A stretch of DNA of 64,000 nt from Trachythela sp. YZ-2020 (lineage: Eukaryota > Cnidaria > Anthozoa > Malacalcyonacea > Clavulariidae). The notes under the pieces are model-generated. The model was not told the origin of the DNA and made no database searches. It saw only the letters and a list, made by a program, of their open reading frames with translations. A program made the position numbers and the translations under genes. Shown here in pieces: positions 1 to 64,000 of the stretch. The stretch is taken from the NCBI GenBank assembly GCA_016169945.1, contig JADLSH010000279.1:62001-126000 (forward strand), written 5' to 3'. Each line of letters begins with the position of its first letter. Position 1 is the stretch's first letter.

Positions 1-258
1 TGCCACGACATCCCATTCATTACTGCAGTCCAAAATCTCTTTAATTGGACACATTTTTACAGAGTCTTCAAATTCTCTGAATTGGAAACAGTATTCAGAC
101 TGGTCAGGGAAGGATACTTTTGCCATATCATTTATAATTAACTTGTCACCTTTGCTCGTGAAACGTTGCAACTTTATCGGAATTGAAATTCGCAATCTAA
201 TGAAACTTCTTCAAAAGAAACTGTCTCAACGAAAAGTTTAGAGAAAAGGAAACAATAT
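1..258. other. No gene recognised
   Basis: AT-rich DNA immediately upstream of the Helitron remnant. No open frame or repeat could be supported. It may include the 5' end of the Helitron, but a 5'-TC terminus cannot be fixed by eye. Confidence 0.5.
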
Positions 259-693
259 ATGAAAGAATATATGAAAGAAAGAAGGAAGGATAATGAATTA
301 AAAAAGAAAGAAATTGAAAGAAAAAAGCCATATAATAAAATCTATAAAAATTCAAATCCTGAAAAAGTCAAGGCATCTTGGCAAAAAGCCTCTGAAACAT
401 ACAGGAAATCAAATCCTGAAAAGGTTAAGGAATCATATCTGACATCCACTGCAACATACAGAAAAACAAATCCTGAAAAGACTAAGAAATCATTTAGGAC
501 AGCCAATGCAACATACAGAAAAACAAATCCAGAAAAGGTTAAAGAATCTTCTATCAAAGCAACTGCAACATATCGACAGTCAAAGCCAGAAAAAGTTAAA
601 GAATCATCTACAAACTCAAGTAAAATATATAATCAGAACTATCCAGAAAGAGTTCAAAATATTAAAAAAAAATATATATTAAAAGAAAAATAG
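259..693 (+). pseudogene. Helitron leader ORF with 19-aa Lys-rich repeats
   Basis: This 144-residue frame is built of about five tandem 19-residue units (57 bp) with consensus YRKxNPEKVKES followed by a variable Ser/Ala/Thr spacer. It is strongly basic and low in complexity. The same kind of array precedes the Rep domain in cnidarian Helitron-like proteins, as I remember them. The frame closes at TAG 691-693 in an A-rich stretch. A different frame continues directly (IAHTENENGSG...) to the CTCCDQ motif near 870. The stop therefore probably reflects an indel in the A-run around 660-690 rather than a genuine end. Confidence 0.7.
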
Positions 694-839
694 CTCATAC
701 TGAGAATGAAAATGGGAGTGGACCCAAAAGATTAAAGAGTGGCTCATCCAAAGATAATTCATTTGAAATATTACAAGAAACTTCTGATAATACAAGGTCA
801 CCAATAAGCGTAGCTAAAGGCATTGAATTATTTCATAAG

Positions 840-2090
840 AACATTAGTGTTGGACCAGAATATATTTGTACCTGTTGCGACCAATGGACCATTCCCCTAT
901 TAAACTGACTTTTGAACTAGGAAATTGTATCAGTACAGCTGGAAAGAGCATCCTAAGTTTAGTAAAATTGCAAAGTTTGGTTGCGAAATGTTGTAAAATG
1001 TGGAAAATATAGCGCTGTGAAGCTGTAAATTTTCTATACTTTTGTATTACGCGTGGAAAACGGTTACCACTTTTAAAAAAGTGGTAACCATTTTGCAAGT
1101 ATGTGAGCTGCCTAGTGGAGGACAACTTAGTATTCATTGGGAATGTAGTTAATGTACCTGCTGATGTTAATTCAACTGTTAGCGTTTTACCAAGACCAAT
1201 TAATGAGTCACAAACCATTCCAATTAAATTAAAGAGGTGGCTTGGTTACAAACACCATTATCAGTTTCAGAATGTTAGACCTACGAAAGTTTTAGAAGCA
1301 GCTGAATACTTGGTCCGTAACAGTGAAATATTTAAGAACGAAGGTATACAACTTGTGGATAATTATCTATCCAATTCAGTCAATAATGAGGGAGAATGGT
1401 CAGAATTTATTTCTAAAGATGCTAAAGAGACTTCAGACAATCTATCAAACAATTTGAATTCTCAATGTCAAGAAGAAGTAGGGACGCAAGCAACTAGTAA
1501 TGACACCATTGACAATGACACAGATGATGAGTGGTGCCAAGCGTCTACTGAGCAATCATCAGGTGTTATGGATACATTATTACAAGAACCAGACATAACT
1601 CAAGATGGTGATAGAATAATAAGTTTTGCGCCAGGAGAAGGAAATAGACCACTTGGTATTTTTATGGACAAAGATTCTGTCTTTCCCTACTATTTATTGT
1701 GGCAAACGTCAAGCTGACAACAAGGAAAGAACCAAGCCTGTTCATTATAGCACATTGTGTAAATGGGAATTACGAAGCAAAGATGGAAGAGTTGCCCAGT
1801 CGGTAAAGAACATTTTTTATAAATTGAAAAAACTACAAATAAGGCAAATTCAAGGAAGTGCTAGTTTATCATTACGCAAATGTAAAACAAAAGGTAAAAC
1901 ATACACAGCTGGAGATCTGAAATCGGAAAGTTCTGTGAATAAGCTAATAAATTTAGATGAAGGATTTAGATTTTTAAGAAATTTACGCGGCTCACCTCCA
2001 TATTTTGAAAGATGTAAGAAAGATCTATTTGCAATGATTAGACAGCTTGGTACAATGATTAGACAGCTGAAACTCGATGGATTCACTTGA
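840..2090 (+). pseudogene. Helitron N-terminal region (DUF6570-like), frame-broken
   Basis: Residues from about 860 read VGPEYICTCCDQ, the Cys-rich segment seen before DUF6570. The frame 1103-1717 then shows GNVVNVPADVNSTVSVLPR and KRWLGYKHHYQFQNVRPTKV, typical of DUF6570 in Helitron proteins. It ends with the FAPGEGNRPLGIFMDKDS signature. A one-base shift near 1690 moves the reading to frame 1626-2090 (FPTIYCGKRQ, FRFLRNLRGSPPYFERCKKDLFAMIRQLGT). At 2035-2070 a 14-bp word (atgattagacagct) is tandemly duplicated. It replaces the segment that normally leads into the Rep core, and the frame then shifts again. Confidence 0.75.
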
Positions 2091-2863
2091 TTAAAATTCT
2101 AGGTCGTCTTATTGATAATAAAGACTATACTGATGATGAAGTTAAACAAATGACATGGCAGAAAAAGTCTGAACTGATACAAAAAGATCCAGTTACATGT
2201 GCAAGAAATTTTGAACATATGGTGCAATTGTTTATCCACAACTTTATTAAAAGTTCATGTCACCCAATAGGAGAAGTTGTTGACTTTTTCTATCGCGTTG
2301 AATTCCAACAAAGAGGATCTACTCATATTCACGGACTATTCTGGATAAAAAATGCACCCGAGTATGGAAAAGATTCTGACGAGGATATTGTTAGGTTTGT
2401 TGATAGTTATGTTTCATGCAAAGCTGACTCCGATGATTTAACTGATCTCGTAAATTTACAAAGACATAAACACTCCAAAACGTGCAAGAAAAGAGGTAAC
2501 GCTGTTTGCAGATTTAATTTTCCGTTACCACCAATGCCAAGGACTATGATCTTAGAGCCTTTATCTGAGACTGACCTAGACGAAAATGTCGTGGATATAC
2601 TAAAGAAAGGTTTAGAACGAGTTTGTTCACTATTAGACTCTATCAAAGCCGATGAAACTATGACCTTTGTTGAATTTCTTCACAAGTTGGATCTATCGGA
2701 ACAACAATATATAAAGGCTATTAGGCTTTCTCTCAAAAATAATACTTTGTTATTGAAACGATCGCCAGCTGAGATTAGAGTCAACTGCTATAATCCACAT
2801 TTAGCTAGAAAATCCAAAGCAACTAGAAAACGTATGTTTAGCAGATTTTGTTGCATGGTATAA
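2087..2863 (+). pseudogene. Helitron Rep (HUH nuclease) domain, truncated
   Basis: The frame opens with ILGRLIDNKDYTDDEVKQMTWQKKSELIQKDPVTCAR. It contains FFYRVEFQQRGSTHIHGLFWI, where HIH is the metal-binding HUH motif of Helitron Rep nucleases (plus 2280-2345). A Cys/His segment follows (QRHKHSKTCKKRGNAVCRFNFP). After VNCYNPHLARKSKATRKRM the reading jumps straight to sequence usually found much further on. The catalytic tyrosine region (YISK-type motif) is therefore deleted. Without it the protein could not nick DNA. Confidence 0.85.
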
Positions 2864-2942
2864 CTGCAAAAGTAAGAGTAATGAGCAAAAAACACCTAAG
2901 CCAAGTTCACTTTCAACAAATGATTATCTTCCAGAAAATAAT

Positions 2943-5091
2943 TTGAATGATAATGTAGATGATCTTTCTGACGTGGAACAAACGACTGAGAATGATGCGG
3001 AATATGAAATGAAAGGAGGAAACACTTTAGTAAAGAGGAATAAGCCGAGGATAATACGGTCAGTTAGATTTAATAAAAGCAAAGCTCCTGAAAATTACTG
3101 TAGAGAGCAAATTATGCTTTACACTGCTTGGCGAAATGAAGCGACAGATCTTCTGAAAGATGTCCAAACTTACCAAGATTGGTTTGAAGTCGTCAAAGAT
3201 GTGATCGAGCAGAACAAAAAACAATACGAGAATCATACCGAAGTTCTTGATAAAGCAGTGCAAGATATTGAAAATGATGAGTTTGGTAATGTAGTTGCCC
3301 CAAATGCACAATATAGAGATGAACAAGATAGAGATGAACAAGATAAAGAAATTGGATCGAAACCGAGTGAATTGTTTGGATGTTTCGATCCAGGAAAAAA
3401 TAAACAACATACTGAATACGACTTAATAAATGATATTGGTATGTATCCAAGGACAAATGACGATGAAGGACTTGTAGTCAAGAGATTGAAAGATGCCGAT
3501 TTTAGAAAACTTGTGCAATCACTTAATGTCGAACAGAAAGAGTTATTTTACCATGTACTGAACTCTGTTAAGTCTGATAAGTTGCCATTAAGACTTTTTT
3601 TAAGTGGAGGTGCTCGTGTAGGTAAAAGTACTGTTACAAATGCTTTATATGAAGCTCTTATAAAGTATTTGAATGCTCAACCAGAAAACGATCCCGATGA
3701 TGTCAGTGTTGTGAAAGTAGCCCCAACTGGTAAAGCTGCATTTAATATAAGAGGAAATACCCTTCATTCCGCCTTTAAGATTCCTGCAAACAGAGGCTTT
3801 AACTATTGTACACTTGACAGAGATAGATTGAATACAATTAGATCTCAACTACAGCGAATGAAAGTTGTGTTTATAGATATCAATGGTAGGCAGTGGGATG
3901 TTTAATTTTCTTGACTTACGATTGCAACAAATTATGGGAACGAAAGAACCTTTTGGCGGTCTTAGCATAATAGCTGTTGGCGACTTGTTTCAACTTAAAC
4001 CAGTCTTTGATCATTGGATATTTGAAAACTCAGAAGATGGCTATACAGCATTAGCAACAAATCTCTGGCAACAATATTTTCAAATGTTTGAATTATCAGA
4101 GGTTATGAGACAAAGAGAAGACAAGGACTTTGCTGAAATTTTGAACCGTATCAGAGAAGAAAACCATACATCAGATGACATTGGAGTTTTAAAATAAAGA
4201 ATTTTAAAGCTTAGTCCTCAACATCCTGATTATCCGATTCGTTCAACTCATTTATTTAGTACGAATGACGCAGTCAATCAACATAATCATGACATTTTCA
4301 ATAAATCTACAAACGAGAAGGTTGGGATAAAAGCAATTGATATTGTACTTGGAGATTTATCTGACGAGTTAAAAGAAAGGCTTAAGAAGCAAATACCAGA
4401 CGATCCTTCCAAAACCATGGGCTTATACTCAGTTTGTTCCATATTAAAAGATGCAATATACGACCTCACGACAAACGTGTCGGTTGTTGATGGTATGACT
4501 AACGGCGCTGAGTGTATAATTAAGAAAGTTGATTACCGTGTACCAGGTTCATCAAGACCAAGTATTATTTGGGTTTTATTTCAAGAAGAACATATTGGGA
4601 AAGATCATCGCAAAGAATATTCTCATCTTTACAATGAAAATATCGATAGACATTGGGTTCCAATTTTAGAGGTCACAAGACAGTTCAGAAGGCACAAAAT
4701 GCAAGTTCTTCGAAGGCAATTTCCTTTAAGGCCATCGGCAGCTAAAACTATTCACCGTTGTCAAGGAGATACATTAAATAAAGCAGTTGTTGACCTTCCA
4801 TCATGTAAACGAGAACATATGCACTATGTTGCACTTAGCAGACTAGGAAGCATCTCGGGACTACATATTCTGAACTTATATGAAAATAAAATAGCTGTGA
4901 GCAATTTTGCCAATTACATTTTGCTGGTGCGGCAACAAGAATATATACAAAAATTATTTACTGGACTATGGATAACACTATATGGATTAAATCATATGGA
5001 TTATACCTGTGTCTTAGCAATACCTTATCAACTATGCGCCACCAAGTATCAAGAAACTATACTAACGAGTAAAATATATACAATACAATCA
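2943..5091 (+). pseudogene. Helitron Pif1-like helicase, frame-broken
   Basis: Superfamily 1B helicase motifs appear in order over three frames. Walker A is LSGGARVGKST (3600-3635), with Arg where Gly is usual. Motif Ia is APTGKAAFNIRGNTLHSAF. Walker B (VFID) is at 3870-3880. Motif III is GGLSIIAVGDLFQLKPV, followed by LSEVMRQREDKDFAEILNRI. The C-terminal motifs are PSAAKTIHRCQGDT and HMHYVALSR (4730-4850). A 2-nt loss at about 3885 splits Walker B from its MVGSGMF continuation. An in-frame TAA at 4195-4197 interrupts GVLK/RILKL. Otherwise the frame is readable to about 4943. The rest of the open frame has no recognisable motif. Confidence 0.88.
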
Positions 5092-5094
5092 TGA

Positions 5095-5893
5095 ACATAA
5101 CGTGATATGAACTGCAAAAAGTACATGGTTTCCACGAAAATCTTTTAGAACCAGCGATTCTATTTAAGCCATAAATTCACCAAGATCAGAAAAAAGCCGA
5201 CTCAACAATTTTAAACGATGTCAAATGGTTGTGGAATGTTCACATCAAACAATTAACACACATGTGTATTATCGCACATGTCCTTGCTGGTCATAAAGAA
5301 CAATGCTGACTTAACCATTCATATGTCTACACTGTAAATACGTTGGTTAGGATGTCTAAATATGAACACTACAATGAATAAATATACTGATAAAATAACA
5401 GTATTATATCAGAATTACTGTAAACCTTGTCACCAATATGATATGGGGAAATAAATATTCCAAAAACTAGTTCTGTTATCATCTAGTACTTAATTTATCA
5501 GCTTTTTACTGCTCTAAAGCTAATTTGAAAAGTATTCATGTGAAAAATATTTTCTCACGCTTTTAATTTGTCTTTGTCTCCTGAATCCACCATATCTACT
5601 TAGAGTCTTACGACTCAACTTTCAACAAAATTCAGATTTGGATCAACCTGAATTTATGCCGTAAATAAGTTAAAAATATTAATGCAAACCTCAATCCAGC
5701 TAAATTTTTAATCTATGATTTTTTATAGAATAAAACCATTATTATGCATTAGAACAGCATAAAGGAAATCTGTAATTTGATTATAGATTTAGTATGTTAA
5801 TAATAGAAACATGTGTTACATATAGCATTGTAACCCTCTATCTTGGCATACTGATATTTTCTGCAGAATCTACAAAAACAATAATAGTTAATT
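5095..5893. other. AT-rich stretch, no gene seen
   Basis: No supported open frame. It may contain the Helitron 3' end, since Helitrons carry a non-coding tail ending in a hairpin plus CTRR, but no convincing hairpin and terminus pair was identified by eye. Confidence 0.4.
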
Positions 5894-6016
5894 ATGGCTT
5901 CAAATAGATTTAGTTGTTCAGTGGAGTGTTTGATTTGTTCAAGGCAATTCACAAGTTCTGGAGCTACATGGCGACATATGATGAAGTCTCACAAACTCGC
6001 TATTCAATCAGTTTAG
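5894..6016 (+). CDS. 40-aa ORF with a single C2H2-like zinc finger
   Basis: A short frame starting MASNRFSCSVECLIC contains C-x2-C-x12-H-x4-H, the spacing of a C2H2 finger, and stops at 6014-6016. Such single-finger first exons occur in animal DNA transposon genes. Downstream, 6030-6470 contains patchy coding-like sequence (AEWLVTVQEQVNKALHPALLGIM around 6090-6170, then an acceptor-like tract and DGNSRRPLHPRR), suggesting a decayed multi-exon gene. I do not recognise the family. The finger spacing is seen directly; functionality is unproven. Confidence 0.35.
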   Translation: MASNRFSCSVECLICSRQFTSSGATWRHMMKSHKLAIQSV

Positions 6017-7241
6017 TTTCTAAACCAAGATAACTTGCCCAAACTATAATAAATCCTACTTTTATATCACCTGAATTAATAGCATACACCTCTTACGCTG
6101 AATGGTTGGTTACCGTCCAAGAGCAGGTAAACAAAGCTTTACATCCAGCTCTACTAGGTATTATGTTAGCACAATGTCAATGTGCTGATGTTCCTGCGAC
6201 TATTTAGAACATTAGATTAACTCTATAGCATAGCATTGCACACTCCACATTCAGGGATTACAAGTCTGTTGCTCTTTTTCCCCATATATGTAGACCTTAC
6301 TTTGTTTGTATATTTCAGGCTGATGGCAACAGTAGAAGACCCTTGCATCCCAGAAGAAGTTGTGCTATATTTTTAGCAAGAATTCTAGAACAACCTGACC
6401 AGGTTATTTCACCACATAGCATTAAGTATCTGAGTCAGAGGTTTACCGTATAAAGCTCAACTCCTCAAGCGCAGAAAATATTGTACAGAGTATACAACTT
6501 GGTTTATTGCAAATTGCTGTGGAAGAGCAGAAGATAGTTCGACTATGTCAATCAGCGGCATTTTCGGCATCATAATAAAGTTAAAACAGCTGCAGAAAAT
6601 ATAAAAAAACTTACAATGAAGGAAAAAATTGAACGAATGAAAGTGTCTGCCAATGTAGGATATTCTGTAAGAACAGAACGCCCAACATCGCGCAGCTTCC
6701 TAGTTGTGTCGATGGGTGAAGGAAGGTCGACCAGGGAAGCAGAAATTATTTATTGCCCAAGTCTATGCAAATTTCAATTGAGATTTTTCGTCTGGAAATG
6801 TGAATTGCAATAGATTTCTAACTGTACAGTTTTAAACATTCATGCTGTGTTTATAGGATTGTTTTGTACACTGGGACATTTTCTCTCAAGAATAACTGGA
6901 AATATTCCTTTATAGTTGCAGGATTCCATTTTGAATTATTTGACTGTCATCTTACAGTTATTATTACAGTGATCAAATAATGCAATGTCTGTGTAATATT
7001 GTCAAATTGCCAAACAAAATCTATTTGTCAACGGCGCCTAACTTGTCTTGATTCTGCCAATTCCCCTGCATTTTGCATTTCACTTTTTGGACCACCAAGT
7101 AGTAACATTGTTACAATATGAATGTATACACTGCCAAATAGATGACAGTTCCATGGTACTACAATATTTTCTCGCAAACATATGTCTATTGGTTAAGTTG
7201 AAGCAGAAATAATATACATTTTAAAAATTACAAAACACTAA
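6017..7241. other. Possible decayed gene, then AT-rich DNA
   Basis: Short coding-like patches to about 6660 follow the small zinc-finger ORF, but no domain is identifiable. 6815-7241 holds no supported feature. The stretch ends at the TAA target duplication of the 7.7-kb transposon. Confidence 0.35.
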
Positions 7242-7281
7242 TGCACATATCATCGTCTTCCCCGAGGGGGGTAAACCCGGG
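7242..7281 (+). repeat. Left terminal inverted repeat of the 7.7-kb element
   Basis: Begins TGCACATATCATCGTCTTCC and continues through GAGGGGGGTAAACCCGGG. It is preceded by TAA. It matches the reverse complement of 14927-14966 with two mismatches. Confidence 0.85.
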
Positions 7282-8006
7282 CGAACCCCTGCAAATGTCG
7301 TGGAATGTAAAGGATGTAAGGAGCAAAGTTTATCATTTCCCAAGGGTCCAAACAGTTAGGTAACATAATTTCTCTGGAGTCCTGGGGCATGTTGACATGC
7401 CAAATGGGTGCCACCTTCAAAAGTCAGTCACCAAGGCAATATAATGTCCGAAAGGCGAAACAGGTTATCATTCCGTATTTTATATATGCTGCAGCTTTAA
7501 TATAATAATAGACATGGTGGTCAAAGGAATATAATAGCTCAAACGAATTAACATATTCAATGTATTAATTTAAAAATGTTCATTCAAATCGCACATCAGT
7601 CAAATTGAAATCTAGAATGGCAAGCATACAACTGTCTCACTGCAAAATGGACCTTTATACCGTTTACAGTATTGCATTTCCCCCAGTGGTCTCGTTTTCA
7701 TGTGGGTTGTATTTCGTGCACATGAGGGTTTGTAAATTTAGTTGGGCTAAATATCGAAGAAAATCCTAACTATTCGTGCACGAAACATGGGTATATAAAT
7801 ATATTAACCTGCACGTGCGCCTGCCTAAATAAAAACGTAAAATGGAAACGAGGCAATTGGGGAAAATGCAATGAACGGTAAGGTGTATTAGTATACAAGT
7901 ATATAGAGCTCTTGCTTCACTCGCCAATATGAGCGCTGTGGCGGTGACGTAATTCGCTAATTTCAATTCACGTCGTGTCAAGAAACTTATAAAACAGCAA
8001 ATGAAA

Positions 8007-8106
8007 ATCCATAAAGACGTCTTAATAGCGTACATAATAAATCCATAAAGACGTCTTAATAGCGTATCATAACAACAAAAACAACAAAAACAACAAAAAC
8101 AACAAA
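8007..8106. repeat. 26-bp tandem duplication and (AACAAA)-type microsatellite
   Basis: The unit atccataaagacgtcttaat plus agcgta occurs at 8007-8032 and 8041-8066. An AACAAA/AACAAC simple repeat follows (about 8070-8106). On the minus strand this microsatellite truncates the PHD-exon frame into a low-complexity Cys/Phe tract. Confidence 0.9.
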
Positions 8107-8198
8107 AGAACTCCAGCAAAAGTTCAGCTTCTTCTTCAGTCATATTTACACATTCACCATGGAACCAGTTATCACAACCATCAAAGCAAATCATAAGC
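8107..8198 (-). pseudogene. Displaced PHD-finger exon
   Basis: A minus-strand acceptor (CCCTTTTAG) is followed by LMICFDGCDNWFHGECVNMTEEEAELL. This matches the second PHD exon of the plus-strand relative (FMICCDQCGEWYHGKCVGVSEQSANVL), including the Cys pair and the H-x2-C ligands and the same exon start. The last Cys pair is lost to the simple repeat. In the relative this exon lies upstream of the C-terminal domain, but here it lies about 300 bp beyond that domain's stop codon. It is therefore either a rearranged piece of the same gene or a scrap of another copy. Confidence 0.7.
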
Positions 8199-8500
8199 CT
8201 AAAAGGGTTGAAAAAATGAGCATGTTTGAGAACATGTTGCCAAGTCCTAAATTATTGTATGTACCTAAATTATATCGTATACTGCTTTATATATTATTGA
8301 CATGGTTTGTACCTTTCGTCCTCAGGCTCTTGACAAATACAATGCACAATTTCGTCCTCTCCACTTAAACTGTGCTGCAACATATCTACAATTTAAGGAT
8401 GTACAATTACAATAAAGCGTTCATTTCCGTTCCAAAATATCGCATGAATTTCACAATTCTTTGTAAGTATACCTTTTTCCGCTTGTACTTTCTTGGTTTT

Positions 8501-11500
8501 TCATTTCTCAGCTGCCTTTGCAGCGCCGCGCTTTCTTCGTTTCCTTACAGACAGTAAATGTTCAATCCACATTCTAACCTCTTCAGTCTTTAACAATGTT
8601 TTCCGTGCCAAATTCTCAGTTTCCTCCTCTGAGACCGTTTCCCTATCTCCCAAGAATTCTCTAATCATAACTGATGGAGGCTGGATTCTACTGTCTTTTC
8701 CTTTAATATTTACCCATTTGATATTCTCCTCTGGACTTAAGAAATGCCAATTGCATTTGTTGGAACACCGTTCACAGTCGGATTCCCACGACTTAATGCC
8801 GTCTGGAATAGGTACTGGAAGGCAGTGCTGTAAAAGTTACTTTTTTTTTGGAACTAGTTACAGTTACAGTTACATGTTCAAAAAAGGAACTAGTTACTGG
8901 TAAAAGTTACATGAAAAAAAACGTAACTAGTTACCGTTACAAAGTTACTTCAAAATTTTTGTAACTAGTTACAAAGTTACATTCCCCCAGTTTACTATTT
9001 AGTATTTACAATAACCGCAGGGGTATGGAGAAGAGCGGATTTCTAGCTTGTGACACTGGTACTGTCTTTAAATGAAGGAACAAGTCAACAACTACTCAAT
9101 AAACCAGCTACTCAATAGCCCATGAAAAATTAACAATTATGTTGAAAAAATCTTAAAATAGTGAAGATTTATACAATTTACAAAAATAATGCGCCCGTGA
9201 CCACTGACCAGTGGTCAGCAGATTAGCGTTGATAATTTGGCCAAGACGTTATGTTGCCTTGCATGAAATATTGAAATGTTCAATACTTCGATAGTTCGAT
9301 TACAGTACGTAATGAATTGACAATTTGAATTTGTCAAATTTGACTGTAGATTAATTAATTATTAAATGGTAGAAGTTAGCCTGAAAATGTAACGGAAAAG
9401 TAACTTTAACGCTGATAACATATGTAACGCGTTATCGTTCCATTTTTAGCAAAAAAGTAACTAGTTACAGTTACCTCCTTGCAAAATGTAACTAGTTACC
9501 CCTATAGTTACTCAAAAAAGTAACGATTACTTGTAATTTCGTTACTTGTAACGAAGTTACTTACAGCACTGCTGGAAGGTACGAAAGTGGGGGTCCACCC
9601 TCAAAACCATTTGAGTTCGACATCTGGTCTACCTTTACTGCAAACAGGATGTGGGCTTTTTTTTTTATAACATGGTAGCAACATGAAAATATAATTTTTC
9701 CGGAACGTTCTTTACAACGTAATTGTTCCTAACTGTCCATACTTTCTGGAAATATTTGAATTCGTCCGGATAATTTTTTTCAAGTAGCAGTTTCTTCTTC
9801 TTTGTACCTTGCAAGAATGTGATAAGGTTCTCTCTTCGTTGACAATCTTTTTTGGACACTGTATTGCTTGCACCTTTAACCAGTTTTATTGGATTACCTG
9901 CACATTGGCTTCCAGAGACTGAACGTATGTATACATCTGTCGCTGCATCAAGATTTTGTTTTAGTTTCTCCTCGTCGATGCCGTTATCATTTTGGTTTGA
10001 TCCATGTATTGTGGAAGGTATATAGAGATTTGAGTTCAGGAGTTCTGGAGTTCAACCCGATTAAGATAACTACCGCCACTGAATCTGGAAGTAACAATGT
10101 TACATTGCTTACCATTTTTTAAATGGTGTTCTGTCCACACAAATTGAACTTTGTTGTGTGATGGGCCCTCGTCCGTAGCTCCATCAACATGAATGCAATC
10201 AATTGGTTTATCTTTAAGTGTCGTTTGTAGCTCAAGTAGGTCATAAAGCATAAAGTCTGCTGCATGTTGATTTGGATGCTTTTCAAATAGCTTTGATGGT
10301 TTGACTACGCCGAAACAAACCTCTGGCGTGGTATCAGTCCCAATGAACATATACGAAGATGTTTGAAGTACGGACGAGTATTTGTTTACAAAATCAGTTC
10401 TGGTTGTTAATTCCGGCTTTTCTGCTTCACTCAAAATCTTATGTTGTTTATGCGTGTACATTGTATCCAGACGGAATCCAGCCGCATCATCCCTGTTCAA
10501 CACTACTTTGTCACAACCGTCCTTTAACTGTAGAAAATCCAAGCCTTTGTATAATGCGCAACTCCAGTGAGCGTCGACGTTTAAACGTACACTGAAACCC
10601 TTCCTTGCTCTTCGTGACAAAAGTTTGGCTGCCCCCCAATATCTCTTCAATGAAAGCCTTCACTTGTTACGAACCATACATAACTGCACAATGGTGCCAT
10701 AACCAAATTTTGTGTTATACTTTTTCTCAAGATATCTTTTTATGCGGTTGAATGTCAACTTTGGACCTTTTCTTGTGTTGCCAGTAAACGTGAGCACACC
10801 CGTTATTCGCCAAGAGTCTGCTCCTATTCTGCATTCTTTTGCGAATTCTTCAATATCTTTCCCGATGTGTGGGAATTTGGAAAGGGTTTTGCTGACAAAT
10901 TTCGGTACTCGTCGTTTCAGGAGTGATTTCTTTGCCACTTCTTTAGCCAGGAGTCGTTTCTTGAGTGTTTGAAAAGCGGCAGTTCTTTGTTTAATTTTTT
11001 TCTTCAATTTCTCATTTTTTCTTCATTGCTCACATCAATTTTAACCCAGTCTTCTGGATTGTCACTTTCAGAATCTGTTACTGCAAGCCCATCAGACACT
11101 CGTTCACTTGCAAGTACGCTCTCGTATGCTTCTCTTGACTCTATCACCAGTTTTAAATGGTCAGAGATAAGTTTGTTTTTGCTTAATAGGTCATAAAGAA
11201 CTTAATTGTTAAATGGTTTAACGTTTTTGTGTTAACATTATTAAAAGATACCGCCAACTCAGCCATAAAGGACACCCAGTTAAATTTGTTCTCCAGTAGA
11301 ACTTGCAACAAACTATCATCTGAGGGTAAGTCTTCTTTGCCAGGTTTGAAGTCGTTCTCATATGGGCCCACATCACTGTCACCACCGTCCGATGAATCAG
11401 ACATTTCCGAAGTGTCAGAATACGCATCTGAATCTGAAAAAACAATGTCAGAGGATTCTAGTGTTGCCTTCATTTTCGAATTCACTATGTCGTCCACATG

Positions 11501-14500
11501 TTTTCTTATAGAAGAATATTCTTCGACAGCTTCTGCAACTTCTCTTCTCAATTCGTGTACATTACTGATTCCAAATACAGCCTTTGCCTGAACACCAGAT
11601 AATCCCGCCGATGCGGCAGCTTTCACAAGTTTTCGGTCAGCTTCACTGCTAGCTAAGTCGCAATTTTTCACATGGAATGAGGTTCTCGATAATTTGCGTA
11701 AGTTTACGATAGTCCGCCTGAGCAGTATATTCTAAAACATACAAAATTCTGTTCACTTTTAAAACAACAACTGGCAGTTGCATTAGTCGTCGGATTGCTT
11801 GATCCGTTTTGTATGACGTGGATTTGAAGTGATTACAAAATAATGTTCGTAACTTAACTATTTGCTTACTGTCGACTTCTTTAGCAACATTTATGAGAGG
11901 CAGACATATTTCACACTTTAATGGTAAAGAAGAATTAGAAGATACATGATGATGTTCGCAGTATAGCTTTCTGGCAGCTTGAAACTTTGATAAAGACATA
12001 TCTTTAATGTGGGAAACATAGGCCCCGCCGCAACTAACATTATGTGTTAAATTTTGTCCAACATATTTTTTGTATGTCTCAAAAGTGCTATTGTCACCAT
12101 AGTCATATTCTAAATGGCAATTAAAACAAGAACAGGAACCTGAACAAGAACAGTTATCAGTCATAAAAAAGTAGAATTTTCTACTTCATCTGCAAGGGGA
12201 GCACTGTAGTCTGTGCTACATGTAGCTTCATCTGCTTTGTCATCATTTACTTCGATGCTTGGATTAGATTCTTCCTTTCTTTCAGTTGACATTTCCAGAA
12301 GTGATTTCCTTTGCAAATTTCCATCACCCTCACTTTCCGAATCTGACAATACAAGAATTTCAGTATCCTCTCCACTATCATCACCGGAACTTTCTTTTGA
12401 TACCAACCATGATTTCAGTGGAACCAGCCTTGATGATGCTGTTGATGACACCTTCCGTTGCTTTGAAGACCTTTTCTTCTTCTTCTTCAACGAATTTGAC
12501 CTAACTATGGCTTTCTTCAACTTATTAATTTCTTTGACTTTAATTTGCTTTTCTTCTGTGGTCTCCAAGATTCTTTTGTTCATTTCCACAGCTTCCAGAT
12601 ATCTTTCAGAATTTGTATACTTTAACTTTTGCTTTTGAAGGAGAGCAATGGTCTCAGCATAGGATTGAATAGCACTGGATATTCTTTTCATTTCCTCGTC
12701 TCTGCAATCCAATTGTACATATTTCCTCTTTGTTTTTGACTCGTCAGATGACTGCAGGGATCCAAACACTGCAGACCGAGAGCTCTTTTTCTTATAGTTC
12801 AACCCCTGCTCATTAACTTTCTTCCGTGCTTTGTCTAACAACACCCCACACGTTTTCAGTAGTGCAATATTACTTCTACACAACTCTAAGCTTGCTTTGT
12901 TGACTGCTTTTTGGTAATCTGTTAAGACCATGGAAGGATTTTTGTAACCAAAAATCTTACTTTCATTTTCAAGCATCTCACTGGATATTGAAATGTTACT
13001 GCTAGTTGTTTCTGACTCATTGAATCTTTCCATCTAAGAATTAAGATAAAGAAGAAAATTGGGAAAGATCTACCGGTCTGTTCGACAGTAATTTTGTCTA
13101 GTTTCCAAGTGAGGATGTTTATTTAATAACTGTGCCCTTACCTGTGAAAGCTGTGGTCCAATGCAAAGAGCACCTTCCTTGACTACCAATGTTGCTTGCC
13201 CAGTTTTAGAACGATGTTCATCATCTATGATAATTAAATATTGACACATAAATATTACAAGTTTAATATTGACAGTTCTCCATCCAGAAGCGTTTTGCAG
13301 TGCACAAATAAGTAAAGTTTCACTTACAGTAGGTTTATTGCATTTCTGTTGTTATTGCATTCATTTGCTACGTGTACTCTAATATTTTTTAATATTCTTT
13401 TTTCAAACCTCATACCTGCATAAGGACTCTTGACTTGAGCCGCCTGCTAAGAAATATAACAAGATAACATATTAATATTTTGAATAATTAGTATTACAGT
13501 ATATATTATGAATACACATTTTTACAAAATGCAGATACTTAGGTTTCATATAATCTCATGAATATAATCCTACAGTATATAAATAGATCACAGAAGTTGA
13601 TGGTATATTTATTAATGTGTTGCCTCCTACATGTGTTGCCACAGATTGTCTGTACACTACCCAAGAACTGGCAGTATAGATTTCTAAATATTTGTATCCC
13701 TTCTAAGACAATGTTTTTATAAAACCATTTTTAGGAAGATAAGAATTATACATAGCATCTGATGATGGTTTGTATAAAAATTATATTGAGCTAAATCATC
13801 AAAATTGAAGTATATTTTAATAATATGCTATATTGCAATATATTACTAAGCTATAAGTATAAAGATTAAATTGAATTACTGTTATTACAATGGAAGTGTT
13901 CATAAAATATTACATCAATTCATTACATAAAGTTGATTAATTCATACAGTATGCTCAACTTCCTGTGTGTGTGAATTTATAACGAATGGATTTCATGTCG
14001 GTGAGTGATTGACCAATTAGGAGCAAGTATGCCAGTAAACAAAAAAATTGAGCAACTTTTGAGCAAATGAATTGTCAGAATTGATCAACTTTATGTAATT
14101 ATTTTATGAACACTTCCATTTCAAAAACAGTACTAAATACAGATATATTATCATAAATACTACTGTCTACAATCTACATTATATGAACAATAATATTTTT
14201 CTATAAATTTAGGCAAATTAAATAAATTATAGGTCAATAAAATAATATATACCTTCTCTTGATTCTGCCCCCTACAAGCAGTCTCCACCACAAGGAAAAA
14301 TTTGTCCTTGTCTTTTATCATGTCTATCATATCTACATCCACATTTTCCTCCCATATGTTATCATAATGCTGAACATAGAATCGCTGTTCATTGCCGGCA
14401 ATGTCATTGGAGACACTAGCATCAATGTTGAATTGCCCTTTGGCTTGGTCTATAAGCTCTTCGATTGAGCAACAGTTTACCACAAATGGCTTCTTCCGTT

Positions 14501-14721
14501 GACCGTAGTGTAGAAGAATCTATTTGAAGTATAAAACCATTAAATTTTGTATTAATTAAAATATGAATAATTCATGTTATTAAAATTTAAGATAAATATT
14601 TCAAACACAAAAGCATAGATATACTAAATAAATTGCAAAAAACGATGACTATTTTAAAAGCAATTATAAACGGGATTGTTTTCTTTACCTTTCTTTGCTT
14701 GCTTCCTTCATTTTCCGCCAT
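8501..14721 (-). pseudogene. PHD-finger-family transposon gene, minus-strand copy, broken
   Basis: Exon 1 (14721-14689) encodes MAENEGSKQRK. Exon 2 (14519-14253) encodes a PB1/ubiquitin-like-looking segment (VNCCSIEELIDQAKGQF ... FFLVVET), with clean splice sites. From 13035 a large coding block runs to 9665, with a coiled coil, a Cys-rich segment, GYGTIVQLCMVRNK, GFRLDTMYTHK and VDGATDEGPSHNKVQF. The C-terminal domain (CERCSNKCNWHF ... WIEHLLSVRKRRKR) ends at 8501. It aligns along its length with the plus-strand copy at 56.3-61.2 kb. Breaks include frameshifts near 12161, 11665 and 11180, a TGA at about 10660, a shift plus deletion near 10035, a shift in an A-run near 9665, and the MITE at 8823-9571. 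The PHD exons are missing from their expected place. DDE-type catalysis by the conserved acidic VDG..DEGPSH block is inference. Confidence 0.8.
8823..9571. mobile_element. 749-bp hAT-type MITE inserted in a coding exon
   Basis: The termini are inverted (CAGTGCTGTAA ... TTACAGCACTG), and an exact 8-bp duplication CTGGAAGG flanks them (8815-8822 and 9572-9579), the hAT hallmark. There is no transposase frame. Both ends are rich in GTAACTAGTTAC-type palindromes, with at least six near-copies. Removing the element with one duplication joins FEGGPPLSYLP to VPIPDGIKSWESDC in one frame, which matches the intact relative at about 60800-60900. The MITE therefore landed inside an exon. Confidence 0.95.
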
Positions 14722-14926
14722 TGTCTTGATGCATGTGCACGTGGACGGTTTTAGTTAATAGGAGCCCGCGAGGAATCGGTCAGTGGTGTACCGCAACGAA
14801 AAAATGCAACGAAAATTCCCCAACCCCCCGGGCCAGTGAATTTGAAATTTATCAATATTCCCCCAGTCCTGGGGATCAAATACATTAGAAATCTCCCTAT
14901 ATTTCCCCTCATTTACCCGACCCTGT

Positions 14927-14966
14927 CCCGGGGTTACCCCCCTCGGGGAAGACAATGATATGTGCA
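14927..14966 (-). repeat. Right terminal inverted repeat of the 7.7-kb element
   Basis: Ends ...GACAATGATATGTGCA followed by TAA. It is the reverse complement of 7242-7281 with two mismatches. The start codon of the element's gene lies about 205 bp inside this end, so promoter elements probably sit in or next to the repeat. Confidence 0.85.
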
Positions 14967-15130
14967 TAATACTGTACTAGACATATTGTATTGATTTGTG
15001 AGCATACTGTTAAACAAGCAAATCAAGTACAATACCACTACTATCATTCAAGGGTTTAAAAACCATACATGATAACATGTACAGTATATTATTTAATACA
15101 TTATGTACAGTTCTACTCTATTCACATAAT

Positions 15131-15302
15131 CAGTGGTGAAGCTAGGCATAGAGTTGCAACTTGCAACTGGTCATGCTATGAAATTTTTATTTATATATAA
15201 AGGGTTCAAATCTTTAGATTCAATGATCTGCAGATTGTTTCTAGACTAAGTGCATGTTTATTAGCACAGCACAACCATTTGTCATGGCTAGCTTCGCCAC
15301 TG
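15131..15302. mobile_element. 172-bp hAT-type MITE
   Basis: The termini are CAGTGGTGAAGCTAG and CTAGCTTCGCCACTG. The flanks CACATAAT (15123-15130) and TATATAAT (15303-15310) agree at 6 of 8 positions, consistent with an aged 8-bp duplication. No coding capacity. Confidence 0.75.
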
Positions 15303-16171
15303 TATATAATTATTTATAAAAACTCACCCTTACAGTTCTAATCTCATCAAACAGGAGCATCTTTAAAATATACACATCACGACATAGTATACCCTGTATA
15401 TAATGTATCTGAATAGCTTAATAGCATTGGTTGTAATGGAACACTTTGTAGGCCATCATAAGTGTACCATCTTCTGTTTTACTGGATTCGTGCATTGAAA
15501 TGATTTCCATTCCAGAATGTACTTCCTACAAGTCAGTAGGTTCAATTACCAGGCCGGGCCATTTGAGATGAGAGATTGTGTGTGTGTACCTCCGCACACT
15601 CCTCGACACATCAAGGTGCACATTTTGCCATGCACCTCATTTGTTTTTCGAGTATGAAATCGTGCACGTCTATGTTTGCCTCTAAGTGACTTTATTTTGT
15701 CCAAATCCTCTTCCATGTAAAACACAAACAACCAATTAGTTCAATTGGCTTTGGTAATTATTACAGAAAACAAATTACAGAAAATAACTAGATCTGAGTT
15801 GTCTTTGACTGTTGATAGTCTTTCTAGCCATGGTTGTTTTGAACAATGTAACAATAGCAAAGAGTCAAATTTCATATGTCATCCATGGAATAAATTACAT
15901 TTGAGTGAGTTGGACTTCGATATTTTAATGGCGAGTTATTTAAAAGACTTGTTGCTGAAAGGCCATGCAAGCAATTGAACAAGCCACATCACGGTTTAGT
16001 TTTCAGACCCTCATGATTGTTTCAAAGCCATTTACTGTATACCATTAATTATATAATATCGTACATATACATGCATACACCATCACATAAAGGACATAGC
16101 ATAGTAAGCATACCAATTATTTAACGCCAGTGGAGGTTCTATTATCTGTTCTTATAATACAATAAGTTAAT
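15303..16171. other. No gene supported
   Basis: Contains a 77-residue open frame at 15745-15978 (plus) without recognisable motifs, and otherwise AT-rich sequence. I see no transposon ends here. Confidence 0.35.
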
Positions 16172-16633
16172 CTAGTCTCTTCTTAATAGGTGTAGTCCTT
16201 GACCGTTTTGCAATCGCCCACCTGACCTTAATATGGCGCACAATTTCCTACGTGCGTGTAAAATGCTTATGGCCAGGCCTGAATTGCATAGCTGAAACCT
16301 TTCTGGAAGATCTGCGGCCCTTCGAGTTGACCCATTTTTGTCAAATCGCCAAACTAAACTGGCAAAACCCATTGTAGGTGCTCTTCTGTGAAGTCTGTCG
16401 TCACAAAGCACTGACTGATACCAGTAGTTGTCTGGCAATGCAAGACGAGGCTCACTCATTCTAGTTTGAGCTTTTGGTGGTAGAGTTTCTTTAAATACTG
16501 CATCACATCTTCTGATTCCTAGGCAAAGCCACTTCTTAAAAATTGCTTCAAATTTTAAAGTTTCCCTTATTTCTACTTCTCCTAAAAAATGAAAATGCCT
16601 TGAGATTTGCTGTCTTTGTTTCTCCGAGGACAT
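16172..16633 (-). CDS. 153-aa ORF of unknown function
   Basis: An uninterrupted minus-strand frame with balanced composition (MSSEKQRQQISRHFHFLGEV ... RLQNGQGLHLLRRD). I do not recognise a family. The length exceeds chance expectation in AT-rich DNA, and a second minus-strand frame lies just upstream (16746-17015), so both may be pieces of one decayed gene. No splice connection could be argued with confidence. Confidence 0.25.
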   Translation of the reverse strand: MSSEKQRQQISRHFHFLGEVEIRETLKFEAIFKKWLCLGIRRCDAVFKETLPPKAQTRMSEPRLALPDNYWYQSVLCDDRLHRRAPTMGFASLVWRFDKNGSTRRAADLPERFQLCNSGLAISILHARRKLCAILRSGGRLQNGQGLHLLRRD

Positions 16634-16745
16634 TCTGCTGAGTCACAAATGGTTTGTACAGTATTCTGCAAAATTGGGGCTAAGCATGGCATGAACATGT
16701 CCTGTTCACTACCTCAAACATTCATGGTTGGATGGAATGGAAAAA

Positions 16746-17015
16746 TCAAACTGTGGGAACTGCCTTAGCTATTCCTGAATTGGGAAACTGTCTCTGTACA
16801 ATAGTTTTGCATACTTGCATACTATGCGGATGACTATGGTCATATGCTAACTTGGGCAGATAATCTTCATGAACGACAACATTTTTATTTATTGTTCTAA
16901 ATGTAAAGCTGTCAGGTCCAAACATATTATCAAACAGTGTGGTTGTTTGAGTTATCCAGTTCAGATTCTTCATTGACCATTTTAGCTTTGCTATTTTCCA
17001 ACCACAGCCAGCCAC
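16746..17015 (-). CDS. 89-aa ORF of unknown function, possible exon
   Basis: A minus-strand frame (CGWKIAKLKWSMKNLNWITQ ... SGIAKAVPTV). A plausible acceptor (AATTTTCCAG) lies just upstream at about 17035. It looks like a protein exon, but I cannot name the family. It may belong with 16172-16633. Confidence 0.25.
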   Translation of the reverse strand: MAGCGWKIAKLKWSMKNLNWITQTTTLFDNMFGPDSFTFRTINKNVVVHEDYLPKLAYDHSHPHSMQVCKTIVQRQFPNSGIAKAVPTV

Positions 17016-17664
17016 GAAAGTAAAACTCCTGAGCTGGAAAATTCCAAAATATATGTATTGGAATACAATGCTTATATATTTCAGTTGATTTATATATTTT
17101 ACATTAACAAGATCGATGCATTTGCAGATAGTCCTGTCAACCCACTAACGTGCAAGACCCTTCCCTTGACAAGTACAATATAATCGTCTGGCATTAGACA
17201 GAGTAAAATAACAAAGTAGTTTACACGCTGGGAAGTTTTGTTGGTGTTTCCGGCCAAGGAAGTGTGGCAAAACATTTTCTTGACGCCATATTTGGTTGAG
17301 AATCGGCATAATAAGGCTGGGGAAGAGTTTTTGGCGCTGTCTTCCGGTGTGTCTCGTTGCCAGGAGACGTTGGATTTTAATACATTCTTAAAGATCGCAC
17401 TTCAAGCTTTTCATTAATACCAAAGTTGTCAATTTTGGCCATTAAAATACACGTTTTAAGCATTGTTTTTCCTGATGCCGGTAAGCATGCTTTTCTGGAA
17501 TGTGTATTGTGTAATATTTTGGCTTCAATAGGCTCATTGCCTGATGAACTGTCTTCAGAAATCTCTATATTTGGGCAAACTGATTATAAGGTAAAGTTTT
17601 TGTTCTTGCCCAAATTGTTCGATATGTCTTCTTCGCTCTGTAATTTTCAATTCGGTAAATATAT

Positions 17665-20600
17665 GACTGATCTGGAAAACAAACAAGAAGAGCTTGCACA
17701 AAAACTAGTGGCTGAAAACAGAAAGCTTAAAGGGAAGCAAGCAAAGTTGAAACGTCTTGAAAGTCAGGCGAGTCTAGTGACTATTAAATTGTCGTTTTCC
17801 AGGACTTGAGGTCTCATGTGTACGTATTGTTTTCAAAATAGTAATAGTATTGCTTTTGTGTTGCATAGGTGAGAACTGCAGATGAAGGCATTCAAGAGAT
17901 AAAAAAAAGGTATTTATTTACATTGAATTAAATATGTGACAGACTAAGGAGTAAGGGCCTGTTTACATGATCGCGGCAAGGTGGGACAGGACAGTTGCCT
18001 GGATCGCACTTGTATTATAAACCACATTCAGTGTTTATATGATAAGCATCTGGGCTTGTCAGGGAAAGGGTGTGCAAATTTTTGAGCTTTCATCCTTCTG
18101 CAAGGCCCTATTGATATTTTCGAAGAATAGAAAATGGGAAAGCACATGGTTGTTCTAATATAACAGGGAGGGTGTGGGTGTAACCGACACTTTATGTAAT
18201 ATTGGGGGTACAATATTAGTTAGCGGACAGTAACCAACCTTCTTCTAACCAACCTGCTACAATGTATTTGTTAATCGGCAATCTTTTGGGGGAGAATCCC
18301 CTTTGCCCACTCTGCCACTGCATGCTTTAAGGGAGGTGGTTAGTTCAGTAATTGCTGACTGCTTCAATTGTTACTGAATTTAGATCAACAATTGGCTATA
18401 TAATTATTAAAAGTATTTTCCCCAGTCTAGGGGCTGCACAGTATTTGTTTTCCAAAATGTCTGTTTGTTACACATTTTAGAGGAAGAACTAAGAAAAGGG
18501 ATTCTTCACTTTGTCTTTCACTGAAAAACGATTACAGTCTCCTACCGCTCTCAGCGAGAAAGGAAATATAAGTGGTCCTGAGAGAATGGCCAGAAGAAAG
18601 ATACGAGAAACCAGTGAAGTAGCAATGAAAATCCATGGAGGAACTCCAAGTAATATGCAACCTGCTTACTTTGGTCTTTTTGCAACCCTATCTAATGGGG
18701 CTTCAGCTAACACACTAACTGATATGTTTTACAAATCACCTACAAAACCCCAAAGTTATTCCTAATGTTGTAAATGAAAAGGTCAAGGCTTTTGAAAATT
18801 CTAAAACCAAGTTTGTAAGAAGCGTAAACGTGCTTTACAGGAATGGCCTTGTAAGCAAGGAGAAATACATTAGCATTAGGTCAGCATTAAGCATGAAAAA
18901 TAAAGAAAATAGTAATTCGAAGTCACACACAGAATTTATGTCACACTGTAATGTCCCACGCATACTTCCTTACAAGGAATTGATGTATAAGATCAAGGGC
19001 ATAGATATAGGTAATTTTTATGACCTCAGCGACAGTTTTGTACTGGTCTAAGCAATGACGACCATGTAGAAGGTAAGTACAGGGATTTAACCGATTTGCT
19101 TTTAAGGTTGGCCCAGTTTTACTTGAAAGTCAATGAACACAGACTTGATAAGCTTATTTGGTATAACAACAAGCAAGCAGGTCACTTCAATGTTACCATT
19201 GGGGGTGACGGTGCCCCCTTTGGCTTGGTTGGTGAGTTTTCTTAATTGCGGTCACAGAATTTCTAGCCGCAATGAGCTCAGAGGATTGTGAAGCTATTAG
19301 ACGCTATGTTCTAAAGCTATCGCAAGATATTAAAAAAATCGAACAGAAAACATTCTCGGTTTCTGTTGATGGTAAATTATGGAATGTATCTTTCTCCTTT
19401 GACATGTTTCCAAATGACATGAAATACATAGCGTTTCTTGCTGGAGAGCTTTCAATTTCTGCAACATATTTCTCACCTTTTGCAAACGTCAAAAAGCTGA
19501 CACATAAGTGGAAGCGTGGTTGCATCAGCTGTTGCAAATAAGAAACAAGAACTTTCACAATCTTCTCTGAAACCGACTACCATTAGAAATAAGGTTACAA
19601 CATTCATTGCCAAGAAAGGGTCTCGCACAGAATTTCCACCTCTGCTGGGTGAAGCGATTGACCGAGTAAAGGCTGAACCAATCCACCTTAAGAATAATGC
19701 ATGGCAACAATGGCATGCATTGATTCTGAAATATGCCATAGCTCGAACCAATTTAAGGTGGTCCAATACCAAATTTTAAAAGAAAATCCTATTTTGAAAT
19801 TAGCCATATTATGCATCATTAATGATCCCTTTTTCGTTTTGTGGTGTTAATTTTTGTATTTGTTTGGCGTAAAATGGATAAATAGGGGAAAAGAGCAGGT
19901 TGTTTGAAATATTGTCTCATAGCAACCACCATAGCAATGACATGTTATTGGAAAATCGCGAGCATTGGAGCATTTACGAAAAAGTTTTTTCCTCCAAAGG
20001 AGTACCCACCTACCCCTCCCTAGCTATATAGTGATTTTAAACGATTTTATTTCAAATTACACCAAGTACAAGTCGGTTATATTTGGGCGGGAGAGGCGTT
20101 ATAATGACGTGAAAGCAAATTATTTTCGTGCTATATATTTTCTGTAATTACGGTTCCACTTCAAGGCTATGACTGATTGAGGACATCATGTAAAGTCCGA
20201 TGAAAGTCGATCTGCCATAACCTTTCAAAGAACCGAAGGGTTAAACATTGGTGTCTTTTTAAAGACGGCGGAGGTCACAGCTGGGAACCAAACTTAGGTG
20301 TTGAAATACTATGTGTTAAAGATTTTTGAAAAAATCTAGCATGGCATTTTCATGATATATATGCCTACCTCTCCCGTTTAGGATGTGTTTGGCTATGTGA
20401 TTTCGACCCCGAATTAGTCAACGTATAATTTCTAAACGTATGAAAATATAGGGGAGCTCCATGCCCAATTTTTCATTTGCATACTAAATATAGGGGAGCT
20501 CCATGTCGAATTTTTCATTTGTGCGTATAATGTAAGTAAATAAAAGGTTTTCCAATACGCAATAAGGCGCATACACTTGCAAATATGTTGTTTATTTAAA

Positions 20601-22188
20601 CTGGCATATACAAATATAACTTTTACAGAATTTCCAAATATCTATATGGCACATTTATATACCGAATATATAAACTATAATCAACTATCTATCTATCACT
20701 AAACATTGTAACACTAATCCACAAATTGTACTAACAGTGAGTGATTTTGTGTCAGCCACTCATGTTCTATAATATTAGAGTGAAAATGAGGAAAAAGTAT
20801 TAAATTAGGAAAAATAGTTTAATGTATAAGACCACCTTAATGTGACCATCATGTTCATAAACCTAACATTGAACTTTAAATGCATTTTTCTCGAAAAAGC
20901 AAAAATTAGCGATTCCATTATTGCGCGCAGGATATCTGAAGAGGTATTGAAGCTATCTATCTTGATGAAATTTTCAGCATAGACTCATCTCATCAAGCTC
21001 TAGGTTGTAAACTAAAAGAATTGAGTTATGTTGAATAGTTTTCAAGTGGCGACAGTTTCCATGTGAGTCGTCAAATGCCTTTCCAGTTTTTGACCTGTAA
21101 AACTGGTGATAATGCTTCAATGTTGATTGTTTTAGTTCAACCCCTAGACAATGTTATTTGCTAGTAAATAAACGTTATTCCAGAATCATTAATGCTTATT
21201 TAGTTATTGTGTTTATAAAATTGCACGAATTTCACCACAGGGGGTGCTTTATCTCGGTAACCATGGCAACAATGTTTTGCAGCAACATATTTTTTTTGTC
21301 AGAGTGTCGAGCCTAACAACATATTAGCAGTAGAGATTCAATAGTAATAAAATATAGAAAATTTTTTTTTTGTGTTGGACCACCTTAAGTGGTTGTAAGA
21401 ATGTTAGTGACACCCCCCTTTCAAGCTGCTTTAACCAGTACTGTGAAGCTCTGAAGTGTGTCTTAAAAGCCACAAGACTTGCCAAAAAGTGGTTTTGTGA
21501 TGAGCGCCTACACAACAAAGACCTTTCTTACAGATTTACAGGTAAGGAATCCAAAATAATGAGCAATAACTTCATGAAACTCATTAATTCTCTCAGTCTA
21601 AATGATGATCAATCTACTCATATATCCAAATTGCACATATTTGCAATTATTGCTGTTAATCTGAGGGATGCGGTTTCTCTATTCAGTAGAATTAACATTA
21701 CTAATGAAGAGGTTATATTGCTGAAAGAGGTATCAGGTAAGTATTTTAGGGCCTGTGCATTATTTGCATCTGTCACACCAACCACTTGGACCATTGGTCA
21801 TGTTGTTCCAACTCGCACACACCAAGCTAAGCGACAACTGGGCTATGGGCTCGGTATGAATAGTATGGAAGGTCGAGAGGCAAAACATGTTTCGCTTGCT
21901 AAGTTTGCACGTAACACTCACCACTCAACTCGTTGGTTGCAAGTGTTCAGACATGAGTATATCTCCCTTCTTTGGCTTAGAGAAAATGGGTGTGATTCAG
22001 CCAAATACACAACTACTAGGAACAAATACATCCCTGCAAGATGCTACACTGCACAGTTTTGTCATTGTGGGCAACCGAAGGTAAGTGAACAGCCAAAATG
22101 TAACTTTTGCAGTCATTCAGTTCATCAAATTATTTATGATTCCATCAATCAAGGTAAGTTTACAGCTGAGGCTAGGAAATTGGGTTAG
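17665..22188 (+). pseudogene. Transposase-like 'GGDGAPFG' family gene, broken and interrupted
   Basis: A coiled-coil exon (MTDLENKQEELAQKLVAENR..., 17665-17800) is followed by VRTADEGIQEIKK (17872-17910). Then come IHGGTPSNMQPAYFGLFATL (18620), RSVNVLYRNGLVSKEKY, VPRILPYKELMYKIKGIDIG, RDLTDLLLRLAQFYLKVNEH and FNVTIGGDGAPFG (19190-19225). Next are EDCEAIRRYVLKL, FPNDMKYIAFLAGELS and NKVTTFIAKKGSRTEFPP. After a 1.6-kb insertion the frame resumes with YRFTGKES, NLRDAVSLFSRINIT, IGHVVPTRTHQ, GYGLGMNSMEGREAKH and Cys-rich ends CHCGQPK and CNFCSHSVHQ. I recognise this as a repetitive, presumably transposon-encoded family of cnidarian genomes, from memory. Frameshifts occur near 18750 and 19035. A deletion after GGDGAPFG removes conserved sequence. 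Confidence 0.7.
19757..21384. mobile_element. 1.63-kb TTAA-flanked non-autonomous DNA element
   Basis: The ends GGTGGTCCAA and TTGGACCACC are inverted, and TTAA stands outside both (19753-19756 and 21385-21388). Removing the element plus one TTAA restores a continuous frame (IARTNL-SGCKNVSDTP) in the interrupted gene. TTAA duplications are used by Kolobok and piggyBac elements. No transposase is encoded. An internal GACCACCTTAA at about 20827-20837 copies the right end, suggesting a compound or nested structure. A 40-bp unit containing ataggggagctccatg is duplicated at 20449-20520. Confidence 0.93.
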
Positions 22189-22522
22189 TGTGCATTATAA
22201 ACTTATAGCTAGTGTTGTCAATAAAAGCTTTTTTTTCAAGCTAGTTACCTATTTAAAAGATAATTTGTTAACATTATATTTTTGTAATATTCTGCAACAT
22301 TTAGCTGTTTTTAACTATTTATTGAAATGGAACTATTGTATTTTTAGCAAAAATATTAAAAACTGGAACAAAAATATGTATGTTATAATACATCCACTTG
22401 TATTTTATGCTATTAAATATTTTACAAATTGATGTTAATGTTTCAATATTTGATGTCATCAATATATGGTTGTGAATTTGACAGCCTGCATGTGCAGATT
22501 TATATAGTTATAGTCTGAATAG
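22189..22522. other. AT-rich, no gene seen
   Basis: Follows the last exon of the broken transposase-like gene. It could be its 3' untranslated tail or element end. No inverted repeat partner was found. Confidence 0.35.
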
Positions 22523-22780
22523 TAGGGATGGGCGATACCAGCTTTCTTAATTCAATACGGTACCAAGTACGATACTACATATTTTGGTCAATGCTTCAAT
22601 TAATTAATGCTAACGATGACGTCATCACTTTTAATAAAGTGATCTCGAATTAGTCTCTCTTTATTCATAACTCATGTCTTTTAAAAATACAAGCACCAAG
22701 ATGAAAGTGTGAGTTCGTGTAGTCCAAGTATCGATAATTTTGAAAGTATCACTATCTTGTACTAGTATCGCCAATCCCTA
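22523..22780. mobile_element. 258-bp hAT-like MITE
   Basis: The ends are TAGGGATGGGCGATAC and GTATCGCCAATCCCTA, inverted with one mismatch. TAGGG-type ends are common in hAT MITEs. A clean 8-bp duplication was not seen, so the superfamily call is tentative. Confidence 0.65.
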
Positions 22781-23286
22781 ACAAAAAGCATCCCCTTGAC
22801 GGGATAATGGATGGGAAATAGACGAGGCAAAAGAAAAAGGGTCTACAATAACATCTAGCAAATATTGTGGCCAAATCCCATCACAGGTAAGACTCGTTAA
22901 CATTGACCAATCAAAAATAAACCTAAATATGGGTAAAGAATGAGTATCATGAGAGTGATCCTTTGTGCGCTTGGCATCCTAGAAAATGGCTGACTCTTAA
23001 TTATTTTATGAGTGATCTACGAAATTTAATTTGTATTGGTCGATATTGATGAAAGAAATGTATTGCCTTGGATGATTGCTTATGAAATCCTATACATTTT
23101 GAAATTGATTGGGATTTAGCAACAACAGTTGGGCTTCAGTGTTGACTCTCTTTACTCCCTCCCCTGTACCACACTTACAAGGGTTGGCAATAATGTTTTG
23201 ATCACAAAGGTGTGATGTAAATCAACATTAGCACTGTTGCAATATGTTCAGTCAGCTAAATTGTATAATTCTAAGTCTCTCTCTAA

Positions 23287-23442
23287 TGCATCAGTCAATT
23301 TGATACCCCCGACCCCACACCTCAGGGAATACCGGGGGACAATTTGTAGTGTGTAAAAATTCAATGAAATTCTATTATATACCCACTTTCTCCGACGTGT
23401 ATGCCTGAGGTGGAGGGTCGCGACTTTCAAATGACTGATGCA
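23287..23442. mobile_element. 156-bp MITE with TAA duplication and TGCA ends
   Basis: The ends are TGCATCAGTCA and TGACTGATGCA, with TAA directly outside both (23284-23286 and 23443-23445). The subterminal sequence is GC-rich (ataccccc, ccgggggac), as in the 7.7-kb element. Shared TSD length and sequence plus the TGCA terminus make it a plausible non-autonomous relative. Confidence 0.85.
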
Positions 23443-23635
23443 TAATTAATAGTTAGCCGAGAGAGTCCAAATCTTGTTTCGAGACTGTGAAACTTGCAGC
23501 TCATTGACTAAGATAAATCCTGTCGACAACCCTGCATATACTGACAGCTATTTATTGAGCATCAAACCATTATTAGTATGCTACGAAATGTTAAATTCAA
23601 CCATACATTTCAAAGAAAGCAGTCCAGATATAGTC

Positions 23636-24195
23636 TTACACATGTTGCGGCCAGTCATATTGATTCCACATTCCGTAATAGAAATCAAATGTTATGTCTT
23701 CTTTCTCCAAGAAATAAGTTATACCAAATTGTTTCTCCGTGTTTATAACAGCTTCTACTTTCCCCTTCCCTTTTGCCGATCTTTTGAGAAAATATTTTTT
23801 TAGGATTTTGCAGTCCATGAACTCGCAAAAAAACATTCCTAACCCTGGCATCATTGGAGAAAACAAACGTAATACGTTTCTTTGCTGACAGACAAATAAC
23901 CCCATACGAGCTTTGTGCAATGATTTGTTGCATGATATTGAATAGATCTATGCTGAGGTACTCGGAAAATGAAACTCTCCAAGGATTTCGTACTCCACAT
24001 CTAGCAATCATTCTTCTCATAAATGTTTTATATCAACGCTGTGCAATGCGGGAAAGCATGGGAAATGCTTCGACAACTGTGAATTTCTGTCCTTCGCCGT
24101 ATTTTCCCAAATATTTCTTAGCTACCAAAGGAATAAGTCTCTTATTGCTTATGAAACTGCTTATGAAACAAAAAATGTTTTGCCTTACTTTATGA
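23636..24195 (-). pseudogene. Possible decayed protein exon, family unknown
   Basis: On the minus strand two overlapping frames read as one protein broken by a shift near 23880. They include CGVRNPWRVSFSEYLSIDLF ... IAQSSYG and then KARMGLFVCQQRNVLRLF ... DITFDFYYGMWNQYDW. Composition looks protein-like, but no family was recognised. Could be a DNA-transposon fragment. Confidence 0.3.
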
Positions 24196-24338
24196 TTTTG
24201 GGGTCGGAGAATTTGAATTTGATATCAAAATCTACAAAATCTAACTATTTAATACATTTTTTCTGTTCTAAACACCATGTTTTCTACAAATAATATGGTC
24301 TGAGGACTGGGACCAAGTAAATGTAGCGCGGCTGAAGT

Positions 24339-24359
24339 GTGACGTAAAGAGCAGGGCAC
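24339..24359 (+). repeat. 21-bp inverted repeat, left arm
   Basis: gtgacgtaaagagcagggca followed by c. Exact reverse complement of 32508-32528, 8.15 kb away. It lies 45 bp upstream of the P2X7C-like start codon. Confidence 0.9.
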
Positions 24360-24404
24360 ACGATTGTTTGTTTATAGTGCTTTATACACTGCGTATATGC
24401 AAAT

Positions 24405-25854
24405 ATGTCTTCAAGCGCTAGTAACGGGAGTTTTTCTTCGGATACAAATTATTCAAGTGATGAGGTATACAGCTGCCAGTTTCGCCTATATGAAGATGAA
24501 CCACTTGTTCACATTGGCGAAAATTTAGTTGATCAAAACGACGATGAAGACCCGAAAGAGGAGTGCAATGGAGATGGTTTGACGCCAGTCGTTTTGGAAG
24601 CTAGATTCGATCGAAAAATAAAGTTTGATTCTTGATAAGTCATTTTGTAATCTAGTATGAAACTCATACGTTGAATATCGCATTTTTTAAAACCATATTT
24701 GAACTTTCACTCGGGTGTACATGTGGAAAATGTTCAGTAGAAAAGCTTGTTGGAGCGCTAGAATTCAGATGCTGTCGCGAGGTTGGCGAGGCTTTGGGCA
24801 AGCTCACTTTTGATGGAAGCATCGAACAAATTTTGTGTGTAACTCTGCACAAAGATTACGAGGCATTAACCAACGAGACTGTCCTCTCTCAAGTTGGTCC
24901 TATGTTGAAAGATCGTCAGGGAAGGAGCTATCGTTGCCGTTCAGGAACTCCTTGCAAAGAGTAAGTAAATATGTTTGAATATGCTCAATTTGCTCATACC
25001 TGAAATATTTGGAATTTGCCCTAGCTTACTACAGTATACTGAAGTATTCAAGTCATGCCTATATTTTAAATTCTGTGATACGAAAATACACATAGAAATC
25101 TTACTATAAAACTTTAGTAAGGTATATAAACATCACATCAAATTGTTCGCTCTATAAGAACTGCTATGACTTGAAAATATTGTTCAATTGCTGTATTAAA
25201 ATCTAAATACTGTAAATTACAGATCCAAACACAATTTTAAAGAATGTTTGGCCAATAAATTAAATATATTACAGGCTGTTGCATGTTACATATATGGGAC
25301 TATTAATATGAGCCAGCCCAGCCCGACTTGTGTTAGTGCTATGAAGCCTATGCTCCCACCTTATACTGTATATAAGTATATTGTTGAGAAATATTCGACA
25401 TAGCCTATATGAGACATGTAAGAAATGCAAGGATTTCCAGCCTGGCTTGCTAGGCTGCCCCCTCCTAACAATGCATACAGTATATTCCATACTTTATTCC
25501 ATCTAAAACCTCCAAGCTAATAAGAAAATAATTTCTGGCTAGCTTGCCCAGCAAAACAAGCAAGCTGAGCTCGTATGAAAAGCACCTATGTTATAAACTT
25601 CCCCACTAATGGAGTACGAGGCCGGGTGTCTTGTATAGTTTTCATGAAATTTGATTGTAATATAAAGTGCTTGTTTGTTGTACCATTTTAGGTATATCCG
25701 TGCTGTCAGATACAGATGGCTTGCTCGATGGCTTTTTGGATACATGGGTCCAGAAAAAACTAGGCCATTACCAGCATGCATTTATCACAATCTAAGAGGG
25801 AGATACAATACTCGTAACTCCAAAGGATATTTAAATTCTGAGGAACGAAACTAG
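24405..25854 (+). pseudogene. P2X7 C-terminal-domain-like zinc protein
   Basis: The first frame is acidic/Ser-rich (MSSSASNGSFSSDTNYSSDE ... VYSCQFRLYEDEP). From 24706 the frame reads CTCGKCSVEKL ... FRCCREVGEAL ... ILCVTLHKDYEAL. It splices at 24960 to 25692 in phase (PCKEYIRAVRYRWLARWLFG) and ends PLPACIYHNLRGRYNT. The C-x-C-x2-C, CC-E, C-x2-H and Y-R/W-rich then P-x-C-x3-IR-like pattern is that of the cytoplasmic zinc-binding domain of P2X7 (P2RX7_C), which exists as free-standing proteins in invertebrates. No transmembrane segment is present, so this is not a receptor. A TGA at about 24633 separates the acidic leader from the zinc domain with no good intron between, so one mutation is likely. 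Function in the element is unknown. Confidence 0.7.
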
Positions 25855-28800
25855 TGAGGGAAATAATGTGCCTATTAATTAATCACAACTTCCTCTTTTA
25901 TGTCCTTTTCGTGGTTTTCCACATTTACGGCACACTGGTGTTTTCCTTTGTGTTGAAGTTGGTGCAGGTGGTCGATTAAGGGATTCTTGGAAAGTTTCTT
26001 GTTCATACTCTTCCGCTTTTTATATTTCTCAATTGCCTCTTCCTTCCCCAGCCGGTTTGGAAATTGGGTATTGAGGGGTTTTGGTGTCAATGACTAATAT
26101 GTGGATGCAATTTTTGTCAGCTCCGCATGATCGATGGTAAACAACACATCGCCAATACATTTGACATACTCTAAATAGTAGCAAGTTAGAAATGTTGGTT
26201 ATTAAACTTGTTTATGAACAATAAACGTATTGTAAGCTTGCAGTTTATTGTGTGTTCTTATTATGAAAAACAGTCAATTTTAGTAATAAAGTAAATTGTG
26301 TTGCAGTTAAGTGAGTTAAAAGTTAACAATATTTACCATATGTTGGTGGCTTTTTAACTTCCCTCACAATTTCCTCTCCAAGTTTATACTTTGGGTAACA
26401 TACATTGGTATAAACCTCTCCATCTCTTGACTGCTGGCTTTCACGCCTTAGATTCTCGTTGAAGTGTAGTGCAGCGAGAGCGGTCCTAAAATAGTATAGA
26501 AAGTAGTACTTCAATTATATTTGTTCCAAATTGCAGCCCAAATTGCAATCCATCCATTATCCAAATACTACAAATGGAGTTCAGTAATTGTCAGGTGCTA
26601 CAGTTTATCAAAACAGTCCTGAAAAATTTAATGTTGAGTTAACCAATGTGTATATAGTACCTGCAATATGTTCCCATCCATGAGAAACATAACATCTTGG
26701 GGTGCCAGTGATTCAAGGTGGCATGGAAGCCTTCAAGGCAGCTGGTTTGGGTATCTGAGGACAAGTTCTTTATTCCAGATTCCAACCTTGTATTTCCCAA
26801 AATGACCAGCATTTTGTTAAAGGCTGGTGTTCCTGAAATAAATCAAACTAACAATAAAGGTATAAAAACATGGAACTGTTTTCTTAAAACAGCATTTGAC
26901 ATACATTTCCCTGTTGAATAAAAATTTAGCATTGGTCAAATTGAGGGTGAAAGTTTCAGAAACATTATTAACCTTGGGAATGAGTCATTCCCAAAAAAAT
27001 CCACACTCCCCTTATGATGGAATTTTATGCCGTCTGGAGGAGGAAGGAAAACTACTTCTGAACATAGTAAAATGTGCTAGAACATCCCAAGGGGGGGGGG
27101 TTAACTCCTAATTTCTTCTGTGGGGAAGGTTACATTAGTGAGCTTTTGCCCCTGTTTGCATGGGACTGGATGAATTAGGAACTGTGGTCAAATGTGCACA
27201 ATTTCACCTTTCACATGGATTGAATGAAGCCAGACTAATTCAAGCACAACTAACCATACACTCCCCTGTGTCAACAAATAAAGTTGGATGAATTTTTGTA
27301 CAGTTTCAACTTTATGCATTCTTATGTGAATATAGCCTTAGTTTCAAATCTGTGCATGCATATATTTACCAATTTTAATCCAATCACGAGGTGTTTCCAG
27401 TTCTCCATGGGCACAATCTGGGAATAATTGGTTAGGATGTCCTGCATGTCTGTTGGCAACATGGTACATGAATGATTTCCATTTTGCCAAAATCATCTGT
27501 CCAAATCCTTCTTTTGTCGAGGTTGCACACCAGTATATATGGTTTCGGACTCCCTTTATCCATTGCAAGATAGCCTCACATCCCTTTTCTTTACCAGCCT
27601 TCATCATTTTTTTTGTTACCGTACGTGCAACATGCCAGATGTAAAAAAAGTGCTTGGTGCCAATTTGTGTTTCCCTCACCCACTTAGGGATCCCAGCATG
27701 GCGATCTGAAATAAATTTCTTAATTGAAATACCAGCCGTTTGAAGGTATGCAAAGCAACGTTTGCCCCCTTCCAATTCCATTTGGTTGCTTCCACCTGGT
27801 TCATTAGACTAAACTAGGGATCCAAGGATTGTGCAAAGTTTCAAAGAGCCATACGTTTTGGGGAAAATGGGAGTGAAAATGGGGGGAAATTCAGTAAGAA
27901 AAACGAAAGATTAATATGGAAGCACTGAAGTACTCTGCGGCGAAGACATATTTTGGTTACAATTCCATGACACGCACAAAATAGGGTTAGGTTTAGGGAT
28001 TGGGTCGGGATTGGGGTCAAGATCAAAGAGAAATATTCGTGATTGCGTGTCATGGAATTATAACCCATATTTTTGTTGAATTTTGGATCCTGTAACACCA
28101 TAATTTACAAGCAATGCAAGTAATGTTTCAGGAAAATCTCACCTTGATCCTACAGATAAAGAATATTTCACAACTCGTCGTGGGAAGTGTATGCGTATTT
28201 ATTGCTGACGTAAATAGATGAGTCATGCATGGAATTATAGCTAGTACATGTAGCAGTGTCAAGATTGTCAAGTTCTCATGACATTTGTTTTTCGAAGGCC
28301 TATTTTTAACTTCGCTTTTGAAAATCGTGTTTTTAACGCCAAGCGTAAACATACGCAGGCAAATTATGCCCCATTTATAATTACTTGTAACAAGAGACGG
28401 ACCCTACCAAGCTTTCCAAGAAAATGATCATTGAAACTTTGCTTTTAGTAAAAAAGATTTTATTTGTAATCTTGAGAAAGGACAAAGTTATCAAGGCAAT
28501 GAATGTTGTGGATGAATAGTTATAGTAAATATTACGTTGTTGTTGTGTTGAAAGAAAAACATTTGTTAATCGTTATGTTTATGACTTATACTTAGTATTA
28601 AGTTATAGAAGGACAAAGAGTAAAGAGTAGTTACATGTATGATATAGTTTAGTTTTGTAAATATTACAGGGTTCATATTATTATTAAATGTTGTGTTGAA
28701 AATTTTGTTTACAGTAATATGACTACTGTATATGTTTGTAATCTATAATTCCGGACGGTCACTTCAAATTTTGCACATGGGCGGCTATTATATATTAGCC

Positions 28801-29980
28801 CAAGTTAAGTAAGTCCAAGTCGGAAATCTGAATTGTTTGGTGAAATAGTATAAAAACTAAGGGTGTATAGTCAGCCACTGCCTTCAACTAGAACACCGAC
28901 ACAATTTTTAAGGGGATTTTTTTCAAAGCGGAAATACTGTGTAACTTTCGTTTTCCTAACAATGTCAATGACAATGCATATATAAACAGTACTGTTGTTT
29001 ACGTTCACACTTCAAACGTAATTATTTATATCACAGAAAATCAGAATTTACATTTATTTTAAAATATTATATATCCCAATACAATTATATCCCATCAATT
29101 CAAGGTATACTGTAAAGTTTAAATTAACACGACTATTGGGACTGCAGGCTTTGCAGCACGTTTATATGATTCCGTTTTATACCATGGAGGTTATATATCC
29201 AGCCATCGACTTGTACAAGTTTATTGACATTGCCACATTGGCATTGCCCCTATAGTTCATAAGGCTATAGTTGTATTTGAAATAATATAGCCTTTAAACT
29301 GCTACCACGTTTACCTTCCTTATCATTTATATAATCTGCAAACTCGCATTTGAGATACAGTCTTTAAATATTTTGTCATAATCATATTCTCGAAAGCAAA
29401 TGTCAAATAATATAAATAATGTTCTTGTCGCTAGACTCGCTACACGGCACGTGTACGAATCTCGCAATCACCTCGCGGCCACGCACTTAATAGCGCACGT
29501 GCATTTGAGATTACACAAAAAATCGGGTGTTCCGGGGGAAAGTCGCCAATTTAATGTCAATTCAACATCTTCAGCAAATGTTTCAAGTTCAATATAAAGA
29601 CTCTAAATCAGCATAGTTTATGTAAACTCGCCATAAGATCAAGAGAATATTTAAAGAAAAATGTGAAGCCCTGTCTTGAAGCACTAAATCACTAAATGTT
29701 AATGAAATTTAAAAAGAACATAAATTGTATGCACCCCCCGGAAAGTTTACACTATGATGTATCTATCTATCTCTCGTGTGAATTTTCGCCCCTCATCACA
29801 ATACTGCAAAGTTAAAAACTTTGCACTAAAAAGGGAAATGGACAACTACATTATACATTACTGTATATATTTTGTGTATAACCCTATTGTGTATATACCA
29901 AGCAATATATTTGGCCATTTCTTCTATATACCACTTGGCTATGGTGTAGATGAATTTAAGTAGTAGCATACAAACGGTGA

Positions 29981-30115
29981 ACAAAGCAAGTGATACATTG
30001 TATGGCCCAAAGTGTATGAGTTTTACAGGGATTACATCACATGTAACATACACTGTGTTGGTTAGATGTAATACCTGTGAAACTCGTACACTTTAGGCCA
30101 TACCACTTGCTTTGT
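29981..30115. repeat. 135-bp near-perfect hairpin in a transposase intron
   Basis: The arm beginning acaaagcaagtg (29981) is mirrored by cacttgctttgt ending at 30115. Pairing continues through the GGCC-AAAGTGTA and CAGG-ATTACATC blocks. It lies just downstream of the exon 4 donor, so it is intronic. It looks like a small foldback MITE. Confidence 0.75.
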
Positions 30116-30856
30116 ACTACACAGGAGAAATACCTCACCTGCAACATTTCAAAATGAACAATTTTGTCAACCGGTGAGCAAAACATTGAATAAGTTCCAT
30201 ACTTTGCTGAATGTCCCATGGAATCAAAGCAGCCATCACCACACCACACAATGTCTTCTAATTGTTTTACTTTTGTTACTAGTTTAAGTTATGCGCATGT
30301 GCGAGTTCAGACTGCCATTTTGCAAACTTTTTTCAAAAATAGTTTTGCACTTATTTTATAACACTCAAAACAAGATAAAGTATTTAGAGGACAAATCTAC
30401 AAGAAGAAAAACAGTTGAAAGACCGAAAAAGGAGCGTTTTAAACGGGTAAGTGTCTATTTTGCATACTTGCTTTCTGATTTATAGCATACAGAGTATGTT
30501 TGAATTTGAAAATGCGTACTAGATCATTCTGTGGTCAATATAACATTGATTGATCTTAAAAGTATTTTAGTATTGATTCAAATACGTTATAGAAAAATAA
30601 AAAAACGTATTAAATCTCAAAAACTTCATTTCAAAAGCAAGTGCCGAAGCATAAAAATACTGCTTGAAAAGCAGTTGGAAGTTTTATGAAAATTTCGAAA
30701 CGTTTTGTGAACGTCTAATGTTGATTGTTACAGTAAATCAAAGCTAAAATAGTACATAATCGCATACCCACTTTATATAGCTGGGCAATTGAGATAATGA
30801 TAATTTTATAGTTAAAAGTAAAAAATATCAATATTTTTTACAAATTAAAATAAAAG

Positions 30857-30995
30857 AAATATACAGTGTTGTGTGTTACCATGGTTACAGTGGTCTATTC
30901 GGTACTTCATGTTATAATAACGTTTGGGGAGTAAATTGTTTGGTTCAAATGGCCTAGGCGAGGGGATTCTGCATGCATGTATTTCTAGTTCAAGC
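30857..30995 (+). repeat. Dispersed repeat, copy 1
   Basis: Sequence from atatacagtgttgtgtgttacc to gattctgcatgcatgtatttc is repeated in the same orientation at 53851-53975 with about 10-15 percent difference by eye. It is non-coding and lies in a transposase intron. Confidence 0.8.
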
Positions 30996-32507
30996 TATAA
31001 TTTAGAAAAATTAAAAGGATATTGTAAATTGTATTTGTAGCTTCTTTTTCTCAACCCCTCACTGATTATATTTATCGTAGCCCCTCCTCACTGATTATAT
31101 TTATTTTTCTGGAAGTAAGTGTTATAGATACTATACATCATAGTGTTGAACCTCTAATGCCCCCTCTTTACTTAAATACTGTTGCTAGTCAGAGCAAATT
31201 CTGTATTATGAGGAGACTACAAAACGTGGAATACTTAGTGCCCATTGCTTTAAAAGGCAGACATTAGCTTAGCACATTACTGTTTTACCTTATGTTGTTA
31301 CGTGACCGTTTCTCTGCTTCATCATCATCGGATTCTGACTCAGAACTTTCATATCCATCCAATTCACACGACCATTCAGGATCATGATTGATTTCGCCCA
31401 CTTCACCATCATTGTCATGGTCACTTTCACTCTCATTGTCATGGTCACTTTCACTCTCATCTCCACTTCCAAACTCCATAGACAGATAGACTCATCACTG
31501 AGAATTCCATCTTCCTCAATATCAGATTCCTAAAATAAGAATTTAATTAAATTCCTCTTGTAAGTCAGTAGTCCATAGCAAAACATTATGTCACTTACAG
31601 AGGCTTGCTCATTCAGGTTCATCATGATGTCCACTTTCTTCCTCAACCTCTCCAATTTTCTTTTTAAATTCCTCTTATCTTTCATGTGCTCTTGGCACTT
31701 TTTGCATGTACTGGAAGGCATCAAGAGAGTTGTTTCTTCAGCATTACACTCTGCAGCATCATGTGATATTGATTCAGTGGTGGTTAGATCTTGGACAACT
31801 GTTATGTTGGTGGGAACTTGGTCTGCAGTGTCGAGTTCTTGATCAACTGAAGTTGATGCCTTGGTTGCTTTTGTGTTGTCAGAGCGGGGTTTTTTTTAGG
31901 TGGTTCTGGCATGTAATCCTTGAGCGCATCTCGCTTCAACTAAAAACAATGTGTGAAATAAGTTAAATATTTTCATGTCTCAGCCATGGGCCATACTATG
32001 GCTGTGATATAATTCAAACAAATCTACAGTGAATCCCAATTTAATTAATCCTAAATGCAATTTTTCATACACACGTAAAGTAAAAATTTAATCTAATTTA
32101 CATGGATCTTGGATATTAACCCGCGAAACTATTACCCAAGAAGTTTAATAGCAATGTGATATTCATAAAATATGTAACACTTACAAGTCGTTATAGAGCC
32201 TCGTTCCAGTGTTATCAAATGTTTCCAACGCTGTGGCAAAACGCTTCGAAATGTGCTGAGCACAAGTAAGTCCTACTTGAGTACATGGCTGGATTGAAAT
32301 CCACTCTGTGCCGTCTAACAAATTTCACCCACTGCTGTCTTACTGAGCTATCTGTAGGAAAGCGATGCATACTTATGCCAGGGGTATCTCCATTATTTGT
32401 ACAAGACCTTTGACTTGGCCCACCAGCAACACAAAAGACTTTACAATGCCTTTTTTTGCTTATACTTGAAGCTTGTTTCTCCATTCTTTGTCTGAGATTG
32501 TCGAAGC

Positions 32508-32528
32508 GTGCCCTGCTCTTTACGTCAC
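32508..32528 (-). repeat. 21-bp inverted repeat, right arm
   Basis: Exact reverse complement of 24339-24359. It lies 23 bp upstream of the THAP start codon, so it is probably part of the terminal repeat and promoter region. Confidence 0.9.
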
Positions 32529-33826
32529 TGGAAGTAATTTAGCAACACTTGGCCACGCGCAATTAAGTCCTACTATTTATCAGAACTATGCCATGTTTAA
32601 CCCTCGATAACTTTTTTCTGATTCAATTTGAAATCATCTCGTTTTCAGAATCATTTTCTACGACTTTAAAAGTACCAGAGGCACTTTTATACTTTTTCGT
32701 TTCATAGGCACTTTAACTCGTCTATGGCATCCTTTGTCGACCAAAAGTCTAAACCAGATTTTATTAGATCGTTTTTTGACGAATCTAAACCTCTCATAAG
32801 TACAGCTTCGAACTTGTCTTGTCGCAACTGTTCAGCCATGTTTAAGAAACACTTCACGTTTAGCCTGCGAGCGGGCAAGCCCGGCCCGCATCAGAGGTTA
32901 CTAATGAGGCCGCTGCTCATCCAGATCGGGGTAACAAAATGGCCGGAAATCAATTAGAAAATCCCCAGCGTGTTAAATGGGTGTTGTAATGGTAAACAGT
33001 TAAATAGAAAAATACAACAAAACATAATGAAACTACATATTGTACATTTTGTCGGGTGAATGTAAAGTCATTAAGGAATGGTCATTTCCTATTCTGTGAA
33101 TTTACCTTGACTGTATTTTTTTGGTGTGTGGGGGGGGGGGGTGACAATTTCCAGCATGAAAATTTCATGGCCCCTATTGATGACAGATGCACTTTTATCT
33201 GAAATGGCTGCCCTGAATTTTAAATAAAGATTTTCATTCATTCATATCAACTCTGTCAATTATGTCTTGTTGATTTGCTCTTAATTGATTTGAGGTAAAG
33301 CAATATGTTTGATCTTTACCTGTTTTCACACATTTAGCTGCCTTTCCTTTCTGAAACACATTCTCTTAGAAAGAGTAATTTGTCACCATAGGGATGAACC
33401 AACATCTGTTTTACTAAATGTAAGGAAATAGATTACTGACCACATTTAGTACTGAACTACTGAAAGACTTTGTCAGCGTCAAATCAAACAATCATGCCAG
33501 AAATCTTTCAATATTTATAGTCTGCTGGGTTAAATGTACTGAACATATGTTTATTTAATAAAGCTAGTTTTGACAATTGTGAGGCAAGAGTCTCGGTGTA
33601 GCATTAGAATTTTTCTTGGATAGTGAAATTAACATCAGGAGTTAACTAAGGGAATAACCATTATTATTTGGAAGGGAGGATGATAAATCCTTAAAATGTT
33701 TGCAAAAGCAAAAAAAGTCCAAATAAATTATTTGCACATACGAAAAGTTAAAAAATAAGTGGTGGATATATAGCCATAGGTGTTTCCAGTTTTAATATCG
33801 TAAGTACAACAATGTGTCTATATAGT
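32529..33826. other. No gene supported
   Basis: AT-rich sequence with a G-run at about 33129-33141. A short tail-like (ATTC)n at about 33232-33244, following a segment reading CCTGAATTTTAAATAAAG, could be a retroposon 3' end. The open frame 32724-32957 has no recognisable motif. Confidence 0.35.
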
Positions 33827-35670
33827 CGGCCGGCCAAGAGTTCAAAATATGCTCCTAAAATATTTCGATGGCAATTTTATGTTAGAAGCTGGTAACAACC
33901 ATATTCATACTCAGGTAGATGTAAGGAATAAGGTTTGAGGTGTTACCAAGTCGAGATCTTAAATTTTGAGTGAAAAAATATGATATTTCTAAGCCTCCTT
34001 CCCGCGAAATCGCGGTAGTTTAACTTCAAACGATTACCGACAATTCTGCTGCTATGAGACAGCTTCTTTGCTCTGATTGGCTATCGGCATTGGTTCCTAA
34101 ATTGGTCAGCCAATGAGTGAACGTCGAAAAGTCCTGACGCTTCCGGTTTTTGCAACACACGAGGTAAACAACATCAAAGTACAAGAAAGAAATATGCTAT
34201 TTATACGATTTTAATGATGTTTAGGTAAGATTTTTCGTGTTAATGCGATCAATATTATCTATACCCAATTGTTCTTTGTTTAGTTACACTGATTTAGACC
34301 CCTTTGCCCGCATTTGCTCGATTATCGCCGCTGCCTATATCTTGTGAAGTCAATATAGTTTTAATACAGCCAGTACAAAAATATAGTGCACAAAATATTG
34401 TACTGTCTGAGCGGAAAAAGTAGGACTGTTTTATTCAATCGATACTATCTAATTTCTCGACTTATTGAATCATCAGAGAGTATTCTTATAATTTCAACAA
34501 GATTTTACCGCACTGTTCAGTGCAATTCTTTAGCCTTTGGTTTAAACTGGCGGTGGAAGCAAGTTGCAGCTGTTTGTCTCGGACTGACATCAAATTCCTG
34601 TGTTCGAAATTAATGAAATAGATAGTTGTCCCCCTATTTATTATAAAAATAATATATCATTCCCAATGATAACAGGTCTCGTAAGCCATTATAGAAGTTA
34701 GAACTTTAAAAAATTTCCGTGCTTGAGTTTGTTCACGAACAAATACATCACTGTTATTGAATATAATTGACAAATTGCAAAGTACAATTTATATTGTTAG
34801 TTCCATTCAAAAGCCGAATATGTTTCTAACAGTTAACATTAAAATATAAAAATATATATACAATAGTTTCTTAATATAGTCATTTTAGTCAAATGCGTTT
34901 GTGTTTATAATTATAGGCTACAGCGATAGACATTGAATAATACAGGCTAGCCTTGATATAGCTCAGTGCAAATGAAATATAGTATACAACAATCAAAAAC
35001 AGACGGGAGTCTACTGTAGTTAGAGACAATCAGGTAAATCGTTAAATACACTTCCATTGGTAGACTGATACACAATGTGAGAGTATGGTTCCAAACATTG
35101 ACTGAACAACAATTCAACAAAGTTGGATGGATACAGTATAAAATATTTTAGCTCGAGCAATTCAGGCCGGACAAAATACAAAACATTTTGGCACGATACT
35201 CAGTAATTAAGCAAATGCTGGAAAAACAGGGGCTGTATCAGTATAGATAATATTGATCGCATTAACACGAAAAATCTTACCTAAATATCATTAAAATCGT
35301 ATAAATAGCATATTTCTTTCTTGTACTTTGATGTTGTTTACCTCGGGTGTTGCAAAAACCGGAAGCGTCAGGACTTTTCGACGTTCGCTCATTGGCTGAC
35401 TAATTTAGGAACCAATGCCAATAGCCAATCAGAGCAAAGAAGTCTGTCTCACATCAGCAGAATTGTCGGTAATTGTTTGAAGTTAAACTACCGCGATTTC
35501 GCGGGAAGGAGGCTTAGAAATATCATATTTTTTCACTCAAAATTTAAGATTTCGACTTGGTAACACCTCAAACCTTGTTCCTTACATCTATCTGAGTATG
35601 AATATGATTGTTACTAGCTTCTAACATAAAATTGCCATCGAGTTGCAAGATATGATGACTTGGCCGGCCG
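33827..35670. mobile_element. 1.84-kb foldback element with ~430-bp inverted arms
   Basis: The left arm starts CGGCCGGCCAAG and runs to about 34263. The right arm from about 35235 mirrors it and ends CTTGGCCGGCCG. The arms match over roughly 430 bp with scattered differences. They share the segments cctccttcccgcgaaatcgc, ccggtttttgcaa and ggtaagatttttcgtg. A unique centre of about 970 bp shows no transposase. The flanks (tctatatag and tctaataag) resemble each other imperfectly, so a target duplication is possible but not proven. Each arm carries paired ATTGG/CCAAT words. Confidence 0.9.
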
Positions 35671-36789
35671 TCTAATAAGGATTATAGATGCCCTTGTTTG
35701 AATAAGTTTGTCTTGGCCGTATCGTCGCATTGTCGTCTTACTCGTCTTACCTGTACATCACAAAGTCTCGATTCCCTAAATGGTTGATTCAACTACTGCC
35801 TGATCCTTACTGCATGCATGTTTAGTGTTTGTTCCATTTAGTTGTGTGACGTGATGATCCTCAAAATTGAACATTGTATGTTTTGTGCTCCATACAATTT
35901 AAACTGGCCTGTATATAAAAAATGTTAACAGCATCGGCATCATCCTTCTGTTGAATTTTATTGCGCATTATATGATGGCGATTTCTTTCCACATAGGAAT
36001 TTTATTTAATGAATATATATATAGTCTGCATACCCTGTACATGCATGGTATAAAGAGGTAAAAACTCAAACCAGGTACAGTACTCCTAATATATACTGTA
36101 ATATATTTTGACATTACCAGTCGAAACAATTCTTGGTGAAGCTCTGCTGAAAATACTTTCATGACTTCCCCTGATTCTTTGAATCACATATTTTCAATCA
36201 CTTTGAATTCTTTCCAGTAAGCTAATCTCTGCCTTACATGAACATCAACTGAACCTAAAATTGAGCGGTTGGGTTTTAAGCATGGTTTCATTTTTTTCTT
36301 GTTGAAAATATATTTGTTCGATGAACTGAATCGATTCAAAGAATTTCTAAACTTACTCAATGAAAGTACAGCAACCGACTCTTGACGAACACTATTCTCG
36401 CTCATGAAGGTATTCCCAGGCAAGGTGTCACTTAAAACTGTTCAAAAGTTGATAATTTATAATCTCATGCATATGCATCAATTCATCATGATTATTCGCA
36501 TCAGTTATAATAGCAGAACCTAATACAATGAATATACAGTGAAATTTTCATGATAACAATTTCATATTTTGCCAAATGTTCTCTTGGCCATCATAGGAGA
36601 CCAGATTCGTTATAAGAATAATTATTTCTTTTGAATTTCGATCATATAATATTCTTCATTTTCTGGTTTGTAGAAAACACCATGTTTTATATATTTATAA
36701 ATCTTATATAAATAAAGTGTTTTCCCCCCAAAATAGAAAAATTTATTAACTTTCATGCAATGATGTATTGGACAAAGCTTCCCACCAAA
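35671..36789. other. No gene supported
   Basis: AT-rich. A 79-residue minus-strand open frame at 36184-36423 has no recognisable motif. The BEL/Pao remnant may extend into the right part. Confidence 0.3.
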
Positions 36790-37026
36790 TTGAAATAAAT
36801 CCTGATGACTGAAGGATGCTTCACTTCTTGTGGTTTGACGACATGCCTCATGTCATACATTATCAGTGTTGTTGACTGGTGTTCACACTTACCTCAAGTC
36901 CGGCTATTCTGTTGTCTCTTATACAACATCATTTGGAGCTGAGAGAGGAGAAAGATCTGCAGATAACAATTTCATTATTGAAAGATTCATTTTATGTTGA
37001 TGATTTCGTTGGAGGCTCTTGGGATG

Positions 37027-37173
37027 CAGTGGCGTAGCCAGCCCGCCGATTTGGTCCCGCTATGCAAATTTCAAATCATTATCATTATTCATGTCTTTAG
37101 AAATTCATTGTTTTCACCGTTAATGAACACGAACAAATTTGCATACTAAATCGGCGGGCTGGCTACGCTACTG
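37027..37173. mobile_element. 147-bp hAT-type MITE in the RT active-site region
   Basis: The ends CAGTGGCGTAGCCAGCCCGC and GCGGGCTGGCTACGCTACTG are inverted, with one mismatch. An exact 8-bp duplication TTGGGATG flanks them (37019-37026, 37174-37181). It splits the BEL/Pao frame directly after YVDDFVGGSW. Confidence 0.95.
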
Positions 37174-37372
37174 TTGGGATGATGGTCAAGCTCTGGAGAT
37201 TTATGAACAAAGGTGGATTTACATTATGAAAGTGGAATTCAAACTCGAATATTTTCTGAGAAAGAGTATCTGTCGATGAACGGGCTACAAGACCTTCCAA
37301 CAACAAGACAGCAATGATAGAATCCATCTGGAGCAACCCAAATGTTATGGTCAACCAAGATACAAGATACTA

Positions 37373-37796
37373 GGGAAGTACGGGTGGCGCACACGGCTAG
37401 CGTGTCACCTTTCACCACTAAGTTCCAAGTTAAGCGCGGTCGGGCGGTCGGGCGAGGTCAGTGGCTGGATGGGTTACCACCTGGGCACAGTCTTCGTGTC
37501 GACTCGCAACAACTAGGGACTCATGTGAATAGAGTTGTCGTAGTTGATCTCTCCCGTGCTTGGAGGGTTTTTCTCCGGGTACTCCAGTTTCCCCCCCTCT
37601 TCAAAATCAACACCTAGTTGCATGTGCAGATCATAAAAGGGGTATGAACTAATAGCGGCTGCTAGAGGCACCATTTGTAAGCTTATGGTTTACCTCGGTC
37701 TGTTCATGTCTGTGTAATGTCTCTGTAGTCGTAATGTAAATGGTTGTTGAAAAGCCCTGTAGGGAACAACTATTAAAAATATCTATCTATCTATCT
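37373..37796 (+). mobile_element. 5S-rRNA-derived SINE (SINE3 type)
   Basis: The head resembles 5S rRNA. It includes AAGTTAAGCGCGGTCGGGC (internal promoter A-box region) and GGATGGGTTACCACCTGGGCA (C-box region) in the right order and spacing. The body contains GGTTTTTCTCCGGGTACTCC, a conserved core motif also present inverted at 63296-63330. The tail is (ATCT)n. ATACTA lies on both sides (37367-37372 and 37797-37802), a likely target duplication. It inserted into the BEL/Pao fragment. Confidence 0.9.
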
Positions 37797-38363
37797 ATAC
37801 TACAGATCCAAATGGTAATGCCACAAAGAAAAAGAAAGATGGCTTAGTGCCAAATTCTTGGTGTTTCCTGGAATGTTGAAACAGATGAATTTGAATTTGG
37901 CTAAAACTCTTCCTCCAACCAAACGATCCATTCTATGACTGTCTGCCAAGACCCATTAGGCTTTCTAGCTGCATTTACCATTGTCATAAAGATACTGTTT
38001 CAAACGTTGTACATCAATAATGTTGTTTGGGATGATCCTCTGACTGGCAATTAATTACTTACTTGGAACCGGATTATTCAAGATATTTCTGCGTTGAAGC
38101 GTGTCAAGCTGTCTTGATGTTATTTCAGCAATGCCATGACAATAACCCAATTTGTTATGCAATTTATGTTTAGAAGAAAAATTTTGTATTTTGAACGAAA
38201 AAAAACATGAATTATTTACTCAACAAAAGAGCTGAAATAGTTTCGCGGTGTCATCATCGTAACAAATTTTGCGCAAACAACGCATGCACACATTGTCTCC
38301 CACATACACCCTCACGCTCCCAAAGGAAGCATATAAGTGGTCATTTCTTTCGATACTTGTTAA

Positions 38364-38404
38364 CTTCCTGATGATTCTTTTACAGATGAAACAGCCTGTT
38401 GCAG
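38364..38404 (+). ncRNA. Hammerhead-ribozyme-like motif
   Basis: Core CTGATGA-TTCTTTTACAGAT-GAAAC-AGCCT-GTT-GCAG. The UCU/AGA pairs form a short stem II, and a two-pair stem III matches minimal hammerheads known from Penelope-like elements. The 5' stem I strand is CTTC rather than CTGC. Confidence 0.6.
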
Positions 38405-38533
38405 ACAAGTTTTGAGGTAAGGAAAAAAAATATATATATATGTGTGTAGGTTTAGGTCTACGAAACGCAAAGAGTGCTCGACACAACATATAGTTAGAGC
38501 AAATTATAGAGTTTCGCTTACCTCAAAACTTGT

Positions 38534-38574
38534 CTGCAACAGCAACTTTCATCTGTAAAAGAATCATCAGGCAG
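38534..38574 (-). ncRNA. Hammerhead-ribozyme-like motif
   Basis: On the minus strand CTGC-CTGATGA ... CAGAT-GAAAG ... GTT-GCAG. Stem I (CTGC/GCAG) is intact and extends through CAAAA/TTTTG. The stem III loop differs from the other copies. Confidence 0.6.
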
Positions 38575-38607
38575 TTTTGAAACGATTGTTCGTCTGATGA
38601 TATTTCA

Positions 38608-39372
38608 GTGAGGTGTTGGTTAATAGATAGTGCTTACAAACATCAAGTAAAGTATAAGCACCCCCTAAATCAAACAGCCAGTCAAACCCAAACCAGAAAT
38701 CGGCGTAAAAGAAATATTATATGGTATAATCCGCCTTTTAGTAAAAATGTTTCGACTAATATTGGACAAACATTTTTGAAAATTGTTGACGATGAGTTCC
38801 CCCCAGGACATGCCTTGCACAAAATTTTCAACCGCAACACCGTCAAAATAAGCTACAGTTGCATGCCTAATATAAAGCAAACAATCGATGGACATAACAA
38901 GAGCAAGTTGTCCCAAACCGTGCCTAAAACTGATGATAATGATGCATGTAACTGCAGGATCAAGAACGAATGCCCAATGCTGAAAAAGTGCTTAACTGAG
39001 TCTGTCGTATAATAAGCTACAGTTACCACTAAAGACAACAGACCTCCAGAAACATATGTTGGACTTACTGAGAACTCATTCAAAACTAGATTTAGGAATC
39101 ACAAAACGTCATTCAACTCACTTAAAACGAGGAACTCTACAGAACTAAGCAAATATATCTGGAAGTTAAAGGATAGCAATGTTCATTACAACATTAAATG
39201 GAACATTTTGAAACGAACTAAACCTTACAAATGCGCCTCTAACAGATGCAATCTTTGCTTGTGGGAAAAATGCTACATCATATGTAAACCCGAATTAGCT
39301 ACATTGAACAAACGCAATGAATTAGTCTCTTCATGCAGACATGCAAAAAAATTCCTTTTAATGAACATTTAA
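38608..39372 (+). pseudogene. Penelope-like element 3' part with GIY-YIG endonuclease
   Basis: The frame begins within the RT thumb/connector (NIIWYNPPFSKNVSTNIGQT, FPPGHALHKIFNRNTVKISY). It continues past two in-frame TAA codons at about 39010 into a GIY-YIG domain (TYVGLTENSFKTRFRNHKTS, SKYIWKLKD, RCNLCLWEKCYI, RNELVSSCRHAKKFLL). The RT core is absent, so this is a 5'-truncated copy, flanked on its left by terminal-repeat sequence with hammerhead motifs. Penelope-like elements use RT plus GIY-YIG for target-primed insertion. Confidence 0.85.
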
Positions 39373-39374
39373 AG

Positions 39375-39740
39375 ACCACTAAACACTTTATCTCTATTTT
39401 AAATATACCGTGCGCTGTGTCTATACCTTGGCGTCAGGTTTAGTGTAGATAAGATAATATTTCTGCGTTTTGTCAATTTGTCAACTAACATGTTAATTGC
39501 TTTGCATGCTTTGTAAATAGGATTAATTTTCAGCTTTCATCCACTTGTAATATTATATAATTATCATTTATAGACCCGGAGCGAGGGGGATACGGCGAAA
39601 TATTACATGAAAGATGATATTTCCCGAGAGCGAATTATATTAAGATTTTTTTAACAATATATACAATATACATTCTGTAGATATATATATAGAACAATAG
39701 AAAGTCAACCTTTAAATGTCAGCAACGTATTTACGAATTA
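39375..39740. other. AT-rich spacer
   Basis: Lies between the Penelope fragment and the Crypton remnant. No coding frame supported. Confidence 0.35.
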
Positions 39741-39801
39741 TAATTGATATTAATTGTACAACCATCAAACTTGTTGTATCGAAAGACATCTTTTGACGTT
39801 T

Positions 39802-39842
39802 GTCGTTTTGTGTTTTTTGAGCAATTTCTTCATCCGAGTCGA
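39802..39842 (-). repeat. Partial direct copy of the Crypton 5' end
   Basis: The segment tcgttttgtgttttttgag joined to caatttcttcatccgagtcg repeats 41022-41087. An internal piece of about 26 bp (tctttattttccaaaatggg...) is missing. It lies downstream of the gene's stop codon. Confidence 0.85.
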
Positions 39843-39944
39843 GAGAACAGTATTCATGACCTGGTTAAGCTGCGGGTAGAAGGAATATCACAATCTTCAA
39901 GCATTGCGAATCTTTCAGGAGATTTATAGCCCTCTTTGACATTG

Positions 39945-41106
39945 TCAAACACTAGACGAGTAAGATCTGATACTGGCTTCGTTTTTGTGGCCCGAAATAG
40001 CCATGATATGTCTTGCTTCATAGCCTATATTTCAACGAGAAAAGTAAGCGAATAATGGGCGCTGCATCCTGCACATAAAAGCATTGTTTCCCGATTACAA
40101 AATTAAAACTTACCAGCTTCATCCAATTTTGTAATCGCCGTTGACCGTATTGAATGATTTGTGTATCGTTGCGACAACTGGCCTTGTCGGGATATTTCAC
40201 TCATCATATTTGCAAGCGTGTTTTTCCCAAGAGGAGATTTGCAGTACCAAGTTTCGTTGTCTGGAAAAAATGAATCAAGAGGTCTTTGCCACAGTGCTGT
40301 TATTTCTTTATGCAATTTGCCTAGATACTTCAAGAATGATTGTACAGCGCAGTTAGGATTTCCTACACAAAATATATATAAAAGGAAATTTTCATAATAT
40401 AATCCTGAAATTGAGTATGGAACACATAATATACATATCTTGTTGTTCATATATTCGTCCTTGTGATACAGCCCCAGTATTAAAATCTCTGTGGTTCTTG
40501 TCCAGCTCGTCAACTTTTTGAAAGATATATTGTTTTCCTGTGCTATCAACCGCGAGAGCAAACGTTTCCTTTGTCATTGTTCTAAGGTTTTCTGTCCTCT
40601 TCTGCACAAGAAATACATGATCTCGAACCAAACCTTATTGAGCAGTCCATTTGGCGTGTCGGTGTAAAAAACAAACGTATCGCCACTGTAGAGTTTTTCC
40701 ATGTCCGGTTTCGTTATTGCCAAGTGGTGTTGAACAGTCCCGAGACCTTTGCGACGTAAATCAATGACAGATGCCTTAAAAACCTTGGTACTATACGCAA
40801 ACAACTTGTCGTTGGCAATATCGACACCCATTTGTTCTAGGTAATGTCGCCTTAGGCCATGTCGTAGTGACTGGAGAGCGGTGGCTTTGTATTTTGTCCC
40901 ATCTTGCTTTTTTGCATTCGCGAAAAACTTTGCCAAGCTTTTGTCCAGGCTCTTTTCGTTCTTTTCTGCTTTTCAGACGTCGCCAACCGCCCGTGAAACA
41001 CACGAAGTGCATTTTTCATTGATCGTTTTGTGTTTTTTGAGTCTTTATTTTCCAAAATGGGAGCAATTTCTTCATCCGAGTCGTTTACATCGTAAGCTCC
41101 CGCCAT
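39945..41106 (-). pseudogene. Crypton-type tyrosine recombinase (DUF3504-like), two frameshifts
   Basis: The start at 41106 reads MAGAYDVNDSDEEIAPIL. After a shift near 40960 it continues LAKFFANAKKQDGTKYKATA, with LRHGLRRHYLE and VWFEIMYFLCRRG. After a second shift near 40600 comes ENLRTMTKETFAL with VDELDKNHR. An exon 40362-40114 carries NPNCAVQSFLKYL, WYCKSPLGKNTLANMM and YTNHSIRSTAITKLDEAG, the HxxR motif. The last exon 40024-39945 joins in phase as YEARHIMAISGHKNEASIRSY, with the conserved His and the terminal nucleophile-type Tyr. This Arg-Lys-HxxR-H-Y arrangement is the tyrosine recombinase fold shared by Cryptons and DUF3504 (KIAA1958/ZMYM2-like) proteins. The catalytic end is intact, but the two shifts argue for a pseudogene. 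Confidence 0.85.
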
Positions 41107-41139
41107 TTTTCATTGTTTTGAGTGGGTGCGTGTAGTCCT

Positions 41140-41460
41140 CGCGAGACGTCGCGTGAGATAAATTTAATATCACAGTGTGATAACTTTAATATCACACCCC
41201 CAGCTCGGAAATCGGGGACTGGGATACGACACTGCGAAAAATCGACTGGTCATGTGGTACAAATACTGTTTTCCGATTGGACAATTTATAGTTGAGGTAT
41301 AATATTACTGTAAAGTTTTTTCTGCTAGTCATTCGGCTAATTTATCTGATGAGTGCCACATCTTGTGGTACGAAACTAAATAGTAATAAAGATGCCTAGT
41401 AAAATTTGTTGAGTAGTTGAATCTTAATATATCTTAATATATATATATATAGATTTTCGC
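41140..41460. other. No gene seen
   Basis: AT-rich sequence between the Crypton start and the Penelope terminal-repeat cluster. It includes a short (TA)n at about 41440-41450. Confidence 0.4.
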
Positions 41461-41476
41461 TTACCTCAAAACTTGT

Positions 41477-41517
41477 CTGCAACAGGCTGTTTCATCTGTA
41501 AAATAATCATCAGCCAT
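41477..41517 (-). ncRNA. Hammerhead-ribozyme-like motif
   Basis: The core CTGATGA ... GATGAAAC ... GTTGCAG is present on the minus strand. The 5' stem strand is altered (ATGG instead of CTGC). It forms the left arm of a palindrome with the next motif. Confidence 0.6.
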
Positions 41518-41529
41518 CAGTTTCCAAAA

Positions 41530-41570
41530 CTGCCTGATGATTATTTTACAGATGAAACAGCCTGTTGCAG
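41530..41570 (+). ncRNA. Hammerhead-ribozyme-like motif
   Basis: Complete pattern CTGC-CTGATGA-TTATTTTACAGAT-GAAAC-AGCCT-GTT-GCAG. Stem I extends through CAAAA/TTTTG. The C-to-A change in stem II weakens one pair. It is head-to-head with 41477-41517. Confidence 0.7.
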
Positions 41571-41702
41571 ACAAGTTTTGAGGTAAGCGAAAATATATAA
41601 TTTGCTCTAACTATATGTTGTCGAGCACTCTTTGCGTTTCGTAGACCTAAACCTACACGTATATATATATATATTTTTTTTTTTGCTTACCTCAAAACTT
41701 GT

Positions 41703-41743
41703 CTGCAACAGGCTGTTTCATCTGTAAAATAATCATCAGGCAG
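41703..41743 (-). ncRNA. Hammerhead-ribozyme-like motif, 3' terminal repeat of the Penelope element
   Basis: Complete core on the minus strand, the same strand as the RT gene at 41771-46364 and just 3' of it. Flanking sequence (cgaaacgcaaagagtgctcg, aggtttaggtct) recurs at the other end of the element. Confidence 0.75.
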
Positions 41744-44057
41744 TTTACAAGTATCGAAAGAAATGACCGCTTAAATGCTTCCTGCCGGAGGTGTATGTGG
41801 GAGACAAAATTTGTTACGATGACGACATCCTGAAATTATTTCAGCTCTTTTGTTGAGTAAACAATTATTGTTTTTTTCTTTCAAAATACAAAATTTTTCT
41901 TTTAAACATAAATTGCATCGTTTTGATCCTCCCGTATACGAAATAGAATGTTTTAAAATTTGCCAATTAATACTGAAATCCTTATTGTTTTCTTTCAATG
42001 TCCAAATATATTTCGAAAGTTCTGTGTCATTTGCATACCTTTTATGCTGAAAAGATTTAGTGTTGTTGGCCAATCGCTCTTTGAATGTGGTTGCAGTCAT
42101 GCCAATGTAATTTTTGAACGTGTTTGTGTTGCTTACTGTGACTGTTGCTTTTTATACTATGTCCCTAGTCATGCATTGTTTTTGAAGCGGGCAAATGGTA
42201 TTTTCTCTACAACTGCAATTGGTAGTGTCCCTCTCCTGTGGCTTGTTATTCCTAGATATGCGTGCATTGTGTTTAGTGATTACTGACTTGATATTGTTCA
42301 TGCAGATGCAGCTATAACTTACTTTAACTGTATTTCTGTTAAAAATTTATGTAGCTTGTGGTGCGGTGGAAAATGTTTGTCAATTAGACTAAGGAAATTG
42401 CGTCCTATGTTTGTGCTAACACTCTTGCTAAATGGTGGGTTGAACCAAATGATGTTGCGTTGCCTATTCCTGCGTTGTTGTTGCGGTGTGTGCTGAGTGT
42501 AGCTAAGTTCATGATTAAAGTTGCTATGCCTAAGTGCGTTCTGATATATGGGTGCAGATTCCTGAAACGTTTGCTCATCTGATGAAAGAAGTGAGATGCG
42601 CTTGTTAATTGATGCAGGTAGTTGCCTTGTGATGCTCGGTGGGTGATTAGAGTGCATATTTATGTATAGTGGATCGTCATTGGGCTTCCTATATGGCCTA
42701 TGTTTTTCATTGTTAAGGTCGAAAGTTACATCTAGAAAGTTTACTATACGTAAATTTGATTCGGCGGTAATTTTTAGGTCAAACTGCTCGAAAATTTTGT
42801 GGAGGTCTTTCCTTGTTTTGTCTGCTAAACGTGCTGATTTACTTTTTATAATAGCCAAACCGTCATCTCTATATAGGCCGATGGTTTCTTTGCCAAATTT
42901 TTTACTCAGGTGGTTTAAAATGAGAAGGCCTACTAACTCACAAATTTCCGCGCCGTTGAAACTGCTTATGGTAACGTCAAACAAACTCTCGCTATCTTTT
43001 TTTATCCATGAAATTCCGGTATTGAAAAGGAGAGATTTTCTAGCATGTTTTATTATTGAAATATCGTTTTCAGGTATAGTAGCCAAATTTCAAGCCCAAG
43101 ATAAAGCTTGGTCCAATAGTTTTTGAGAAATGGATGGGTAGAAATTGACAATATCAAACGAAATATAACTGTGTCTGTCTTTATCTTTTATATTGCCAAA
43201 CCACTGAATAACTTGTTTTGTATTCCTATAGAATTAATTTTGTCCAAAATAACTTTTCCGGATTCGGTTTTAGCCAGACTGGAAAGTTTGTATTGCGCAA
43301 CCGAAATTTCAGCCGCGTCTGAAAGGCTATTGCGCAATATTTCAAGCGCGAGCGCGCAGCAAAGCACACACGTGGAAACGTCCGCGTAAGAAAGCGTGTG
43401 CGACTCGAGAAAATTTGGCGAAAGCGAAAAGGACACACAAATTTCAATGCGCTATCAGTGCTGCGAACAGCAATAAACATTAGGATTGCCGAAGGTGCGC
43501 CACATGCTGCATTTTATGATAATTTACTTCCGATTCGGTGCGCTTAGCCAATAGAAATTTGGCATTGAGAAATCTGTTCTTTGCTCTTTCGCGGGCCAAA
43601 CGAGCGGTTTATACGAGCCGAGGCGCCACGCCGCACATTGTCAAATCACATCCGGCGTATTATGCACTTATCAATGTTATGCCCCCAGGGGGGAGGCCGG
43701 GCAATAGGTGTGATGGGGCAATGAGCCAATGATGTGTATGCTAAATAGTGAAAAATGCCCCACCCTGGGGACAAAACGATTTGTCGATTGCCCCATTAAG
43801 TAGGACAAAAATCCAGTCCAAATATTGATTTACAGTGCTTCAAGTAAAAAGTCTAAAACAATTTATTATAAATTGTCACATCTTGTTTTCAAAAACCAAG
43901 ATTGACACTCATAGTTATTTTATTGTCAAAGACATACTGACATAGCTCACACGAGAAAGTTTGATACACGTGTTTTACTACTTCTATAAATATAAAACTA
44001 AAAAGTATTGAGGAAATGTATTAAAAAGAATACCACAGTTGAATTTAATTTGATGCT

Positions 44058-44320
44058 GAATTTAACTTATTATAAATGGATTGCGGCAACTCTTCTTTCT
44101 CGTTTTGGTCAGCTGGACTAATCCTTGTGCCCACTTTGGAGCCTTTCATTAACAATTTAACATTATTATTGATCGTGAATTTAACTTACTATAAATGGAT
44201 TGCGGTGACCGTTCTTTCTCGTTTTGGTCAACTGGTAATCCTCGTCCCACTTTGGAACCTTTCATTAACAATTTAACATTATTATTGATGGTGATTTAAC
44301 TTACTATAAATGGTTGCGGT
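44058..44320. repeat. ~118-bp tandem repeat, 2.3 copies
   Basis: The unit begins gaatttaacttattataaat at 44058, 44177 and about 44293. It lies within the 2.45-kb element. Confidence 0.9.
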
Positions 44321-44369
44321 GAATTTTACATATATTCGACTGTTCTCCTTTACGTTTTCAACTCAAAAT

Positions 44370-44530
44370 CTCTTCCTTTACCACCACCTGGTTGCTGATT
44401 ATAGACATTTAATAACTGAAATACCTTCCTTAACCACCACCTGGTTGCTGATTATAGACATTTAATAACTGAAGTACCTCCCTTAACCACCACCTGGTTG
44501 CTGTCTTGTCGATTATAAACATTTAAACCT
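44370..44530. repeat. ~54-bp tandem repeat, three copies
   Basis: The word accaccacctggttgctg recurs at 44380, 44433 and 44487, with attatagacatttaataact between copies. Confidence 0.9.
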
Positions 44531-46463
44531 GGTTGCTCAATTTGACATAGCTGTCGAGGAAGGTACCTGACAAATTAGTTTTGCTGCTGATTTTTATCAT
44601 CAAAGAAGTGAATTTATTCGGTGCCTGTCTTTCATGTATCTTTGGTAAGATGTTATGATTGAATGATCAGGGGCGCACATTAGGTGGGGTGTGGGGGTGT
44701 CATCATTTGTGAATTGTAAAATTACACTACTTAATTAGGTCCGAGTTGGTCTGAAACATCCTGTCTAAAAAAGTATAATAAACGATACAAAAATTGTCAA
44801 TAAAAGAAATCAACATTGCAAAACCCAGAGATATCTTTTCCTCTAAAAGCAATATACTCAAATGTATGATGGCATAGCCGTATGACTGCCGCATTGTGCA
44901 TTCTATTTCACATCAGTATTCTCAAGTAAAATTAAGTCAACTCTGAAGGTTATGTTTTGGGGGGCGTTTTCTTTAATAAACTGCATTTAAAGAAAATTGC
45001 AGCGAAATATTTGAATTCGAAAGGGCCTATAACGAGAGAGGTAGAGAAGACTCTGAAAATGCCATTTACGACGATCTACAGACTCAAGTTTTTCAAAATT
45101 TTCCCCCCCATCGGCGCCAACTATGGTTGCACCTCGTGGGAGTCATGCAGCCCCCTATTTTAACAATCCTTCTACACCCCTGGCACTATACATATTTTTA
45201 CATTACTGACTCGTAATACATGTTTTGATGTGGTCAAACAAACATAAAAAGTCGGTCCCGAACAATGGACACCACCCCAAACTTTTTTGGAATGTGCGCC
45301 TCTGTGAATGATTGATGAACATTTGTCTCGGCAGTCACGGTATGTGTAGTGTTAATTTGGTAAATGAAGTGCTTGATCAGAAGGTGAGTTCAAACTTGAG
45401 GTAAGTGGATCATTTTGGAATACAAAATTATACTGTTTAGCAAAGTAGCCATGCCCATGGTGTAAGCTTCTCTGCTTCTTTAACGCCGTATTGCTGCAGC
45501 GCCGCTGTCGCCGCACAAAGGCCATACATGGCCCGCAAGTGCAAGGCAAACAGGACATTTTGCATGCACATGCTGAAAGCTATGTCAACGCGTTTGATAT
45601 GAAGGAAAAAATATCCGCGCAAATTTTCGTAGCAGGCGCGCAAAATTTCGGAAAATTCTGACCTCGGTCGCGCAAAATTTCGGGAAATTCTGATCTCGGT
45701 CGCACAGTTTGCAAACTTTCCAGTCTGGGGTTTTAGCGGGATTAATTAATCGGCATTTTGGATTGTTTTCGAAATTTTCTTTGTGATCTTTTAAATATAT
45801 AAATGCTTCGCGTTTTTTAATTTTTTTAATTCTGTCGCCGATTCCTAAATTGTTCGAAATGTTTTTTAGTTCTGAATCAATTTCATCTATAGTGTCCTCG
45901 GATCCATGCTTGTATGTTTTTGTGATGTAGTCATGTAAGAGCTTGTTGTATATGTCGAGCGAGGTTTCATAAATATTCCTAGTTTTGTCTGCAAAAATGA
46001 AAATGTTGGGAGACGAATTAATTTTCTTTAGATCGTTAGTCAAAGATTTCTGAAATTGGTTCCTATATGGCCGAAATTGTAAAATTTCGATTAGTTTTAT
46101 AAGGTCGTCTTCGAAAGGTTTCATTTCCGGAATAGAAGGAGGTGTTTTGTTGGACGCAAGGCTGAAATGCTTGTTTTGGTTTTCACATTTTTTGTTTTTA
46201 AGAAAGAAATTAGCTTTCCATCTCATACGTTTTATTACACTTTCCACTTTTTCAATCAAATAAGCATCCTGTGATGGTATAGGGATATTCTTTAGTGAAT
46301 AGTCAAATCGAAATTGCCGCATTTTGAAGTTAAATAGAAATGAATAGCGTAAACAAGAGTGCACAACCGATATACGTGTAGGTTTAGGTCTACGAAACGC
46401 AAAGAGTGCTCGACAACATATAGTTAGAGCAAATTATAGATTTTCGCTTGCCTCAAAACTTGT

Positions 46464-46504
46464 CTGCAACAGGCTGTTTTATCTGTAAAATAATCATCAG
46501 GCAG
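46464..46504 (-). ncRNA. Hammerhead-ribozyme-like motif, 5' terminal repeat, mutated core
   Basis: Upstream partner of 41703-41743 on the same strand. The conserved GAAA reads AAAA (GATAAAAC), so the catalytic G12 is lost and self-cleavage is unlikely. Confidence 0.65.
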
Positions 46505-46727
46505 TTTACAAGTATCGAAAGAAATGACCGCTTAAATGCTTCCTGCCGGAGCATGGGGTGTATGTTTACTCAACAAAAGAGCTGAAATAATTTCACGATG
46601 TTGTCATTGTAACAAATTTCGTGTAAACAACGCAAACAAAGCCATGCATGTACACATTGTCTCCCACATACACCCGCATGCTCCGGCAGGAAGCATTTAA
46701 GCGGTCATTTCTTTCTATACTTGTAAA

Positions 46728-46768
46728 CTGCCTGATGATTCTTTTACAGATAAAACAGCCTGTTGCAG
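46728..46768 (+). ncRNA. Hammerhead-ribozyme-like motif, mutated core
   Basis: CTGC-CTGATGA-TTCTTTTACAGAT is intact, but GAAA is AAAA. Stem I CTGC/GCAG is present. It belongs to an inverted terminal-repeat fragment. Confidence 0.6.
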
Positions 46769-46895
46769 ACAAGTTTTGACGAAAATATATAATTTGCTCT
46801 AACTATATGTTGTTGTCGAGCACTCTTTGCATTTCGTAGACCTAAACCTACATATAGTTAGCGCAAATTATATTTTTTCGCTTACCTCAACTTGT

Positions 46896-46936
46896 CTGCA
46901 ACAGGCTGTTTCATCTGTAAAAGAATCATCAGGCAG
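46896..46936 (-). ncRNA. Hammerhead-ribozyme-like motif
   Basis: Complete core on the minus strand with the better stem II sequence (TTCTTTTACAGAT, UCU/AGA) and CTGC/GCAG stem I. Possibly the best-preserved copy in the window. Confidence 0.72.
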
Positions 46937-46945
46937 TTTTTAAAA

Positions 46946-48705
46946 CACTTTAGACTTTTGTGTGGAAATAATTTTCCATATAATCTTTCAACATTACACA
47001 TTATATTAAAATCAAAGGTTCAGTTAAGCCCACAAATAATTGAAGGAATTGGGTTAACCGACGATGAACAATTGGAAAGGCTTTGGTCTTATCTACGCCG
47101 TTTTGCAAGAATGGTTAAAGAAATGCGGCCTGAAAATCGTATCGACACATTGTGTATGTGGCTATATCATTATTGAGAAAGAATTGCATTTCAAATTGGT
47201 AAGTAGATTTTTATACATGTCCCATCACATGTCACAAACTTGAACGTTATTTATAGTCGTATACCATGCAAGACCGATGGCAAGCTGCATGCATTGCTTC
47301 AATGTACGATCGAGCCTGCTCCAACAATAAGATTACGACTGATTTAGTTATCATAGATTTAGTTATCATTTGTATCTTTACTTTAGGTCTCTCGCTTCAC
47401 AAAAAAAGGAAAAAAGCCGCGGTCGTTTCGGAAAAAATTGCAGATGAGTTGTCAATATTGGACTTGTTATTGACGTTTTCTCGTTTAAGGGTTGATTTAA
47501 TTACTATATTAACAACACTTCATGCTGAAGGCTTCACTGACAACTCTCCACTAGCTCTTGTACTACAACTTCACAGGCTCATCAAATATTTCACACTAAA
47601 ACTGTTTTCTCTTCCCCATATAATGAAGTGTACAGTTATCAGAGCTTCCAATGGATTCATGTCAACATGGAAAACTTGATACGAAAGTTAAAAGGTATAA
47701 TCGTCTTAAACCCTATAGGCCGCACAGACGAGAAAGTTTTCCTTGACGAGTTTACTTGTTCGTGTGTACGGAATACTAAGTCTGTATTTTATACAGTACA
47801 TGTTTAGATTCAGAAAAATCATCGTAACTCCCAATGGGAATCAAATACTTTTACTGAATATTGTCTCAATTAGGCTGGATTCGTTAAGATTGAGAAGGAA
47901 AACAAGATAAACCTGAGGTGGAAAAGGGATGATCCGGATTATGTTGAAGCACTCCCTAAATATTTGGAGCATAAAAGAAAGGAAGTCTTGCTCGCTGTTC
48001 GTAACAAGTTGTACGAAAAAGTGTTCCTTCAGACACAGAAATCAAAATACACTGGTTTGTAATAAAATATTTTCATATACTATGTGTGATTAGTAGTGTT
48101 GCGAGATATTCTGTGACATTTCATAGATGGACAAGCAATGGCAAAACGATTAAGTCGACGTCTTGATCGGGTTATTACAGCAATTGAAAAATTAGTCCGA
48201 GTTTACAAAGCGATTGGTTGTCCCGATGCTTTAGTATCAACAATGGAATGGCCAACACTTCCTCAGTCTATGCAAAATGAAGATGTGATGGATTTAACGT
48301 CACAACTGTGGTCAACAGTTGATGCGATGGATAATGTAGTTTCCACACAGCAGTTAAGTTCGTTGCAAAGAAAAGCAATTGACATGTGAAAACTAAAACA
48401 TCGATGTGAGGAAGAAGAAGTTAATGTACAGAATGATATGCAGTGTTCCATTTCCCATTGTAATTCGGAATTAGCTGTTATTGACCAGTTCGTCGACTCA
48501 TTAAATGTAAACAACTCTTCTACCTCGTATGACATTGGAGCTTCCTCGTTGCTTACAAGAAATCGCACGTGGAATCAAGTGACTTTGATATTCAGAGCGT
48601 AACTGATGTTGTTGACACATATTTATCAGATAGTTATAGTACTGACAGCAATCATGATAGTGACACTAGGTCTTTGTTTGACTTTGACTTGTGCGATGCA
48701 TAACA
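46946..48705 (+). pseudogene. KDZ transposase C-terminal remnant
   Basis: The first exon reads VQLSPQIIEGIGLTDDEQLERLWSYLRRFARMVKEMRPENR (47020-47145). This is the GxGLxDGExxERLWSxLxxF...TKxMxxxxR signature of KDZ (Kyakuja-Dileera-Zisupton) transposases, which act by DDE chemistry. Following coding patches are MQDRWQAACIASMYDRACS (47266), an exon from 47875 (INLRWKRDDPDYVEAL) and one from 48127 (AKRLSRRLDRVITAIEKLV). A TGA at 48387-48389 interrupts the last, which then reads on in frame for about 65 codons. The N-terminal part with the SWIM/Cys-rich and first catalytic region is absent, probably cut by the Penelope terminal-repeat fragment that abuts at 46940. Confidence 0.75.
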
Positions 48706-48751
48706 TATATACCTTGTGATGATATGCAACCATTTACTATGGATTATACTA

Positions 48752-48932
48752 CAGGGTATATAAAAAAAAGGAGACCTTTAGAAATTCACCTTATTGTTAT
48801 AATTTGAATGTCTGAGTACTATACTGAACCCATGGGTGCGTAAACACAATTGAATCAAATTTTATGCATGGAGAAGTTAATTAAAAGTCAATAGGATAAT
48901 TACTAAAGGTCTCCCTTTTTTTATACACCCTG
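48752..48932. mobile_element. 181-bp Tc1/mariner-like MITE
   Basis: The ends CAGGGTATATAAAAAAAAGG and CCTTTTTTTATACACCCTG are inverted, nearly perfect over about 29 bp. TA stands outside both (48750-48751, 48933-48934). No coding. Confidence 0.9.
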
Positions 48933-49068
48933 TATAACAAACTATTTAAGAATCTAGCTAACGGTGATGCAATATATAGAAAATATATATAGATATATAT
49001 AGAAAAATAATATAGTGGAAAAATATATAGAAATGAGACTAAAACTGAAAGTTTATATTAAGAGTCAG

Positions 49069-49230
49069 TCATTTTAGCATCCGTTTGAAAGCAGTCAAAC
49101 TAGTTGACTGCTGAACGTTAAGTTCCAAATTGTTCCAGTCATTTACCATGTGAAAGGCAAAACATTGTTTGCCCCAGTTGGTATGTGCCCGAGGAAGACG
49201 AGTATCCTGCCGTCTGCATTGTCTAATCGG
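49069..49230 (-). pseudogene. 3' scrap of a non-LTR retrotransposon ORF2
   Basis: The minus-strand frame reads RRQDTRLPRAHTNWGKQCFA then VNDWNNLELNVQQSTSLTAF and KRMLK-stop. The pattern TRLPR..T..GK..F.....WN.L......S...FK..L is the extreme C-terminus of many LINE (CR1/Jockey-like) reverse transcriptases. Only this end is present, as expected of 5'-truncated LINE copies. Confidence 0.65.
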
Positions 49231-49710
49231 ACAAAATAATAACTTATAACTGAAATGTTTTTGTATAATTTAATACCTAGTTAGTTGTTGCTTAGTTATC
49301 TAGATACAAATATTTATTGTATAAAAGCATAGACAATATAAACATTGACCAGTCCCTTATATAGTACATCACCAATGCCTTCTATGCAATTACCCTGCGT
49401 GCAGAGTTACACTATGCACCTCTTGCCTGCATGGACCAGCTAGCTAGCGTTGCCTGCGGTATACTTCTACTTTGGCTGATACAATGTGCTATTTTAATGC
49501 AGGCGTGCGTTTCAGTATATTTGCAATGTATTACGTTATTTTCATAGCGCACAAACTCTGCAACACCAGTGAAAGGCAACTCATTCCTTTAGTGTTTGCT
49601 TGGCAATCGCAATATATTATAGAATCAAGACAAGTTTATAATTAATGAAAATTCTGTCACTGGTTTTGCTGACATGGTCACCAGGTATTGATACCCCAAA
49701 ATAATTTCCC
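49231..49710. other. No gene seen
   Basis: Non-coding on both strands. No repeat partner recognised. Confidence 0.4.
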
Positions 49711-50319
49711 TATATACAGCTATTTCAATTAAGGTTGTCCCCGAGCAAAGCGGAAAAGTCGAATACGAGGGCGAAAGGCTTGCTGGGAATCGCTAAAATA
49801 TTAATGGCCAAGAATTTGACAAACCTCAGTGGTTTCCTAAGAAATTAGCAATAATATTTCAAAGTAGAAACGTATTAAATATTTTGTGGGCTGTTCTTTG
49901 TGGGTAATTCCTTTGAGACATTTTTATGCATTAGTGGCTCAGAGCTGTGAATGAATCAGGGTGGCATCTATGGCTGACATACAATTTTGTGATGGAACAA
50001 GTTCGAGGCATTTCCCACTACGAAATAAGTTTAATTGCAAATTGGTAAACAGGGTGCATAAAAAACAAACCTTTCGAAATTAACATATTCTTCTTAACCA
50101 TAAGATTTTATACCCTTGGGAATTTAAAATGCGTTCTAATCGTATGAGTAGCATAAAGTCTTGTACTTAAGAACAATATGTTAATTTCTTAGGAATCCAC
50201 TGAGGCTTGTCAAATTCTTGGTCCATTAATTTTTTGGCGATTCCCAGCAAGCCTTTCGCGCTCGTATTCGACTTTTCCGCTTTGCTCTGGGACAACCTTA
50301 ATTGAAATAGCTGTATATA
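49711..50319. mobile_element. 609-bp foldback element with ~150-bp inverted arms
   Basis: The left arm (49711 to about 49860) starts TATATACAGCTATTTCAATT. The right arm (about 50168-50319) ends AATTGAAATAGCTGTATATA. The arms match through GGTTGTCCC, AGCAAAGCGGAAAAGTCGAA and TGCTGGGAATCGC. The centre (about 300 bp) is unrelated, non-coding sequence. TA at the ends would fit a mariner-type duplication, but the outermost ends are ambiguous because the flanks are TA-rich. Confidence 0.85.
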
Positions 50320-51984
50320 TGTATAATGTGGTATATCAGTTACTATTGGATTTACTCTTTCACGATTTTCTTGCACTTTCTACATGCCTGTGCCTGTGGC
50401 TACAGGTGTCATGGTATAATTATATCTATTCTCAAGTGTTGAGGAAATTAAACTATTTGTGTTACTTTTCCGTAATATACGCGATAAGATAAATGCATTG
50501 ATAATGTGATGAAACACTGTGTTTCGGTGACATGTCTCAATGCAGCACATTTCCCTCCTATTTGTTTTCGTTTAAATATACATGTCAATCTAAGCGAGGA
50601 TCCAGCCTAGCCTCCTCCGCAAGCATCGCCTTAAAATTGGCGGGCAGAAATTATTTGCTGGAAATAAAAGTCGAATGGCTTTAATAGAGTTTCCACCTCG
50701 ACAGACAAACAAACTTCTGACTTCTACACTAGAAGCTTCAACACTACGTTGTTTGATGCTGCTAAAGGTGCTTGTTTAATAAACAGAGAATGTGTATTAA
50801 ACAGATTCCCTAATGGTCTTAGTTCGACGGAGTAAACATGTTCAAACCACTTAGAAACTGTATAAAGTATGAAGAGTTGTGAGCGCTGATCTAGAATGGA
50901 AAATATAATTTAACATACGAGTAATAGCTAACACACAAATAGCGTTGAACTGGAACAGTATAAATTGTTTTGGGAAACAATGTACTCTAGAAGGTTAGAA
51001 GGTACAAGCATAGTAACATGTCGAAGTTTCAAGTGCAAGATATAACATGTCGAAGTTTCAAGTGCAAGATATAAATATTGATGCTGGTGGAATATAATAC
51101 TCATTTTCCTTGATGAGACAAAAGATAATTTGTAACTCGTTTGGTTTGTTTACAATTTTTCTTGAGATATTTCAGCCAAGAACACACTTAAAATTTACTA
51201 TGCTATGTTTTTATGCTGTACTTGAGTACTTACGCATGACCGTGTACTGCTTGAGTGCTCAGTGCTCCATGCCGGCAGATATGTAGCCAATCTCCAAATG
51301 GAGCTAGGCTTATGCCGGCACCCTGCACAGCTGTGCGGCTCAGAGGGCAGATTCCTCTTCAACCTGGCTCAAAGTCTAGTTGTTAGCAAGTGAATCTAAT
51401 TTCTGCCGCCATGTGGTGTTCTGATACAAAATTTGCAAGCATCTATGGAGTACATTACCCTCATTTCGGGAAGTGTTCAATGATTATAAATAGAACCACT
51501 GTAATATATTAGAATGTTACAATCAAAATTAGTCTATGGCATGTATAATCAAATGCATGTTTGGACTGGATGTGGCTACTTTCAGAAAAGAGCAAATAGT
51601 CTTCTAGAGTCTATTATTGAACTCTGAACATGTGGTGCAATTAAGTGTTTATGATCAAACTACCTGAAAAATGCAATAAGAAATTCAACATTGCAAGGGA
51701 AGGCTGTTTGCATGGAAGTTAGTGACTATTAACTTCTAGATGAATCTCACTAACTTCCAGATAAATGGCTCAAAATTGGTAGTTTAAACCTAAAGACCCA
51801 AAGCTTACTATTAATTTAGCACTGCCTATTGTAAGGTAGTAGGTCATACAACTTTTATACCCAGCTGGCTGTTTATAATAGCTAGATCAATGTTTTCAAT
51901 TTAAATGGTTGGATGCCCATGTGTTAAAATATGGTGTAGGCTATATGCTGAACAGAAAATTGAAACTGTTCAGGCAGCAAGAAG
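50320..51984. other. No gene supported
   Basis: 1.66 kb of non-coding DNA with a 28-29-bp direct tandem duplication at about 51016-51073 (unit acatgtcgaagtttcaagtg plus caagatata). No transposon ends recognised, although the piggyBac element probably extends into the right part. Confidence 0.4.
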
Positions 51985-53130
51985 TTTGGGTTATAATTCC
52001 ATGACATAAAAGCCCTTGCCGCCTTTTTGCATGTCGTTGACCCTTCTGCTGAGACTCCTAGCAATAAGTTGCGTAAGGTTGACGAGTTTGTTGCATCTTT
52101 CAAAGAAAGATGTAGACTTTTGTATCAACCTGATCAGAAATTGGCTGTGGATGAGCGGATGGTAAGGTCGAAGCATAGGTCAGGTATCAGGCAGTTCATG
52201 AAAGATAAGCCTGCTAAGTTTGGATTGAAACTCTGGGTTTTAGCTGACAGTGCTAATGGCTATACTGTTGATTTTAATATTTACATAGGTAAGGACGTGG
52301 CAAGAAATACGTCTGAGCATGGTACCGGTTATGATATCGTTATGGAGTTGATGGAATCTTACATGGATCAGGGGTATCAGTTGTATCTAGATAATTTTTA
52401 TCCTTCCCCTCAGCTAGTGCATGATCTCGACATGAGAAAAACGCCCTCTGTTGGTACCGTAAAAATTAATAGAAAATAATTCCCCAAGTGTTTGAAGAAT
52501 GTGAAAGCGTGGGTAAAGACGGCTAAGCAAGGTGATGTGCGGTGGGTAAGGCATTCGCAGTTTTTAGCATTGCAATGGATTGACAATAAACCTGTTTTTT
52601 CAACGCTTCATTCTGCAAATGCTCAGGTAAGTTGTAAGAGGAGAGTGAAGAAGGATGGAAAGTTTGAGAGAGTTAGTGTTCCTCAGCCCCTTCCTATCCA
52701 CAAGTATAACCAGTTCATGAATGGCATGGATAGGTCTGATCAACTCCTCGCATCCCATAATGTAAGTAAGAAATGTTATAGGTGGTGGAAGACTTTGTTC
52801 TTTCACCTAGTAGATATTGCAGTAGTTAACAGTTTTCTTCTTTTTCAGAGTTATCGAGCCAAGAATGCAGATATCGAAGATTTGGACCAATATTCTGTAG
52901 TAGACTTTAGGGAGGAGTTTAGTTAGGCAGATTTGTAGTTTGCCAGCATGTGATGACCCACCAGCATATGAGAAAAGCGCTCCTGGTGAAAGTCAGTTTG
53001 AGACTGTTCATATGCCGGTAGCAGATGATGGCACTAGGCATAATTGTGTTGTGTGTTATAAGGAAGGTAGAGGTCAGAGGAAGGTTATAAATCAAATTTG
53101 CCAGAGAAAATCTGTGACATATTTTAACAT
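51985..53130 (+). pseudogene. piggyBac transposase pseudogene, 5'-truncated
   Basis: The frame picks up in the middle of the catalytic domain (LRKVDEFVASF, LAVDERMVRSKHRSGIRQFM, FGLKLWVLADSANGYTVDFN). It continues through LYLDNFYPSPQLVHDL to VGTVKINRK. A TAA at 52477-52479 interrupts, then the same frame reads RHSQFLALQWIDNKPVFSTL, YNQFMNGMDRSDQLLASHNV and CYRWWKTLFFHLVDIAVVNS. The Asp residues in AVDERM, LDNFY and WIDNKP correspond to the piggyBac catalytic triad. After a one-base shift near 52921 a C-terminal Cys-rich tail begins (RHNCVVCYKEGRGQRK). The N-terminal half is missing and no TTAA-flanked ends were identified. Confidence 0.9.
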
Positions 53131-54943
53131 TATGTTATGGTACTTCAATGGCATACATTTTTTTTACTCTTACCCAATGTCCACGAGAACTTGAAAAACA
53201 GTTGTTTTGTATGTTTTTTGAATAATAATGAATGAAGGAATTGTGGAAGATGGTAGTGATTTTTCACATGGTGGAATTAGTATTTTGACCAAATGGCAGT
53301 TTGCTTGAATTGTACATTGTCCAAAAAGGAAAAATTATACTTAACAGGTGGATATCATTCAGGATAAGGAAATATAACATATTTTTATATAAAAAAAACA
53401 ATGTATTTAAGACTTTTTTGGAAACACCCATGTCATGACACCCTATATATATAGTAAGACTAGAATAACTACATTTGTTATTGTTTTGCATGCAAATTTC
53501 AGTAAATAACAAAAAGTAGTTCCAGTTCTTTAAAAGCAATGAAAGTTTCAGAGAATATACCTTTGTTCATGAGCTACAACTTTTGTATAACATTGTTTAC
53601 GAAATTCTCACTTCTCTTCGCGCAATTGAGGTTTTATTGTTAGAATAATTGCTACATTTTAGATAATGTGTGTTAATTTATGTTAATTATTTCGCATATA
53701 TAATTTAGGTCTGGCCACAGCACCTATCATATTAAAGCGGAAGTCATTAGCTATTGAATGATGCAAGAGAGTAAATACTTCCGAAGATATTAAGTCCTGT
53801 GCGAAAGTCGCATGCGAGCTACCGACCAGAAAGAGTTAAAATATAAAAAATATACAATGTTGCGTGTTACCATGGTTACATTCGTTGACTCAGTACTTCA
53901 TGTTACAATAACTTTTGGAGAGTAAATTTTTTGGTTCAAATGGGCGAGGAGATTCTGCATGCATGTATTTATAGTAATGAGCAGAATTTTAACATTTCTA
54001 TACAGTAATTGCACAATGTCAATAACAATCACATTGTCATTGTATAATGTGACTTTTGCAAGTATATAGTGACTTTTGTGAAGAGCCTGATAATAGGCTT
54101 GGTAGAAGGATGGATATATATACGCCTGAGACATAGTATAACTGCATGTGCATATTCTTCCTCCAACCTCGTGAATATAGTTCATAGCTATACCTAATGC
54201 AGCACTTATCTCTGAGTGAAGGTCAGCATTCTAGGCTTATCGTATGAAAAGGAATAATTATATAGTTCATGCACGTCGACGTATATGAGTTACTAATGAT
54301 ATTGTCTACATATTGTATGAAAGCTACAGCATGGAACCGATACACGGGAAATGAAAGCGATGTTTAAAGCATTGCCTGCGAGCAGACCTTAAATGGTGTA
54401 TACCTTTTCTGTGTTGAACTATATATTGGTCATATCAGTTTAAAGAAAATGGAAATGATATACTGAGTGATTTCCATCGTTTTTACTCGGCTGTCTAGAA
54501 TCCACGCTATCTCAAACTTTTTGTTGTTTCCCTTGGCTGTTCGAGATAGCAGGGTTATACAGTATCACAATTGTTATTATCATGTAATCTCTGATTCCGG
54601 GCTGGTCAAATTCGTAATAACACTAGTTATACTGCATGAACACGCGAGTATATATATATATATAGTTTCATTAACATTGTCCAACCTACAGTATAAACGC
54701 GAATAGCAAGGGGGCACAGGGCGCTGTAAAGGGCGGCCTTGGGAATTAACAAAATTCCCTAAAAATAGTAAAATGATCAGTCAAAAGATTCAAGTCCATT
54801 TTTCGTTCGGCAAATATATTTGGGTATTTTTAATTCTTGTTATTGCATGACTGTGTTGTCCTTATTGGCATTGTGATGGAATATATAAACACATCATAAA
54901 TTATGTATGATCATTTACTATGCGTCTATGATCCTGTGGCATA
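53131..54943. other. Intergenic, one dispersed repeat
   Basis: Apart from the repeat at 53851-53975 and a short (TA)n at about 54648-54664, no coding or element ends could be supported. Confidence 0.4.
53851..53975 (+). repeat. Dispersed repeat, copy 2
   Basis: Direct-orientation relative of 30857-30995, sharing gtgttaccatggttaca, agtacttcatgtta and gattctgcatgcatgtattt. The immediate family is unknown. Confidence 0.8.
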
Positions 54944-55689
54944 CCGGGTGTCCCAAAAAAACTTGCGCTGTTTGATTTCATGTAATGTAGAAACTATAAA
55001 AGCTATTACACTCAAATAAGTTTTATTGTATTGAGGAAAGGCTAACTTAGATGTTGATATACAGCCCTAAACATTTCATGTAATATTAAGTGAGATACAC
55101 AAATGTTTAAGTTTGGCACATGCTTTAAAAATTAATAAAAAAATCGAGAAAAACGGCTGATCAAATTTATATGAAAACATTTGCCATTTTCCACAAAGAT
55201 TAACAATTTCAATTTTAGCATTTCAACTTAACTTTAATTTCGGGTAATGTCCTAGTAAGTTTAATATTTAGTTAGCCTTTCGTGCGAATATTTGGAACAG
55301 CAAATGATTCAACGTTCCTTTGATGCAATGGTTTCCCATGCAAGACGTTGTATACATGCAAGAGGACATACTTTCTCTGATGAATGAATAAATGTTTATC
55401 ATATTATGTTTTTCATTCGTTCTTTTGACCACAATAAAACTATATATCAAGTTTAATCAAATAATATTTGATAGGCCATTTTATGCTAATTTTTAGCATT
55501 GTCAAATATGCTTATTCGATTTAAAACATCGATAGCTCAGTCAATGTTACATGGACATTCAAATGTTATATATCAAAATCTCAGTTAGCACTTTCTGAAT
55601 AAAATAAAACTTATTTGAGTGTGATAGCTTTTATAGTTTTTATGTTACATGAAATCAAACAGTGCAAGTTTTTTTTGGGACACCCTGGC
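54944..55689. mobile_element. 746-bp mariner-like MITE
   Basis: The ends GGGTGTCCCAAAAAAACTTG and CAAGTTTTTTTTGGGACACCC are inverted. Similarity extends about 80 bp (TGTTTGATTTCATGTAA, ACTATAAAAGCTAT, ACTCAAATAAGTTTTAT). TA stands at both borders (54942-54943, 55690-55691), with 1-2 extra bases between TA and the repeat. No open transposase frame. Confidence 0.88.
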
Positions 55690-55950
55690 TATGTTAGGGT
55701 AGTTTTGTTGTGCCTGTAGAATACTTTAGATATTAACTATTATGTGTACAAGTCCAATACGACTGCAGCAATGGAATTATAAATATTTAACCCTAATTTA
55801 CTTTGAAGTTGCGTCTTTTAATTCAATTTCACGCTGACATCAACGCTGTTGTTATCTATAACGATAAGATTCGTTCCGCTTAAGGGTGCGACTCCTCCAT
55901 GTCAATGACTGAGACCACCCAATTGAATCCACGCCCTGACGCATTCATTA

Positions 55951-56074
55951 TGCGTGGATCAATTCCTTCTGTTACCATCCCCCCCCCCGGGCCACCCCCG
56001 GGACAATGCTGAACATTTAGTCCCGGGGGTGGGAAATTGTTTGAACAATTTTGTCCCGGGGGTTACCCCGGGAT
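55951..56074 (+). repeat. Possible left terminus of the second PHD-family element
   Basis: TTA followed by TGCGTGGATCAATTCC (55948-55966), then a CCCCGGG-rich block (55979-56074) with internal inverted repeats such as gtcccggggg and ggttaccccggg. This mirrors the architecture of the 7.7-kb element (TWA, TGC start, then a GGGGTAACCCCGGGAC block). No matching right end was found before 64000, so this end call is tentative. Confidence 0.5.
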
Positions 56075-57174
56075 AAAAAAGCAAAGATCCAAACAATAGA
56101 CGCCAGAGGTCAACCCAATGGGTCAATCTCATACCCAGGGCTTTGTTTGGACCGCACATCAAGCGCATCTAAAAGTATTCAAAATGGCGGCAACCTCAAG
56201 CCTAATGCAAAAGACTTTTTCTGGAGTACATTAGGTCCCTTCAGTACATTAGTTAAAAAAGGCCCTGCATTTCAATAATCTTGATTCTACTGTTAGAATC
56301 GGAAGGTTTTGCATTTTCTTCTAGACAATGACATTGATGCTTTTATCTTGTTAGAGGAATCGAATCTAAGGAATATGATAAAAAGTGAAGGTCTTTTAAT
56401 AAAGTTTAAAAAAGTATATGCTGAGCAATTCTCTAGTGTAAATTGTAATACAGATGGCCAGAGCTCCACCAACAATATTGGCCACACTCAGGAGAAACAA
56501 AAAGAGATGTTCAAATCAAGAATATGTTCCCAGATATATGGTAGAGGCACCCAAAAGCAGCTTACCAATTGGCAGATTGCTGTGAATGAAGCTGCGTATC
56601 AAGTTGTCCAGAGTAATAATTCCATGCTCTTTGACAGGGCTGGTCTTAAATTTCAAGCTGAAGCAAAAGCACAAGAGACCTATATTTTCAAAAAAAGAAG
56701 TGGTTCAAGATCTAGACTAACCCAAACCGATAGCGAAAATCAAGTGAAGTGCACAAAACTGAATAACTCACAAAGACTAAGTCTGCTTTCAAGTTTCTGA
56801 ACAGTTAGATTCCGTAAAAACCCAGATTGCGATAACCTAGAAGCATATTGGATGGTCAAAAAATATCTCTGACTTTGAGACGTGCAGCAAGGCACATGTG
56901 CAACTTAGAAAGTTGTTGGGAGAAAAGCAAAGTCTGCAAAACAAATTGACCGATATAGAGTCCAGACATGCAAGATCACGAAAGAAGTCCAAGAGTACTT
57001 CCTCAAATAGCAATTCAAGTACCAACTCTGTTGCCAGCATACGTAGCATTACAGATTTCCTTTCGGTAAAAGGAACACAAAAGGAAACAACGTCTCTTGG
57101 AAAAGATGGAGAAACATCAACTAACTCCGTTATGGAAGTTACCGACGCAGAAGAAATGCACCAAAATGAAGTGT

Positions 57175-57630
57175 ATGTAGTCATCCAGGAAGACAAAGAT
57201 CGTGAGAGTAGTCTAAATGATGGGAAGAAACCCGAAGATGCTGAAGAAATAACGTCAGACGAAAGAATGAAGCCAACAGCTGAAATGAATCATGCATAGC
57301 CATGGAGGATGTAGAAAGTATTAAAGAGAAAGAAAGTGCAAGTGATGGGGAGAAACTCGAAGATGCTGAAGGAATAACGCCAGACGAAAGAATGAAACCA
57401 ACAGCTGAAAATGAATCATGCGTAGCCATGGAGGATGTAGAAAGTATTAAAGAGAAGGAAAGTGCAAGTGATGGAGAGAAACCCGAAGATGCTGAAGAAA
57501 TAACGCCAGACGAAAGAATGAAGCCAACAGCTGAAAATAAATCATGCGTAGCCATGGAGGATGTAGAAAGTATTAAAGAGAAAGAAAGTGCAAGTGATGG
57601 AGAGAAACCAAAGAGCGAGACAGATAACGA
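57175..57630 (+). repeat. 126-bp coding minisatellite, ~3.6 copies
   Basis: The word catggaggatgtagaaagta recurs at 57301, 57427 and 57553, an exact 126-bp period. It encodes 42-residue acidic units (MEDVESIKEKESASDGEKPE ... DERMKPTAEN). A more divergent unit precedes it from about 57180. The first unit ends with gaaatgaatc where later ones have gaaaatgaatc. This single A loss shifts the frame. Confidence 0.92.
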
Positions 57631-60350
57631 GGACTATTTTTTGTCCAGAGGCTCATTAAAGAAGAAAGTAAACAGCTAACAGACAGAAAAAAACAGAATA
57701 TTTGTCCTGGTATTTATGCTGCTTATTGGAAGGACTTACGTTTGAACAGTACATCAAAGCAAAATCAATTAAGTGTTCTGCGAGTCATACTCGTGATTGT
57801 AAAGTCTGTCCACCAATGATAAAAGCTGGTACAATTATACTGGAAAATAAGTTTATAAAGTTGCCGGTTGTATGGAGCATGGTATTTCAAACTGGAGCAT
57901 ATGACTGTGAAAAAGCACAAAGACGGTTTCTCCAGATGCCCGTTGTTTCGGTTAATGTTAGCGGTAAAGTCTATTTGTGTGAAAAGAAGATCAATATGGA
58001 TTTTGGTTTTCTCAAAGACGAAATTGCCTGCAAATTATCTGAAGTGTCGCAACCTATTATGTCTTTTCAAGAGTTCGACAAAATCTTATATACAAGTGAA
58101 AATGATGCTGAGCGTAACAGATTAAAGCATACTATTGCATCTGCCTATAATCTTAGTCGACGTCAAGCAGCATCATCGTTTAAGATTTCCAGAATGAAAG
58201 AACGGGCAACCAGCATCACTGAAGCGTTTAAGAAAGCCAAAGAAATCTACGATATGCACAATTACTTAGCAGAAATTGAACAGCGTTCATTCTTAATTTC
58301 TCAAGGCATTAATTCTGAATCCTACCTGAAAGACTCGGGCTCGGAAAGTGAAAGTGAAGAAGAGAGTGAAGATGAGGAAGACTTTACGGCATGCAAGAGT
58401 TGTGTAAAACAGGGAATTGTTCAACCTGACGAAAACTCAAATGCTACAATACAAAGGAATATCTTATCAGACCATCATTTCGACTTGAATTTTGCATTGA
58501 AAGTTCTCAGAGATGTACAATTTAATTGGTTTGCTTTTGTAGCGATTTTAAAATCACAATTTGAAGCGCAGGGTATTGAAGATATGTTGGATCAGTATGT
58601 CACTCATGTAACATCGCAACTTCCAAATTGTGGACTTACTAAAGAGGAAATGTGTTTAGCCAACCAATCACGCATGGTCTACCTTGATGTTATACAAGCG
58701 AAGCAAGTTATCAGTGAGGGCATAACTTGTGAATCAAGCGATGATGAAGTTGATGCGGAGATTGCGACTACACAATACAATGATGATATCAGTGAAGATA
58801 ATATACGAAAGGAAATCATGCGAATTAAGGACAGAGCAAGAAAAAGGGCAAAAGTAGATATTGCGAAGGAACGCTTCCTTAGAAGAAAGACAACCAAGTC
58901 TGCAAAGTCAGTGGAAAGGTTATACCCTGATATTGGCGAGGTGATGGAGGCAATTGCAGAGAGTTGTGATGTTGGAGCAGATAAATGGAGAAGAACTGGT
59001 GTGTACACATTTTCAGGAGATCCCAAAAAGGTTAAGCGTCTTACATTTAAGAGGCTACAGCAGAAGCTTACCGACCATTATGGATGGCATTTTAGTTATG
59101 GAACAGTCGTACAGTTATGTGTAGCCAGAAACAAGAAAAGGTCATCCAGCCAACGGTATAAGGGTTTGGCAAAGATAAAGTACCAACGTGCAAGCAAAGG
59201 ATTTTCGCTAAAATTGAATCCAGATACAAAGTGGAGTAGATCGTTGTACAAGAATCTTGACAAGCTCCAATGTGATGGTGGCCACTCTGTGTTACTAAAC
59301 CGGGATGATCAGGCCGGATTTCGTTTGGACACCACATTTACACACAAAAGTCATGGTCAACTTGGAGTAAATCAAACAGTTACTACCCATACTGATTTTG
59401 TGAATAAGCACCCCTGCCAACTCCAAACCACTTGTTACAATTTTAGTAAAACAACAACAACAAGTGAAGTGTGTTCTGGCGTTGTCAAGACATCAGTAAT
59501 TCATGACAAGTCACCATCTCAGCATGCCGCAGACCTTCAAATGCTGTTACAAAAGGACTTGCTGAAGCCTGTCTTCTTCAAGTCAACACAGTTTCAAACA
59601 AATGTACCAAAGGATATACACTATATTAGAGTAGATGGCACATCGGATGAGGGGCCAAGTCATGTAGAGGTTCAATTCTTGTGGACTGAGTTGCATGTTT
59701 CAACACCAACCAAAGTAACATTGGTTAGCACAAGATGCAGTGGCGACAGCTTCCTAAATCGAGTGGAGCTCCAGAATGGATGCCTTGCAAGAGGACATTC
59801 AAACTTATTTATTCCCTCGACACTGCTTGGCGCCCCATGCAATGATGACGGTTCATTTAGTACTGAAAAGCACAAAGCGAACATGTCCAAAGCTGTTGAA
59901 CAGTATATTGCCAGAGTAGATAGGACATCATGTATGAAGACCACAATTAAGCTTTACAGAGGGGCCGAGAACCATGAATATGTGAATCGAAGAGAACAAC
60001 TTCTGATTTTCTTGCAGGGCAGTAATAAGCAAAGAAATATGTTAAAGAAGAAGCATCCAACGCTTTACAAGTATTTTTCAGAGATATGGAAAGTCCGATG
60101 CAACCACATGGATAGAAGTCTTCCTTCTAACTACATATTTATGTTGAAATGCTGTGGAATGGTTCACTGTCCTCATCCTTTATGTCAAGGTATTTAACTT
60201 GTTTTTCAGTTTCCCATTTTTATACAGTTTGTATAGCATTCCTTTGTTAAATTTAAGGTAATATTTTTATTTCTAGTAACCTATCTAAACATTTCCATCA
60301 TTTGATCATACTGTTTTCTTATTTTCGTCTTCTTGAAAATATTTATTAAG

Positions 60351-60656
60351 ATCATACACCAGACCAGAATTCCACGCCTGTGCCAGCGTTAAGAAATCTT
60401 GATAATACAATGCCAGTCTATTGTATTTGTAAGGAAGAAGAAAAAGGGTAAGTTTTAAAAAATAGAAAAATGTGGTTGTGAATAACACAAATTTAAAATA
60501 TGTCTTTTTATTTTAAATAATTGTTTAGGTTTATGATTTGCTGCGATCAATGTGGTGAATGGTACCATGGGAAATGCGTTGGTGTATCTGAACAAAGTGC
60601 AAATGTTTTAAACTATGAAGAAAAGCCTTACATTTGCCAGACTTGCCAAAACGTTG
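60351..60656 (+). other. PHD-finger exons of the plus-strand gene
   Basis: Two exons (60351-60447 and 60529-60656) with GTAAGT and GT donors and TTAAG/TTTAG acceptors encode YCICKEEEKG / FMICCDQCGEWYHGKCVGVS ... EEKPYICQTCQ. The ligand order Cys-x-Cys, Cys-x2-Cys, His-x2-Cys, Cys-x2-Cys with Trp two residues before the His matches the C4HC3 PHD consensus. Confidence 0.9.
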
Positions 60657-61158
60657 GTGTGTGTTATGTGTTTTTACATTCCTAACAAATTTAATACCAT
60701 TAACCGATTTGCAGCTGTACAGCTGTAACATTGTTTTGTGCACAGCAAATTGTGTACTCATTTACTGTTTTTGTTTGCTTTAAGAATTGCCATCATTGCC
60801 AATTGAGGCTCATTGGTCCCCAGATGGTCCTTCTCTTGCCTTTTTCCCCTTCCCAGTGATAGACAATAAACGGTCTTGGGGGAGTTCAGATTGTGAAAGC
60901 TGTTCTGGAAATGAGTGTACTGGACACTATGTCACTGATTTCCCAAGACTACTTGACTTGCACAGAAGTGGAAAAGCAGTACGTGCCTTGCCTCCTAGCA
61001 AGATCATCAGTAGTTGTATTGATGACCGCAGCCCAACTGACGAGATCACTAAAGAAAAAATTACTGAGCTGGCTAAGAAATGTTGTCTTTCTGTGCATGA
61101 TGTGACATGCTGGATACAACATCTTGAGAAAATTGCTGAAAATCGACGGAGGTGTTGA

Positions 61159-61699
61159 AAAAGCAAAAATAACAAGAGCTCAGAAAAAGCAACGCCAACA
61201 AAAATGAGCCATTGACACATTGTTTTAAAGGCAGTTTGTTTGCTTAAAGTTTATGAGAATGGCCAATACCATAATTTTTAACGGATTTGCAACGTTCGTT
61301 GCACGGAAATTAATCGTTACGAATCGTCTCGTGTAACATTAGCTTTAAGTTTATAATATTAGATTGCCTTTATTCAAGTATTGATGTTACAGTACTGCAA
61401 AATCCCACGTACAAGAATCTACTGTATATCAGGTCAGGATGAATATGCTTTTACATAGTTGATGTATATCAAGATATCTTCACAATGTCACTGACACATT
61501 GTGCTTGTACAACTATTTTCTAGCCTCTTGTTTCTGGTTTGGTTCTCAATGTCAATATTAAGCGCGCTGGGTGCCTGTTGTACTTGGTGTTCATGCACAT
61601 TTGATTCTGGAGGTGAATATTGGTCTGGCTCTTCTATTTTATTTGGAAAAATCTCTGTTGTAGTATTGAGTTTGGTTTTGTGCAATGTCTTGTATAAAT
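61159..61699. other. 3' flank of the PHD-family gene
   Basis: No frame supported. A matching terminal inverted repeat for 55951 is not visible here. Confidence 0.4.
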
Positions 61700-62366
61700 G
61701 GCTATCAACTTTTCGCACATGAAATCAGAGATACTGGTAAGTACTGCAAGACCAAGAATTTTAAAATGTTCCATTTGGAGCAGAAAGGAATCAATTATTG
61801 AAGCAAAAGTGGAACAAATTGACTGATAAGGTTAAAGCAGATTATAATGCAAGGGTTCGTGCCAACGTCGCCGACCATGGTGAAGTAAAAAATATAAAGT
61901 CTTTGGTGGAATCATCGTTGAAACGGATAAAGAAAGAGGTATGTTATCAAACTTTAATTTCCAGTTATTAAATACATGTAGTCATGACATGTAAAATGCA
62001 ATAGACTACTAATTTTAATTTGTAGTACCTCAGTATGCTATTTCTACACTCACCGAAGATTAATGCTCCCCCATTGCATATAATACTATAATAATGACCA
62101 CAAGATACTGTTATAAATAGTCGACACTGTATACTTCTGTTGCAATAAAGTTCTGTTTAGTCTATTCAAAACACAGTGCGGTTGAATGATAACATTTGTC
62201 TCATGTATTTTAGATAAGTTTTCTCAAAGAAAATGCAGGTTGTAATGGTAAGCTACAAGGATCCGGAGAAGGATAATGCTAGGCAGATAGAAATGGCGTC
62301 AGATGTATTCCCAGTCATTTATGGAGAGATGAAGTTGCATCTAAATATTTTGTTTATTTGGAAGGT
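61700..62366 (+). other. Possible exons of an unidentified gene
   Basis: Three coding-like patches with splice-like borders lie on the plus strand. MAINFSHMKSEIL ends at a GTAAGT at about 61737. RNQLLKQKWNKLTDKVKADY ... KSLVESSLKRIKKE (about 61777-61938) ends at GTATGT. SFLKENAGCNGKLQGSGEG and then SHLWRDEVASKYFVYLEG (about 62215-62365) end at GTAAGA, with two stops inside. It could be a downstream gene of the same transposon or an unrelated remnant. I do not recognise it. Confidence 0.3.
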
Positions 62367-63264
62367 AAGAGAACTATATTTTAAATTTCTAGAATGATCG
62401 ATTTTAAGGTACAAATTATTCGATTTTTCATTTTTGCTCAGAACGCAGGAAATTGCATTTCCTACAGGATAGATGGCTCCAAACAGCCGCCACTTCTCCG
62501 TTAATTATTAAAGTTATGATAATGTAGCAAACTTAGATCTCTAGTGTTCTCACAAGAAAAAACGTAGAAAAACAAAATGAATTTTACATGTTCAACTTTT
62601 GAAAATGTGAGTTAGCTCACAGGTTGCATAATGTTTCATTGAAAATGCATTAGAAATTGCACCAAATTACATCTTAAACATGTCTGAGTGAAGTTCAAAA
62701 CAAATTTCGCATAATAAGGGACGGATAACTAGATTTGAAGGGGGGGGGCAGGATTTTTTTCGCTATGTATGATTTCCTTGCAGGATATTTTATATAAATA
62801 TTGTTCTAAAAATGTCTGAAAACATGAAGCTTTACAGGAATTTTTTTTGGAGGTTTGTTGTGATATTTTTTCTCAGGTTAATGCTTTGCTTGAATTCTTT
62901 TTTCGTATTTTCCCATCCCAGATTCTGTCGACACAGTAGAGTTGTAACAGATAATTCAATTAGAAGGGTTTACTCTGGTGGAAACCAAATGGTGTTTGCT
63001 TACAAGAGGTGTCCGCTTAGTGGCCGTTCAACAATTACTGTCATCACTTGTCATCAGCCAAACTACGCTCCAAATCGATTACGTTACTGTCATTTAATAT
63101 CCCTCCTTTCCTAGAAGCAAAAATTAGGAAAGATTAATTAAATATGTGCGCACATTCATACATTCATCCATACATTATCAGTTCAGCTCACTCCCCATTG
63201 AGTACCTATGTTATGTAATTGTAATTATTTATTTTTACAATTGTGATATATATTACTTTCCTAA
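62367..63264. other. No gene supported
   Basis: AT-rich. An open frame at 62812-63114 shows no family motif and has skewed Phe-rich composition, so it is not called. A G-run is present at about 62742-62750. Confidence 0.35.
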
Positions 63265-63289
63265 TCTGTCTATCCTAACCCACCCAGTC

Positions 63290-63335
63290 AACTTTCCCTG
63301 TGGAGTGCCCGGAGAAAATCCACGACTTTCGACAG
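63290..63335 (-). repeat. SINE conserved-core fragment
   Basis: On the minus strand the sequence GGATTTTCTCCGGGCACTCC matches the core GGTTTTTCTCCGGGTACTCC of the 5S-derived SINE at 37373-37796. It is probably a relic of a related SINE. Confidence 0.65.
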
Positions 63336-63380
63336 AGCGTTGACTTACTAAAGTCACATGATCTTCCCCCCACCCTTCCC

Positions 63381-63449
63381 CCCTATAGTTTAGTGGTAAA
63401 ACAACCGAACCGGCAATTGGGAGACACAGGTTCGATTCCCGTTGCAGGG
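63381..63449 (+). repeat. tRNA-like SINE head or tRNA pseudogene
   Basis: A-box-like TAGTTTAGTGG and B-box GGTTCGATTCC stand about 33 bp apart. The 69-nt segment folds approximately as a cloverleaf (acceptor CCCTATA/TGCAGGG with one mismatch, D stem GTTT/AAAC, T arm around TTCGATT). The anticodon stem is imperfect and U33 is missing, so a functional tRNA is unlikely. A tRNA-derived SINE head is the best reading. Confidence 0.6.
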
Positions 63450-63499
63450 AGTTCAGATGATTTATCTGAATACAAAAAGCTTGAAGAACAATCTTATAT

Positions 63500-64000
63500 T
63501 ATATATCCAAGCTTACAACATGTACTATATCACATAAATATACTTAGTATATGAAAAATATTTAACAATTATACCATGAGCTCAAGTCGTATATATGAGC
63601 AGATAGCCGAGTCAGCTATATATGATGAGAGCGAATGGTATAATTGTTTTATAATATAGATATTAATTGCGTTAATAGACTATTTTGAATTGTAATGTTT
63701 TGATAGTTCGTTTAGCTACAATCTGTGTCACAACTTGGCCTAAAATGTTTTTGTTAATATTAATATGCTTTTGCTTTATCACTTAAAGTGAAATGGTTTT
63801 AGAACAACATTCCGGATTCCTGAAGACTTGAGATATTATATGTAGGTTTTCATGTAAAACAAGTGCTTGTTGACTGCAAAGTTATTTGTTTTTTCTTGCT
63901 ATTCATCAGTTTTCCGAAGAATTTATATTCTGAACATGTTTTTCCGCTGCTCTTTTGATACTAATTCCTGAAAAAAAAACTTTATTTAAACTAGTTTCCA
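63500..64000. other. AT-rich end of window
   Basis: No coding or element ends recognised. It contains a short imperfect palindrome around 63570-63650 (attataccatg ... gaatggtataat). Confidence 0.35.

Follow-up and report, generated by a model that had tools for sequence, protein, structure and literature searches.

A TTAA-bordered transposon of Trachythela sp. YZ-2020 carrying THAP-DDE transposase and KolX genes tail to tail

Described two-gene transposons and P2X7-type domains

Background on described systems was taken from the accessible parts of the cited papers. The Kolobok transposon Kol0 encodes KolX, a protein with the fold of the P2X7 ballast, and P2X7 is proposed to have arisen from a P2X4-like gene fused with KolX (Kojima and Bao 2022, PMC9587614). 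The P2X7 cytoplasmic domain has been found across animals (Rump et al. 2020, PMC7016195); the string 'transpos' occurs 0 times in the main text of that paper. Criteria for assignment to Kolobok were taken from PMC9587614 and PMC6004289.

The element analyzed here is of an already published kind, since Kojima and Bao (2022) describe the KolX of Kol0. It shares with Kol0 (PMC9587614) a DDE transposase, TTAA borders, RR...YY termini and a KolX with the P2X7 ballast fold, and no difference excluding membership was seen; gene order and a subterminal repeat were not found stated in the accessible parts of that paper. The accessible Kolobok literature was likewise not found to describe convergent gene order in many families or a CRE-cored subterminal repeat, and no description of KolX function was found in the accessible literature. 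The initial annotation had read the P2X7 cytoplasmic zinc domain as an accessory protein of a transposon; this is supported by the co-occurrence, Pfam and fold results below and was already published as KolX (PMC9587614).

Three other systems were compared, again from the accessible parts of their papers. Lancelet ProtoRAG (PMC7481187) is alike in layout, with a transposase gene and a partner gene tail to tail, and its inverted-repeat ends serve as promoters and include a binding site for the host factor YY1, a site that influences recombination as well; it differs in its RAG-type transposase, 5-bp target duplication and other partner, and is a separate family. In the P element and THAP9 (PMC7776569) the THAP domain binds internal sites near the TIR and there are 11-12 bp subterminal inverted repeats, whereas the target duplications are of 8 bp and the catalytic domain is P-type with a GTP-binding insertion; a KolX-like partner was not found mentioned there. 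The P2X7 cytoplasmic ballast and nanor (PMC7016195) have the fold and Cys pattern of KolX, but in P2X7 the domain forms the fused end of an ion channel, whereas KolX is free-standing and element-encoded.

The window element is most probably (probability ∼0.86) a decayed member of a multi-copy, cut-and-paste Kolobok transposon of the KolX-bearing Kol0 kind, with KolX as an accessory protein and a subterminal repeat of dual role. The Kol0 assignment was made from gene content, the second gene being KolX with the P2X7 ballast fold. Confidence was lowered slightly because the structural Z of the comparison between a KolX homologue and P2X7 was modest and some Pfam scores were sub-threshold.

The window copy and its proteins

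The window is the whole 64,000-nucleotide stretch of DNA that was analyzed; to judge from the closest named relatives of its proteins, the host is probably a cnidarian. The features of the element within it are as follows.

24149..32716, no strand: Kolobok (probably Kol0-type) element, decayed copy, ∼8.57 kb; between-copy homology ends at ∼24149-24154 on the left and at 32716 on the right
24149..24180, plus: left terminus, degenerate TIR, TTAA lost in the window copy (alignment of 15 left ends)
24339..24359, plus: left copy of the 21-bp subterminal inverted repeat, CRE-like in its core; the KolX ATG follows after 45 bp
24405..24631, plus: KolX exon 1, acidic, conserved in copies; exon end inferred; predicted disordered there in a homologue
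24711..24960, plus: KolX exon 2, CxCGxC ... RCC, zinc-ligand region; putative junctions, altered in the window copy
25691..25854, plus: KolX exon 3 and stop, RAVxYRW ... LPAC; P2RX7_C E 0.069, below cut-off
25879..26019, minus: last transposase exon and stop, CxxC...C, putatively zinc-knuckle-like
26326..26514, minus: transposase exon containing RTALAALHFNEN
26642..26842, minus: transposase exon with catalytic E (LEGFHA)
27347..27808, minus: transposase exon bearing the second D (SDRH), an H2CH zinc finger and the DxxH motif, which reads YxxH here
27821..29827, no strand: stretch without match in sister copy L035, probable later insertion
30136..30288, minus: transposase exon bearing the first catalytic D (GDG..DSMGHSAKYG); relative to L035 its 5' part is absent
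30284..30980, no strand: stretch in place of part of an exon relative to L035
31530..31895, minus: transposase linker exon, coiled-coil-like to judge from its sequence
32218..32484, minus: transposase THAP exon (PF05485, E 5.8e-12)
32508..32528, minus: right copy of the 21-bp subterminal inverted repeat; the transposase ATG follows after 23 bp
32695..32716 (C308:94695-94716), minus: right TIR with TTAA, TTAAAGTGCCTATGAAACGAAA read inward (end alignment and genome TIR pattern search)

The layout proposed in the initial annotation was confirmed. The 21-mer GTGACGTAAAGAGCAGGGCAC is present exactly at 24339-24359 (plus) and 32508-32528 (minus), a perfect inverted repeat lying 45 and 23 bp upstream of the start codons (left ATG at 24405; right ATG at 32484, minus strand), and the genes converge, KolX ending in a stop at 25852-25854 and the transposase in one at 25879-25881, 24 bp apart. 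An inverted repeat thus stands near both ends of the element; it is not the terminus, as homology runs ∼185 bp further out to TTAA and a TIR.

The window copy is decayed. Its left terminus is degenerate, one transposase exon is partly missing, the inferred KolX splice junctions are altered, DIWH has become YIWH at the position of the DxxH motif and TTAA is intact at the right end only. The matches listed in the genome TIR pattern search include no left TIR for this locus. Sister copy L035 measures ∼6.4 kb, against ∼8.57 kb here. The window and C79 copies probably derive from one insertion that was later duplicated, since they have the left boundary and the flanks on both sides in common.

The THAP domain of the transposase was matched at 46.7 bits (cut-off 23.9). 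The DDE triad, the C/DxxH motif and an H2CH zinc finger between the second D and the E are present in 34-37 of 37 aligned homologues and are visible in L035; in the window copy the DxxH position reads YxxH and one exon is incomplete. The piggyBac transposons, which also use TTAA, were rejected as a source because the transposase has no match to PF13843 (Pfam, E ≤ 0.1 and E ≤ 0.01), a domain matched by another ORF of the window. The P element was rejected because the borders are TTAA rather than an 8-bp target duplication.

The link to P2X7 made in the initial annotation held for the second gene: 14 of 20 aligned KolX proteins gave a Pfam match, and a structure comparison of one modelled homologue agreed. 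KolX is accordingly described as related to the P2X7 cytoplasmic ballast, by Pfam for most homologues and by predicted fold for the one modelled. Catalytic residues were not evident in KolX on inspection. Coding differences were compared between one representative each of subfamilies A (L035) and B (L039, with one exon from L042). Synonymous difference was 0.75-0.77 for both genes, which is saturated, and non-synonymous difference was 0.20 for KolX (215 codons) and 0.18 for the transposase (548 codons). Constraint has acted on both genes during the spread of the element.

Remains of other elements lie in the same window. Helitron-like remains occupy 2063-5091 (plus), with Helitron_like_N (E 8.6e-14) and PIF1 helicase (E 6.6e-12) matched in adjacent frames; a third frame of that region, 4198-5091, had no Pfam match. 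A piggyBac-type transposase fragment (DDE_Tnp_1_7, E 9.1e-38) is found at 51997-52476 (plus). Long frames at 57672-60194 (plus) and 10039-13033 (minus) gave no Pfam match at E ≤ 0.001 (57672-60194, 10039-10659 and 12164-13033 searched). Two of these have phrases such as LNRDDxAGFRLDT and VDGxxDEGPSH in common by eye, and the long frames are possibly another repeat family.

Copies, ends and gene pairs in the genome

The genome searched comprised 578 Mb in 396 contigs. With up to 3 mismatches the 21-mer was found at 17+19 sites, against 2+1 for a reversed control pattern. Recurrence of the repeat at other loci had been set beforehand as a test; across the whole genome it was found at both ends of 11 elements, as inward-facing pairs spaced 5.3-8.5 kb apart, and at further single ends.

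Alignment of 30 of the 36 sites, each with 1.5 kb of flank on either side, separated two subfamilies, A (window-like) and B. Homology outward of the 21-mer stopped at TTAA followed by AGTGCYTATGAAACGAAA, and the repeat is therefore subterminal. The TTAA-AGTGCYTATGAAACGAAA motif was present in 13 of 15 ends on the left and as many of 15 on the right, and was not found at the window left end, L020, L013 and L014. The distance from repeat to TTAA was 133-188 bp at A left ends (mostly 176-188, with 133 in one copy), 161-177 bp at B left ends and 187-202 bp at right ends. The TIR starts with AG directly after TTAA at both ends, giving 5'-RR ... YY-3' termini. TTAA borders, predicted for a Kolobok element, flank the TIRs at both ends of 11 copies among the 20 regions fetched, counting perfect ends only, and all 11 of these copies contain exons of both genes in convergent order. 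Exons of both genes were present in 17 of the 20 regions; L045 and L047 had transposase exons only and L054 KolX only. L036 and L037 have common flanks and so represent a single insertion that was duplicated. The TIR pattern itself matched 192+203 genome sites (control 0+0), including pairs less than 1 kb apart. At L045 (C254:66600-76500) two closely matching THAP-side ends lie in the same direction 6.87 kb apart; its THAP exon consists of the first 36 residues only and no TIR is present.

Co-occurrence of the two genes was measured with three exon searches (catalytic exon, KolX exon 2 and THAP exon), in which the best 150 of 472, 252 and 494 candidates were scored. The catalytic exon occurs at no fewer than 155 places (150 among the matches listed, 139 after merging), and KolX exon 2 and the THAP exon gave at least 150 matches each (148 after merging for THAP). 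The initial annotation had expected transposase and P2RX7_C-type genes to occur convergently within 10 kb, and this was borne out. Of the 150 listed KolX matches, 53 had a catalytic exon within 10 kb (0.72 expected), all 53 convergent; 13 of these pairs are A or B copies and 40 belong to other families. A THAP exon lay within 10 kb of 70 of these 150 KolX matches (0.77 expected), and 69 of the 70 were convergent. These pair counts are not independent events, as copies share descent.

Among the 150 listed KolX matches, 88 had one or both transposase exons nearby and 62 had neither; the latter are no proof of lone genes, because the searches covered the best 150 of 472, 252 and 494 candidates. 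Conversely, for 86 of the 139 catalytic-exon places no listed KolX match lay within 10 kb, which reflects either search scope (best 150 scored) or lineages lacking KolX. Nine THAP-KolX pairs are separated by just 15-97 bp, a spacing that internal deletion would produce. Convergent THAP and KolX exons 42-71 bp apart were seen at C123:4202224-4202726, C130:3855324-3855820, C379:344351-344847 and C250:348829-349318; these loci are derivatives with internal deletions, and in some of them the matched stretches have open frames. KolX matches in the same direction also run along contigs C346 (345937, 353782, 362722) and C345 (175844, 245438, 332398), with no transposase exon within 10 kb among the matches listed; these could be tandem copies or host-kept genes.

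The genome thus contains a TTAA-bordered transposon in which a THAP-DDE transposase gene and KolX stand tail to tail, and whose genes, ends and subterminal sites are conserved. That two unrelated genes lie adjacent by chance, with a chance inverted repeat, is vanishingly improbable: no evidence favoring it was found, and it is refuted by the convergent pair counts (53 of 53 and 69 of 70 among listed matches) and by the 36 repeat sites against 3 in the control, which, with the 11 inward pairs, uphold the earlier claim that the layout is no coincidence.

The subterminal repeat and roles of the two partners

Between A and B the repeat is identical at 19-20 of 21 positions and the TIR at 24-25 of 26, whereas the interval between them is 46-49% identical on the left and 63-64% on the right (four and two comparisons). 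The same interval is 41-45% identical between left and right of one element. In other families the repeat differs in sequence: F1 has TGTGACGTCACTGGTTGTAC at both ends (two copies), F3 has GTGACGTCATTRGTTGTGTA at both ends, and F2 and F5 have a 10-bp perfect core (CGTGACGTCA and TGTGACGTCA) with a partly matching tail. These repeats lie 161-198 bp from the terminus (189 on the KolX side of F3; at the F5 THAP end, which has no TTAA, the distance was taken from its TIR). For F4 and F7 a single end each was examined, and a CRE-like site stands at 177 bp in F4 and at 175 bp in F7. The two pieces of F6, whose ends may lie outside the pieces, contained no TIR and no shared repeat, with a lone GTGACGTAT on the KolX side only. 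Of the 7 families or subfamilies examined at both ends, 6 therefore have a repeat (A, B, F1, F2, F3 and F5) and F6 does not. The repeat adjoins both gene starts in A and B and the putative transposase start in the others, and wherever it occurs its constant part resembles a CRE. The pattern GTGACGTMA, expected 0.41 times in 64 kb, occurs three times in the window (the two repeats and 7944). At the F5 ends L061/L062, CCGCCATTTTG stands just outside the CRE-like core at both ends and fits the YY1 motif as given in the accessible part of PMC7481187.

Short TIR pairs of 461-799 bp are too short, by length, for the genes. Among 14 taken from the matches listed, 10 carry the F3-type repeat at one or both ends (≤2 mismatches), amounting to 11 of 28 ends with one pair at both, at 142-150 bp from TTAA and with orientation kept. 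With 3 mismatches the F3 pattern matched 248+274 genome sites against 64+59 for the control; the argument from short derivatives accordingly rests on position and orientation, not on count.

In the preferred reading, the THAP-DDE protein would recognize the element ends through its THAP domain, cut the element out and reinsert it at TTAA. KolX would be an accessory protein required for spread of the element, a zinc-folded cofactor and not a nuclease. The subterminal repeat may do two jobs: as promoter of both genes, its constant CRE part would be read by a host CREB/ATF-type bZIP factor, and as a transposition site its family-specific part would perhaps be read by the THAP domain. Such a repeat would couple expression of both partners and guard both ends against loss.

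The repeat could instead be nothing more than a promoter in two copies, combining a host CRE/bZIP site with start-site sequence and playing no part in transposition, a reading we regard as doubtful. The 45 and 23 bp separating the window repeats from the ATGs would suit it, as would the candidate ATG that in other families follows the core by 28-58 bp on the transposase side (some have earlier ATGs) and the CRE-like constant part in all positive families. A cis role in movement fits better with the similar TTAA spacing (mostly 161-202 bp) and with the presence of the repeat, in the same orientation, at one or both ends of 10 of the 14 derivatives of gene-less size taken from the matches listed, although descent could explain both. 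It is unlikely, in our judgement, that KolX is dispensable for movement and is kept for element survival through effects on host processes such as silencing, DNA repair or signalling. The absence of evident catalytic residues, an N-terminal part that is acidic (and predicted disordered in a homologue) and a KolX pN about as low as that of the transposase agree with such effects; linkage and convergent order across many families fit it and an accessory role equally.

An extension of the dual-role reading, which we consider rather unlikely, would make the repeat a composite site inside both Kol0 ends, its CRE half recruiting a host CREB/ATF-type factor and its family-specific half read by the element's own THAP. 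Bound transposase would then shut off both genes when the ends are paired, element activity would be cAMP- or stress-responsive and self-limiting, and the layout would be convergent with that of ProtoRAG.

Co-occurrence of the genes and the structure comparison give independent support for the P2X7 ballast domain as a free-standing transposon partner protein, and the same support extends to the published view that an inflammation receptor acquired its inner tail from mobile DNA. Genes annotated as 'P2X7 intracellular domain' in invertebrates may be transposon genes. The common subterminal site provides a defined handle on how two-gene transposons are switched on and recognized, and on the role of KolX.
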